A DNA stretch of 64,000 nt from Prorocentrum cordatum (lineage: Eukaryota > Sar > Dinophyceae > Prorocentrales > Prorocentraceae), in contig CAUYUJ010015263.1 of NCBI GenBank assembly GCA_963575745.1, positions 128,295 to 192,294 on the forward strand, written 5' to 3'. The notes beneath the pieces were generated by a model that saw only the letters and a list, made by a program, of their open reading frames with translations, did no database searches and was not told the origin of the DNA. The translations under genes and the position numbers were made by a program. Below, piece by piece: positions 1 to 64,000 of this stretch; positions within the stretch are counted from its first letter, which is position 1, and each line of letters begins with the position of its first letter.

Positions 1-585
1 GAGCAACGAGCACGAAGCGTCTCCGACGGGTCACGCCGTCCACCCGCCGCGAAGCGCGCGGCACGACCACCCCGCCTTGGACACGGGTCAAGGTGAAAAC
101 GGGCTCGTGAAGCCACCCACCGCGCGCTCTGCTGCTGCACCTTCCAGCAGCGCTCGAGCCGTGCAGGCGGCGCCGGGGCGAGGAGCAGGTGCGTCCGACT
201 GCGCACGGGCGGGACGGCGAGGCGCGGCGGAGACGGACGAGGAGGGGAGGGGCAGGCGGGCCAGCAGCAGAGAGAAAGACGAAAGCAACTGACCACCCGC
301 TCCCTGCGAACTTCTGCTCGGATCCTGCCTGCGCGGCCGCTCTCGCAAGGAGCTGGAACGAGCACCTGCTGTTTCTGTCATGGAAGCGACCGACCATATT
401 CAGCTCTGAATGCCATCCACGCACGCGTGGTTGCGTGATGCGCGGACGCTGAGAAGGAAAACCCAATACTTCCGAGGTTGGCGCGGACTTCTTAAATCGG
501 CACTGGTCCCTCCGCCATGGAACGTGGGATGCCCCAACGCCATCATAAGAAACCAGCACGGAGAATCGTCGTCCTCATCATTGTG

Positions 586-643
<58 letters not shown>

Positions 644-658
644 CCATCATCATCATCA
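586..658. repeat. (ATC)n microsatellite
   Basis: About 24 nearly uninterrupted ATC/CAT triplets with a single ACC interruption near 643. On the minus strand this reads as an aspartate run in a short open frame, which I take as an artefact and not a protein. Confidence 0.95.
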
Positions 659-829
659 ACACCCAAGCATCGTAATCATCAGCACCATCATCGACACCAT
701 GGTATAAATACGAATGGTAATGACGTTAAAGTTATTAATACAAATTTGAAAATATAATAAAAACTAAATTGAAAAAAAACACATGGAATGATCATAATCA
801 GAAAACTATGATTACTCTGCTCGGCATCA

Positions 830-1310
830 ACAAGATCGTTATCATCATAATCACCATATGTATCATCGCATCACCAAAGTTCCATCGTCATCAGCAACAC
901 CATCGTCAGCATCATGATCGGCATCGCAATAATAATAATAATAATAATACTCATGGTAACCAAATTACGTGTAATACGAATACTAAGGATGCGAAGGTTA
1001 ATAATTATAATGTTGAAAGTAATTAGTTTAATAGTGACGGTTGCAACAACAATAAAAATAAAATTCATCAGCATCATCACCATCAACACCAACATCGTCA
1101 TTCGAATGTCAACATCATCATCACCACCAACAGCATCAGCATCGTCATCGTGAAAATCATCATCAGCAGCAGCAACCGCATCATCATCAGCATCATGTCT
1201 CATCATCATCATCATCAGCAGATGCATCATGATCAGCATCATCGCCATCGTTATCGTCATCATCTCCGTCACCACCATCATACAAGACATCATAATCAGC
1301 TGTGTCGTGT
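830..1310. repeat. Degenerate CAT-rich triplet tract
   Basis: Roughly 480 bases dominated by imperfect CAT, CAG and AAT triplets, including a clean AAT run near 929-948 and histidine-like CAT runs near 1199-1216. It looks like an old, interrupted expansion related to the purer tract at 586-658. All six-frame open frames here follow the triplet composition. Confidence 0.8.
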
Positions 1311-2473
1311 CGACTGTAACATACAAGTGTTCTCAAGAGCACATCGGGACGATCCTACTCGGTTCCTGAAGGTTCCTCGGTGAGGGCAGCGCAAAGAGCG
1401 CTCGGGGCGCAAGGGGTGGCGTCGTGGCTGCAGCGGGCAACGGCTTGTGTCTGCAGGGTTCTCGCTGACGCCCTTAGCCTGACAGCCAAAACAACCAAAC
1501 GCCGTCCGGCGAGTTGGCACAAGCAACGCATGAAAAGGTCGGTCACGGAATACGGCAGGGAGATTTGCTCGCTGCTGGCACAGCCCCGCTGCAAGAGGAA
1601 ACAGGGGGGAGAGGGGGGGACTTGAAAAACAGGTTGCCTCGACTGAACAATTCAATACCAGGACTGGCCAAAATGCTGGCGGGGCGCAGGAGGGGCGGCG
1701 CGAGGGGGGGCGACCTTCGCGGGAGAATCTCTCAAAGGCAAGGGGTCCTCCCAGCTTACACAAAATTGGTCTGGAGATCCCCAGGCCTTCCCAAAGCAGC
1801 CCCTGCCTTCTAAGAAGCCCCCGCCTTTCTCACAAAACCACCATCCCCGCGCCACCCCCGTCTGCGCGCCGCCGACGAATAGTGAAGGCTTCAAATGCAT
1901 GGAATCAGATTGCCACCCTTTCACTGGGAGGCGGTGTTGCTGATGCGTTTCGCTCACAAACTGAATCGACCATGTGACGCGCTCATAGATCCGTCGCTTC
2001 GCTCCATGAGGCGACGCATGTCTTCCCAAGCGCATCAGCATACGCGATGACTTTTTGCACTGAGAGGTGCGCGCACAACAACTAATCAACGACATTTGTA
2101 CATCCTGGTGCCAATATGCATGCACATCGCTGTGGACTGATGCGCCCGATAGCCTCGAATCATATACGCTACGCATGCGGCAATAACGCGGCCAAGACGA
2201 ATGTTGCCGGACGTTCGAGCAGCTGTCGTCGTTTTCGTCGTTGTCGTCATCATCGTCGTCGCCAATTCCGAGAAAGAGACCACTAACAGAGAAAACAAAC
2301 CACAGTGAAGTCGATTCCCTCCCCTTGTTCCCCTCCCTGACGGGGGGGGGAGTTCAGGGGGGAGTAGGAGGGACGAAGGAGGGGGTGTACGAGGGAGCAC
2401 GGGGGCTGGGTCAGATCACCGCCGAATACCCTGTGAAGGGGGGATCCTGGGAGAGGTCCCGGAACGACCCGCA

Positions 2474-2519
<46 letters not shown>
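2474..2519. repeat. (GAC)n microsatellite
   Basis: About 15 GAC/ACG triplets in a row; a second, shorter run lies at about 2636-2662. The two tracts flank a segment rich in G and C runs. Confidence 0.93.
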
Positions 2520-2520
<1 letters not shown>

Positions 2521-2728
2521 CTCGACCTGGACTGGTAAGTTTTGCTGCTGCTGTTCCCCAGGGTTTTGGAGCCCTCGGGGCCTGGGGGGGCCCCCAAACG
2601 GATCCGAAGCCCAAAGATTTTCCGGCCCACGACCGACGACCGGCGACGACGACGACGACGGGCGTGAGTTACTTGGTGCCCCCCCTTGGGAGCGTCGGGT
2701 AACTGGGGGGTGCGCTCCACACACCCTA

Positions 2729-2762
2729 CTTACCCAATGTCCCCCTGGGGACATCGGGTAAG
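2729..2762. repeat. Near-perfect 16-bp inverted repeat
   Basis: Left arm CTTACCCAATGTCCCC and right arm GGGGACATCGGGTAAG are complementary except for one A/C pair, with a 2-base spacer. A third partial copy of the right arm (GTCGGGTAACTG) lies at about 2695-2706. A strong hairpin could form in single-stranded DNA or RNA. Function unknown. Confidence 0.8.
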
Positions 2763-4129
2763 CCCACCAGGCGTTGCTGGCAAGCAACCGCGGCCTCAGC
2801 GAACTTGCAGGCCGCGGCGCGCCATGACCTTCGCCAGCCCCAAGAACGACAGGGAGCAGCGCAGCGGTTTCAATGGACCCGCCGATGCGCAACGGGGCGC
2901 GACCCCCAGTGCGCGGCCCCAGCAGGCATAGACGGGACCTGGGCCTCGGGGAGCCCCCCGGCCGCAGCGGGTGCAGCGCTGTGCGGGAGAGCCATAGACG
3001 ACAAACACAGCCGCCTAGCAGACGGCCTGGGCCAGGGCGGACGGGGGGGGCCGCCGCCACGGCGACGCCAACCGCCCAAACTCCTGCCAGCATGAGCCAG
3101 GAGCGACACTGCAGCGAGCGCGCGGAAGCGGGCGACGCCGAACAACCTTGCTCATATACGGAGCGCTGAGTATGATCGCTTCCCGCGCTGCGAGAAACTG
3201 CGGCAAGCGCGTGGACGCTCAGCACAGATGGCCTCAAGCCCATGCAGCAGATGACGAAAAATACTGCGATTGAGCATTGCCGAAGACACCGTGCACGAGA
3301 CGTCACACACTACAAAGCGCAAACGATGGGCGGTGCTTCTGTTAATTTATCCCAAACATAGACATGCAGCGGGCACGAAACTGAAGACGCAAAGCGCTGA
3401 AGCGCAGGTGACTAAATCACTTGCTCGACAGGTAGTGTAGGGCAAGATCAACTGCAGCTGCTGTCAGCCCAAAAGAAAAGCGTGCCAAATATTGAACTAA
3501 ACTGATGTTATGCAATCCAGATTAGTATGGCGTGACGCACGGACTCACATCGCAATAGTGCATGACACAAACCCTGATGGAAAACAGAAACAATTGTCTA
3601 TGTCAGGCGCCAAGAAAACATAAAAGAAAGCGGGCCCAAGCCAACCTAAAGAAACCATGCCGTCAAAATCTGGGGTAGCCACGTCACCGAAGGGCGAGCG
3701 ACAGTCACGTCGCTCCCACCACACACACACACTTCTTGCCAGCAGAAGAGCACCAGCGTCGACCGAATTCATGAGTAGGCAAGGAACTCAATGCCGCCTG
3801 TAGATCTGGCAGGCACGGTGACAGCATTGCACTAAATGCACGAACGCCGAAGCCGACACCAACTCGACCAAGACTGCCCTGCAGAGAAAGAAAAGGAAAA
3901 AAAAGAGCAGGAGAGAGAAAAAAAACTAGTGGTAGTGTTTTTAGGAATACATACTAATCATCTGCTTCGGTGTGCTATTCATCTACCGAATAACCGTATT
4001 ACCAATAGCGATACGGTGAATATTAGTAATAGTCATATACGTTATACTGATGGGAGTATCGAACAGAGAAACTACGTATACTAGTTTGGACGATACGAAT
4101 GTTACAATGATTAAAACTACGAGTAGTAT

Positions 4130-4145
4130 GTATATATATATATAT
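4130..4145. repeat. (TA)n tract
   Basis: Eight TA dinucleotides in an AT-rich stretch. No neighbouring gene was found, so I do not call it a promoter. Confidence 0.8.
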
Positions 4146-4199
4146 TAATATAATGACATGAATAGCACTTATTTCCAACAAGGATAACATAACCTCTCG

Positions 4200-6130
4200 T
4201 GACGCACGTGCAGTTGTTCGACTTTATCTCAGAATTCGAGGCAGCTAGAGCGGGTTTCTGTGCTGTGAGAGCATCGACAACATCAGTCTAGAACCAATAA
4301 GCCTGAGATTCGTCTGCCCCCAAGCTGTAGCCGGAAAACTATTGGGACTCTCTCACTTTCTCGGACGCATGTTCAGTTTTCGATTCAATTTTGAGAGCTA
4401 GAGCACCCATGTGCACCAATAGCTCCACCGGCATCGGAATCATCAGTCTAGACGATCGAGAAGTCTGAGATCGGCTGCTACTTGAGCATTGAAAGAAAAG
4501 TGCATGCGCACTCGGCGTCTTATTGGGGCGCACGCAGATACAGACGTTGATTGAATTGCATGCGTTGAGAACGTCCAGAGCACAAGCATATTCTGATTGG
4601 ACAGAAGCTTTGCAAATTTCCTGGCGGTTACTTTGGTTGACACTTCACAGCCGGTTCGGGCCAGCGTTCTCCTGAGCCCCAAAACGATTCCCCAGAAACT
4701 CCTGGGGAAACTCGAAGAGCTTCCCACCGAACCTGCGGAAAAGAATAATACGGGATCCCTTGTGGGCCAGTTGGCTAGAAAAAGCGACTGGCAAAATAAT
4801 AACACTTTCCCGGGTAGCTCCTTGAGACCGGACGGTGGTGGCGCTAGCGAACCACCCACCCTCGCCGCCCCAGAACCCCCGCAGCGGCCTGCTTGAGCCT
4901 GCGGCTGTTCCGGAAGCTCTCCCACCAATACGTTCCCGTAGAACGTTTGTTTCCCAGACGTCTCGCCCACGCCCCCAGTAGACGTTACCAGGCACGTCCC
5001 TGGGGTAGATGGCGGCACTCACCAAAGTGACGGTGCTAGCGGCCCCGCTGAGAGTCGGCATGCTACCCGAGCTATATAACTTTTTCGGGCGCATACTGTT
5101 ATTTTGAGTTAAACTCCAGATTCAAACAGCTGAATCGGTTTTATGCGCACCAACAGCTACAGCACCATCAAACGCATCAGTCTAAAGGAACAGAAAGCCT
5201 AAAATCGCTTCTATGAGAAAATAACTCGCACTCTACATGTTTTTTGGCATGCATGTTTGGTTATTTATTGGATCACGAAATGCGACAGATATATCACTGA
5301 AGTTGACTCACCAGCATGCTTCTACAGCGTCGAGGGCAGCGAACTTGGTCGCTTACCCCCTCGTTACCCAATGAACTACTCAGAATCCAGAACATTCGCG
5401 AATGCTGGGGTGCACGCGAGATTAGAGCAGCTCAGCAGCTAGGATCGGAGCCCAATCCCATTGCAATCGATTGTGGGATCATTTGTACAAGCGTCTCTGC
5501 TCTGACAGAAGCTCTACACGTTCCCGGCCAACGAGCTAGCGACGTATCTCTGCTTGTGATCTGGATATCAGGTCGAGCCAAGCATTCGGAGGGGCAAGAT
5601 CTTATGGGGCGGGTACTCGCCTTGAGACCATATGTTTTTGCGTGCGTTGGGGTAAGATTCCCTCTCGACATGTAGCAAAAACTTCAAGTATGCAAATAGC
5701 ATGAGCAAAATCGGAAGCATTCGTCTCGAGGCTCGGCTACTCGAGCCATGGCTAAGCAACTAGTTGCACTCTTTATTTGTTAGAGAGGAGGTAAGGTCGA
5801 AACATGATGCACACTCTGTGACTTTTTGGGGCACATGTTCGGTTGTTCGACTTGGTCTCGGCATTCAGAACATCCACGTCATATTACTGTGTATAAAGAA
5901 TCTAGATGCTCGAGAAAGCTGGTGTCGGACTGCTTCTCGAGCTTTGGCAGAACAAACTGTTGGTACTCTGCAATATTGTTGGACGCATGTTCGGGTGTTG
6001 AACTTCGCCTTGAGTTTTCGAGCAACTACAAAGGTTCTCTTTGGGATCATTGTCGAACTCGAGAAGTCTGAGATCGGTCTGCTATTCGACCTACGATGAA
6101 ACACTGTTCGTACTCCGCAGTTCGGCGCAT
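4200..6130 (-). repeat. Diverged 180-bp repeats, reverse orientation
   Basis: Segments near 4440-4480 and 6055-6100 match, on the minus strand, the core of the 180-bp repeat found throughout the window (AGCAGACCGAGTTCAGACCT). For example AGTCTGAGATCGGTCTGCTA at 6065 is its complement with a few changes. The copies are much more worn than those after 8 kb, and the intervening sequence is unrecognisable. This suggests an older layer of the same repeat domain. No gene is supported; the open frames are short and lack domains. Confidence 0.5.
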
Positions 6131-6159
6131 ATCCGGTTTTTGACTTACTCTTTACTGGA

Positions 6160-6212
6160 AGCCCGCGGTAAACCGTCAACCTTGGTTACCGCCGGGGGCC
6201 GTAGAGCTTCCT
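6160..6212 (+). repeat. Hairpin unit start (leftmost copy)
   Basis: Contains GCGGTAAACCGTCAACC followed by TTGGTTACCGCCGG, so the arms of the terminal hairpin are intact apart from the left end. It is followed by a GTAGAGCTTCC box as in type II units. The next ~120 bases (ATACATGAATGGC, then GCGCGGCAA and CGCATT) recur at about 7992-8030 and, partly, at about 9826-9860. Confidence 0.8.
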
Positions 6213-7016
6213 TGCCATATATACATGAATGGCATGCGAGCGCGGCAAAATCGCATTCAGCGCGCGCGAGGGCGTGCGGTTTCATGGAAATGTGCTTGAC
6301 AGCTCCGTAGCTAACCCGCAGCTCGAGTTCAGTTGAGACAACCACCCACGCAATACGACTCAAGTTGAACAGACGTTGATAAATATAAATTAATGTCAGG
6401 AAGCTGTCGTCGCGTGTGGAGCAAGCCCATTTCAGATCGAATGATATGTTTGACAGCTTGGTGCCTGTTTGCAGAGTATAAAGAGTCGTTCGGTCGCGGC
6501 TCTGGTAGGAGGCCGATCTCCGGCGTCTCGATCCTCCAGACAAGCGCTCCTGATCTTTTCCGTTCGAACGGTGTGCTCCCAACTCCGCAGCTTGCATACA
6601 GCTCAAATTAAGTAGAGAAAACCTACACCACCTCAGAAAGAAAGGAGTGCAACTAGTTTGTTGGTCTCAACTCTGGTAGCAGACTGATCTTAGGCGTCTA
6701 AATACTTTAAACTAGCACTCCTCAGCAGGTCCTGTCCATTGGCATGCATCTCAGCTCCGCATCGGATTAAGTATAGAGATCAAACATCATCTCTCGCAAA
6801 AAAATGCAGAGGGCAAAAAGTTGTCCAGTCACAGCTCTGGTAGCATACCGATCTCGAGCGTCTCGATACTCTAGGCACATGCTCCTGACCGAGAATGAAT
6901 GGCAAGCTGACCCTGCACATACCCGGCAACACTTCTGACCACAATAAAACTGCGCGCACATACCAACTGTGAAATATACTGAAAACCCTGATCACAAAAC
7001 TGTCGACGTGGTCTGA
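6213..7016. repeat. Worn repeat sequence without a gene
   Basis: Scattered weak matches to the 180-bp repeat (for example the CTGGTAGCAGACTGATCTTAG-like stretch near 6673 and a related one near 6836), spaced roughly 165-185 bases apart, and nothing else recognisable. Confidence 0.45.
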
Positions 7017-7965
7017 TCATCGTGGTCTCCAGATGTCCCAGCTCTCATGCGCTGGCTTCCGACGTCCGAACATTGACATAAGTAAACCTCCCTCGCAGCA
7101 ATGTAGCAGTCCTAACCCCTCCGCATCAAGTGTACAACAGTCGAGGCCGTGGGCCATGACGCTCTGCACCCTCTGCTGATGTCTCTGGAATTTGCCTCGT
7201 GGACTCACGGATTTTGAACGAATATAAGGTGCCTGCGCAAAGAACGTCCTCCTGGCCATCACAATCCTGTGGCGGATATCCCCATAGGTACTGTCGAATT
7301 CTGCCCCCACCACCGTGCCGAGTACCTGCATCTTCGTGTCTCTCTTGAGCGAGAAGGGTCTCCCCGCTAGGTCCACTTCGAAGCAACAGGATGGGGCATC
7401 TCCTGCAATCGTAGACTCGAGTGAATCTGGTTTCCATGCTAATCCCCAGTCTCTGAGGCAAGCGGTGAGTGATGTCAAGAGGTACTGCAAATCCCGAGCC
7501 GAGCTCGCAACGAGATATATGCTATCCGCCTACAAGGCATGTGAGTACCTGCACATCCATAGATACATCCAAGATGCCCGTCACATGGTATCCTAGCTGG
7601 AGGTCCCCCAAGAAATGAAGAGATCAGCACACACCGCAAGCACCACAAGGTTAAGAGTAGGGGGCTCTCTGTGCCCCCCGTAAGGATAGATCGGTCGCAC
7701 GATGTAGTAGCCTCCAAGCCTTCGAAACATGATATCCCAGACGTCCCCACCAGTGGTTCCAAGATCCCTTGTATGAACCGAGGCTGGACTTTGAGGCCCT
7801 CCAGAGCACGTGACACAACTTGGATCGTAATGTTGTCGAAAAGCCTTGTTGATGTCGGCCCGCGCAACGTAAGCAATTTGATCGTTGTTGCGTGTTCTCC
7901 CAGACGCTCCCACGTTGACATAGCTGTTTCAGTGGTTCCACGATCTCCCAGGAGCCACTACCACG
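7017..7965 (-). pseudogene. Relic of LINE reverse transcriptase (palm to thumb)
   Basis: Broken reverse-transcriptase coding sequence on the minus strand, readable only by switching frames. From 5' to 3' it shows a segment like the LINE-B region before motif A (SWEIVEPLKQLCQRGSVW versus TWEIAAALKGIAQRASIW), motif A as ADINKAF in one frame, motif B as LTGGTESP in another, the catalytic box near 7518-7534 as stop-ADS (TAG GCG GAT AGC), and a thumb segment ending in GRRKPAHESWDIWRP. The box fits an ancestral WADN with TGG mutated to TAG and N to S. Both ends of the element are missing and no target-site duplication is visible. It is an old member of the same retrotransposon clade as LINE-A, -B and -C, and non-functional. 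Confidence 0.9.
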
Positions 7966-8385
7966 GCTGAAATCGCACAGTTCCTTGCGATATACATGAA
8001 TGGCCTGCTGGCGCGGCAACCCCGCATTGCGCGACGGCCTGACTCGAATTCAACACCGTCTCTCATGAAACTGAAAGAATGCGAATAATTATTTGGTTGC
8101 ATCTTTGATAGCAGACCGAACTGCGGCGTCTAGACAAGAGACTGATGCTTCGCAGCATTCCCTGTCATTGGTATGCATCTCACCTCCAAAGCTGGATTCG
8201 GGGAATCGCACATCACCACAAAACATTTACATTGCGTATATTTTTCCAGTCGCAGCTGTAGTTGCAGGCCGAATCCAGACAGCTCGACGCCGTAGGCGTA
8301 CGTACCCCGTGACCGTGTGCTTCGAGCATTGCTGTTCAACTTCAAACAAAAAGAAAAACCTACCATTATCTCTCTTAAACTGGGA
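7966..8385. repeat. Worn repeat sequence without a gene
   Basis: Begins with a piece matching the tail of the hairpin unit at 6160 (ATACATGAATGGC, then GCGCGGCAA), so the relic upstream may once have sat in a hairpin unit. The rest is weakly similar to the 180-bp repeat. No gene seen. Confidence 0.45.
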
Positions 8386-10100
8386 GCCGGCGGTGAACCG
8401 TCAACCAGGTTACCGACAGGAGCCTCGTAGACCTCTGCACGCACAAGAATGGGACCTGGAGGACAAGAGAAGAGCGTTCTCAAATGTCAGCTCCGAAAGA
8501 CTTTTTGGGGGGTTTTAAACGACGTCAGTTCCCAGACTGGGAAGCCGGCGGTAAACCGTCAACCAGGTTACCGCCTGGAGCCTCGTAGAGCTCTTTTCTC
8601 GCGCTGCTCGGAACATGGCAGGAGCTTCCTCACGCGTGAGCTGAAAAACTCGAGAAAAAAACAAACAAACAAAAAAAAAAAAAAAAAAAAGCCGGCGGTA
8701 AACCGTCAACCAGGCTACCGCCGGAAACCCTCCTAGAGCTCTGAACATATCAAATCAGTGCCTAGATGAAGAGATAAGAAGAGCGTTCTTGAATGTCAGC
8801 TGGAAGACTCGCGAAATGTATTTTTCGGTTTTCTAAGATATCGGTTCCTCCAAGTGTTTTGATAGTAATACTGCAGCTACGGATCTGAGAATTTCACAGG
8901 CAGACGCGAAGTACCGGTTCTAGGAACGAATTTCAAAATCTCTCACAACCTCCGAAAAACCAACGCCAGGTCATCACATTGTCCGCCCGGGCCGGGTCGG
9001 CCAACTAGCTGCCCCCCGCGCCGGCATTCCTCTAGCTCATCGATGCCCAGGAGCTCTGCGAGGTTCTAGCTGCACCCCGCGCTGGAACTGGAAGCCGGCG
9101 GTAAACGATCAACCAGCTTACCGCCGGGACCATCGAAGAGCTCTGAAGACACCAAATCAGTCCCAGATAACAAGCGACCAGCGTTTTCGACGTGTACCTT
9201 CAAACTTGCTGAATTTATTTTTTGGATTTTAGACGACGTCAGTTCCTCCTAGTGTTTTGATGAAAATACTGTGCCGACAGCCGTAAGAATTGCATCAATG
9301 AGCGCGTAATTATCGACTACACAGATTAAGAATCTGGATTTCCAAAATGAATTTCAAAATCTCTCACAATCAAGGAAAAACTAACGGTAGGTCATCAAAT
9401 TGTCCGCCCAGGCCGGGTGGGCCATCTAGCTGCACCCCGCGACGGAATTTCTCTAGCTCATCGACTGGAAGCCAGCGGTGAACCCTCAACCAGGTTACCG
9501 CCGGAACCCTTGTAGAGCTCTGAGCACGTGGAATCACTTCCAGATAACCATGACAGAGCGTTCTCGAATATCAGATAGAAAACTCGTAAAATGTATTTGT
9601 TGAGTTTTATACGAAGTTGGTTCCTCCAAATGCTTTGATCGAAATACTCCACTTACAGCATCGAACGCGCCAATATCGACTGCAGGGAACAAGAATCTGG
9701 ATTCTCCAAACGAACTTTGAAATCTCTCACTATCTTCGAAAAAAAACAACCCCTCATCACCACACTGGGAGCCGGCGGTAAACCGTCAACCTTGGTTACC
9801 CCCGGGAACTCGCAGAGCTTCCTCGTGCAATGCGGGCGCGGCAATCTCGCATTGCGCGCGCGAGGGCGCGGCCTCATGGAGCAGGACGTGGAGGAGAAGC
9901 AGGAGTGAGAAGAAAGCACCTCTCGAGAAATGAACAGAGTACGAATAGTTTTCTTGTTCCAACTCTGAAAGCGCGACGAGTTCGGGCATCTGGATACTTG
10001 AAACTAGCGCGTCTGGTAAATTCCTGGCAATTCTGTGCCAAACAGCTCTGTAGCTCCTCTGTAGCCGAGTCACCTCAAGGACGTTACCGTCATCTGTCTA
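8386..10100 (+). repeat. Array of type I hairpin units
   Basis: Six hairpin starts lie at about 8390, 8541, 8692, 9096, 9471 and 9776. Each reads (C)CGGCGGTRAACCGTCAACC, a short loop, then a TTACCGCCGG-like arm, followed by a CTCGTAGAGCTC box. Bodies are short (150-400 bp) and share the tract GTGTTTTGATAGTAATACTG and the tail GGCCGGGTCGGCCAACTAG. A 19-base A run precedes the third hairpin (8672-8690). No gene is supported. Confidence 0.85.
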
Positions 10101-13100
10101 AAATTTAGCACCGTACGAATAGTTGTTCTGACCCAGCTCTGGTAGGAGACCGAATTCAGTCGTCTAGATACTATAGACTAGCGCTTCTTATCATTTCCTT
10201 TTGACTTATGTGACACACAGCTCTATAGCTCATCTCCAGCTCGAGTTGAGTCAAGAAAACCATCAACATCTCTAAAAAAAGCAAAGTACGAATAGGTTTT
10301 CGAATCCCCAGCTCTGATAGCAGATCGAGATCAGGCGTCTAGCTACTTTAGACTCGCGCGCCTGCTGATTTTCCTTTAATTCTTGTGACGAACAGTTATT
10401 CAGCTCGTCTGCTGCTGAAGTCTAGTCCAGAGAACCGTCACCATCTCGAAAAAATTAGCAGAGTACGAATAGTTTTTCGTACCGAGCCCTGATAGCAGAT
10501 CGAGGTCAGGCGTCTAGATACGACTGGAGACTCGCGCGCCTGATGACTGGGATCCGGCGGTAAACCGTCAACCTGGTAACCGCCGGAAGCCTCGTAGAGC
10601 TCCGTTTCCGTGCGGAGCTCATCGGTCGAGTTACGTCTAGAAAACGAACCTCAAAAACTAGCAGAGTATGGCTAGTTGTTATAATGCGAATAGTTTCGCA
10701 GACCTAGCTCAAGAAGCAGACCGAGCTCAGACCTCTCGATGGAACAGACGAACGCGCCTGATCATTCTGTCTCGGTTTTGTAAGCATCAGCTCTACAGCT
10801 GTCCTGAATCTCGAGTTAAGAACAGAAAACCGACAGCACCTGTCAAGATCACACGCTTCGTGGACCTAGCTCGAGTAGCCGACTAAGTTCAGACCTCTAG
10901 ATGCAACAGATAAACGCGCCTGATGATTTAGAAATGGTTTCTGTAAGCATCAGCCCTGTAGCTCCTGAGTCTCCAGTTAAATACAGAAAACCGACAGCAC
11001 CTGTCCAGATGACTCGAAGAATACGAATAGTTTTGCGGACCTAGCTCGAGTAGCAGACCGAGTTCAGACCTCTCGATGGAACAGACGAACGCGCCTGATG
11101 ATTCTAAATAGATTTCTCGACATATCAGCTCTGTAGCTGTCCTAAATCTCGAGTTACGTACAGAAAACCGTCAACGCGTGTCAAGATGACTCGAAACGAC
11201 CGACGGTTCCAGCAAGTGTTTTGATAGGAATATCTCAGCTACGGACCTGAGAATTTAACTGGCAGACGCGGCATAACTCACTACAGGTGGGCAAAATACC
11301 AGTTCTTAAAAACGAATTTTCAAATTTTGCACAAGGATTGAAAAACCGACCCCAAGTCATCACATTGTCTCTTAAGGTCGGGTCGGCCAACTAGCTCCAC
11401 CCTGCGCCCGAACTGGGATCCGGCGGTAAACCGTCAACCAGGTAACCGCCGGAAGCCTCGTAGAGCTCCGTTTCCGTGCGGAGCTCATCGGTCGAGTTAA
11501 ATCTAGAAAACGAACCTCAAAAACTAGCAGAGTATGACTAGTTGGAATAATGCGAATAGTTTCGCAGACCTAGCTCAAGAAGTAGACTGAGCTCAGACCT
11601 CTCGATGGAACAGACGAACGCGCCTGATCATTCTGTCTCGGCTTTTCTAACCATCAGCTCTATAGCTGTCCTGAATCTCGAGTTAAGTAGAAAACCGACA
11701 GCACCTCTCAAGATGACTCGCATAATACGAATAGGTTCGTGGACATAGCTCGAGTAGCAGACCGAGTCCAGACCTCTAGATGCAACAGATCAACGCGCCT
11801 GATTATTTAGAAAAGATTTCTGTAAGCATCAGCTCTGTAGCTGTCCTCAATCTGCAGGTAAATACAGAAAACCGACAGCGCCTGTCCAGATGACTCGAAG
11901 AATACGAATAGTTTCGCGGACCTAGCTCGAGTAGCAGACCGAGTTCAGACCTCTCGATGGAAGAGACGAACGTGTCTGATGATTCTGAATCGGTTTCTGT
12001 TAAGATCAGCTCTGTAGCTGTCCTAAACCTCGAGTTGCGCACAGAAAACCGTTAACGCGTGTCAAGATGACTCGAAACAGCCGACGGTTCCAGCAAGTGT
12101 TTTGATGGTAAAATTTCAGCTACGGACCTGAGAATTTAACTGACAGACGCGGCATCTCCCACTTCAATTGGGGAAAAAACGAGATCTCAAAACGAATCTT
12201 CAAATTTTGCACAAAGATAGAAAAACCGACCCCAAGTCGTCACATTGTCTCTTAAGGTCGGGTCGGCCAACTAGCTCCACCCTGCGCCCGAATTCCTCTT
12301 AGCTCATCTTGCCGAAGAGCTCTACGAGGTACTGGGATCCGACGGTAAAACGTCAACCAGGTAAACGCCGGAAGCCTCGTAGAGCTCCGTTTCCGTGCGG
12401 AGCTCATCGGTCGAGCTTAAGACTAGAAAACGAACCTCAAAAACTAGCAGAGTATGACTAGTTGTTAAAATGCGAATAGTTTCGCACACCTAGATCAAGA
12501 AGCAGACCGAGCTCAGACCTCTCGATGGAACAGACGAACGCGCCTGATCATTCTGTCTCGGTGTTGTAAGTATCAGCTCTATAGCTGTCCTGAATCTCGA
12601 GTTAAGTACAGAAAACCGACAGCACCTGTCAAGATGACTCGCTTCGTGGCCCTAGCTCGAGTAGCAGACTAAGTTCAGACCTCTAGATGCAACAGATAAA
12701 CGCGCCTTATGATTTAGAAAGGGTTTCTGTAAGCATCAGCTCTGTAGCTCCTGAATCTCCAGTTAAATACGGAAAACCGACAGCACCTGTCCAGATGCTT
12801 CGAAGAATACGAATAGCTTTGCGGACCTAGCTCGAGTAGCAGACCGAGTTCAGACCTCCCGATGGAACAGACGAACGCGCCTGATGATTCTAAATCGATT
12901 TCTCGACATATCAGCTCTGTAGCTGTCCTAAATCTCGAGTTACGTACAGAAAACCGTCAACGCGTGTCAAGATGACTCGAAACGACCGACGGTTCCAGCA
13001 AGTGTTTTGATAATATTATTTCAGCTACGGACCTGAGAATTTAACTGGCAGACGCGGCATAACCCACTACAGATGGGAAAAATACCAGTTCTTAAAACGA

Positions 13101-13338
13101 CTTTTCAAATTTTGCACAAGGATTGAAAAACCGACCCCAAGTCGTCACATTGTCTCTTAAGGTCAGGTCGGCCAACTAGCTCCACCCTGCGCCCGAATTC
13201 CTCTTAGCTCATTCTGCCGAAGAGCTCTACGAGGTATTCCTCTTAGCTCATTCTGCCGAAGAGCCCTGCGAGGTATTTCCTTCCCACTTCTGTGCCGAAC
13301 AGCTCTGTAGCTCATCTGCAGCTCGAGTTAAGTCAAGA
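10100..13338 (+). repeat. 180-bp tandem repeats inside three type I units
   Basis: Tandem repeats of about 175-180 bp with the recurring core GTAGCAGACCGAGTTCAGAC at about 10700, 10872, 11049, 11750 and 11930, and again at about 12500, 12660 and 12838. They sit inside three near-identical ~930-bp units whose hairpins start near 10554, 11419 and 12350. Each unit ends with the shared tail AATTCCTCTTAGCTCATC and then a GAGCTCTACGAGGTA box. At 13200-13280 the tail itself is duplicated in tandem. No gene is supported. Confidence 0.85.
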
Positions 13339-13655
13339 ACTTGGTAGCGTCCCAAACCCGTAGAGCAAAGAGAACACACACCGGAAAGATTTCCTGGCGA
13401 GCCCTCGGACGCTCTCGTCAAGCGCTTCTGGAGCTCTGGGGGGCTCCCCTTCGGCGCTTCTGAAGTGCTGCCGGGAACGCCTGCACGCGTGCAGGAACGC
13501 GTAGACGCTTGCCGGAAGCTCCCCCACCTGCTGCCGGCTCAAACGAGTCGCTGCGAGGATCCTGGACCGGCGGAGATGGGCTGCTGGCGGGCACCACCAC
13601 CGCCCGGCTTCTAATCTAAAACCCTCTAGCCCTCAGAGAGCCCACCGGGAATCAA
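13339..13655 (+). mobile_element. Type III GC-rich unit (complete)
   Basis: Starts with ACTTGGTAGCGTCC, then CCCGTAGAGCAAAGAGA, runs through a GC-rich body with a CCTGCACGCGTGCAGG palindrome and the conserved block GGGCTGCTGGCGGGCACCAC, and ends with a worn CAGAGAGCCCACCGGGAA box. The CCCGgAGAGC/GCTCTcCGGG end boxes are complementary in better copies. It carries no coding capacity. It is the first copy of a family that dominates 49-64 kb. Confidence 0.7.
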
Positions 13656-13735
13656 ACGTGCGTGGTGGCGCTGGAAAGCTTGCCTGGCTCCTGAAGGGCT
13701 GTAACTGGGAACAGGCGGTAAACCGTCAATCCGGT

Positions 13736-14605
13736 TTTTTTGCGGTTTGCGGTCCAACCACGGGGCCCTACAAGGGCGGTCGGGTTGGTGCAGCCATCCC
13801 CTGTGGGCTGGATGTACCCTGAAAAACGTGATACTCTTGAAGTATCTACTACACCTCACGTCGCCGCTACAAATGAAGCGAAGAGCCACGAGAGAGAGCA
13901 TCGCAGACCAAGAAACAATCACAACATGCAAGTGATCACGGTAACCGTAGTGTCGTCCTTCTTTGAGGCAACCGTAGCGTCGACCAGATCAAAGGCCTAC
14001 CGTGACAAATCACGGAAAGTCACGTTCAAAGGTCAATGAGCACTCAAATCAAGGAAGCAACGAATGACCTACTTTGGGGGATCAAGCGAAGCTCATATTC
14101 AACACACGTGCATGCACAACCACACACAGGCATGAAGAAAAGCAACGCAGCCCCAGATCACAATAGTTCGTACTCAAAGTAATCAGTTATCACCGAGTCA
14201 ATGTTGAACCAGCACTGAAACATCCCCCAGGAAGACCTTGCATCTTCTGCTCAAGCTCCATAAGTCTCTGTGCATGTGCTGTTACTTTACTTCCTACTTA
14301 TTTAATATCCTGGCGTACTCCTTCAGTCAATCTCTGCATGTCATGGGCGCTCGTCGTCCTGACGGCATCCACCTTACTATCTACCGCTGCGACCGCCGTC
14401 GTCACACTCTGCGTCTGATGACCAATCATCTTCTGAAAGTCACCCAACAAGTTGGCAGAGCCAGACTGCTCCTCCCGCAGAGCCACTGCCGTTACTTTAC
14501 TGCCAACTGCTTTAATATCTTGGCGATAGCCCTCCGCCGCCTCGCGTGCCGATGATGAGACGCTTGTGAACCCCATCTGCTGTATGAGCAGGAGGTAAAC
14601 TCTGC
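13736..14605 (-). mobile_element. LINE-D: internally deleted, hairpin-targeted LINE
   Basis: A ~870-bp element inserted in the loop of a hairpin unit (left half at 13712-13735, right half from 14606). The flanking 10-base duplication is TCAATCCGGT at 13726 and TCAATCAGGT at 14606, one mismatch. The minus-strand 3' end reads CCGCAAACCGCAAAAAAACC, closely matching the tail of LINE-C. The 5' end GCAGAGTTTACCTCCTGC matches the 5' terminal block of LINE-A and LINE-B (GCGGAGCTTACCTCCCGC). Only the start of ORF1 and the 3' untranslated part remain; the endonuclease, RT and RNase H are absent. It is probably a non-autonomous copy mobilised by full-length relatives. Confidence 0.85.
14298..14576 (-). 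pseudogene. ORF1 N-terminal remnant of LINE-D
   Basis: An ATG at 14576 opens a 92-codon frame rich in Ala, Gln, Val and Lys with heptad-like spacing, typical of a coiled coil. It ends at a TAA right after RQDIK. The same frame continues beyond the stop with VGSKVTA, then LMELEQKM and LPGGC, repeating the upstream RQDIK-AVGSKVTA motif, so the TAA may be a premature stop within a duplicated coiled-coil block. LEQKM-like text resembles the MSDLERQMKDL segment of LINE-B ORF1. I infer that it is the trimerisation/RNA-binding N-terminus of ORF1; it may still make a short peptide. Confidence 0.6.
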
Positions 14606-14967
14606 TCAATCAGGTAACCGCCGGGGACCTCGTAGAGCTCTTTTCTCACACGGCGCTCCTCGGTAGACATGAAGAAAGCGTATGGAGCAAGACCTGAAAA
14701 AAAAAACTCGAATAATCACGTTTTTCTGTTTTTATCCAACGTCGATTCCCCCAAGTGTTTTGATAGTAATACTGCAGCTACGGACCTGAGAATTTCACTG
14801 GCAGACGCGGCGCAACCCACTACAGGTGCGAAAAATCTGATTTCTCAAAATGAATTGTCAAATATCTTTCAAATTTTCGCACAACCGACCCAAAGTTACC
14901 ACATCTTCGTTTCTGGTCGGGTCGACCAACTAGCTCCACCCCGCGCCGGAATTCCTCTAGCTCATCG
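14606..14967 (+). repeat. Right half of LINE-D host unit
   Basis: Begins in the second hairpin arm (GGTAACCGCCGG) with a CCTCGTAGAGCTC box, followed by the usual type I body with GTGTTTTGATAGTAATACTG and GCAGACGCGGC, and ends in the tail AATTCCTCTAGCTCATCG just before the next ACTGG. Confidence 0.8.
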
Positions 14968-17900
14968 ACTGGGATCCGGCGGTATACCGTCAACCAGGTA
15001 ACCGCCGGAAGCCTCGTAGAGCTCTGTTCTTACGAAGGAAGCTTTCTCAAGCGCGAAGAAAAAAGCTCGAATAATATGTTTTTTTTTTTTTCATTTTGCA
15101 TCTTCGCTTCGTGGACCTAGCTCGAGCGCAAGACCGAGTTCAGACCTCTCGATGCGAGAAAAGAACGCGCCGGGTGATACTGGATCGGTTTATATGCGTA
15201 TCAGCTCTGTAGCTCTTCTAAATCTTCAGTTAAGGGAAACCGACAGCACCTGTCAAGATCACTCGTATGATACGAACAGCTTCGCGGTTCTAGCTCGAGT
15301 AGCAGACCGAGTTCAGACCTCTCGATGAAACAGACGAACGCGCCTGATGATTCTCAATCGGCTTCTGTAAGTATCAGCTCTGTAGCTGTCCTAAATCTCG
15401 AGTTAAGTACAGAAACCCGTCAACGCGTGTCAAGATGACTCGAAACGACCGACGATTCCCTCAAGTCTTTCGATAGTAATATTGCAGCTAAGGACCTGAG
15501 AATTTAACTGGCAGACGCGGCATAACCCACTACAGGTGGGAAAAATACCGGCTCTCAAAACGAATTTTCAAATTTTGCAAAAAGATTGAAAAACCGACCC
15601 CACGTTACCACATTGTCTCTTGAGGTCGGGTCGGCCAACTAGCTCCATTCCGCGCCGGAATTCCTCTAGCTCATCGATGCCGAAGAGCTCTACAAGGTAC
15701 TGGGATCCGGCGGTAAACCGTCAACCAGGTAACCGCCGGGCCTCTTAGAGCTCTGTTCTCGCGCGGCGCTGCTCGGAGCACACGAAAAAGCTTTCTCAAG
15801 CGTGAATACAAACGCTCGAAAAACACGTTTTATCATTTTGCATCTCCGTTTCGTGGACCTAGCTCGAGTACCAGACCAAGTTAAGACCTCTCGACGCATG
15901 AAAAGAACGCGCCGCATTATACTGGATTGGTTTATATGCGTACCAGCTATGTAGCTCTCCTAAATCCCAGTAAAATACAGGAAACCGAGAGGACTTGTCA
16001 AAATGACTCGAAGGATACAAATAGTTTTGCGGACCTAGCTCGAGTATGAGACCGAGTTCAGACCTCTGGATGCAACACACGAACTCGCCTGGCGATTCCG
16101 AATAGGTTTCTAAGTATGAGCTCTGTAGCTCTCCTAGATCTCAAGTTAAGTACAGAAAACTGACAACGCGTGCGAACATGACTCGAAACACAGTTGGTTC
16201 CCTCAAGTTTTTTGATAGTAATATTGCAGCTACGGACCTCAGAAATTAACTGGCAGGCGCGGCATAACCCACTACAAGTGAGAAAAATACCAGTTCTTAA
16301 AACGAATTTTCAAATTTTGCACAAAGATTCAAAAACCGCCCCCAAGTCATCACATTGTCTCTTAAGGTCGGATCGGCCAACTAGCTCCACCCTGCGCCCG
16401 AATTCCTCATGGCCCATCTTGCCGAAGAGCTCTACGAGGTATAACTGGGATCCGGCGGTAAACCGTCAACCAGGTAACCGCCGGAAGCCTCGTAGAGCTC
16501 TGTTCTCGCGCGGCGCTGCTCGGAGCACACGAGAAAAGCTTTCTCAAGCGTGAAGAAAAAAGCTCGAAAAATATGGTTTTTTCATTTTGCATCTTCGCTT
16601 CGTGGAGCTAGCTCGAGTGCCAGACCGAGTTCAGACCTCTCGGTGCGAGAAAAGAACGCGCCGGGTGATACTGGATCGGTTTACATGCGCACCAGCTGTG
16701 TAGCTCTTCTAAATCTTCAGTTAAGGGAAACCGACAGCACCTGTCAACATCACTCGTATAATACGAAGAGCTTCGCGGATCTAGCTCGAATAGCAGACCG
16801 AGTTCAGACCTCTCGATGGAACAGACAAACGCGCCTGATGATTTTGAATCGGTTCCTGTAAGTATCAGCTTTGTAGCTATCCTAAATCTCGAGAGAAGTA
16901 CAGAACACCGTCAACGCGAGTCTAGATGACTCGAAACGGCCGACGGTTCCCTCAAGTCTTTTGATAATAATATTGCAGCTACGGACCTGAGAACTTAACT
17001 GGCAGACGCGGCATAACCCACTACTGGTGGGAAAAATACCGGTTCTCAAAACGAACTTTCAAATTTTGCACAAAGATTGAAAAACCAACCCCAAGTTACC
17101 ACATTGTCTCTTAAGGTCGGATCGACCAACTGGCGCCGGCGGTGAACCGTCAACCTGGTAACCGCCGGGAACCTCGTAGAGCTCCTTACACTAGTCAGAG
17201 TGCTCAGAATCGAAGTAAACTGATAAAACAAAGATTTTCCGAAAATCTTGATTTTCGTTTTCTTCAATGTTCATATTGGCTCGGTTCCGGGAATTCAACT
17301 CTTAATAAAATACATCGGGAGAGCTCAGCTGCTGTCAGAGAGAAGTTTATATGCCAATGCTCAGCGTAAAAATCTCCTTTTTCAAAATGAATGGCCAAGT
17401 ATCTTCGAATTCTCAGCAAAACCGACCGAAAGTCATCACTTTGTCCGTTCTGGCCGGGTCGACCAACTTGGAACCGGCGGTAAACCGTCAACTAGGTTTC
17501 CGCCGGAGACCTCGTGGATCTCTTTTCTTGCTCAGCGCTCCTCAAAACACGTGAAGAAGCTTCTAAAGCGAGGGCCAAAAAACTCGGAAAAAAAAGGTCG
17601 CATACGAATAGTTTTGCGGAACTAGCTCGAGTAGCGGACTCTTTTCAGAGCTCTGGATGCTTCAGCTGGACGCCCCTGATGATTCTGCATCGCCTTCTGT
17701 GCGTATCAGCTCTGTAGCTGCAATACAGCTCAGCACAGAATACCCACAGCGCCTCTAAAGAGAACATGCGAAATACGAATAGTCTCGTGGACCTGGCTCG
17801 AGTAGCAGACCGAGTTCAGATCTCTCGATGCAACAGACGAACGCGCCTGGTGAAAATGAATCGGTTTATGTGCGCACCAGCTCTCTAGCTCCTCTAAATC

Positions 17901-20075
17901 TTGAGTTCAGTACGTGAAACCGACATCACTGGTCAAACTGACTCGAAGAATACAAATAGTTTGACGGACCTAGCTCGAGTAGCAGACCGAGTTCAGACCT
18001 CTAGATGCAACAGACGAACGCGCCTGATGATTCTGAATCGGTTTCTGTAAGAACCAGCTCTGTAGCTCTCCGAAATCTCGAATTACATACAGAAAATCGT
18101 GAACGCGTGACTCCGAACACAGTCGGTTCCTTCAAGTGTTTTGATAGTAATACTGCACCTGCGGACCTGATAATTTGACTGGCAGACGCGGCATAACCCA
18201 CTACAGGTGTAAAGCGTCTGGTTTCTCAAAATGAATGGTTACTTTCAAATCTTAGTAAAACCGACCCAAAGTCGTCACATTGTCCGCCCAGGCCGGGCGA
18301 GCCAACTAGCCACCCCGCGCCGGAATTCCTCTAGCTCATCGATGCCGAAGAGCTCTATGAGGTACTAGCTCCACCCCACGCCGGAATTCCTCTAGCTCAT
18401 CGATGCCGACTTGAAACCGGCGGTAAACCGTCAACCAGGTCACCGCCGGGAACCTCGTAGAGCTCTTTTCTTGCACGGCGATCGTCGGAACACATGAAGA
18501 AAGCTTCTGGAGCGAGAGACAAAAAACTCTAAAAATCACGTGATTCTGTTTTTATCAAACGCCGGTTCCTCCAAATGTTTCAATAGTAATACTGCACCTA
18601 CGGACCTGAGAATTTGACTGGCAAACGCGGAATAACCCACTACAGGTGCGAAAAATCTGGTTTCTTATGATAAATAGTGAAATATATTTCAAATCTTAGG
18701 AAAACCGACCCCAGGTCATCACATTGTCTCTTAACGTCGGGTCGACCAACTGGCACCGGCGGTGAACCGTCAACCTGCGCCGGAAACCTCGTAGAGCTCA
18801 GACTCGAAGGAAAGAGCTTCTGGAGTCATTTCTCAAAAAATTGAACATTCATTTTTTTTCATGTCGACATAAAGTTGGTTACCCCAAGTGTTTTGATAGT
18901 AAAAGTGCGCCTACAGAGCACAAAGAAAGACGCAGAGGCCCTCACAGTCCAAAATGAATTGTCAAATATCTTTCAAATCTTAGCAAAACCGACCCAAAGT
19001 TATCATATCTTCTTTTCTGGCAGGATCGACCAACTAGCTCCACCCCGCGCCGGAATTCCTCTAGCTCATCGATAACGAAGAGCTCTACGAGGTACTAGCT
19101 CCACCCCGCGCCGGAATTCCTCTAGCTCATCGATAACGAAGAGCTCTACGAGGTAAGAGCTCTACGAGGTACGAAGAGCTCTACGAGGGACCGTGCGTGG
19201 AGGCGCTAGAAAGCTTGCCTGGCGCGCTCCTGAGGGCTGAGAGCGACGCTTCCAAGCGCGCCTGCACGCGTGGGGCTCGCTGCTCGGGAAGCTTCGCGAG
19301 GCCTCTGGAGCACGTTCCACGGGAACGCACTGGGATCCGGCGGTAAACCGTCAACCAGGCAACCGCCGGAAGCCTCGCAGAGCTCTGCTCTTGCGCGGCG
19401 CTGCTCGGAGCACACGAAACAACTTTCTCCAGCGTGATGAAAAAAAGCTCGAAACTTTGTTTTTTTTTCATTTTGCATCTTCGCTTCGTGGACCTAGCTC
19501 GAGTGCAAGACCGAGTTCAGACCTCTCGATGCGAGAAAAGAACGCGCCGGGTGATACTGGATCGGTTTATATGCGCACCAGCTCTGTAGCTCTTCTAAAT
19601 CTTCAGTTAAGGGAAACCGACAGCACCTGTCAAGATCACTCGTATGATACGAATAGTTTCGCGGATCTAGCTCGAGTAGCAGACCGAGTTCAGACCTCTC
19701 GATGGAACAGACAAACGCGCCTGATGATTCTCAATCGGTTTCTGTAAGTATCAGCTCTGTAGCTGTCCTAAAACTCGAGTTAAGTACAGAAAACCGTCAA
19801 CGCGTGTCAAGATGACTCGTAACGGCCGACGATTCCCTCAAGTCTTTCGATAGTAATATTGCAGATACGGACCTGAGAATTTAACTGGCAGACGCGGCCT
19901 AACACACTACAGGTGGGAACAATGCCGGCTCTCAAAACGAATTTTCAAATTTTGCAAAGAGATTGAAAAACCGACCCCAATTACCACATTCTCTCTTAAG
20001 GTCGGGTCGGCCGATTAGCTCCACTCCGCGCCGGAATTCCTCTAGCTCATCGATGCCGAAGAGCTCTACGAGGTA
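14968..20075 (+). repeat. Head-to-tail array of type I hairpin units
   Basis: Each unit begins with ACTGG or ACTTGG and the hairpin, and most end in GAGCTCTACGAGGTA or a truncated tail. Unit limits by reading: 14968-15698, 15699-16443, 16444-17128 (tail truncated at GTCGACCA), 17129-17464, 17465-18408, 18409-18748, 18749-19328 (tail copies plus a GC-rich insert from about 19190) and 19329-20075. The ~740-bp units contain three to four 180-bp repeats; the ~340-bp units contain none. Tail fragments are repeated in tandem at 19030-19190. No gene is supported. Confidence 0.85.
15699..16443 (+). mobile_element. Complete type I hairpin unit (exemplar)
   Basis: A 745-bp unit with ACTGG, hairpin arms CCGGCGGTAA and GTAACCGCCGG around an AACCGTCAACC loop, the left subterminal box CCTCTTAGAGCTC, a body with 180-bp repeats, the AACTAGCTCCACC tail, and the right subterminal box GAGCTCTACGAGGT. 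The two boxes are inverted complements of one another. There is no open frame of note. It is best explained as a non-autonomous transposable element; the rolling-circle class is an inference from the termini and from TSD-less insertion elsewhere in the window. Confidence 0.7.
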
Positions 20076-20215
20076 TTGGAACAGGCGCCGCGGGACACGC
20101 TGCAGAACCCGGGGAGCCACAGAAGGGAACGTGGAGCGGTGGGCGGAGGGGTGCGGCGGCGCACGCGCATCCGCCGGCTTCTCTTCTGACAACCCTATCT
20201 AGCCCAAGAAGCTAT
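20076..20215 (+). repeat. GC-rich fragment with near-identical twin at 61.65 kb
   Basis: Reads GGAACAGGCGC, then AACCCGGGGAGCCACAGAAG and a run ending GGCTTCTCTTCTGACAACCC and CTATCCGGGAAAA. The same ~145 bases recur at about 61652-61798 with only scattered changes. It resembles the last part of type III units (box near the end: GCTATCCGGGAA). Confidence 0.75.
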
Positions 20216-21128
20216 CCGGGAAAACCCTCACTATCTCTAGAAAAGTTAGCAGAGTACGATAGTCTTCTGGACCGAGCTCTAATAGCAGACCGAATTCAGG
20301 CGTCTAGACACTTTATTTAGACTAGCGCATATGATGATTTCCTTCCGATTGCTGTGCCAAAGAGCTCTCTAGCTCATCTGCAGCGCGAGTTAAGTCCAGA
20401 AAACCATCATCATCTCGAAAGAAATTGGTGGAGTACAAATAGTTGCGCGGACCTAGCTCTGGTAGCAGACCGAGTTCAGACCTCTAGATGCTACAGACGA
20501 ACGCGCCTGCTGATTCTAGATCGATGAGGTCTGCATACCAGCTCTGTAGCGCTCCGACAGCTGGAGTTAAGTGCAGAAAACCGACAGCATCTCTTAAGAT
20601 GACCCGAACAGCCGATCCCGCCTGGATGCTTTTTGGCAGTAATAAGTACCCGATCGACCTGAGATTGAGGTGGCGAGCGGGAATGAGATCAAAAATGGGG
20701 GAAAAATACAAGGGATCTCAAACAAATTGCTGAATTTCGAGAAATCGAATAAATGCCAAGCAAAATCATGCAAAACTTCCGTCGATATTTTTTCGCCAAC
20801 TAGCCCCCCAGCGCGCCGGAATTGCTCTTCTAGCGTCGCCGCTTACGCTCCAAGCGAAGCTCTACGAGTCATTGTCCGATCTGGCCGGGTCGATCAACTA
20901 GCTCCCCCCTGCGCATAAAGTGAAGCTGGCGCCGGCGGTGAACCGTGAACCTGGCCACCGCTGGGAACCTCGTAGAGCTTCTAGCACGCATAAAGAGTGC
21001 TCGAATCCGAAGCAGACAGCTTCTGGGAGCATTTCCAGAAGAACGTCAAATTTACATTTTTCGGTGTCAACATGATCTCGGTTGCTTCAAATGTTTCGAT
21101 ACTAAAACTGGGCGCCGGCGGTAAACCG
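20216..21128 (+). repeat. 180-bp repeats, type II body fragment and hairpin units
   Basis: Two to three worn 180-bp repeats (20220-20620), a fragment of the type II body (CCGATCGACCTGAGATTGAG near 20650) and two hairpin starts near 20935 and 21115. The second is the left half of the hairpin that received LINE-A. No gene seen. Confidence 0.75.
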
Positions 21129-21140
21129 TCAACCTTTCTT
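21129..21140. repeat. Left target-site duplication of LINE-A
   Basis: TCAACCTTTCTT at 21129-21140 is repeated at 27233-27244. Joining the two flanks restores the usual type II hairpin with its loop CCGTCAACCTTTCTTACC, as seen uninterrupted at about 28360. Confidence 0.85.
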
Positions 21141-21197
21141 TTTTTTTTGGGGAGGCTGACCAGGCACCGAGCGCCCCAGCGCCCGTTAAGTGCCTAC

Positions 21198-24100
21198 CTA
21201 GTCTCTCTGCAGCTGGAGGTCTTGGGCCACCTGGGCTGCGGCCCGCAAGAGGCCCTCGAGACCCGAAAGCTCAGCGTCAGTGATACTGCTATGGGAGGGG
21301 AGTGCCTGTGCACAACGCCCTACTACTTCCCATATGATTGGACAAGGAGAGGAGGCTTGGGGGAAGAGGGAGACTACACGAGCTCTCTTATCTCTATGCT
21401 CAGGGTCAGGGTAAGGGTCATGGAATCGAGGGATATATCCAATCTGCAGAAACCAACCAACGCCCACACCTTGGGCACACACTCCGCCGTCGAAGGATCC
21501 GCGGAGGCCAATAACTCGAAAGTTGTCTTGGACATCAGGACGAAAGATATGGTGGTGGAACAGCTCTCTGAATATCTGGCCTTCCCGTGCTAAGTGGGTA
21601 AGTTCATCAGCTACTGTATTACTCTCTCGATATATGTGTCGAATGAAGTCGTTGCCCCATGAGGGGGGTCGTATTCCTTCCTCCTCCAACTCTTCCAAAA
21701 GAGAAATAATATTTGCCACCCGCCTACGATAAGAAGCCCCATCTCCTCCTTCTCCTCCCTCAACCTTCCAGAGACCATTGATCCAGTTACAGATAAGAAG
21801 CGAATCGCCCGTCAGCTCAAGACCGATCCCATCATCACTCAGATCCCAAGTCGGCTCCTGTTCATTGTTCGAGGCCAATCTCTGGGCCAGCTTCTCGGAC
21901 TCCTTCGCCGACAACGGACGAGCCAACATCTCCTCCCCCCTCTCCTTTATGTAGTCTCCTCTCCCTCCAGTTCCTCCACGGACAACAAACAAGTCAAACA
22001 GAGACCCCAAAGTACAAGCTTCCAGGAACTGCCTGCAATACTGAACGAAGTCAGAGTAAGAGAAAGAGCACGCCCTCCACCACCGATCCTCCAGATTCAC
22101 AAACGAGGGAAATATCGTCTGGAACATGAAACACCAAGGATGTTCACCCGTCGCCTGCCCCTTAGTACTGCCTAATCGTGTCAGTTTCGAGGCCTCCTTC
22201 CACTTCCACTGGGAACGCAAATATTTTGACTCAAGTGTCCTTTTCTCCTCCCACCTCGGGGTACAGCACATCAGCAGCCGGCGTGCGTCACGATGCGCAC
22301 GAGGATACACCGTCTGTTGTCCAGGTCCAGGAACAGCCACCCTCCGACGTTTCGGGGGGGGCCTGGGGGAATCCCTAGGCCCCCCCCGCTCACAGGGAAC
22401 TTCAATATCTCGAGAAGAAGAGGCCCTATCAGAGGGCATAGCAGAAGAGACCATCCCATGCATATCTGAAGAGACAGCGCCCATCCCATTCGTATCTGAG
22501 AAGACTGCGCCCATCCCATTAGTAACTGCAGGGGCAGCACCCATCCCACTGGTAACTGAAGAGACTCCCACCATCCCATTAGTAACTGAAGAGACCACAC
22601 CCATCCCACTGGTAACTGGAGAGACCATCCCATGCATATCAGAAGAGACCACACCCATCCCATTCGTATCTGAAGAGACCGCACCCATCCCACTAGTAAC
22701 TGAAGAGACAGCCCCCATCCCATTGGTAACTGAAGAGACCTCCACCATCCCATTGGTAACTGAAGAGCCCGCGACCATCCCTGGGCTCAGCTCCGACTCA
22801 GGAATCTGATATCCGCTGTCGACATTAGCTCCGAAATATGATGCTATGTCAGCTCCAAGCTGCCACAAGGAATAAAGAACTCTCTGCACTGCACTCTGGC
22901 ACTTTGCTTCAAAGAACATCCGTCTAGCAATTCTGAGTCGAGCTGGCTTCCAAACTACCCAACTTTCGGAGGCTGGCTTTTGGGGTGACGTCATCTGGTA
23001 AAGACAATTTCCCTCGAAGACATTCAGGCTCTGCAAGGAGTCCCTGTCCCAACTAATACCTTGACTTCCATAAATGAGAATGCTCTGAACCCGAGTGATG
23101 TAACTCCTACACTTGGCCGAAAACGGGACTGCCTTTGATCTAAAATAGGCTGCATGCGCATGGAAGGCTCGTCGCGCGGCCCCGATCCGTCGCCGAAGGT
23201 CCTGGTGTGCCTCCCTATAGCTACAGTATATGCTGTTCCCCAAGACATTCATCTCGTCAACTACTTTGAACGGCACCATCTGATCCTGAACCCGAACCAG
23301 GATAGGATGTTTTGGCTTCTCCGAGAAACCGATAAACGCGACCTCGAGCGACTCGATCTTCCATTCGAATCCCCATCCCCGCAGAGTCTCTGTCATGTCT
23401 CCTACCTGTCGCCTAAACTCCTCCTCCGAAGATCCCAAGATAAAGATATTGTCGGCATATAGCAAGTGGTGTACAGGAACCGAGGCCGAAACTTCTCCCA
23501 CCGAGTTTGGATCCAGACAATGGAACCCAATCCCCTGCTCATCCCAAAGCTTAAATAAAGGAGCCCACATCGCAACAACTATCAGGTTCCACAAGGAGGG
23601 GCTGTCGTTCCCACCTGTCCTGATGTGGGTATCGATTCCCACATTCGGCAGCTGCAGGCCCTGGAAGAGAAGCGAAGTGACCTCGCACGGCATAGGCACG
23701 AGCACACCGTACTGGAGCCAGGGAGGGATAGAGAGGACGTCGAACGCACGTTTGACCGTCGAGATTTTCGTGTTCTGGAAAGCTTGTTTCACATCCGCTG
23801 ACCCAAGAACCAGACGTCGATCCTTCCCCCACTGTGAGGCGTGTTGTGCTGCTGCCTTAAGTCCTGCAAATATCTCAGTGCATGATCTTTTGGGAACGAA
23901 ACCGAATAACGATGCATGAGTGCCAGCCTGGAGACAATATGGTTCAAGCATGATCGAGAGACAAGTACTGTACCACTTCTTAAAGATACTCTCCACAGAA
24001 ATACGTCTCGTATCAGAAACATCGCATATCGGATAAGATTTGGGAAGTAACGTCGTCAATGTTTGATGCCAAGAAGATGGAGGTACAACAATGCCACGTA

Positions 24101-25607
24101 AGATATCACAAAATAATCGCTTGATAGTGCGAACGGCTCTCCACGGAAGCGCTTTGATTACTTCTGCCCCCACCCCGTCGGGTCCCGTGGCTTTTCCAGG
24201 GTTGAGTCGAGCTCGGGCCCGAAGGACCACCACCATCGTGAGCGTCGCCTCCTGGGGTCTGGGGGACCCCTGGAGCTCCTCCCTGAGGCCCTGGACAATC
24301 TTGATCGACCGCAGACGCTCCTCCTCATCCTCGCAGACCTCCTTCAACTTCATCATCTCCTCCATCCACCTCTCCCTGTCCACGCTCTCCTCCCCCTCAA
24401 TCTTCACCGCCTTCAAAGCTGCTTTACGTGGACGCTCCGCTTCCCATTCCAGCTTTGCTCGTTTGAATTTTCTGGCTTCCCGATCTCTTTTTCTGCGTAG
24501 AAGTCGATAGGCTAACGTCCCCCTCTCCGCCCTCCTCCGGTAGACCTGCACATCCAAGGACCGCAGCAATTCCGATCGTTCAGGGGCTCGAGCTGGGCGC
24601 TTCGGGGTACATTCTGTGGCCGACGCACACGAATAGATAACACTCTCTGCCTGACACATAAGTTGGCACGAAAATAGATTGGCATCCAACAACTGGCGAC
24701 ACGATCGACGAGCAGACAAGTTGAGTGGGTCCCAGCCTTTTAGGGTTCGAGAACGTCGTGAGAGATTCCGTCTCGCCAACTCCCTGGAAGCCACTCTCAG
24801 AGAAGCTCGAACAAGGGCATGATCTGATAATCTCATCACGGCTCCCTGCTGCTGTCCTACGTACAGAAACTCAACCGAGCACCCCGACACCTGCGATCCA
24901 TGAGGAACAAGGATGTAATCCAGCACTTCACGGCGGGACCCCTTCCGATAATCAAACCAAGTCGGCTTCCTAGCTCCAAAAGAATTCGAAGCACACATAC
25001 GCTCCTGAACCAACCAATCCTCCACCTCCTGTCGCAAGCTCTCCACCTTCTCCTTCCTCTCCCGCTCCTTGGTCCCCGTGGCCTGGATCTGCACTACCTC
25101 CAAGCCTCCTCCCGAATAAACCTCCTCCTCATGCTGTAAGTGTGGCTGTATCTCAACATTCGCATCCATGGCAACAACAAGACGACAGAAACCGTAACGA
25201 CGGCATACGTACTTTCTGAGCAAGCTCACCGACTGGAGTGCACAATGTGATATCTCCAGAAACTCGGGCTGGCTGGCATCAGGCAAGTACAATGAGACAA
25301 AGAGAATCCGTCCAGCAAGGATCGCGCACCACCTCTCTGAGGCCCACTGGCCTCGAACACTATCAGCCCTCCGATAGAGTATCATAGCACGGCGATCCTC
25401 CGAGACGTGGTAGTACAGTCCCATTTTGACAAACCATTGCGCCATAACGTCGATGTTCTGAGACTCCTGTACCCCCAGGAAATCCCAGCCTAGGTGTGCT
25501 CCGTAGACTACCCTCGCCAGAACACTATAAGCTTTGTCATCCTTCCTCCCAGCACGTTGAAGGTTGAGCGTGGCGAAGCGGACTTCCGTCGGCTCCGCCC
25601 GTCGGCG
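21198..25607 (-). CDS. LINE-A ORF2: endonuclease, reverse transcriptase, permuted RNase H
   Basis: Residues are numbered from the first ATG (25445). The open frame extends 54 codons further, to the ORF1 stop, without any ATG, and that extension holds the first endonuclease motifs (FATLNLQ and FLGVQES). The APE-type endonuclease continues with MDAN at 93-96, PTW at 161-163, LDY at 175-177 and SDH at 207-209. The reverse transcriptase has motif A with D551 (ADVKQAF), motif B RTGGNDSP at 609-616 and the catalytic box YADN at 663-666, where YADD is usual. A serine/valine/glycine repeat and a tryptophan-rich region follow. The C-terminal RNase H-like domain has D1214 (GDSLL), D1280 (VADELTH), D1319 (FDGG) and E1392 (DAELSGLE), a permuted order. 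The protein should nick target DNA and copy element RNA at the nick in the nucleus. The 1415-residue length is normal for such ORF2 proteins. Confidence 0.93.
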   Translation of the reverse strand, partial: RRRAEPTEVRFATLNLQRAGRKDDKAYSVLARVVYGAHLGWDFLGVQESQNIDVMAQWFVKMGLYYHVSEDRRAMILYRRADSVRGQWASERWCAILAGRILFVSLYLPDASQPEFLEISHCALQSVSLLRKYVCRRYGFCRLVVAMDANVEIQPHLQHEEEVYSGGGLEVVQIQATGTKERERKEKVESLRQEVEDWLVQERMCASNSFGARKPTWFDYRKGSRREVLDYILVPHGSQVSGCSVEFLYVGQQQGAVMRLSDHALVRASLRVASRELARRNLSRRSRTLKGWDPLNLSARRSCRQLLDANLFSCQLMCQAESVIYSCASATECTPKRPARAPERSELLRSLDVQVYRRRAERGTLAYRLLRRKRDREARKFKRAKLEWEAERPRKAALKAVKIEGEESVDRERWMEEMMKLKEVCEDEEERLRSIKIVQGLREELQGSPRPQEATLTMVVVLRARARLNPGKATGPDGVGAEVIKALPWRAVRTIKRLFCDILRGIVVPPSSWHQTLTTLLPKSYPICDVSDTRRISVESIFKKWYSTCLSIMLEPYCLQAGTHASLFGFVPKRSCTEIFAGLKAAAQHASQWGKDRRLVLGSADVKQAFQNTKISTVKRAFDVLSIPPWLQYGVLVPMPCEVTSLLFQGLQLPNVGIDTHIRTGGNDSPSLWNLIVVAMWAPLFKLWDEQGIGFHCLDPNSVGEVSASVPVHHLLYADNIFILGSSEEEFRRQVGDMTETLRGWGFEWKIESLEVAFIGFSEKPKHPILVRVQDQMVPFKVVDEMNVLGNSIYCSYREAHQDLRRRIGAARRAFHAHAAYFRSKAVPFSAKCRSYITRVQSILIYGSQGISWDRDSLQSLNVFEGNCLYQMTSPQKPASESWVVWKPARLRIARRMFFEAKCQSAVQRVLYSLWQLGADIASYFGANVDSGYQIPESELSPGMVAGSSVTNGMVEVSSVTNGMGAVSSVTSGMGAVSSDTNGMGVVSSDMHGMVSPVTSGMGVVSSVTNGMVGVSSVTSGMGAAPAVTNGMGAVFSDTNGMGAVSSDMHGMVSSAMPSDRASSSRDIEVPCERGGPRDSPRPPPKRRRVAVPGPGQQTVYPRAHRDARRLLMCCTPRWEEKRTLESKYLRSQWKWKEASKLTRLGSTKGQATGEHPWCFMFQTIFPSFVNLEDRWWRACSFSYSDFVQYCRQFLEACTLGSLFDLFVVRGGTGGRGDYIKERGEEMLARPLSAKESEKLAQRLASNNEQEPTWDLSDDGIGLELTGDSLLICNWINGLWKVEGGEGGDGASYRRRVANIISLLEELEEEGIRPPSWGNDFIRHIYRESNTVADELTHLAREGQIFRELFHHHIFRPDVQDNFRVIGLRGSFDGGVCAQGVGVGWFLQIGYIPRFHDPYPDPEHRDKRARVVSLFPQASSPCPIIWEVVGRCAQALPSHSSITDAELSGLEGLLRAAAQVAQDLQLQRD
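22438..22790 (-). repeat. In-frame 30-bp minisatellite inside LINE-A ORF2
   Basis: Roughly a dozen copies of a 30-base repeat encode variants of VSSVTNGMGA between the RT thumb region and the tryptophan-rich domain. The repeat keeps the reading frame throughout. It is absent from LINE-B and LINE-C, so it is a local expansion in a linker. Its length is likely to vary between copies. Confidence 0.9.
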
Positions 25608-25610
25608 TCA
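25608..25610 (-). other. In-frame TGA separating ORF1 and ORF2 of LINE-A
   Basis: ORF1 ends at TGA followed by CGC CGA. Downstream codons in the same frame stay open through all of ORF2, and the endonuclease motifs begin 12-15 codons after the stop, before any ATG. UGA followed by CG is a known leaky context in some plant-virus readthrough signals. Readthrough would give an ORF1-ORF2 fusion; the alternative is reinitiation at a non-ATG codon. LINE-B has the same arrangement. Confidence 0.6.
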
Positions 25611-26678
25611 CTGAGAAGCAGCCCTGGAGTCCGAGACTAACTCCTCGAGCTCTGTCGCCGTCATGGTGATGCCGTGCCTCTGGGCGAAAGACGTCCAAGC
25701 TGCTGGGATAACTCGCCACTGCCCAGATCCCCCGAAGCTGGCCGCCTGATACTCGGCCAGCAAGCTCCGCTTCCCCTCAACGGGGTCAGAGTACATCGTG
25801 GACGGCGACTTTCCGTACCCAGTCGATCCTTTGAGGAAGATGGTGGGGTGCTTCCTGCTCCAGACACCATAAAATCGGCCAACTGCTTGATTGTGTGGGA
25901 TCTTCTCGTCTGGGACCTCAGCACGAACTCTCAAACGAGACATCTTCGACTTCACCTTGGTGTAAAAGGCGTGGTTGAGCGATGCGTCATCATTTATACG
26001 TGTGAGAGCGCGTTGTACAGCATAGACCACTTCACTCCCTGTCCCAACCTTAAATCTAATCTTGATATTCCCCGTCATCGGTTTCGATCTGGCAAGTTTC
26101 TCAGAGCTGACCACATCCACTTGACCGTGTAACTGCTCGTTGTCCGCTTTCAAAAGACCCAGGGTGTTCTGGAGTAGTGTGCAGGCATCCGTATCGTCAA
26201 TCATCGTAAGTTCCCTACTCGTGCGATTCGACCAGTCCTGGACCCATCCGTACAATTCCACATATGTAGGAGTAAATTTTGCCGTCGATGTTCGTCCTGC
26301 AAATCTCGGGGCTGCTATCGTAGAGTTAGAGGATCCAATCGAAGCAGTATCCTGGCTGGCCAGGGTCTCCAAGTTCTTAAGCCTAATCTCCTGCTCCTGC
26401 TGTTTCTTCTCAATGGCCGTGAGTTTCTCTGTCTGGACCCCGAGACGTTGATCCATACTACTAATACGCACGTCAGTGGCCACCGAGGCGGCCTTCGACT
26501 CGTCATGATTCTGAAAGGACATCTGCATGAACAATCGCAAACTCTCATCTTTTTGAAGACTCAGAATTTTCTCTCTCATGGCCTTTTGATCACGAATGTC
26601 ACCTCCCGTCTTGTCCACCTTCTCCTCCTCCTCCATATCCGTCTTCATCCTCTTGCTACCCTGACCGTCAACCTCCAT
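25608..26678 (-). CDS. LINE-A ORF1 (RNA-binding protein, inferred)
   Basis: 356 codons from an ATG at 26678. The N-terminus is charged with a basic patch (GSKRMKTD), followed by a region rich in Lys, Glu and Gln with heptad character (about residues 55-105: MDQRLGVQTEKLTAIEKK, then IRLKNLETLA), which I read as a coiled coil. The centre and C-terminus share blocks with LINE-B ORF1: YVELYGW versus FVELTGW, and RVRAEV with VGRFYGVW versus RVRLEA with CGRFYGTW. No CCHC zinc knuckle is present. The layout (coiled coil, then a globular half) recalls L1-type ORF1 proteins that coat the element RNA; the function is inferred from position and layout, not from a recognised domain. Confidence 0.85.
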   Translation of the reverse strand: MEVDGQGSKRMKTDMEEEEKVDKTGGDIRDQKAMREKILSLQKDESLRLFMQMSFQNHDESKAASVATDVRISSMDQRLGVQTEKLTAIEKKQQEQEIRLKNLETLASQDTASIGSSNSTIAAPRFAGRTSTAKFTPTYVELYGWVQDWSNRTSRELTMIDDTDACTLLQNTLGLLKADNEQLHGQVDVVSSEKLARSKPMTGNIKIRFKVGTGSEVVYAVQRALTRINDDASLNHAFYTKVKSKMSRLRVRAEVPDEKIPHNQAVGRFYGVWSRKHPTIFLKGSTGYGKSPSTMYSDPVEGKRSLLAEYQAASFGGSGQWRVIPAAWTSFAQRHGITMTATELEELVSDSRAASQ

Positions 26679-27116
26679 TTCTTCTGGAAAGAACTGGCGA
26701 AACGACCCTTCTTGAACTTACAGAAACACCAAGAACGACGCGAGTAGTGTCGATAAGGTCGAGAACGACGAAATATGCAACACTCTAAGCGACAGTAATC
26801 CTCCCAGTAGAAGTCTTCCAGATCTGCAAAGAATCGATCCCAAACACAGCTGGGCTCTCCGAGAGGATATAAGACGTTCCACCCTCCTGCTGGCTCTCCG
26901 AAGCTGTTCGTGACTGCACAGAACGATACAACAATACTCAACTCGCACACGTGGAATGAATAATGGACGAGAGCAAAAATGGAAGAAGGCACGCTCCCAA
27001 GAACAAAAGCAGATGCAGACGTATGCGTGCTCCACTCGTACCAGCAGGGCGTTGCCTCCCAGTAACCAGTTCAATCAGGAGCCTGATGCCAGCAGAGGGG
27101 CCGCAGGCTGTCCAAG

Positions 27117-27232
27117 ATGTGTGCGAAAGAGTGTACAGTATGTGGAACCCAACTCCCCACTGCACAATGCAGCTCGAGAGAGCCCCCCGGCGGGACAAGG
27201 CCGAGGGAGAGCGGGAGGTAAGCTCCGCTTCC
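27117..27232 (-). promoter_or_regulatory. Conserved 5' end of LINE-A (structured 5' UTR, possible internal promoter)
   Basis: On the minus strand the element begins with GCGGAGCTTACCTCCCGC, which folds as a small hairpin (GCGGAG against CTCC-GC). It is followed by TCTCGAGCTGCATTGTGCAG, whose CTGCA-TTG-TGCAG part is a perfect stem-loop, and by GTTCCACATACTGTACAC. LINE-B has the same blocks in the same order at 46905-47002, and LINE-D keeps the first block. The surrounding UTR is not conserved, so these blocks are probably selected. LINE promoters commonly lie in this position; no promoter motif is proven. Confidence 0.6.
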
Positions 27233-27244
27233 TCAACCTTTCTT
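27233..27244. repeat. Right target-site duplication of LINE-A
   Basis: TCAACCTTTCTT, identical to 21129-21140; directly followed by the second hairpin arm ACCGCCGG and the type II box GACTCGTAGAGCTTCC. Confidence 0.85.
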
Positions 27245-28243
27245 ACCGCCGGGGGACTCGTAGAGCTTCCTGACCATATATAATATAACAAAACTGCAGA
27301 GAACGATTAAGTTTTTCAGCCCCAGCGATTTCAGACCTCTCGATACAACAGCCGAACGCCTCTGATGTTTCTGGATCGTTTGCTGTGCGTACCAGCTCAT
27401 AGCTGTCCTACAGCCCGAGTTCAATACAGAAAAGAGACAACACCTGCCAAGGTGACTTGAAGAATACGAACAGTTTTGCGGACCTAGCCCGAGTAGCAAA
27501 CCCAGTTCAGATCTCTGGATGCAACAGACGAACCCGCACGATGATATCAAATCAGCGTCTGTGCGTATCAGCTCTGTAGCTCTTTTACATCCCGAGTTGC
27601 GTGCGAAAATCGACAGCACCTCTCAAGATGACTCCAACAATACGAATAGTTTCCCGAACCTAGCTTGAGTACCGAGTTTAGACCTCTGAATGCAACAGGC
27701 AGACGCGCCTGATGTCTCCAAATCGATTCCTGTGATAATAGCACTGTAGCCGCCCTACAGCCCGAGTTAAGTGCAGAAAACCGACAGCACCTCTCAAGAT
27801 GACTCGAACAGTACGAATAGCTTCGCGGACCTAGCTCGGGCAGCAGACCGAGTTCAGAGCTCTGGATTCAACAGACAAACGCGCCTCATGATTCTGAATC
27901 GGTTTCTGTAAGTATCGGCTCCGTAGCTGTCCTACAGCTCGAGTTGACTACAAAAACCGAAAACGCATGTCGAGATGACTCGAAATGGCCAATCCCGCCT
28001 GCCTGCTTTTCGGCAGTAAAAGGTACCCGATCGAGCTGAGATCAAGACGGCGAGCAGGAAAAAGATCGAATATCCTGAGAAAAATACTAGAGGTCAAACG
28101 AATTGAGGAATTTCGAAGAAAAAATTTTCAACTGAGCAAAGGTCAGCAAAAGGTGTCAGACTTCTCTTCCAAACTAGCTCTCCAGCGCCCCGGAATTACT
28201 CTTAAGCTTCCAGCAACTAGCTAAAAAAAACTCTACGAGTTAT
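27245..28243 (+). repeat. Type II unit that hosts LINE-A (right part)
   Basis: After the hairpin arm come the type II box, an ATATATAATA-like stretch, AGCCCCAGCGATTTCAGACC, about four 180-bp repeats, the conserved body block CCGATCGAGCTGAGATCAAG, and the tail AATTACTCTTAAGCTTCCAG with CTCTACGAGTTA as the right box. With its left half at about 21107-21140 this is one type II unit split by the 6.1-kb insertion. Confidence 0.8.
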
Positions 28244-29635
28244 TCGCTCTAGAGACCTAAGCTGCTCACAGAACGAAGTTTGGGCACTAATGCGTGCAGT
28301 GAAAATATCGTTGCTTGAAATCAATGGTCACATATCTTTCGAATCTTAGCACAACTGGGCGCCGGCGGTAAACCGTCAACCTTTCTTACCGCCGGGGGAC
28401 TCGTAGAGCTCCCTAACAATATATAATGTCGAAAACAAATTGCAGAGAACGGAGAGTTTTTCAGCCCAAGCGATTTCAGACTCTTGATGCCACAGCGAAA
28501 CGCCCCCGATGCTTCTGGCAGGCGGACGCGTCTGATGTCTACTCGATTCCTGTCATTACCAGCCCTGCAGCCCCTACAGCCCCAGTTAAGTTCAGAAAAC
28601 TGACAGCACCTCTCAGGATGACTCGAATACTACGAACAGTTTCGCGAACCTAGTTCGGGCAGCAGACCGATTCGACAGGCGGACGCGCCTGATGTCTCCA
28701 AACCGATTCCTGTCACTACAGCACTGTAGCCCCCTACAGCCCGAGTTAAGTACAGAGCCGACAGTATCTCTCAAGATAACTCGAACAATACGAATAGTTT
28801 CGCGATTCTAGATCGGACAACAGACCGAGTTCAGAGCTCTGGATTCAACAGACGAACGCGACTGATGATTCTGAATCGGTTTCTGTGAGTAGCAGCTCTG
28901 CGGCTGTCACATGGCTCAGGTTAAGTACAGAAAACTGAGAGCGCCTGTCAAGATAACTCGAATCATACGAATAGGTTTCCGGACCTAGCTCGGCTAGCAG
29001 ACCGAGTTCACACCAGGACGAGGGGCCCGAACAACTCACACCAGGAGAAGCCCGAACAACTCACACCAGGACGAAGAGCCCGAACAACTCACACCACGAA
29101 GAGCCCGAACGACTCACACCAGGAAGGGCCCGAACGACTCACACCAGGACGAGAAGCCCGAACGACTCAGAGCACGGGGAGCGCTTTCCCTCCCTCCTCC
29201 TCCGCCTCGTCCTTCTCCCGCCCCCACCACAAGAAAGAGTACAAGGAGGCGGGAGGAAGGAGGAACAGGGGAGATATGCGGGGGCAGGCGGAAACACGCC
29301 TGTGGATGCAACAGACGAACGCGCCTGATCATTCTGAACCGATAAGGCGTGCACCAGCTCTGTAGCTGTCCTGTATCTCGAGTTAAGTCCAATATACCGA
29401 GAGCGCGTACCAAGATGACTCGAAACGGCCGATCCCGCGGTGTGCTTTTTGGCAGTAAAAGATACCCGATCGAGCTGAGATCAGAATGGCGAGCGGGAAC
29501 AAGATCGAATATCACCAAAAGAATACTAGAGCTCAAACGAATTGAGAAATTTCGAGAACAAAATTTTCAACCGACCAAAAATCACCAAAAGGTCCGTCGA
29601 GATTTTTCTTGCCAGCTCTCCAGCGCCCCGGAACT
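28244..29635 (+). repeat. Type I fragment and second type II unit
   Basis: A short type I fragment, then a type II hairpin near 28363 with its box and AATATATAATG, four 180-bp repeats, a minisatellite (29008-29170), a GC-rich patch of short C- and G-rich runs (29170-29290), and the type II body ending at GCGCCCCGGA, where the next unit starts (ACTGG at 29635). No gene is supported. Confidence 0.75.
29008..29170 (+). repeat. Minisatellite of about 27-32 bp
   Basis: Five to six copies of GCCCGAACAACTCACACCAG with variable GACGA spacers, placed inside a type II unit between 180-bp repeats. Central minisatellites are common in non-autonomous rolling-circle elements, which fits the proposed class but does not prove it. 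Confidence 0.85.
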
Positions 29636-32565
29636 GGCGCCGGCTGTAAACCGTCAACCTGGCTACCGCCGGGAACCTCGTAGAGCTCCTTCCACGCGTG
29701 AGGCTGCTGATAGTCGAAAGAGAGAGCTTCCGGAGGCATTTCTCGAACAATTGAACATTGAGATTTTTGATTTCGAGATGAAGTCGGTTCCGCCAAGTGT
29801 TTCGATAGTAAATGTGCGCCTAAAGAGCTCATACTGGGAACAAGCGGTAAACCGTCAACCAGGTTACCGCCGGGCACCTCGTAGAGCTCTTTTCTTGCAC
29901 AGTGCTCCTCGAAACACATGCAGGAAGCTTCTGAAGCGAGAGCCGAAAAACTCGAAAAATCAGGATTTGTCGGTTTTCATCCAAACTCGGTTGCTCCAAA
30001 TGTTTTGATAGTAATACTGCACCTACGGACCTGAGAATTTGACTGGCAGACGCGGCATAACCCACTTTAGGGGCGAAAAATCTGGCTTCTCAAAATGAAT
30101 TCTCAAATATCTTTCAAATCTTAGCAAAACCGACCGAAAGTTGTCACATTGTCTCTTCTCGTCGGGTCGACCAACTAGCTCAGCCCCGCGCCGGAATTCC
30201 TCTAGCTCATCGCCGACGAAGAGCTCTACGAGGTATTAAGACGCAGAGGCCCTCATAGTCGTTTACAGGTGCGAAGAATCTGGTTTCTCAAAATAAGTGG
30301 TCAAATATCTTTCAAATCTTGGCAAAACCACCCAAACTGAGCGCCGGCGGTAAACCGTCAACCTTTCTTACCGCCCGGGGACTCATAGAGCTTCGTGACA
30401 ATATATAATGTGGAAAAAATGCAGAGAACGAAATGTTTTCAGCCCAAGCGATTTCAGACCTCTCGATGCAACAGCCGAACGCCCCCGATGCTTCTGGATT
30501 GTCTTCTTTACGAGCTCTGTAGCTCTCCTACAGCCCGAGTTACGTGCGTAAATCGACAGCACCTCTCAAGATGACTCTAACAAAGCGAAGAGTTTGGCAA
30601 TCCAGCTCGAGTATCAAACCGAGTTCAGACCTCTGAATGCGACAGGCGGACGCGTCTGATCTCTACGAATCGACTCCTGCGATTACCAGCCCTGCAGCCG
30701 CCCTACAGCCCGAGTGACGTGCGTAAATCGACAGCACCTCTCATGCTCACTCGAAAAATACAATTGTTTCGCGGACTAGTTCGGCCAGAGAGTTCCGAGC
30801 TCTGGATTCGACAGGCGGACGCGCCTGATGTCTTCAAATCGATTCATGTGACCACCAGCACTGTAGCCCCCCCCTCCCCCCCAGCCCGAGTTAAGTGCAG
30901 AAAACCGAGAGCACTTCTCAAGATGACTCGAACAATACGAATAGTTTCGCGATTCTAGATCGAGCGGCAGACCGAGTTCAGAGCTCTCGAGTCAACAGAC
31001 CATGCGACTGATGATTCTGAAGCGGTTTCTGTAAGCATCAGCTCTGTAGCTGCCCTATAGCTCGAGTTAAGTACAGAATACCGAGAGCACCTATCAAGGT
31101 GACTCGAATAATACGAATGGATTTGCGGACCTAGCTCGGCTAGCAGACCGAGTTCAGACCTCTAGATTGATCAGGCAAACGCGCCTGATCATTCTGAATC
31201 GATTAGCTGTGCTTACCAGCTCTGTAGCTGTCCTGAAGCTCGAGTTATCTTCAGAAAACCGTCATCGCGTGTCAAGATGACTTGAAACAGCCGATCCCGA
31301 GTGCCTGCTTTTTGGAAATAAAAGGTACCCGATCGAGCTGAGATCAAGATGGCGAGCGGGAATGAGATCGAATAGAGCTCAAACGAATTCTTGAATTTCG
31401 AGAACAAAACGCCGGGAACCGGCGGTAAACCGTCAACCAGGCTACCGCCGGACACCTCGTAGAGCTCTTTTGTTGCACAGCGCTCCTCGGACCACATGAA
31501 GGAAGTCCACTGGTCGCCGGCGGTAAACCGTCAACCTTCCTTGCCGGGAGACTCGTAGAGCTTCCTGAAAATATATAATGCCGGAAAAAATTGCAGAGAA
31601 CGAATAGTTTTTCAGCCCAAGCGATTTCAGACCTCTCGATGCAACAGCCGAACGCCCCGATGCCTCTGGATTGTCTTATTTGCGAGCTCTCTGCCTACAG
31701 CCCGAGTTACGTGCGTAAATCGACAGCGTCTCAAGATAACTCGAACAATACGAATAGTTTGGCAAACCTAGCTCGAGTATCGGACCGAGTTCAGATCTCT
31801 GAATGCGACAGGCGGACTCGTCTGATGTCTTTAACGATTCCTGTGACCACCAGCCCTGCAGCCCCCCAACAGCCCGAGTTAAGTGCAGAAAACCGACAGC
31901 ACCTCTCAGGATGACTCGAACAATACAAATAGTTTCGCGGGCCTAGTTCAGGCAACAGACCGAGTTCGGAGCTCTGAATTGACAGACGACGCGCCTGATG
32001 TCTCCAAATCGATTCCTGTGACTACCAGCACTATGCCCGCCCGACAGCCCGAGTTAATTAAGTACAGAAAACCGACAGCACCTCTCAAGATAACTCAAAC
32101 AATACGAATAGTTTCCTGATTCTAGATCGGGCAGCAAACCGAGTTCAGAGCTCTGCATTGAACAAACGAGAGCGACTGATCATTTTGAATGATTTTCTCT
32201 AAGTATCAGCTCTCTAGCTGTCATATAGCTCGAGTTAAGTGCAGAAAACCGAGAGCACCTGTCAAGATTACTCGGATAATACGAATAGCTTTGCGGACCT
32301 AGCTCGGCTAGCAGGCCGAGTTCAGACCTCTGAGTGCAACAGACGAACGAGCCTGATCATTCTGAATCGATGAGGTGTGCTTACCCGCTCTGTAACTGTC
32401 CTCTATCTCGAGTTAAGTCCAATATACCGAGAGCGCGTATCAAGATGACTCGAAACGGCCGATCCCGCCAATGTGCTTTTTGGCAGTAAAAGGTACCCGA
32501 TCGAGCTGAGATCAAGATGGCGAGCGGGAATAAGATCGAATATCACGGGAAACTTGGTAGCGTCC
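29636..32565 (+). repeat. Nested type I and type II units
   Basis: Hairpins start near 29640, 29843, 30347, 31419 and 31518. Those at 30347 and 31518 are type II (CTTTCTTACC or CTTCCTTGCC followed by ACTCGTAGAGCTTC). Each type II unit carries several 180-bp repeats and the block CCGATCGAGCTGAGATCAAG. Unit starts fall again and again on the same host positions. No gene seen. Confidence 0.8.
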
Positions 32566-34318
32566 ACTGAGCGCCGGCGGTAAACCGTCAACCTTTGTTA
32601 CCGCCGGGGGACTCGTAGAGCTTCCAGACAACATATAATGTCAAAAAAATACACCGAAAAAAAAGTTGTTCAGCCCAAGCAATTTCAAACCTCTCGGATG
32701 CAACAGCCGAACGCCCCCGATGCTTCTGGATTGTCTTCTTTACGAGCTCTGTAGCTCTCCTACAGCCCGACTTACGTGCGTAAATCGACAGCACCTCAAG
32801 ATGACTCGAACAATACGAATAGTTTGGCAAACCTAGCTCGAGTATCAGACCGAGTTCAGACATCTCAATGCAACAGGCGGACGCGCCTGATGTCTCTGAA
32901 TCGATTCCAATCATTACCAGCCCGCCCGAGTTAAGTGCAGAAAATCGAGAGCACCTCTGAAGATGACTCGAACAATACGAATAGTTTCGCGGACCTAGCT
33001 CGGGCAGCAGGCCGAGTTCAGGGCTCTGAATGCGACAGATGGACGCGGCTGATGTCTCCGAATCGATTCCAGAGATTACCAACCCTGCAGCCCACCAACA
33101 GCCCGAGTTAAGTGCAGGAACCGACAGCACCTCTCAGGATGAATCGAACAATACGAATAGTTTCGCGGACCTAGTTCGGGCAGCAGACAGAGTTCGGAGC
33201 TCTGGATTCGAAAGGCGGACGCGCCTGATCCGAATCGATTCCAGTGATTACCAGCCATGCAGCCCCCCAACAGCCTGAGTTGAGTGCAGAGAACCGACAG
33301 CATCTCTCAAGATAACTCGAACAATACGAATAGTTTCGCGATTCTAGATCGGGCAGCAGACGGAGTTCAGAGCTCTGGATTCAACAGACAACGGCCACTG
33401 ATGGTTCTAAATCAGATTCTGTACGTATCAGCTGTGTAGCTGTCCTGTAGCTCGACTTAAGTACAGAAAACCGAGAGCGTCTGTCAAGATGACTCGAATA
33501 ATACGAATAGGTTTGCGGACCTAGCTCGGCTAGCAGACTGAGTTCAGACCTCTGGGTTCAACAGCGAACGCGACTGATCATTCTGAATCGATTGGCTGTG
33601 CTGAACAGCTCTGTAGCTGTCCTGAAGCTCGAGTTATATTGAGAAAACCGACAGCGCGTATCAAGATGACTCGAAACAGTCGATCCCCCCTGTGTGCTTT
33701 TTGGCAGTAAAAGGTACCCGATCGAGCTGAGATGAAGATGGCGAGCGGGAATAAGATCGAATATCATGAGAAGAAATACTAGAGCTGAAACGACTTGTTG
33801 AATTTCGAGAACCAAATTTTCAACCGACCAAAAGTCACCAAAAGGTCCGTCGAGGTTTTTCTTGCCAACTAGCTCTCCAGCGCCCCGGAATTACTCTTAA
33901 GCTTCCAGCAATACTGGCGCCGGCGGTGAACCGTCAACCTGGTCACCGCCGGGAACCTCGTAGAGCTCCTTACACGGGTGAGAGTGCTTAGAATCGACAG
34001 AGAGAGCTTCTCGAAGCATTTCGCGAAAAAGGCAAAATTGATTTGTTTTATGTCGATATGAAATTGGTTCCGCCAAGTGTTTCGATAGTAAGTGTAAGAC
34101 GCAGAGGCCTTTATAATCGTTCGCAGGTGCGAAAAATCTGCTTTCTCAAAATGAATTGTCAAATATCTTTCAAATCTTAGCAACACCGACCGAAAGTTGT
34201 CACATTGTCTCTTCTGGTCGGGTCGGCCAACTAGCTCCACCCCGCGCCGGAATTCCTCTAGCTCATCGATGCCGAAGAGCTCTACGAAGTAACTTGCTAA
34301 GGGAAGCTCTACGAGTTA
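32566..34318 (+). mobile_element. Complete type II hairpin unit with a nested type I unit
   Basis: Starts with ACTGAGCGCC and the hairpin, followed by the box GACTCGTAGAGCTTCC, five to six 180-bp repeats, the body block GGTACCCGATCGAGCTGAG and the tail AATTACTCTTAAGCTTCCAG, and ends with GGAAGCTCTACGAGTTA. Removing the nested unit at 33913-34290 leaves about 1.38 kb and restores CAGCAATAACTTGCTAAGG, the sequence found intact in other copies. No coding capacity. Confidence 0.75.
33913..34290 (+). mobile_element. Type I unit nested without target-site duplication
   Basis: A 378-bp unit running from ACTGGCGCC and the hairpin to GAGCTCTACGAAGT. The left host is CTTCCAGCAAT and the right host is AACTTGCTAAGGG; joined, they equal the empty site seen near 51672 and 61362. 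No base is duplicated, apart from one base of sliding ambiguity. This is one of three filled/empty pairs that exclude ordinary TSD-making transposition. Confidence 0.75.
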
Positions 34319-34698
34319 TTTGGTAGCGTCCACTTGGTAGCGTCCAAAAACCGGAGAGCGACTGGGAACCGGCGGTAAACCGTCAACCAAGTTACCGCGG
34401 GGACCCTCGTAGAGCTCTTTTCTCACTCCGCGCTTCTCGAAACACATGAAGGGAGCTTCTGGAGCGAAAACAACAAAATCAAAAAATCACGTTTTTCTGT
34501 TTTTATCCAACGTCGGTTCCCCCAAGTGTTTTGATAGTAATACTGCACCTACGGACCTGAAAATTTACTGGCGGACGCGCCATAGCCCACTACAGGTGCG
34601 AAAACTCTGCTTCCTCAAAATGAAATGTCAAATATCTTTAAATTTTTCGCAAAACCATCCAAAAGTTACCACTTTGTCCTTTCTGGCCGGGTCGGCGA
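34319..34698 (+). repeat. Tandem type III start boxes and a type I unit
   Basis: Two copies of CTTGGTAGCGTCCA at 34320-34345, which look like the terminal 14 bases of type III units left in tandem. They are followed by a type I hairpin unit from about 34360 to 34698 ending at GTCGGCGA. Confidence 0.7.
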
Positions 34699-35372
34699 AC
34701 TGGCTCCGGCGGTGAACCGTCAACCTGGTCACCGCCGGGAACCTCGTAGAGCTCCTTTCACCCGTAGGAGTGCTCAGAGTCGAAAGAGAGAGCTTTTGGA
34801 AGCATTTCTCGAAAAGAAGAAAAAATAATTTTTTCCGTGTCGACATGAAGATGGTTCCGCCAAGTGTTTTGATAGTAAAAGTGCGCCTACAGAGCTCATA
34901 CTAAGACAGGGAGGCCCTCATAGTCGTTTACAGGTGCGAAAAATCTGCTTTCTCAAAATGAATTGTCAAATATCTTTCAAAACATTGCAAAACCACCCAA
35001 AAGTTACCACTTTGTCCTTTCTGGCCGGGTCGACCAACTGGCGCCGGCGGTGAACCGTCAACCTGGACACCGCCGGGAACCTCGTAGAGCTCATTTCACG
35101 CGTAAGAGTGCTCGGAGTCGAAAGAGAGAGCTTCTGGAAGCATTTCTCGAAAAAAAAGAAAAATGATTTTTTCGTGTCGACATGAAGATGGTTCCGCCAA
35201 GTGTTTTGATAGTAAAAGTGCGCCTACAGAGCTCATACTAAGACAGAGAGGCCCTCATAGTCGTTTACAGGTGCGAAAAATCTGCTTTCTCAAAATGAAT
35301 TGTCAAAAATCTTTCAAAACATTGCAAAACCACCCAAAAGTTACCCTTTGTCCTTTCTGGCCGGGTCGACCA
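34699..35372 (+). repeat. Tandem duplication of a ~338-bp type I unit
   Basis: Units 34699-35036 and 35037-35372 are nearly identical and joined at GTCGACCA-ACTGG. Each holds the hairpin, the box CCTCGTAGAGCTC, GAAAGAGAGAGCTTCTGGAA, TCGACATGAAGATGG, GTGTTTTGATAGTAAAAGTG and the tail GGCCGGGTCGACCA. They lack the distal subterminal box. Confidence 0.85.
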
Positions 35373-36541
35373 ACTGGGCGCCGGCGGTAAACCGTCAACC
35401 TTCCTTACCGCCGGGGGACTCGTAGAGCTTCCTGAGCATATATAATGTCGAAAAAAATTGGAGAGAACGAATAGTTCTTCATCCAAAACGATTTCAGACC
35501 TCTCGATGCAAAAGCCAAACGCCCTTCATGCTTCTGGACCGTTTTCTGTGCGCACGAGCTCCGTAGCTCTCCTACAGCCCGAGTTACGTGCGAAAATGTA
35601 CAGCACCTCTCAAGATCACTCGAACAATACAAATAGTTTCGCGAATCTAGCTCGAGTATCAGACCGAGTTCAGACATCTGAATGCAGCAGGCGGACGCGC
35701 CTGATGTCTCCGAATCGATTCCTGTGATGACCAGCTGCAGCCCGTTACAGCCCGAGTTAAATGCAGAAAATCGACAGCACCTCTGAAGATGACTCGAACA
35801 ATACGAATAGTTTCGCGGACCTAGCTCGGGCAGCAGGCCGAGTTGAGGGCTCTGAATGCGACAGGTGGACGCGACTGATGTCTCTCAATCGATTCCAGTG
35901 ATTACCAACCCTGCAGCCCCTTACAGCTCGAGTTAAGTGCAGAAAACGGACAGCACCTCTCAAGATGACTCGACGAATACGAATAGTTTTGCGAACCTAG
36001 CTCGGGCAGCACACCGAGTTCTGAGCTCTAGATTCGGCAGCCGAACGCGCCTGATATCTTCGAATCGATTCCTGTGAGTACGAGCCCTGTAGCCCCCTAC
36101 AGCTCGAGTTAAGTGCAGAAAATTGTCAGCACCTCTCAGGACGACTCCAACAACACGAATAGTTTCGCGGATCTAGCTCGGGCAGCAGACCGAGTTCAGA
36201 CCCCTAGATTGAACAGACGAACGCGTCTGATGATTCGCAATCGATTTCTGCGAGAATGAGCTCTGTAGCTGCCCTAAAGCTCGAGTTAAGTACAAAATAC
36301 CGACAACGCGTATCAAGATGACTCGAAACAGCCGATCCCGCCGCGATGCTTTTTTGCAGAAATATTTACCCGATCGAGCTGAGATTAAGATGACAAGCGG
36401 GAATAAGATCGAATATGGTCAGAAAAATTACTAGAGCTCAAACGAATTGTTGAATTTCGAGAACAAAATTTTCAACCGACCAAAAGTCAGCAAAAGGTCC
36501 GTCGAGATTTTTCTTGCCAACTAGCTCTCCAGCGCGCCGGA
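35373..36541 (+). mobile_element. Type II unit, tail truncated by the next insertion
   Basis: A type II hairpin and box, ATATATAATG, about five 180-bp repeats and the body block, stopping at CAGCGCGCCGGA where the following unit begins with ACTAGCGCC. The same host position was hit at 29635 and at 38005. Confidence 0.75.
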
Positions 36542-39340
36542 ACTAGCGCCGGCGGTGAACCGTCAACCTGGTCACCGCCGGGAACCTCGTAGAGCTCATT
36601 TCACGCGTAAGAGTGCTCGGAGTCGAAAGAGAGAGCTTCTCGAAGCATTTCTCGGAAAAAAGAAAAATTGATTTTTTCGTGTCAACATGAAGATGGTTCC
36701 GCCAAGTGTTTTGATAGTAAAAGTGCGCCTACAGAGCTCATACTAAGACAGAGAGGCCCTCATAGTCGTTTACAGGTGCGAAAAATCTGCTTTCTCAAAA
36801 TGAAATGTCAAATATCTTTCAACAAATTGCAAAACCACCCAAAAGTTACCACTTTGTCCTTTCTGGCCGGGTCGACCAATGGGCGCCGGCGGTAAACCGT
36901 CAACCTTCGTTACCGCCGGGGGACTCGCAGAGCTTCCTGACAACATATAATGTCGAAAAAAATTACACCGAAAAAATAGTTTTTCAGCCCAAGCAATTTC
37001 AGACCTCTCGGATGCAACAGCCGAACGCCCCCAATGCTTCTAGATTGTCTTCTGTACGAGCTCTGTAGCTCTCCTACAGCCCGAGCTACGTGCGTAAATT
37101 GACAGGACCTCTCAAGATGCCTCGAACAATACGAATAGTTTGCAACAGGCCGACGCGTCTGATGTCTCTGAATCGATTCCTGTGATTACAAGCCCTGCAG
37201 CCCCCCTACAGGCCCGAGTTAAGTGCAGGAAACCGACAGCACCTCTCAGGATGACTCGAACAAGACGAATAGTTTCGAGGACCTAGCTCGAGCAGCAGAC
37301 CGAGTTCGGAGCTCTGGAATCGAAAGCCGGACGCACCTGATGTCTCCGAATCGATTCCAGTGATTACCAGCCATGCAGCCCCCCTACAGCCCGAGTTAAG
37401 TGCAGGAAACCGACAGCACCTCTCAGGATGACTCGAATAATACGAATATTTTCGCGATTCCAGATCGGGCAGCAGACCGAGTTCACAGCTCTCGATTCAA
37501 CAGACAACGGCCACTGATGATTCTGGACCAGATTCTGTACGCATGAGCTCTGTAGCTGTCCTATAGCTCGAGTTAAGTACAGAAAACCGAGAGCGTCCGT
37601 CAAGATGACTCCAATAATACGAATAGGTTTGCGGACCTAGCTCGGCTAGCAGACCGAGTTCAGACCTCTGGGTTGATCAGGCGAACGCGCCTCATCATTC
37701 TGAATCGATTAGCTGTGCTTACCAGCTCTGTAGCTGTCCTGACACTCGAGTTATCTTGAGAAAACCGTCACCGCGCATCAAGATGACTCGAAACGGCCGA
37801 TCCCGCCTGCCTGCTTTTTGGCAGTAAAAGGTACCCGATCGAGCTAAGATCCAGATGACGAGCGGGAATAAGATCGAATATCATGGGAAAAAATACTAGA
37901 GCTCAAACGAAATGTTGAATTTCGACAACAAAATTTCCAACCGACCAAAAGTCATCAAAAGGTCCGTCGAGATTTTTCCTGCAACTAGCTCTCCAGCGCG
38001 CCGGAACTGGCGCCGGCGGTGAACCGTCACCCTGGTCACCGCCGGGAACCTCGTAGAGCTCATTTCACGCGTAAGAGTGCTTGGAGTCGAAAGAGAGAGC
38101 TTCTGGAAGCATTTCTCGAACAAAAGAAATATTGATTTTTTCGTGTCGACATGAAGATGGTTCTGCCAAGTGTTTTGATAGTAAAAACGCGCTTACAGAG
38201 CTCATACTAAGACAGAGAGGCCCTCATAGTCGTTTACCAAAAATCTGCTTTCTCAAAATGAATTGTCAAATATCTTGCAAAAAATTGCAAAACCACCCAA
38301 AAGTTACCACTTTGTCCTTTCTGCCCGGGTCGACCAACTAGCCCCCCCCCGTGCCGGAATTCCTCTAGCTCATCGATGCCGAAGAGCAACTAGCTCTCCA
38401 GCGCGCCGGAATTACTCTTAAGCTTCCAGCAACAACTTGCTAAGGGTCGACCAACTAGCTCCACCCCGCGACGGAATTCCTCTAGCTCATCGATGCCGAA
38501 GAGCTCTACGAGGTACTGGCGCCGGCGGTGAACCGTCAACCTGGTAACTGCCGGGAATCTCGTAGAGCTCCTTTGCCCATAATTGAAGCAGAACTTCAAA
38601 GTTGATTTTCTGATAATCTTATTTCATATTCTTGATGTTAATATGAGGTCAGGTTCTTGGCTTCGCTCAGAAGAATTTTTCGACGGAATGAGCTGAGAAT
38701 TCGAGGGGCAACTTCTATGATACGAAGCTTCGCTCTGCGCACTTATCAGCCCAAACTGGCGCCGGCGGTGCACCGTCAACCTGGTCACCACCGGGAACCT
38801 CGTAGAGCTCCTTTTCACGCGTGAGAGTGCTCAGAGTCGAAAGAGAGAGCTTCTCGGGGCATTTCTCGAAAAAGGCAAAAATTATGTTTTATTATGTCGG
38901 CATGAAGTTAGTTCCGCCAAGTATTTTGATAGTAAAAGTGCGCCTAGAGAGCTCATATTAAGACAGAGAGGCCGTCATAATCGTTTACAGGTGCGAAAAA
39001 TCTGCTTGTTCAAAATGAATTGTCAAATATCTTGCAAATATTCGCGAAACCACCGAAAAGTTATCACTTTGTCCTTTCTGGTCGGGTGGGCCAACTAGCT
39101 CCACCCCGCGCTGGAATTCCTCTAGCTCATCGATGCCGAAGAGCTCTAAAGGGTACAAATGGTTAGAACTGCAAAATCGGCTGAGCCAGGCTGCGGAGGG
39201 TATGATCGCGTCCCTTTTCAAAATCTCGCCAACTAGCTCCACCCTGTCGCCGAATTCCTCTAGCTCTGTTACCATCAGAGCTCCACGAGGTATTACTCTT
39301 AAGCTTCCAGCAACTAGCTAAGGGAAGCTCTACGAGTTAC
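36542..39340 (+). repeat. Mixed type I and type II units
   Basis: Hairpins start near 36548, 36887, 38012, 38522 and 38762. The one at 36887 is type II; the others are type I. Between 38340 and 38520, and again between 39080 and 39340, solo tails (AACTAGCTCCACCCCGCGCC, CTCATCGATGCCGAAGAGC) follow each other without hairpins. No gene is supported. Confidence 0.75.
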
Positions 39341-39478
39341 TAGCTCCACCCCGCGCCGGAATTCCTCTAGCTCATCGATGCCGAAGAGCTCTCCGAGGTA
39401 CTAGCTCCACCCCGCGCCGGAATTCCTCTAGCTCATCGGTGCCGAAGAGCTCTACGAGGTACTAGCTGCACCCCGCGC
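39341..39478 (+). repeat. Tandem 60-bp solo ends
   Basis: Just over two full copies of a ~60-base unit running from ACTAGCTCCACCCCGCGCC to GAGCTCTACGAGGT, joined end to end. Each is the distal end of a type I unit without its hairpin or body, and each can fold on itself (AGCTC against GAGCT). Similar solo-end arrays lie at 18330-18410, 19030-19190, 47660-47780 and 58060-58190. Confidence 0.8.
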
Positions 39479-39786
39479 CGGAATACCTCGTAGAGCTCTT
39501 CGGCATCGATGAGCTAGAGGAATTCCGGCGCGGGGTGGAGCTAGTTGGCCGACCCGGCCGGAAAGGACAAAGTGGTAACTTTTGGGTGGTTTTGCATTTG
39601 TTCAAAGATATTTGACAATTCATTTTGAGAAAGCAGATTTTTCGCACCTGTAAACGACTATGAGGGCCTCTCTGTCTTAGTATGAGCTCTGTAGGCGCAC
39701 TTTTACTATCAAAACACTTGGCGGAACCATCTTCATGTCGACGCGAAAACAAATCATTTTTTTTCTTTTTCGAGAAATGCTTCCAG
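39479..39786 (-). repeat. Inverted type I unit
   Basis: The minus strand matches the ~338-bp type I body almost perfectly. On the plus strand it opens with TACCTCGTAGAGCTC, the complement of the right box, and runs backward to GCTTCCAG. It abuts forward solo ends at 39478, making a head-to-head junction. Confidence 0.8.
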
Positions 39787-40994
39787 ACTGGGCGCCGGCG
39801 GTAAACCGTCAACCTTGGTTACCGCAGGGGGACTCGTAGAGCTTCCTGACAACATATAATGTCGAAAAAAATTCACATAAAAAATAATTTTTCAGCCCAA
39901 GGAATTTCAAACCTCTCGGATGCAAGAGCCGAACGCCCGATGCTTCTGGATTGTCTTCTGCACGGGCTCTGTAGCTCTCCTACAGCCCGAGTTACGTGCC
40001 TGAATCGACAGCACCTCCCAAGATCACTCGAACAATACGAATAGTTTGGCAAATCTAGCTCGAGTACCGAGTTCAGACCTCTGCATGCGACAAGCGGACG
40101 CGTCTGATGTCTCTGAATCGATGCCTGTGATTACCAGCCCTGCAGCCCCCCTACAGCCCGAGCTAAGTGCAGGACACCGACAGCACCTCTCAGGATAACT
40201 CGAACAATATGAATAGCTTCGCGGACCTAGTTCGGGCAGCAGACAAAAATTGGAGCTCTGGATTCGACAGGCGGACGCGCCTGATGTCTCTGATTCCAGT
40301 GATTACCAGCCATGCAGCCCCCCTACAGCCCGAATTAAGTGCGGAGAACCGACGGCATCTCTCAAGATGACTCGAACAATACGAAGAGTTTCGTGATTCT
40401 AGATCGGGCAGCAGACCGAGTTGAGAGCTCTCGATTCAACTGACAACGGCCACTGATGATCATAATCAGATTCTGTACGCATCAACTCTGTAGCTGACCT
40501 GTAGCTCGAGTTAAGTACAGAAAACCGAGAGCGTCTGTCAAGATGACTCGAATAATACGAATAGTTTTGCGGACCTAGCTCGGCTAGCAGACCGAGTTCA
40601 GACCTCTGGGTTCAACAGGCAAACGCGTCTGATCATTCTGAATCGATTAGCTGTGCTTACCATCCCTGTGGCTGTTCTGAAGCTCGAGAAATCTTGAGAA
40701 AACCGACAGCACGTATCAAGATCTCTCGAAACAGTCGATCCCGCCGGGACGCTTTTTGGCAGTAAAAGATACCCGATCGAGCTGAGATCAAGATGGCGAG
40801 CGGGAATAAGATCGAATATCACAGAAAAAAATTCTAGAGCTCTAACGAATTGTTGAATTTCGAGAACAAAATTTTCAGCCACCAAAAGTCACCAAAAGGT
40901 CCGTCGAGATTTTTCTTGCCAACTAGCTCCCCAGCGCCCCGGAATTACTCTTGAGCTCCCAGCAACAGCTTGCGAAGGGAAGCTCTACGAGTTA
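39787..40994 (+). mobile_element. Complete type II hairpin unit (exemplar)
   Basis: 1208 bp from ACTGGGCGCC to GAGTTA. The left box GACTCGTAGAGCTTCC at 39831-39846 and the right box GGAAGCTCTACGAGTT at 40978-40993 are complementary over 15 of 16 bases. The terminal hairpin lies outside the left box. The body has AACATATAATG, about five 180-bp repeats, the block CCGATCGAGCTGAGATCAAG and the tail AATTACTCTTGAGCTCCCAG. No coding capacity. Confidence 0.75.
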
Positions 40995-41053
40995 AGCTCT
41001 CTCTTTCGACTCCGAGCATTCTTACGCGTGAACTTGCGCCGGCGGTGAACCGT

Positions 41054-41062
41054 CAACCTGGT
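41054..41062. repeat. Left target-site duplication of LINE-B
   Basis: CAACCTGGT at 41054-41062 recurs at 47003-47011. It lies at the same point of the hairpin loop as the LINE-A, LINE-C and LINE-D insertions. Confidence 0.8.
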
Positions 41063-41095
41063 TTTTGGGGTTTTCGGACCGATGCTCCAGCTGGG

Positions 41096-44000
41096 TCAAC
41101 TGGCGGCCAGAATCTGCTGCGCCAAATGCACAACAGCGCTAGTAAGCGCCTCAGCAGCACTAAGTTCGGCGTCGGTTATCGTAGCACCCTCTAGGCACCA
41201 CGCGGCTTCGCACACATCCCTCCAAACGAGAGGCATATTAGAGGACACGGAGTAGGGGGAGGAGGAGGGGAGAGGAGAGCACGAGACACTCTTATTACAA
41301 TCATATCTGTGATTGATGAAACCCACTTGAAGCCAAAAGCCGCACCCCGTCCCTTTGCTGCAAACTCCCCCATCGTATCCACCACGACAGGCGATAGGTT
41401 GTAGAAAGTCCTCAAAGCTAAACATGTACTCATATTGGTTGTAGAAGCAGTGGCCCTCGCGGGCCAAATGTGTAAGTTCATCAGCTCGTGTGTTATCTTC
41501 CCTGAATTCATGCCTATATAAGTCTTTCCCCAATCCAGAACTTCGAATGCCCAGATCCCCCGCAGCTCGATCTAGAACGTTAATACATCGGTCCACACGT
41601 CTTTGGTATTGTTTGTTGTCGCATCGCCATCGCCCCGTCAACCAGTTATTCACAAGTAAACTATCCCCTTTGATTTCTACCCCGAATCCTGGACTTACAA
41701 TGTCCCACACCGTCTGCCTCTCGTTGATAATCGCCAGCCTCTTAGCAAGTTTTTGTGCATCTTTCTCACTCGGTACACGCTCAGTATCACCCACCGTCTC
41801 GGGAGGTGTATAGTACGCCGCTGTGCCCTTCCAGTTCTGAACAAAATACAGGAATACCTTTGGTTTATCGTACATGCACAAAAGATTCTGCCACATCTCC
41901 AGGAAAGAACGGTAGCTCGTCTCGACACTCGACCACCAGGAGCTGCCATATGTAAGAATGTATGGATACTGCCAGCTACGCTGGCCCACTCCCTCTGGGC
42001 CAGCTCTCAACCTCTTGATCGTGGATGCCTGAGTACGGTTCCCATGTAGTCGGCAACATTCTGCCATAATGTCCCTGCGCGTAGTCCACTCAACATTGTA
42101 CATGAGCAATCCCCTTCTGCTGTCCACGAAAGCCCTGTTATCAGGACTGCAGTGATCAATATCATGACCTGGCAGGGAGAGTGTGGGCAGTAGAGCCGCC
42201 GACCCACTCCCTGAATCAATATTCTCAGAAGCCAAAGAATCACCACCAAACCCTTGTCGTAGTCCCTGCAGTCGTCGTCTTTTCAAGGTCTGCCTGTTGA
42301 AGCTGGCGTCCTGGGTCGCAATGTGCCTGGCGAGCTCCTGTGAAACATCCTCCAGCCTATCACTCAATGCAATATTCTCAGCAACAACTTGTGAGATGGC
42401 TCCCGCGAAAGATTGCGAGGGTGTATCAGCAAAGCGTACTCTCTTCTGGGAAGGCCCAGGATCAGCACCAAGCGTGGCGACGTGTGCCTGGGGTGTTCCC
42501 TCGCATTCGGGGCTTCCCCAGGACTTGCGTCCTGACGCCTCCTGCAAAATTTGGCGACGTTGCCTGAGGTGTTCCCTCGCACTCGGGGCTTCCTCAGGAC
42601 TTGCGCTCTGACGCCGTTGAACATGTCGACGGTGACAATCTGACAAGATATACTCCTTGATACTTCTCATCATCGTCCAGCTCTTCCAAGCAATCATCTG
42701 TACAGCTGATGGGAAATTGGCCTCAGCGAAATGCTGTCGCACCTTGTGGAGCATCTCAGGGCGCCAGACACCCCATGTTAGCGAAGACGGCTTGCGACGG
42801 CACCACATACGCAGCAGACACATGCCCTCAAAAGCATGTATGGTTCGCACCGCCTCAGCATCAAGCGTGAACATCTCTCCCGCATATAGCAGACGCGATT
42901 GGACCTGAGCTTGATAACGACGATATTTGTGTTTCAGCGGTACCGATCTGCACCCAAAATATGATATCTGAGCGAAAAAGGATCCTCTGGCGCATTTAAG
43001 TCGATGTGCTAGGTCCTCGTGTCCCTCGAGAAAGCTTTTGCAGACAACGCAGCCCAGAATGGAAAGCGACTCCACCGGTGTGAAGGCAACTCGTTGGTCT
43101 CCGACTTGGGCCAGAATCGGCGTAGGGTCCTGGGTCCCGCATACGAGTATCTGCAAGGATGATGACTTCCAACTCATTCCCCAGTCTGCTAAAGCAACGG
43201 TGAAAACATCAACGATCTTCTGGATTTCCTTAGCATTCCTCCCCACAAGGTACAGATTATCAGCCCAAAGCGCACGGTTGTACGTGTGGTAGGTAGCGGG
43301 GTTGTGGGGGTCGGGGATCTCGTACCCTATGTTCTGAGCGTCCAGAGAGGCAACTACAGAGGCCCACATGGCGATAACCACGATGTTGAAGGCTAGCGGG
43401 CTCTCAGTCCCGCCCGTCCTCAAGCTCTTATCCCAAGACACCCCATCCAGTTGGATCCCTTCGAAGACGATGGTGCAATTTGTAATAGCGAGCGGCTCAA
43501 TAAGTGCATATTGTAAACGTGCTGGGATCTCTAGTTTATCCATTGCGCGTGCAAGCATACTGAGCGTGACATTGTCGAATGCTCGTGCAATATCTGCCGA
43601 TGCAATATGTGCGCTCTGATCCTTGCCCCATATAGAAGCGCGCTGTGCAATACCTTTAAGTGCGGCCGCGATCTCCCATGTATGCCGTCCCCCTGCAAAG
43701 CCGTAGATTCCCAACTTACTTTTCCAGAGAGCCAGCCTGTCCTCAATAAGAATAGTAACTGCCGTGAGGTACCACTTGCCTAGAGTGTTGGAAATTATCA
43801 AGTTCCTGGTGTCATCCAGGGACTCCATGTTGGACATCTTCGGCATGAGATTCAAATACACGTCACACCATGAGCTGGGAGTGCGTCGACGACCCGAATA
43901 TATCTCCTGAAACACAGCAGTGATCCTGCGCATCGAGCGCCATGGCAGAACTTTGAGTAACTCAATGCTGACACCATCGGGTCCACAAGCTTTGCCGCTA

Positions 44001-45388
44001 CGAAGGCGAGCGCGGGCTCGATATATGACGGAAGGCGTGAGTGTGGGGCCAACTGCTTGGCTGTCAAGTGCTGCGCGACGGAGACGTGTAACAAGTTGTG
44101 CATTACGCTCACGCTCAGCAGGACATGTCATGGTACGTACAGCATGTGCATGCACCTCCTCCTCCCAGGCCTCCCTGTCCTCCGTGACGATACCATCCAC
44201 CTTCAATTTACGAACTCTCGTCCTCTTCCCCCTCCTAGTCGGTGCTACTGAATATTCAGCTTTCTGTCGATTGTATTCGTCTTGCAATGGTCGGAGTTGC
44301 CGTCTAAGTTCACGCTGTGCTTGCCGATTGCCTTTATGTTCACGAACTTGCTTTTCAAGTAGGGCATGCTGTGGGGTCCTCGCAGGGGGTGACCTCTGGT
44401 GTCCAGGAGCACTCAGCAGGGGCAGGGCGTGATCACGAATTGTTTTTGCCATCTCCTCTGGGCCTACTACAGGTACCTGGATATCCACCAAAGCTCGAAA
44501 CATATCCTCCTCCCTGTGGCTCTCGAACTGCTTATGGGCACTATGATGCCTAGGTGCAGGACGGTAACGTGATGTAGGCTTCGCTGCAACATTCATCTCA
44601 ACACGAACGAGAGCGTGGTCGCTGAATCGGCTGTCGTGAGCCTCAAACAACATGTCCACTCTACCATCTACAATCATGTCAGACCAACTGGTGGGCACCA
44701 TGATGTAATCAAGCACACGGGGAGCCGTCTGCCTGCCTAAAGGTTCAAAAGTAGGCACCCTCCGAGTCCCTAGTGTATTTGTCGCGCAGAGCCGCATCCG
44801 CTGCATGAAGCCCTCCATCTCCTCCCTCATGTGATCTTCCCTCCACCTCCTCTGTTCATGATCCCCTTTCACACCATACCCTCTATGCATAGCAATGGAC
44901 AGAGCTTGGCCTGTGTGGATCCCGAACCTGGTCTCAAGTCCAGGCGTCAGCTCCACTTGGCAGTCTCCCGCCAGCACAAGTCTGTAGTCAGACCCATTCT
45001 TCGAACAAAAGTGTGCAAACGTCTGCCTAATATAACCAAGCATACTCTTCTGAACATCAAGTGCATCATCACGATCGCAGTGCGGGAAATACGCCGACAC
45101 CAAGAAAACACACGGGCGCCTAAACGCAAGTATTGAAATACGGTCTGTTGAAAAACTGGCTTTGATATTATGACGTTGTTGCCCTCTGATCACAACGCCA
45201 GCTTGCTTGCAAGTAGAGAGATAAGACTCCCATCCCAACTTTCTAAAACTGATCGAATTATGTGAGAGGTTCTGGCACTCCTGCAGACACACGATATTTA
45301 CCCCCAGTGTAGACAGCAGGCGCATGCAACTAAATCCCCTGTCCTGACTCTTGCCGATCTTATTCACATTCAAAGTCCCAAGCTGCAT
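41096..45388 (-). CDS. LINE-B ORF2: endonuclease, reverse transcriptase, permuted RNase H
   Basis: 1430 residues from an ATG at 45388, directly before the first endonuclease strand (MQLGTLNVNKIG). The frame stays open for 15 more codons upstream to the ORF1 TGA. Endonuclease: N9 (LNVNK), E37 (CLQEC), D142 (AGDCQ, where GDFN is common), D227 (LDY) and S256-D257-H258. Reverse transcriptase: D599 (ADIARAF), motif B RTGGTESP at 657-664, catalytic box WADN at 708-711. After the RT thumb comes a linker with a small internal duplication, then a region with RSWQY and SSWWS. The RNase H-like domain has D1242 (GDSLL), D1303 (TRADELTH), D1339 (YDGG) and E1408 (DAELSAAE). The spacing of the first two (61) is close to the 64 of E. 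coli RNase HI D70-D134, but their place in the chain is permuted. Expected role: target nicking and reverse transcription of its own RNA in the nucleus. Confidence 0.94.
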   Translation of the reverse strand: MQLGTLNVNKIGKSQDRGFSCMRLLSTLGVNIVCLQECQNLSHNSISFRKLGWESYLSTCKQAGVVIRGQQRHNIKASFSTDRISILAFRRPCVFLVSAYFPHCDRDDALDVQKSMLGYIRQTFAHFCSKNGSDYRLVLAGDCQVELTPGLETRFGIHTGQALSIAMHRGYGVKGDHEQRRWREDHMREEMEGFMQRMRLCATNTLGTRRVPTFEPLGRQTAPRVLDYIMVPTSWSDMIVDGRVDMLFEAHDSRFSDHALVRVEMNVAAKPTSRYRPAPRHHSAHKQFESHREEDMFRALVDIQVPVVGPEEMAKTIRDHALPLLSAPGHQRSPPARTPQHALLEKQVREHKGNRQAQRELRRQLRPLQDEYNRQKAEYSVAPTRRGKRTRVRKLKVDGIVTEDREAWEEEVHAHAVRTMTCPAERERNAQLVTRLRRAALDSQAVGPTLTPSVIYRARARLRSGKACGPDGVSIELLKVLPWRSMRRITAVFQEIYSGRRRTPSSWCDVYLNLMPKMSNMESLDDTRNLIISNTLGKWYLTAVTILIEDRLALWKSKLGIYGFAGGRHTWEIAAALKGIAQRASIWGKDQSAHIASADIARAFDNVTLSMLARAMDKLEIPARLQYALIEPLAITNCTIVFEGIQLDGVSWDKSLRTGGTESPLAFNIVVIAMWASVVASLDAQNIGYEIPDPHNPATYHTYNRALWADNLYLVGRNAKEIQKIVDVFTVALADWGMSWKSSSLQILVCGTQDPTPILAQVGDQRVAFTPVESLSILGCVVCKSFLEGHEDLAHRLKCARGSFFAQISYFGCRSVPLKHKYRRYQAQVQSRLLYAGEMFTLDAEAVRTIHAFEGMCLLRMWCRRKPSSLTWGVWRPEMLHKVRQHFAEANFPSAVQMIAWKSWTMMRSIKEYILSDCHRRHVQRRQSASPEEAPSAREHLRQRRQILQEASGRKSWGSPECEGTPQAHVATLGADPGPSQKRVRFADTPSQSFAGAISQVVAENIALSDRLEDVSQELARHIATQDASFNRQTLKRRRLQGLRQGFGGDSLASENIDSGSGSAALLPTLSLPGHDIDHCSPDNRAFVDSRRGLLMYNVEWTTRRDIMAECCRLHGNRTQASTIKRLRAGPEGVGQRSWQYPYILTYGSSWWSSVETSYRSFLEMWQNLLCMYDKPKVFLYFVQNWKGTAAYYTPPETVGDTERVPSEKDAQKLAKRLAIINERQTVWDIVSPGFGVEIKGDSLLVNNWLTGRWRCDNKQYQRRVDRCINVLDRAAGDLGIRSSGLGKDLYRHEFREDNTRADELTHLAREGHCFYNQYEYMFSFEDFLQPIACRGGYDGGVCSKGTGCGFWLQVGFINHRYDCNKSVSCSPLPSSSPYSVSSNMPLVWRDVCEAAWCLEGATITDAELSAAEALTSAVVHLAQQILAAS
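42480..42605 (-). repeat. In-frame duplication in the LINE-B ORF2 linker
   Basis: Two copies of a segment containing GGTGTTCCCTCGCA and GGACTTGCG about 60 bases apart encode two similar arginine- and glutamate-rich blocks (EEAPSAREHLRQR, then ECEGTPQ). It lies in the same linker as the LINE-A minisatellite, so this part of ORF2 tolerates expansion. Confidence 0.75.
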
Positions 45389-45433
45389 GAGTAGGGAGTC
45401 AGGCAACCCACTCTTAGGACCCGTTGAGCCCCG

Positions 45434-45436
45434 TCA
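45434..45436 (-). other. In-frame TGA separating ORF1 and ORF2 of LINE-B
   Basis: TGA followed by CGG GGC; ORF2 lies in the same frame and the frame is open from the stop on. UGA-CGG is the core of a readthrough signal known from tobra- and pecluviruses. An ATG 16 codons downstream offers ordinary reinitiation as an alternative. Confidence 0.6.
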
Positions 45437-46582
45437 ACGACTTGAATTGAGAGCGGCCGTGAAATCATCATACGTGCATGTGATATTTGTGTTGTGTTTA
45501 ATCGTGCCATCCCATATGTCACGATGTACTTCCCAGTTGCCCGTCGTCACCTTGAATACGGCAACCTCAACCGGTCTACGACTCGCATCGGCAGGCATCG
45601 TCCAGATCGTACTCGTACCATTGCCCGACCCCGTCTCGGCCTTGATATCCATCGCTGGGTTATTGCCTATCTTCTCACGCCATGTACCGTAGAATCTACC
45701 GCATGCCGAGATGTGATCCTTCTTCCATGGAGGTGCTTCCAAGCGAACTCTGACTGCTGCTGGGGTGGCTGTCATATTCGCGAACATGCTGGCACGTGTG
45801 GGTGGGCTCCGTGCCGTCTGCTGTGGCGTGCGGGTGTTGTCAGGCGTGAAGGCATCTTCGAGAAGTTGCTTGATCTCCCAGAAAACTGAATCTTCTGTGC
45901 CCGCAGTGAACTTCATCTTCACCGAGCTCAGCATCATGCGACTGCCGTTCAAGCGTAGGGTTCCCATCGCATCGAATCGACTATCGATCTCGTTGGGGAG
46001 TATTGACCTGATATTAGTAATGAGCTGAGCGGCATCCGAATCCCTCATCATCGACTGTGAACGCTGAAGTGTTGACCCATTCCATTGTGTCCATCCAGTG
46101 AGCTCGACAAAGCTACGATGCCAAGAGAGCCTCTGTCCTCCCCCTCCTCCCAAAGGATTGGCACCAGGGCCGGTACCGAAACCTCCTGAGGTGGATGCGC
46201 TGGCAGTGCTTGGTGGATTCGAACGAAGATCCTTCATCTGACGCTCTAGGTCACTCATGCGTTTGTCCTGCACCTCCTGATGGGTAGAAATGCGTGCAAT
46301 ATCAGCTTTCATCATTCCCTGCTCGGCTGCTGCTACCGCCTGACCTGCCATGATTTCTTTGTGAAAATTTTGCATCCATCCAGGCGCCTCGCTCGCTGTG
46401 GACAAGCTGGCCGCCTTGGCTGCCTCAAGAGACTGGCGTGCCTGTGCAAGCGCATCCTGATATGCTCGTCCCTCCCCATCACGTCCCTCTGCCCCGCAAT
46501 GACGAACCTGCCTCTGAAAATCCTCTCCTGCTCCCATGACTGCATCCCCTCCTCCAGGCATGTTGGCAGCAATATTGGCCAT
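45434..46582 (-). CDS. LINE-B ORF1 (RNA-binding protein, inferred)
   Basis: 382 residues from the first ATG (46582). The frame is open further upstream to about 46861, but without an ATG. The N-terminal third is rich in Ala, Gln and Glu and ends in a heptad-like stretch (ISTHQEVQDKRMSDLERQ), probably a coiled coil. A Gly/Ser-rich hinge (GGFGTGPGANPLGGGGG) leads to the part shared with LINE-A ORF1: FVELTGW, VKMKFTAGTED, and RVRLEA followed by CGRFYGTW. No zinc knuckle is seen. Position and layout suggest an ORF1-type protein that binds element RNA and is needed for retrotransposition. It ends at a TGA in frame with ORF2. Confidence 0.85.
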   Translation of the reverse strand: MANIAANMPGGGDAVMGAGEDFQRQVRHCGAEGRDGEGRAYQDALAQARQSLEAAKAASLSTASEAPGWMQNFHKEIMAGQAVAAAEQGMMKADIARISTHQEVQDKRMSDLERQMKDLRSNPPSTASASTSGGFGTGPGANPLGGGGGQRLSWHRSFVELTGWTQWNGSTLQRSQSMMRDSDAAQLITNIRSILPNEIDSRFDAMGTLRLNGSRMMLSSVKMKFTAGTEDSVFWEIKQLLEDAFTPDNTRTPQQTARSPPTRASMFANMTATPAAVRVRLEAPPWKKDHISACGRFYGTWREKIGNNPAMDIKAETGSGNGTSTIWTMPADASRRPVEVAVFKVTTGNWEVHRDIWDGTIKHNTNITCTYDDFTAALNSSR

Positions 46583-46904
46583 ATCTTCAGAGTCTGGGAA
46601 CCCCCACCTTTGAAGAAAAACACGATCTTGTAACACTTCACTTGCACGTTTGAAACTGTGGCGTGAAGTCCCGAAATATTGATCCAAATCAACAGAAGGT
46701 CTGTCCAAGGAAGGACCCTGTCTGCGGCACCACTGTGATGTTGTCTCTCCCCAATGTTCGAGACCACACTGCCGACGAAAGACAACTTGTGAATCCCAGG
46801 AGTCTTCCGTCCTGAGTCGTCCAGATCGTACTCTCACGATAACAATGAAAAAAGTATGCAAGATGTACGGTACTCAGGCAAAGACTACTCTGAGGCACCG
46901 TGTA

Positions 46905-47002
46905 CAGTAAGTGGAACAAAGAACGCCTTACTGCACAATGCAGCTCGAGACGAGGGGGGACCCCAGCGGTGAGACCAAGCCAAGCGGGAGGTAAGCTCCG
47001 CG
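46905..47002 (-). promoter_or_regulatory. Conserved 5' end of LINE-B
   Basis: Contains GCGGAGCTTACCTCCCGC at the very 5' end (minus strand), then the stem-loop CTGCATTGTGCAG and GTTCCACTTACTGTACAC, matching the LINE-A 5' end block by block although the bases between differ. Probably a structured 5' UTR with promoter or translation function. Confidence 0.6.
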
Positions 47003-47011
47003 CAACCTGGT
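47003..47011. repeat. Right target-site duplication of LINE-B
   Basis: CAACCTGGT, followed directly by the second hairpin arm TCACCGCCGG. Confidence 0.8.
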
Positions 47012-49250
47012 CACCGCCGGGAATCTCGCAGAGCCCCTTGAACGCGTAGAATGCTCAGATTCAAAACAGTCCGCTTCTCAGAGCATTTCCAGAAAAACAT
47101 CATATTTGCATTTCTCGGTGTTAACGTGATGTCGGTTCCTCCAAGTGTTTGGATAGTAAAACTGTCTCGAAAGAGCTGAGCTGCTCGCAGAATAAATTTG
47201 AGATACCAATGCTCGGAGTGAAAATCTGCTCTCTCAAAATGAATTGTCGAATATCTTTCAAATCTTAGAAAAACCGACCCAAAGTTACCACATTGTCCTT
47301 TCTGGCCGGGCCGATCAACTGGCGCCGGCGGTGAACCGTCAACCTGGTCACCGCCGGGAACCTCGTAGAGCTCCTTTCACGCGTAAGAGTGCTCAGAGTC
47401 GAAAGAGAGAACTTCTGGAAGCATTTCTCTAAGAAGAGAAAAACTGATTTTTTTTCGTGTCGACATGAAGATGGTTGCTCCAAGTGTTTTGATAGTAAAA
47501 GTGCGCCTACAGAGCTCACATTAAGACAGAGAGGCCCTCATACTCGTTAACAGGTGCGAAAAATCTGCTCCCTCAAAATGAATTGTCAAATTTCTTTCAT
47601 TTTTTTCGCAAAACCACCCAAAAGTTATCACTTTGTCCTTTCTGGCCGGGTCGACCAACTAGCTCCACCCCGCGCCGGAATTCCTCTAGCTCATCGACGC
47701 CGAAGAGCTCTACGAGGCACTGGCTCCAGCCCGCACCGGAATTCCTCCAGCTCATCGATAACGAAGAGATCTACGAGGAAACTTGGCAGCGTCCAAAACC
47801 CGAATAGCAAAGAGAATGTCGGAGACGGGGAATCTTTCCTGGAGAGCCGCGTCTGCCAGTTAAATTTTCAGGCCTGTAGCTGCAATATCACTATCAAAAG
47901 ACTTGCAGGAACCGATTTGGGATAGAAACCGAAAAATCGTGATCTTTCGAGTTTTTTGGCTCTCGCTTTAGCAGCTTTCTTGATGTCTTTCGAAGAGCGC
48001 TGTGCAAGAAAAGAGCTCTACGAGCTGCCCGGCGGTAACCTGGTTGACGGTTTACCGCCGGTTCCCATTCCCCGTAGAAACTCCGGCGACCCGGCAACTG
48101 GTCCGGGAGAGCTTCCCGCAATCTTCCACGCGTGCCTGCATGCGTGCAGGCACGCATAGAAGCGTTTCTGGCAGCGCTTCCGCAGCGCGAGCCCCCCGGG
48201 CCATAACCCACTACACGTGAGAAAAAACTGGTTTCTCAAAAAGAACTGGGAATCGGCGGTGAACCGTCAACCGGCTTACCGCCGGGACCCTCGTAGAGCT
48301 CTGCATAGACCACGTCGGTTCTGAGATCACAGCAGAAAAAAGCTTCTGCATACTAGCTTCAAACATAAAGACATCTTTGTTTCGGTCGTACAGAATGGTG
48401 GTTCCCCCGAGTCGTTTGATCGAATAATGCAGCTAGGGCCCTGAGAATTGCACGATCGAAAGCGCCATGATTCACTCCATAAAATAAAATTCGAATTGCA
48501 AAATTAATTTCAAAATCTCTCGCCATCTTCGAAAAACCGACCCCAGGGCACCACATTGTCCGCCCGGGCCGGGTTGGCCAACTAGTCACCCAGCGCCGAG
48601 ATTCCTCTGGCTCTCATCGATGTCGAAGAGCTCTACGAGATATTGTTAAATATCTTTGAAATCTTAGGAAGAAACGATCCAAAGTCATCACTTTGTCCCT
48701 AAGGTCGGGTCGACGAACTAGCTTCCCGCGCCGGGATTTCTCAAGCTCATCGTACCGAAGAGCTCTACGAGGCACGTGGAGGGGCACCACCACCGCCCGG
48801 CTTACTTGGTGGCATCCAAAACCTGGAGAGCATAGAGCAAACTGGCGCCGGCGGTGAACCGTGAACCTAGTCACTGCCGGGTACCTCGTAGAGCTCCTTT
48901 GACGCGTAAGAGTGCCCAGAATCGAATCAAAGAACTTCGCAGTAGATTTTCTTAAAAAGTTTAATTTCAAATTGTTATGGTAATCCGAGGTCAGGCTCGT
49001 GGCATCGCTCAGACGTCGACGGAATGAGCTAAGAATTGCAGAGACAACTTCTCTGATCCAAAGCTTCGCTCTGCGCAATTATCAGCCCAAACAAATGGTT
49101 AGAGCTGCAGAATCGGCTGAGCCAGACCGCGAATGGTATGATTGCGTTCCTCTTATCAATTTCGCGAACTAGCTCCACCCTCTCGCCGAATTCATCTAGC
49201 TTATGAGAGCTCTACGAGATAAACACCGGAAAGTTTTCCAGGGAGGCCGT
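47012..49250. repeat. Mixed hairpin units and solo ends
   Basis: Forward type I units (hairpins near 47324, 48250 and 48846), solo ends at 47660-47780, a type III start box (47782) and a reverse type I unit whose hairpin lies at 48031-48062 (CCCGGCGGTAACC, then GGTTTACCGCCGG). The segments 48650-48780 and 49100-49230 are worn tails. No gene is supported. Confidence 0.75.
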
Positions 49251-51209
49251 GCAACTGGGCGCCGGCGGTGAACTGTCGACCTGGTCACCGCCGGAAACCG
49301 TACGCTCTCGCACAGCTCTTCTGGCTTTCTCGAAAGCCCTAGTGCAGGGCTCGGGAAGCACTGCCAGAGACGCTTCAATGCGTGCATGCAAGCGTACGGG
49401 GCTCACGTGGAAGCTTGCGGGAACGCTCTTCCGGACGCGCTGCCGGGCCGAACGAACCGCTGCGGAAATTCTGGACCGGCGAAGATGGGCTGCTGGCGGG
49501 CACCACCAACGACCGGCTTCTTATCTTAAACCCTCTAGCTATCAGCGAGCTCTGGGAATCTTAAACCACTTGTAAGCGTCCACAACCCGGATAGCGAGGC
49601 AAGGCGCGGAGCGCAGAGCGCTCCAAAGCGGCGCACGGCGACCTCTGCCAGGCCGCCTGGAACGATGCGTGGGGCGCTGGACACCTCGCAGGAGACGCCT
49701 GCGAGGGCGTCTTTTACGACACGCGGGGCTCTGTGAAACCTACCACGACACCTCTGCCTAGGAGCCTGCGAGCACTGGCGAAGCTCTGCCGAAGCTCGGC
49801 CGAAGCGCTTCGCGCACCCTTGAGCCACGCGTATTGGGAAACGCTAGGAAGCCACGCTCCCGGACCCGCTGCAACCTCCGGCAACTCGCTGCGAGGATCG
49901 TGGACCGGCAGAAGTGGGCGTGTCCCCCTCACCACCCACCTCCGGCCTCTTCTCTGAAACCCTTAGCTCTCCAAGGAGCTATCCGGGAATTTAGCTCTCA
50001 GCGAGCTCTTCGGGAATGAGCTCTGCGAGGTGCGGTGATCAGGTTGACAGTTCCCCGCCGGCGCCAGTTCCTCTGGCTCATCGATGCCGAAGAGCTTTAC
50101 GAGGTAAGAGACCCCAAAGGCTTACCTGGAGAGCTCTGGGAAGCTTCCCTGCGGCGCTTCCGAAGCGCTGGCAGAAACGTCTCCATACGTGCCCGCACGC
50201 GTGCAGACACGCGTGGAAGCATGCCGGAAGCTCTCCCGGACCAGTTGCCGACTCAAAAAAGCCGTTGCGAGGATCGTGGAGCGACGGAAAGGAGCTCCTG
50301 GCAAGCACCACCACCGTCCGGCTTCTAATCTTAAACCCTTTAGCTTTCAGCGAGCTCTCCGGGAAAAATCTGGAGAGCGAAGAGACCCTTTGGGGACGAA
50401 GCATCTGTCCTGAAGAGCTGCGGGAAGCCCCCCTGCAGCGCTGCCGAAGCGCTGGCAGAAACGCTTCCATACGTGCCTGTACGCGTGCAGGCACGCGTGG
50501 AAGCTTGCCGGATCCTCCTCTGGACCAGTTGCCGGCTCAAAAATGCCGCTGCGAGGATCGTGGAGCGACGGAAAGGAGCTCCTGGCGGGCACCACCACCG
50601 TCTGGCTTCTAATCTTAAACCCTTTAGCTCTCAGCGAGCTCTCCGGGAACTTGGTAGCGTCGAAAACCTGCAGAGCGAAGAGACCGTCGGGAAGGGAAAA
50701 TCTTTTCTCGCGAGCGCTGGGGAGCTCCCTGCAGAGCTTTCGAAGCGCTGCCAGGAACGCTTCCACGCGTGCCTGCACGCGTGCAGGCACACGTGGACAG
50801 CGCCCCCGAACCAGCTGCCGGCTCGCTGGAGTTTCTGCGAGGCCTGTGGACCGCCGTGGAGGAGCTCCTGGCGGGCACCACCACCGTCGGGCTTCTAATA
50901 TTAAACCCTTTAGCTCTCAGCGAGCTCTGAAAAACCCGGAGAGCAAATGGCGACGAACACACCTGCAGCGCTGCTGCGGCGCTGCCAGAATCGCTTCCAC
51001 GCGTGCCTGCACGCGTGCAGACACGCGTGGAAGCTTGCCGGAAGCTCTCCCGGACCCGTTGCCCGGCCGGGCGAGTCGCTGCGGGGAACGTGGAGCGCCG
51101 CGGAGGAGCCCCTGGCGGGCACCACCACCGCCCGGCTTCTAATCTCAAGCCCTTTAACTCTCAGCGAGCTCTCCGGGAAAAATACTAGAGCTCAAACGAA
51201 TTGAGGAAT
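49251..51209 (+). repeat. Array of type III GC-rich units
   Basis: A type I hairpin start (49259), then four to six units of about 300-400 bp. Each contains AAACCTGGAGAGC- or AACCCGGAGAGC-like starts, a CTGCAGCGCTGC block, a palindrome centred on TGCACGCGTGCA, the block GGCGGGCACCACCACCG, TTCTAATCTTAAACCC, and the end box CAGCGAGCTCTCCGGGAA. Adjacent end and start boxes form CTCTCCGGG-AAAAA-CCCGGAGAG hairpins at unit junctions. Many long GC-rich open frames cross these units in all frames; their repetition and lack of domains argue against coding. Confidence 0.8.
50993..51034. repeat. 42-bp near-perfect palindrome in a type III unit
   Basis: GCTTCCACGCGTGCCTGCAC continues into its own complement and ends GTGGAAGC, with one mismatched pair. 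Comparable palindromes lie near 50463-50504, 50754-50790, 59543-59584, 60137-60178 and 63036-63077. They can extrude as cruciforms or fold as long hairpins. Confidence 0.85.
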
Positions 51210-51567
51210 TTCCCGGAGAGCTCTCTGAGAGCTATAGGGCTTCTTATTAGAAGCTGGTCGGTGGTGGTGCCCGCCAGCAGCCCATCTTTGCCGCTCCAGA
51301 ATCCTTGCAGCAGTTCGTTTGGGGTCGCAGCGGGTCCGGGAGCGTTTCCGCCGCGCGTCCACGCGTGCCTGCACGCGTGCAGGCATGCATGGACGCGTGT
51401 CAGGCAGCAATTTCGAAGCGCTTCGGACGTGCCTGCACGATTGCAGGCACGCATGGGGGCGTGCCTGGCAGTTTCGAAGCGCGTCAGGGGGGCCCGCCAG
51501 AGCTTTCGAGAAAATATTTCCCGTCTCCTAGGGTTTCTTCGCTCTCCAGGCTTTGGACGCTAACAAG
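51210..51567 (-). mobile_element. Type III unit nested without target-site duplication
   Basis: A 358-bp reverse-oriented unit that starts TTCCCGGAGAGC and ends GGACGCTAACAAG, placed inside a type II body. The left host GAGGAAT and right host TTCGAGAACA join to the empty site GAATTTCGAGAAC seen near 29551, 36455 and 52753. No host bases are duplicated and the junction lies between two Ts. This is the cleanest view of type III termini. Confidence 0.78.
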
Positions 51568-51702
51568 TTCGAGAACAAAATTCTCGACCGACCAAAAGCC
51601 AGCAAGAGGTCCTTCGAGATTTTCTTGCCAACTAGCTGTCCAGCGCCCCGGAATTACTCTTAAGCTTCCAGCAATAACTTGGTGAGGGAAGCTCTACAAG
51701 CT
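51568..51702 (+). repeat. Right part of a type II unit
   Basis: Continues the type II body interrupted at 51210 (TCGAGAACAAAATTCTCGAC), with the tail AATTACTCTTAAGCTTCCAG and the box GGAAGCTCTACAAGCTA. Confidence 0.8.
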
Positions 51703-52883
51703 ACTGGGCGCCGGCGGTGAACCGTCGACCTTCCTTACCGCCGGGGGACTCGTAGAGCTTCCTGACAATATATAGCGTGAGTAAAAAAGCAGAGAACGAA
51801 TAGTTTTTCAGCCCAAGCGATTTCAGACCTCTCGATGCAACAGCCGAACGCCCCGGATGCTTGTGGATTATTTCCTTTGCGAGCTCTGTAGCTCTTCTAC
51901 AGCCCGAGTTACGTGCGTAAATCGACAGCACGTCTCAAGATGACTCCAACGAAACGAATAGTTTAGGAACCCAGCTCGAGTATCAAACCAAGTTCAGACC
52001 TCTGAATGCGACAGGCCGACGCGTCTGATGTCTGCGAATCGACTCCTGTAATCACCAGCCCTACAGCCCGAGTTAAGTGCAGAAAACCGGCAGCATCTCT
52101 CAGGATGAGCTTCGCGGACCTAGTTTGGGCAGCAGACCGAGTTCCCAGCTCTGGATTCGACAGGCGGACGCGCCTGATGTCTTCAACGATTCCTGTGACC
52201 ACCAGCACTGTAGCCCCCCCCCCCCCCAGCCTGCAGAAAACCGAGAGCACTTCTCAGGATGACTCGAACAATACGAAAAGTTTCGCGATTCTAGATCGGG
52301 CAGCAGACCGAGTTCAGAGCTTTGGATTCTACATACAAATGCGACTCGTGATTCTGAAGCGGTTTCTGTAAGTATCAGCTCTATAGCTGCCCTATAGCTC
52401 GAGTTGAGTACAAAAAAGCGAGAGCGCCTGTCAAGGTGACACGAATAATACGAGTGGATTTGCGGACCTAGCTCGGCTAGCAGACCGAGTTCAGACCTCT
52501 AGATTCATCAGGCGAACGCGCCTCATCATTCTGAATCGATTAGCTGTGTTTACCAGCTCTGTAGCTGTCGCAAAGCTCGAATTGTGTTCAGAAAATCGTC
52601 ATCGCGTGTCAAGATCATTTGAAACGGCCAATCCCGCCTGCCTGCTTTTCGACAGTAAAAAGTAACCGATCGAGCTGAGATCAAGATGGCGAGCGGGAAT
52701 AAGATCAACGATCATGGGAAAGAATATTAGAGCTCAAAGGAATTGGGGAATTTCGAGAACAAAATTTTCAACCGACCACAAGTCAAGTTCTGTCGAGATT
52801 TTTCTTGCCAACTATCTCTCCGGCGCCCCGAAATTACTCTTAAGCTTCCAGCAATAGCTTGATGAGGGAAGCTCTACGAGCTA
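51703..52883 (+). mobile_element. Complete type II hairpin unit
   Basis: 1181 bp from ACTGGGCGCC to GAGCTA. The left box GACTCGTAGAGCTTCC and right box GGAAGCTCTACGAGCT are complementary except near the outer end (C replaces T in the right box). It contains ATATATAGCGTG, about five 180-bp repeats, the body block and the tail. No coding capacity. Confidence 0.75.
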
Positions 52884-54114
52884 CTTGGTAGCTTCCATCT
52901 TCTAGCGTCCACTTGGTAGCGTCCACTTGTAAGCGTCCACTTGTAAGCGTCCAAAACCCGAATAGCGGAGCCAAGCGCGGAACGCCGCACTGGAACCGGC
53001 GGTTAACCGTCAACCAAGTTACCTCGTAGCGCTCCGGGCACCTCGTAGCGCTCTCTTCTTACACAGCGCTCCTCCGAACACGTGAAGGAAGCTTCTCAAG
53101 CGAGAGCCAAAAAATTCGACAAATGACGAGTTTTCGGTTTTCACACAGTGGGTTCCTCCAAGTGTTTTGATAGTAATACTGGACCTAGAGCCATAAAAAA
53201 TTAACCAGCAGGTGCGTCGTAGCTTGTTACAGGGAATAAAATCTCACTTCTACAAACGAACTTTAAAATTTTGTTTAAAATGAAAAACACCGACCCCAGG
53301 TTACCACATTCTCTCTTTTCGTTGGGCTGGCCAACTAGTTCCACCCTGCGCCCGAACTGGCGCCGGCGGTGAACCGTCAACCTGGTCACCGCCGGGAACC
53401 TCGTAGAGCTCCTAACACGCGTGAGAGCGCTCACTACCAAAAGAGAGGGCTTCTGGAAGAAATTCGGGAAATCAAAAGACATGATTTTTTCATGTCGAGA
53501 TAGAGTTGGTTTCGCCAAGTGTTTCGATAGTAAAAGTGCATGTACAGAGCTCATATCAAGATGCTGAGGCCCTTATGATCGTCTACAGGTGCGAAAAATC
53601 TGCTTTCTCAAAATGAATGGTCAAATATCTTTCAAAAAATCGCAAAACCACCCAAAAGTTGTCACATCCTCGCGCCCGAATCCTCTAGCTCATCGATGCC
53701 GAAGAGCTCTACGAGATAGTCCTCTCTTTTCGTTGGGCTGGCCAACTAGTTCCACCCTGCGCCCGAATTCCTCTTAGCTCTTTGCCGAAGAGCTCTACGA
53801 GGTACGGGGACCTGTGACAGGCCGCCGGAAACTGGCGCCGGCGATGAACCGTCAACCTGGTCACCGCCGGGAACATCGTAGAGCTCCTCTTACAAGTAAG
53901 AGTGCAGAGAATCGACAGATTTTTCGAAAATCTTGAAATTCGATTTTTTTCATGTTCATATTCGCTCAGTTCCCGGAAGTCAGCTCATGCAAAAATGCAT
54001 CGAGAGAGCTGAGCTGCTGTCAGAGAGGAGTTCATATGCGAATGCTCGGCGTAAAAATCTGCTTTTTCAAAATAAATGGTCAAATATCTTTCAATTTTTT
54101 GCAAAACCGCCCAA
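52884..54114 (+). repeat. Tandem type III start boxes and type I units
   Basis: At 52884-52960 five copies of CTTGGTAGCGTCCA or CTTGTAAGCGTCCA stand in tandem. Type I hairpin units follow, with hairpins near 52995, 53361 and 53835; their bodies carry GTGTTTTGATAGTAATACTG and CAAATATCTTTCAA. No gene seen. Confidence 0.75.
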
Positions 54115-54183
54115 AAGTTGTCACATTGTCCGTTCTGATCGGGTCGACCAACTGGGAACCGGCGGTGAACCGTCAACCTGGTT
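54115..54183. repeat. Left 69-bp target-site duplication of LINE-C
   Basis: The 69 bases from AAGTTGTCACATTGTCCG to CGTCAACCTGGTT are repeated without a mismatch at 57685-57753. The duplication covers the unit tail, the ACTGG end and the first half of the hairpin. Confidence 0.85.
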
Positions 54184-57100
54184 TTTGCGGCTTTGCGAGG
54201 CTCCTACTGGCCCTAGGGCCACGAGCAAGCATGAGGTCAGGTGTCATCAGGAAGCGAAAGCTCTTATTCGAACCTAAAGTCAAGACAACCCAGAGCAGCG
54301 AAGCTGCGATGAATCATCAATCACAAATATGAGCGAACGAGCAAACGCACACAGAAATGAATCAAAGTGCAGTCAACTAAACATGCAAGAGAAAAGAGAA
54401 GTCCCAGCGAAAGCTGAGTAAATCATAGTATGAGGAAGAACAGTGAAATAAGAAAAACTGCAACTATCAAGTCTGTGATAACCATAGAACTGCCTGTGGG
54501 AGCGCAGTCACGATGCACTCCAAAGCACTGAGTTCTGTATCAGTAACAGTTGTGGTCGGAGAAATAAGCCAAGCCCTCTCAAAAACTGACTTCCATATCA
54601 GCTGAGCGGGGTCCCGTCGATCCCAATACCGAGGTTTGAGGCCTATGTCTATCCAGCAACCGCACCCACATCCCTCAGACGACACGCCGCCATCGAAACC
54701 AGCCCGAATAGCAGCAGCAACGTAAAATTCTGTCTCATAATCATGTGTATACGGACTACATTCTGAACTAGAAATCTGGCCCTCTCGGGCCTGGTGTGTT
54801 AGAACGTCGGCACGAGTGTTCCACTCCCGAAAATCATGACGAATAAGATCCATACCCGGCGCTGGAGGTCGTATATTATAGCTGCAACAAAGCCCATCAA
54901 GCGTATTGATAATTTTTGATATTCTATCCGCATATGATCTATTATCTGCACGCCACCGTCCCGTAGCCCAGCTAACCACGAGAAGCGAGTCACCCACCAC
55001 CTCCAGAGGGATTCCAGGGGCCTCCAGGTTCCAACGGGTTGCTTTCATATTATGAAGAGCGATGCGCTTTGCAAGTTTCTCAGCAGCCATCGGACTATCA
55101 TCCGTGCTCACCTGGATTTCACCATGCTCGGAGGGCGCCAAATATGCGGGCGAACTCACAGGTCCGCACGTCGACACCTCCTGGAAACATTGAAGCATGC
55201 TATGAGTACAAAGGTGCGTGGCGTATTGCATAAATCCAAGCTGGGAGCCTGTGAAATGAATCCACCAATCATCTCCGAAAAACTCAGCTAATGTATATTG
55301 CCATGATCTCTGTCCAATACTCTCCGTACCTCGACAGCGACGTTTGTAAGAAGAGGCCTCCGACCAGTTGCCAAAGTGTCTCATCGTCTCGCTCATAAGT
55401 GTACGAGTGCGGTCAGTGTACGGTCCAAAACATAAACTCGCCATACGGGAATCGCGCCATGTCCTCTCCGCCGCCTTCAAGTCAATCACTTTCTCAACAA
55501 TCATGCCATTTGCGAAACTTGCAATGTCTTTTGCGAAATTCCAGTGCAATATCAGATAACGCTGGACAAGAGAGGAGTACCCAGCCTTCAAGAAACGTTC
55601 CCGTGCGACATGATATCTCCTCTGCTGATAAGCTTGCTCCGTTTCCGTCGGGCCTTTTCGAGAAGAGATCATCATCTTCAGGCATTTCCCTTCGAAGGAA
55701 TGGAGAAACGAGAGAGTATAAGAATCTGCAGTGGTGGTCTCCATACCATACAGAGCCAGGCTCTGGACTCTGTCCTGGTATCTCCGCAGCTTATCCTTGA
55801 GAGGAATACAGTGCGACCTGAAATACCCTGCCTGAGAGTAAAATGCGCGACGAGCACAGTCTAGGCGAAAAGAAACATCACGATGTACAGAACAGTTATA
55901 TTCACTATGCAGCTGCGTGCCCAGTACGTCCATAGAAACAACTCGACGGTAACATAACTCATCAATCTGCTGCACTGCATTCCTCCCGTCACATGCATCT
56001 GAGAAGATCGGTATTTTAAGATCCATCGAACGCGGGATATTCCCGTCCTCATCCAAGACAGCAGGAGCTCCGCACACCATGTACTTCAGCGATGTGGGTT
56101 TCCATCGCATCGAGAAGTTGTAAAGTGGAAGTGTCAAGTCTCTTACCATACGAGTAAGCTCCTCACGGCTACGACTGACGAGGTACACGTTATCTGCCCA
56201 GATAAAATGATTCACCACCGACCGATGCTCCGTACCGAAATCTACCGCATACCCCATGCCCTGAACGTCCCAATTATGAATAACGTCACCCCACATGGCA
56301 GCAATAATGAGGTTAAAGCCCAAGGGCCCTTCTGGGCCTCCAGTCCTAATACAGGTGTCCCACTGGATGTTATCAATCTCCAACCCGTCATAGTAGAGGC
56401 AGCCCGTGCTGTGCGATAACGGATCCAGAAACGCGTGCTGTAAATACGCAGGGACACGTGCATGCTCAAGACCCTTATGAACGTTCTGTATCGTGCAGTT
56501 GTCAAAGGCCTGGTATATGTCCATGTCCGCAACGTACAGACACTCACGCTTCCCCCACTTGTCCCCGTGCATACACATGTTAGTAAGGCTACTCGTGATA
56601 TGGGATGTGCTGTGACCCTGACGGAACCCATAGAGGCCCAGAGGATGAAATAGCTTAGACTCTTCCACATGCTGCTCCACCAGGATAACTACGCACGCCG
56701 AGAACCAGCGAGTTATGCTATTCTGTAAGCACAAGAGTCGAGCATCCGCCAAGTTCGTGATCCCCTTTAGTTTAGGCATGTATGCAATGAGAATGTCCCT
56801 CCATCGAACAGGGTACTGGACAACCAGCCTCAAAAGAGAGTCGAAGATCTGTTGGATGTGCCGAACTGTGCACCATGGGAGAAGCTTGAGCATTTCACAA
56901 GGTACGCGATCCGGTCCTGTTGCCCGTCGCGTTCGAAGACGAGCCCTCGCTGCACAACATATCGACATCGTAATACTTCGAATGATCTGGCCACCCTTGA
57001 TCTCCTCCTCCGCCTTCCTCCTGATTTCCTCCATCAAGTTGCTGTTCTCCTCCCTCCTACGCTGTGATGTCACCTTCCCCTTAACATGCTCCTCCAACTT

Positions 57101-57684
57101 CTCCTTCAAGATATATCTATCCTCCGTCTCCCATCCATCAACCACCACATGTTTGATACGATGTCGAATCTTACGACGAGTCGGGGGTACAGCCCATTCA
57201 AGAAGATCACGCCGATACTGTCTCCTCCAAACATTGGCAGCTGCTCTGAGTCTCTTTTTCTCTGGACCATTCTGAAGGGACCGAATCCGCTCTTCGAGAC
57301 GTGTGAGCTCGGGCGGGCGAGTAGGCGCTGGAGGCCGGGCAGCTGAGGCCGTGGAGTAATCCACATCCTCCTGCGTAAATGCTTTCAAAATGACAGGAGC
57401 GGTCTCTGTCACGTCCTGTGGTCGTGTCGACGCAGCTGGAGGGGAACCACATCCAGCAAACACGGCACCGCAAAACTCGAGGTCAACCCTTTCCCTCCCT
57501 ATCATCTCGTCCGCATACGTCTGAGCCCGCCATCCCACCAAAGAAGGTTCCCTATGCACACGCTCGACTGTCCAATCAGTCCTGCCAGGACTGGACTGTC
57601 GTACTGTGCACATAACTAGAGCATGATCAGCAAGTCTACTACGATTATGAGTTCCTCCGCTGCGATACTTGAAATCGACCTTAC
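54184..57684 (-). mobile_element. LINE-C: 5'-truncated hairpin-targeted LINE
   Basis: 3.5 kb on the minus strand. The 3' end (GCAAAGCCGCAAAAACC) joins the hairpin loop at exactly the position used by LINE-A, -B and -D. The 5' end is cut within the endonuclease, leaving only its last motif, and ORF1 is missing. The identical 69-bp flanking repeats and an uninterrupted frame of over 1000 codons indicate a recent insertion that was truncated during reverse transcription. Confidence 0.92.
54467..57684 (-). CDS. LINE-C ORF2, 5'-truncated but uninterrupted
   Basis: About 1070 codons open from the element edge; a TTG in the flanking duplication (57721) keeps the frame open but is not a plausible native start. 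Residues are numbered from that TTG. Only the endonuclease end LADHALV remains. The RT has motif A D401 (MDIYQAFDN), motif B RTGGPEGP at 459-466 and box WADN at 508-511. A tryptophan-rich region (RSWQYTLAEFFGDDWW) precedes the RNase H-like domain with D911 (GDSLLVV), D972 (TRADVLTH), D1010 (FDGG) and E1063 (DTELSALE) in permuted order. Without a start codon, ORF1 or a full endonuclease the copy is presumably dead, yet the frame shows no decay. Confidence 0.9.
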
Positions 57685-57753
57685 AAGTTGTCACATTGTC
57701 CGTTCTGATCGGGTCGACCAACTGGGAACCGGCGGTGAACCGTCAACCTGGTT
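57685..57753. repeat. Right 69-bp target-site duplication of LINE-C
   Basis: Identical to 54115-54183; the second hairpin arm ACCGCCGG and the box CCTCGTAGAGCTC follow. Confidence 0.85.
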
Positions 57754-58190
57754 ACCGCCGGGAACCTCGTAGAGCTCTTTTCATGCACGGCGGTCGTCGG
57801 GGCACATGAAGAAAGCTTCTGGAACGCAAGAGAAAAAACTCGAGAAATTACATTTTTTTTGGAATATCCAACGTCGGTCCCTGCAAGTCTTTTGATAGTA
57901 ATATTGCAGCTACGCACCTGAAAATTTTACTGGCAGACGCGGCATAACCCACTACACGTGAGAAAAATACCGGTTCTCGAAATGAATTGTCGAATCGATT
58001 TCGAATATTAACAAAATCGACCCAAAGTCATCACATTGTCTCTTTTGGTCGGATCGGCCAACTAGCCCCACCCCGCGCCGGAATTCCTCTAGCTCATCGA
58101 TGCCGAAGAGCTCTACGAGGTACTAGCTCCACCCCGCGCCGGAATTCCTCTAGCTCATCGCTGCCGAAGAGCTCTACGAGGTACGATGCG
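57754..58190 (+). repeat. Type I unit that hosts LINE-C (right part) and solo ends
   Basis: From the second hairpin arm through the GTCTTTTGATAGTAATATTG body to two tandem tails ending GAGCTCTACGAGGTA (58120 and 58183). No gene. Confidence 0.8.
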
Positions 58191-61100
58191 CGGGACGCTG
58201 GAAACCTCGCAGGAGACGCTTGCAGGGGCGCCGTTGCTGCGAGAATCGTGGACCAGCGGAGGTGGGCGTGTACTCCCCATCAGCCAAAGCCGGCTTCTTA
58301 TCTGAAACCCTCAGCTTTCCAAGGAGCTATCCGGGAAAAACCCAGATAGTGAAGCCAAGCGCGGAACGCCGCATTCGCGCACCCTGGAGCCACGCGTATT
58401 GGGAAACGCTAGGAAGCCACGCTTCCGGACACGCTGCAAGCCCGGCGAGCCGCTGCGGGGAACGTGGACCGCCGTGGAGGAGCTCCTGGCGGGCACCACC
58501 CACCTCCGGTTTCTTCTCTGAAACCCTTAGCTCTCCAAGGAGCTATCCGGGAAAAACCCGGAGAGCAACGGGCGAACACGCCAGAAAGCTTTCCTGGCGA
58601 GCTCCCAACGCTCTCGTAAAGCACTTCTGGCGCTCTGGGAAGCCTCCCTGCTGCGCTGCTGAAGCGTTGCCAGAATCGATTCCATGCGTGCCTGCACGCG
58701 CGAAGGCACACGTGGAAGCTTGCCGGAAGCTTTCCCGGACCCGTTGCCGTCTCAGGCGAGTCGCTGCGGGGAACGTGGGGCGACGGAAAGGAGCTCCTGG
58801 CGGGCACAACGACCTTCCGGCTTTCAATCTTAAACCCTCTAGCCCTCAGCGAGCTCCCCGGGAAAAACCCGGAGAGCAAAGAGAGCGTCGGGGAGAAGAA
58901 ATCCTTGCTGGAGAGCTCTAGGGGGTTCCCCTGCAGCGCTGCTGAAGCGCTGCCAGGAACGCATCCACGCGTGCCTGCTCGAGTGCAGGCGCACGTGGAA
59001 AGCGCCCCCGAACCCGCTGCCGGGACGGGCGAGCCGCTGCGAGGATCGTGGAGCGGCGGAGATGGGCTGCTGGCGGGCACCACCACCGTCTGGCTTCTAA
59101 TCTAAAGCCCTTTAGCCTTCAGAGAGCTCTCCGGGAAAACCCGGAGAGCGAAGAGACCCTCGGACGGGGCATCTTTCCTAAAGAGCTCCCCGGGGCCCCC
59201 CTGCAGCGCTTCTGAAGCGCTGCCAAGAACGTTCCCACGCGTGCCTGCGCGCGTGCAGGCACACGTGGACGCGCGTCGGAAGCGCCCCCGAACCCGCTGC
59301 CGGCTCGGGCGAGTTGCTGCGAGGATTCTGGAGCGGCGGAGATGGGCTGCTGGCGGGCACCACCACCGCCCGGCCTCTAATCTTAAACCTTCTAGCTCTC
59401 GGAGAGCTCCCCGGGAAGAACCCGGAGAGCAAAAGGCGCACACACCAGAAAGCTTTCCTGGCGAGCGCTCGAACGCTTTCATAAAGCTCTTCGGGTGCTC
59501 TGGGGAGCTCCTCTGCAGCGCTGCTGAAGAGCTGCCAGAATCGCTTCCATGCGTGCCTGCACGCGCGCAGGCACGCGTGGAAGCTTGCCGGAAGCTCCCT
59601 CGGACACGTTGCTGGGTCAGGCGAGGCGCTGCGGAGATCGTGGAGCGGCGGGGATGGGCTGCTGGCGGGCACCACCACCGTCGGGCTTCTAATCTTAAAC
59701 CCTCTAGCTCTCGGCGAGCTCTCCGGGAGAAACCCGGAGAGCGAAGAGACCTTTCTGGGGCGGGAAATCTTTCCTGGAGAACATTTGGAAGCTTCCCTGC
59801 AGCGCTGCTGATGCGCTGCCAGAAACACTTCCATGCGCGCCTGCGCGCGCGCATGCACGCGTGGAAGCTTGCCGGAAGCTCCCCGGAGCAGCTGCCGGGC
59901 CGAACGAACCCCTGCGGGGATTCTGGAGCGCCGCGGAGGAGCTCCTGGCGGGCGCCACCACCGCCCGGCCTCTAATCTTAAACCTTCTAGCTCTCGGAGA
60001 GCTCCCCGGGAAGAACCCGGAGAGCAAAGGGCACACACACCAGAAAGCTTTCCTGGCGAGCGCTCGAACGCTTTCATAAAGCTCTTCGGGTGCTCTGGGG
60101 AGCTCCCCTGCAGCGCTGCTGAAGAGCTGCCAGAATCGCTTCCATGCGTGCCTGCACGCGCGCAGGCACGCGTGGAAGCGTGCCGGAAGCTCCCTCGGAC
60201 ACGTTGCCAGATCAGGCGAGGCGCTGCGGAGATCGTGGAGCGGCGGGGATGGGCTGCTGGCGGGCACCACCACCGTCGGGCTTCTAATCTTAAACCCTCT
60301 AGCTCTCGGCGAGCTCTCCGGGAGAAACCCGGAGAGCGAAGAGACCTTTCTGGGGCGGGAAATCTTTCCTGGAGAACATTTGGAAGCTTCCCTGCAGCGC
60401 TGCTGATGCGCTGCCAGAAACACTTCCATGCGCGCCTGCGCGCGCGCATGCACGCGTGGAAGCTTGCCGGAAGCTCCCCGGAGCAGCTGCCGGGCCGAAC
60501 GAACCCCTGCGGGGATTCTGGAGCGCCGCGGAGGAGCTCCTGGCGGGCACCACCACAGCCCGGCTTCTGATCTTAAACCTTCTAGCTCTCAGCGAGCTCT
60601 CCGGGAAAAACCCGGAGAGCGAGGGGAACACACGCGGGAAAGCTCTCGTGAAGCGCTTCTGGGGCTCTGGGACGCTTTCCTGCAGCGCTTCGGAATCGCT
60701 TCCGGGAACGCTTCCAAGCGTGCCTGCACGCTTGCAGGCACGCGTGGACGCGTGCCGGGGGCGCTCCCAGACCAGCTGCCGGGACGGGCGAGGCGCTGCG
60801 AGAATCGTGGAGCGGCGGAGATGGGCTGCTGGCGGGCACCACCACCGTCCGGCTTCCAAGTTAAAACCCTCTAGCTCTCAGAAAACTCTCCGGGAACTCG
60901 GCAGCGTCTAAATCGGAGCGAGGAGACCCTTCGGGACAGGAAATCTTTCCTAGAGAGCTCCCTGGGGCCCTCCCTGAAGCGCTTCGAAGCACTGCCAGGC
61001 ACGCCCCCCTGCGTGCTTGCACGCGTGCAAGCACGCGTGGACGCGTGCTATCCTGCAATGCTATGTGAAACCCTCCTGGGGCGCCTGCAGAGCTCTGTGA

Positions 61101-61260
61101 AACCCTTCTGAAGCGATCCTGCATTGCTGCGGACCCGCTGCCGGGTCGGGCGAGTTGCTGCGGGGATCGTGGACCGGCGGAGATGGGCTGCTGGCGGGCA
61201 CCACCACCGTCTGGCTTCCAATCTAAAACCTTCTAGCTCTCAGAGAGCTCTGCGGGAACA
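58191..61260 (+). repeat. Long array of type III GC-rich units
   Basis: Eight or more units of 280-400 bp run head to tail. Junctions read CGAGCTCTCCGGGAAAAACC-CGGAGAGCGAAGAGACC with small variations. Each unit has a long palindrome (GCGTGCCTGCACGCG core), CCCGGACCCGTTGC-like and CTGCCGGGACGGGCGAG-like blocks, GATGGGCTGCTGGCGGGCAC and TCTAATCTTAAACCCTCTAG. Large GC-rich open frames on both strands (up to ~420 codons) mirror each other and repeat with the units, so I regard them as non-coding. No other gene was seen. Confidence 0.8.
59390..60580 (+). repeat. Tandem duplication of a 594-bp two-unit block
   Basis: The block starting CCCGGAGAGCAAAAGG at 59421 recurs at 60015 with very few changes over about 560-590 bases, covering two consecutive type III units. 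It is a recent higher-order duplication, probably by unequal exchange. Confidence 0.85.
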
Positions 61261-61400
61261 TTGTCCTTTCTGGCCGGATCGACCAACTAGCTCCACCCCG
61301 CGCCGGAATTCCTCTAGCTCATCGATGTCGAAGAGCTCTACGAGGTATTACTCTTAAGCTTCCAGCAATAACATGCTAAGGGAAGCTCTACGAGTTGCCA
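61261..61400 (+). repeat. Type I and type II solo tails
   Basis: GGCCGGATCGACCAACTAGC with the type I tail to GAGCTCTACGAGGTA, then TTACTCTTAAGCTTCCAGCA with the type II right box GGAAGCTCTACGAGTT. This copy shows the empty site CAGCAATAACATGCTAAGG used to read the nested unit at 33913. Confidence 0.8.
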
Positions 61401-61895
61401 GCCGTGCCTCCGGACTGCTCCGCTCGCTGCGTCCGCATAGCGCGACCAGATGACTTAGACGTGCGCGAAGGCACTAGAAATGGCGGTAAGGGGAGCCGCA
61501 CGGTCGTGGGAAGCGCCCCCGAAGCGCTTTTGAATCGCTGACAGCGACGCCTGCACGCGTGCCTGCACGCGTGGGGGCACGCTGCACGCGTGACGGCAAG
61601 CTGCCCTGGAAGCTTCGCGGGGCCTCTGGGGCACGTTCTACGGAAACGTGTTGGAACAGGCGCTCCAGGGCACGCTGCGGAACCCGGGGAGCCACAGAAG
61701 GGAACGTGGAGCGGTGGGCGGAGGTGTGCGACGGCGCACACGCACCCGCCGGCTTCTCTTCTGACAACCCTATCTAGCCCAAGAGGCTATCCGGGAAAAT
61801 CGCGCGAAGGGGAGCTCGACGGTCGCGAAGCGCCGCTGACGCGCACAGTTCACCGCCGGCGCCATTCTCGGAGAGTTCGCTGAGAGCTAGAGGGT
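61401..61895. repeat. GC-rich fragments, type III related
   Basis: Includes the near-identical twin of 20076-20215 at about 61652-61798, a CCTGCACGCGTGCCTGCACG block, a reverse hairpin remnant (AGTTCACCGCCGGCGCCA near 61848) and the start of a reverse type III unit (CGGAGAGTTCGCTGAGAGC). No gene is supported. Confidence 0.65.
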
Positions 61896-62591
61896 AACTC
61901 GTAGAGCTCCCCTTAGCAAGCACACCTTATCGATTCAGAATGATCAGTCGCGTTCGTCTGTTCAATCCAGAGCTCTGAACTCGGTTTGCTACCCGATCTA
62001 GAATCACAAAATTATCTGTATTGTTCGAGTCATCTTGAGAGATGCTGTCGGTCTTCTGTACTTAACTCGGGCTGTAGGGCGGCTACAGCGCTGGTAGTCA
62101 CAGGAATCGATTTGGAGACATCAGGGCGTCTGTCAAATCCAGAGCTCGGAACTCGTCCGCGAAACTATTTGTATTGTTCGAGTCATCCTGAGAGGTGCTG
62201 TCGGTTTTCTGCACTGAACTCGGGCTGTTGGGGGGCAGTAGGGCTGGTAATCCCAGAAATCGATTCAGAGACATCAGACGAGTTCGCCTGTCGCATTCAG
62301 AGGTCTGAACTCGGTCTGATACTCGAGCTAGATTCGACAAAGTATTCGTATTGTTCGAGTTATCTTGAGAGGCGCTGTCGATTTACGCACGTAACTCGGG
62401 CTGTAGAAGAGCAGATAACTCGCTCAGAAGACAATCCAGAAGTATCGGGGGCGTTCGGCTGTTGCATCGAGAGTCCTGAAATCGCTGGGACGAAAAACTA
62501 TTCGTTCTCTGTAACTGTTTTCGGCACTATATTGTTAGGAAGCTCTACGACTCCCCCAAGAAAGATTGACGGTTTACCGGCGGCGCCCAGT
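61896..62591 (-). mobile_element. Reverse type II unit nested in a reverse type III unit
   Basis: 696 bp from AACTCGTAGAGCTCCCC, the complement of a type II right box, through reversed 180-bp repeats (GGTCTGAACTCGGTCTGATA) to the hairpin (GACGGTTTACCGGCGGCGCC) and the CAGT end. The left host GAGCTAGAGGGT and right host TTAAGATCAGAAG join to GGGTTTAAGATTAGAAG, the normal type III sequence (complement of CTTCTAATCTTAAACCC). There is no target-site duplication, and the junction lies between two Ts. Confidence 0.75.
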
Positions 62592-64000
62592 TTAAGATCA
62601 GAAGCCGAGCTGTGGTGGTGCCCGCCAGGAGCTCCTCCGCGGCGCTCCAGAATCCCCGCAGGTGCTCGTTCGACCCGGTTGCTGGTCCGGGAGAGCTTCC
62701 GGCAGACTTCCACGCGTGCCTGCACCCGCGCAGGCACGCATGGAAGCCTTTCTGGCAGCGCATCACAGGGAAGCTTCCAAGAGCTCTCCAGGAAAGATTT
62801 CCCGTTCCCTCTTCGCTCTCCGGGTTTGGGACGCTACCAAGTAACTCGTAGAGCTTGCCCTAGCAAGTGATTGCTGGAAGCTTAAGAGTAATTCCCGGAG
62901 AGCTCGCTGAGAGCTAAAGGGCTTAAGATTAGAAGCCAGACGGTGGTGGTGCCCGCCAGGAGCTCTTCCACGGCGGTCCACAGGCCTCGCAGCGACTCCG
63001 GTGAGCCGGCAACGTGTCCGGGAGAGCTTCTGGCAAGCTTCCAAGCGTGCCTGCACGCGTGCAGGCACGCAAGGAAGCGTTCCTGGAAGCGCTTCAGGAG
63101 CGCTGCAGGGGCGCCCTCCAAACCTTTCCAGAAAAGACTTCTCGTCCCCGAGGGTGTCTTCGCTCTCCGGGTTTTGGATACTACCAAGTACCTCGTAGAG
63201 CTCTTCGGCATCGACGAGCTAGAGGAATACCTCGTAGAGCTCTTCGGTATCGATGAGCTAGAGGAATACCTCGTAGAGCTCTTCGACATCGATGAGCTGG
63301 AGGAATTCTGGCGCGGGGCGCTAGTTGGTCGACCCGACCAGAAAGGACACAGTGACAACTTTTGGGTGGTGTTGCAAATTTTGAAAAGATATTTGGCCAT
63401 TTATTTCCCGGGGGGCTCGCTTAGAGCGCGTGCCCTCACGCGTGCAGGCACGCATGGAAGCGGTTCAGGCAGGGCTTCAGCAGCGCTGCAGGGATGCTCC
63501 CCAGAGCACCAGCGGAGCTTTGGAAGAGCGTATGACAGCTCGCCAGGAAAGCCTTCTGGTGTGTGTGCGCTCTTTGCTCTCCGGGTTTTGGACGCCCGCA
63601 ATGCATATTCCCGGAGAGCTCGCTGAGAGCTAGAGGGCTTAAGATAAGAAGCCGGTCGTTGGTGGTGCCCGCCAGCAGCCCATCTTCGCCGGTCCAGAAT
63701 CCCCGCAGCGGTTCGTTCGGCCGGGCAGGGCGTCCGGGGGAGCTTCCGGCAAGCTTCCACGCGAGCCTGTACGCGTGCATGCACGCATGGAAGCGTTTCT
63801 GGCAGTGCTTCCGCAGCGCTGCACGGGAGCTGTCCAGAGGGCCAGAAGAGCTGTCCGAGAGCGTTGCACGGCCTGCCCGGAAAGCTTTCTGGTGTGTTTG
63901 CCCTATCCTCCCCAGGTTTTGGATGCTACCAAGTAACTCGTAGAGCTTCCCTTGGCTAGTACCTCGTAGAGCTCTTCGACATCGATGAGCTAGAGGAATT
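62592..64000 (-). repeat. Reverse type III units with type I and type II solo ends
   Basis: Reverse-oriented type III units at 62592-62840, 62893-63187 and 63405-63945 (TAGAAGCC, GGTGGTGCCCGCCAG, palindromes, GCTCTCCGGGTTTTGGA, CTACCAAGT). They are separated by a type II solo end (62843-62892), three tandem reverse type I ends (63188-63310: CCTCGTAGAGCTCTTCGG repeated) with a type I body fragment, and ends again from 63938. The tandem reverse ends spell a repeated LVELFGIDELEEF-like peptide, which I consider accidental. Confidence 0.75.

Follow-up and report, generated by a model that had tools for sequence, protein, structure and literature searches.

The ORF2 proteins of three LINE elements in a window of 64 kb (64,000 nucleotides of Prorocentrum cordatum DNA, the whole stretch analysed here) very probably end in one circularly permuted RNase H domain of the archaeal/plant type (aRNH), which occupies their last ~190 residues. 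The second half of the canonical fold comes first in the chain and the first half comes last. This reading is carried by the order and spacing of the catalytic motifs in 14 complete family members, by the behaviour of the sequences once they are re-cut into canonical order, and by a predicted structure in which both halves form one unit.

Results

RNase H motifs occur in permuted order at the C-terminus of three LINE ORF2s

The three elements, LINE-A, LINE-B and LINE-C, are labelled as in Table 1; an earlier sequence-only reading had the labels A and B swapped, and its residue numbers are offset from ours by one constant per protein. The reverse transcriptase (RT) matches RVT_1 above the Pfam cut-off in all three window ORF2s, and most of the PDB entries closest to them in sequence are of LINE-1 ORF2p. 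For the endonuclease upstream of the RT, Exo_endo_phos matched LINE-B only, at 14.9 bits and below the cut-off of 24.5. The window copy of LINE-C is truncated at its 5' end, and two copies elsewhere in the genome have a full-length ORF2 of 1329 aa. The usual RT active-site box of such enzymes is (Y/F)ADD; in LINE-A, -B and -C it reads WADN or YADN (43256-43267, 23448-23459 and 56189-56200, respectively), as it does in eight of the nine ORFs examined, L069 giving no match. Between the RT and the C-terminal domain, the LINE-B linker contains a degenerate short peptide repeat (SSVTNGMG-like), and a fourth LINE RT fragment, decayed and spread over several frames, lies on the minus strand at 7020-7971.

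At the C-terminus of all three ORF2s the motifs follow one another in the order GDS, ADxLTH, (F/Y)DGG and DxELS. That four RNase H signatures are present in permuted order was the central claim of the sequence-only reading, and every motif was recovered in the order it gave. Measured from the Asp of GDS to the Asp of AD, from there to the Asp of DGG and on to the Glu of DxELS, the gaps are 61, 36 and 69 residues in LINE-A, 66, 39 and 73 in LINE-B, and 61, 38 and 53 in LINE-C. The ranges first proposed, 61-66 residues for the first pair and 36-39 across the join of the old termini, were reproduced on recomputation. The argument from agreement among divergent elements also stands, since the motifs are kept despite ORF2 identities to LINE-A of 32% and 34% for the other two LINEs.

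The canonical chain order, beta1-2-3-alphaA-beta4-...-beta5-alphaE, is not what these proteins have: beta4 to alphaE precede beta1 to alphaA. The chain would open with beta4 (GDS), continue through beta5 and helix E (RExNxxAD) into a ~37-residue join of the old termini, and close with beta1 (DGG), beta2, beta3 and helix A (DxEL), the four acids probably forming one two-metal site.

Table 1 Features of the three LINE elements and their target sites in the window
Feature	Position	Strand	Remark
LINE-A ORF2	41096..45433	-	endonuclease region (by alignment to LINE-B), reverse transcriptase, permuted RNase H
LINE-A ORF1, 479 aa	45434..46873	-	in frame with ORF2, one UGA then CGG between
LINE-A first half (beta4 with GDS, alphaB, alphaD, beta5, alphaE with RExNxxADxLTH)	41456..41686	-	matches C-terminal half of canonical RNase H
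LINE-A join of old C-/N-termini	41384..41455	-	part of the 36-residue ADxLTH-DGG gap
LINE-A second half (beta1 with YDGG, beta2, loop, beta3, alphaA with DAELS)	41099..41383	-	ends the ORF
LINE-A beta2-beta3 loop	41228..41311	-	low-confidence (pLDDT <50), faster-evolving (dN/dS 0.29 vs L066)
LINE-A target site (hairpin-repeat remnant)	41040..41062	-	directly 3' of LINE-A
LINE-B ORF2	21198..25607	-	
LINE-B ORF1, 369 aa	25608..26717	-	in frame with ORF2, UGA then CGC between
LINE-B first half	21582..21827	-	
LINE-B second half (FDGG ... DAELS)	21201..21500	-	
LINE-B target site (hairpin-repeat sequence)	21111..21134	-	directly 3' of LINE-B; position hand-counted from flank
LINE-C ORF2, 5'-truncated copy, 1091 aa	54467..57742	-	
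LINE-C first half	54782..55012	-	
LINE-C second half (FDGG ... DTELS)	54470..54703	-	
LINE-C target site (hairpin-repeat sequence)	54170..54182	-	directly 3' of LINE-C

The motif series is invariant in a wider family

A profile of the three C-terminal regions, searched against proteins predicted from public genomes and metagenomes, identified nine homologous proteins, none of them Pfam-annotated, and a second search of public proteins with the re-cut profile added further family members. The set with a complete domain comprises 14 members, namely the three window sequences and 11 public proteins. In all 14 the D of GDS, the R of RExN, the D of AD, the D of DGG and the E of DxEL are invariant and in the same order, the first two Asp are 61 or 66 residues apart and the join spans 36-39 residues; chance is therefore a poor explanation of the motif series. 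The four catalytic acids D-E-D-D of the RNase H1 type are thus present in every complete member. An Arg takes the place of the fifth-site His, again in 14/14, and since this replacement is described as a hallmark of aRNH in the parts of the sources consulted (PMC4640811, PMC5348765), we assign the permuted domain to the aRNH type. Two incomplete matches, P0017 and P0038, come from the Pyramimonas sp. entry in EukProt, which means that either green algae also have the family or the entry contains contamination. Pattern scans of prokaryote contigs and viral contigs found no relative.

With 8000 candidates scored, the re-cut profile matched 68 public proteins at E <= 10. Of these, 51 have PF13456, 16 belong to the family and one (P0067) is of another kind. 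The RNase HI matches are individually weak, as the best has an E of 2.9e-3. When the 14 permuted members were entered in re-cut form, a tree of 87 domains grouped them as a single clade (support 1.0) whose neighbours are public RNase HI proteins (support 0.68-0.91). One origin of the permuted layout is the simplest reading.

Re-cutting the domain restores the canonical register

The first half alone aligns with the C-terminal half of canonical RNase H, with an hhalign probability of 96.0% over template columns 67-126 of 132 for a profile of 22 canonical domains from the same genome, and of 98.8% over columns 65-130 for 51 public domains. The second half alone is weak. In local mode it reached 1.7-22.6%, each time at the expected template start (columns 4-52), and 4, 0, 0 and 1 of 100 column shuffles scored at least as high as the real profile; in global mode it reached 0.06-8.3% and one of the four alignments was misplaced. 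Re-cutting the 14-member profile at (F/Y)DGG extended the global match from 67 to 125 columns and from 95.2% to 98.0%, and with the other canonical profile from 71 to 128 columns and from 98.9% to 99.2%. In a local rotation scan the score stayed on a plateau across cuts between column 78 and about column 174, and the scan therefore supports helix A preceding beta4 but says nothing on where the beta1 end falls.

We also aligned the 14 members blindly with 73 canonical domains in MAFFT, in native order, re-cut and in five other rotations. The native order left D70, R and D134 in register in 14/14, E48 unaligned in 14/14 and a D at the D10 column in only 4/14, whereas the re-cut order brought all five catalytic columns into register in every member. 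Among the other rotations, two lost two columns, two lost one and the fifth lost D10 in nine of the 14. With the same six sequences, the PDB profile match to LC11 RNase H1 (3u3g) rose from 13.7 bits native to 18.2 bits re-cut and that to 4e19 stayed nearly unchanged (15.8 to 16.3 bits); nine re-cut sequences matched 3u3g at 26.1 bits (E 7.1e-5). Archaeal-type RNases HI are the best solved relatives of the LINE domain by sequence. Placing the (F/Y)DGG strand first had been suggested as a check on the permutation, and it bears the proposal out, with scores rising for matched sequences and the catalytic columns falling into line. Pfam RVT_3 gave no match to the full-length ORF2 of any of the three window LINEs. 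On isolated domains it scored 13.1 bits native and 16.1 re-cut for LINE-A, and 12.8 and 13.7 for P0005, against a cut-off of 21.6 bits, and it gave no match to the LINE-C domain.

Both halves look constrained in a multicopy element

The genome searched comprises 4.13 Gb in 21,875 contigs. It contains at least 122 matches to the LINE-A C-terminus (scored, of 5703 candidates), 114 of them without an internal stop, and at least 132 to that of LINE-C (scored, of 5748 candidates), of which 124 are free of stops and 30, the query itself included, share the top score at 100% identity. Comparing LINE-A with its subfamily copy L066, we obtained a dN/dS of 0.04 for the first RNase H half and 0.07 for the RT, as against 0.38 for the linker and 0.29 for the beta2-beta3 loop, and a dN of 0 in both beta1-beta2 and beta3-alphaA (56 and 98 nonsynonymous sites, and so small numbers). 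In the comparison with L061, which is more distant, dS is saturated in the first half, where dN is 0.153 compared to 0.132 in the RT and 0.562 in the linker; dN/dS is 0.06 in beta1-beta2 and 0.07 in beta3-alphaA, each from few sites. Judged by these substitution patterns, both RNase H halves look to be under constraint.

The constraint bears on whether the domain could be an inactive structural relic or a nucleic-acid-binding module, which we consider unlikely. RNase H activity is a prediction and many LINEs do without any RNase H, but the catalytic positions are all invariant across the 14 members, the domain evolves at about the dN/dS of the RT between LINE-A and L066, and the great majority of genomic matches scored have no internal stop.

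The predicted structure is a single domain

AlphaFold2 modelled the LINE-C domain (188 aa) as one unit with a pLDDT of 93.0 and a pTM of 0.90, in the strand order b4-b5-b1-b2-b3 and with helix A last. The sequence-only reading had pointed to structure prediction as a check and to two separate half-domains as an outcome against it; the model instead is a single domain with the permuted strand order. In the LINE-A model, pLDDT falls below 50 at residues 245-254 and 258-264, in the beta2-beta3 loop, and a helix at residues 89-104 lies ahead of beta4. Sequential structure searches matched RNase H over the first half only and ranked other folds above RNase H.

The helix ahead of beta4 sits where canonical helix A would be expected and, together with the weakness of the second half by itself in sequence comparison, would fit a canonical RNase H whose upstream N-terminal half has decayed and which is followed by an unrelated C-terminal extension carrying DGG and DxEL by chance. 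We regard this as very improbable: comparing the 157 aa ahead of beta4 with two canonical RNase H profiles gives scores of 0.07% and 0.13% and shows no hidden N-terminal half, the D and E of the extension are invariant in 14/14 and come into register on re-cutting, the strand and helix parts of the extension have the dN of 0 noted above, and AlphaFold2 joins the extension and the first half in one unit. Less probable still is that two truncated tandem RNase H copies, one half each, complement one another in trans between ORF2 molecules as a swapped dimer, which is compatible with ORF2 dimers and is a state through which the likely duplication-deletion origin would pass, but which sits poorly with a single chain predicted as one unit and a join gap kept within 36-39 residues in all 14 members.

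The LINEs share a target site in a hairpin repeat and an in-frame UGA

LINE-A, -B and -C share one insertion site inside a dispersed hairpin repeat, CCGGCGGTGACCAGGTTGACGGTTCACCGCCGG. To this site we compared 30 LINE-A loci taken from the 122, L001 being the window's own copy and L002-L030 the 29 further ones. Downstream of ORF2, every one of the 30, window copy included, has a short 3' UTR, then an A-run, the A-rich 3' end typical of a LINE, and then a CCAGG-like target. Judged by eye, the flank runs on into the hairpin repeat in 29 of them (28 of 29 besides the window copy), and the exact sequence GGTTGACGG is present in 25. The exception, L009, has only CCAGGTTG in common with the hairpin site. 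Twelve loci of a second set, among which L070 is the same copy as L015 and the flanks of L063 and L064 are identical, have the hairpin in 11 cases and lack it at L068. Within the window the repeat occurs 30 times between 8387 and 57761 at <=3 mismatches, where none would be expected, and it folds as a hairpin (z -2.95). As 29 of these 30 copies are on the minus strand, its orientation is strongly biased. At L068:4492, outside the usual hairpin target, the sequence CCATTTTGGCTCAAG, partly doubled, comes immediately after the LINE copy; we take it to resemble the dinoflagellate spliced leader, and it is the sole spliced-leader-like match among the window and 74 loci.

ORF1 and ORF2 are in frame with each other, and just one UGA, with C as the next base, divides them in LINE-A (45434-45436), LINE-B (25608-25610) and the two full-length LINE-C copies (loci L073 and L074). 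Whereas the LINE-A ORF2 has a Met at residue 16, no Met precedes the endonuclease region in LINE-B, in either full-length LINE-C copy or in four of six loci of the A2 subfamily (L061, L062, L065 and L069, not L063 and L064). Because these ORF2s are intact without such a Met, the sequences suggest that ORF2 is made via readthrough of the UGA stop codon.

Discussion

RNase H in LINEs, including aRNH at the C-terminus, was already known, and it is the permuted chain order, which we consider well supported, that appears to be new. Circular permutants of RNase HI have been engineered; a natural one that keeps all catalytic residues would be one of the rare cases in which an enzyme under selection has had its chain order altered, and would mean that rewiring is possible in the RNase H of a LINE. 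Archaeal-type RNases HI (3u3g, LC11-RNase H1; 4e19, Halobacterium RNase H1; 3aly/2ehg, Sulfolobus) resemble the LINE domain in the sequence from beta4 to alphaE, in the Arg at the His position and in the four acids, but they have the canonical chain order, whereas the LINE domain begins at beta4 and ends at alphaA.

After target-primed reverse transcription, LINEs in general are left with an RNA/cDNA hybrid, whose RNA the C-terminal RNase H would degrade, freeing the first strand for second-strand synthesis. With the permuted order, the RT side of the protein would be joined to beta4 rather than to beta1, and helix A would be the free C-terminus. The layout may have arisen once, if an RNase H domain was duplicated in tandem and the outer halves were then lost. 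We lean slightly towards a recently active, hairpin-site-specific LINE clade, probably of dinoflagellates, whose RNase H1 domain would be catalytically competent and the first natural circular permutant of that enzyme to be described. UGA readthrough would yield it as part of an ORF1-ORF2 product, and the permutation would mark one ancestral duplication-deletion event and perhaps give the nuclease another position with respect to the RT than it has in other LINEs.

Plant Ta11-type L1 and oomycete L1 likewise have an aRNH at the C-terminal end of ORF2, with a CCHC motif reported upstream, but in the portion of that paper available the domain is described with no mention of permutation, 'permut' and 'circular' occurring 0 times (PMC5348765). 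The Utopia LINEs of oomycetes also contain an RNase H domain, which the accessible text places upstream of the RT (PMC4640811). A 2025 preprint on CIRPIN lists, in the part seen, two 'Ribonuclease H-like domains' from AlphaFold DB that are related by circular permutation; as here the permutation falls within the RNase H-like fold class, but the structures are computed, the proteins unnamed and no LINE is mentioned there (PMC12667903). The searched text of a review of the RNase H superfamily contains no occurrence of 'permut' (PMC3985635). The earlier statement that no LINE with this layout was known agrees with the open-licence literature as far as its texts were accessible, in which we found neither such a LINE nor a permuted RNase H in any retroelement.

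The permuted domain would mark out a clade of LINEs whose RNase H goes unreported by Pfam, RVT_3 missing the full-length ORF2s of all three window LINEs. Retroelement RNase H may be under-counted where canonical profiles alone are used. Permuted LINEs also allow the effect of RNase H placement on LINE replication to be tested. RVT_3 itself has at least 80 matches in this genome (150 scored of 610 candidates), and five of these loci were examined with Pfam. No RT was found in the stretch around the RNase H of L038. L042, L031 and L055 are LINEs that, unlike LINE-A, -B and -C, have their RNase H upstream of the RT and in canonical order, and at L058 a canonical RNase H follows a weak RT match (17.1 bits, below the cut-off) near the end of the frame. 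At a further locus, L071, the LINE-A C-terminus lies inside an open frame of 2107 aa with an unrelated-looking N-terminus.
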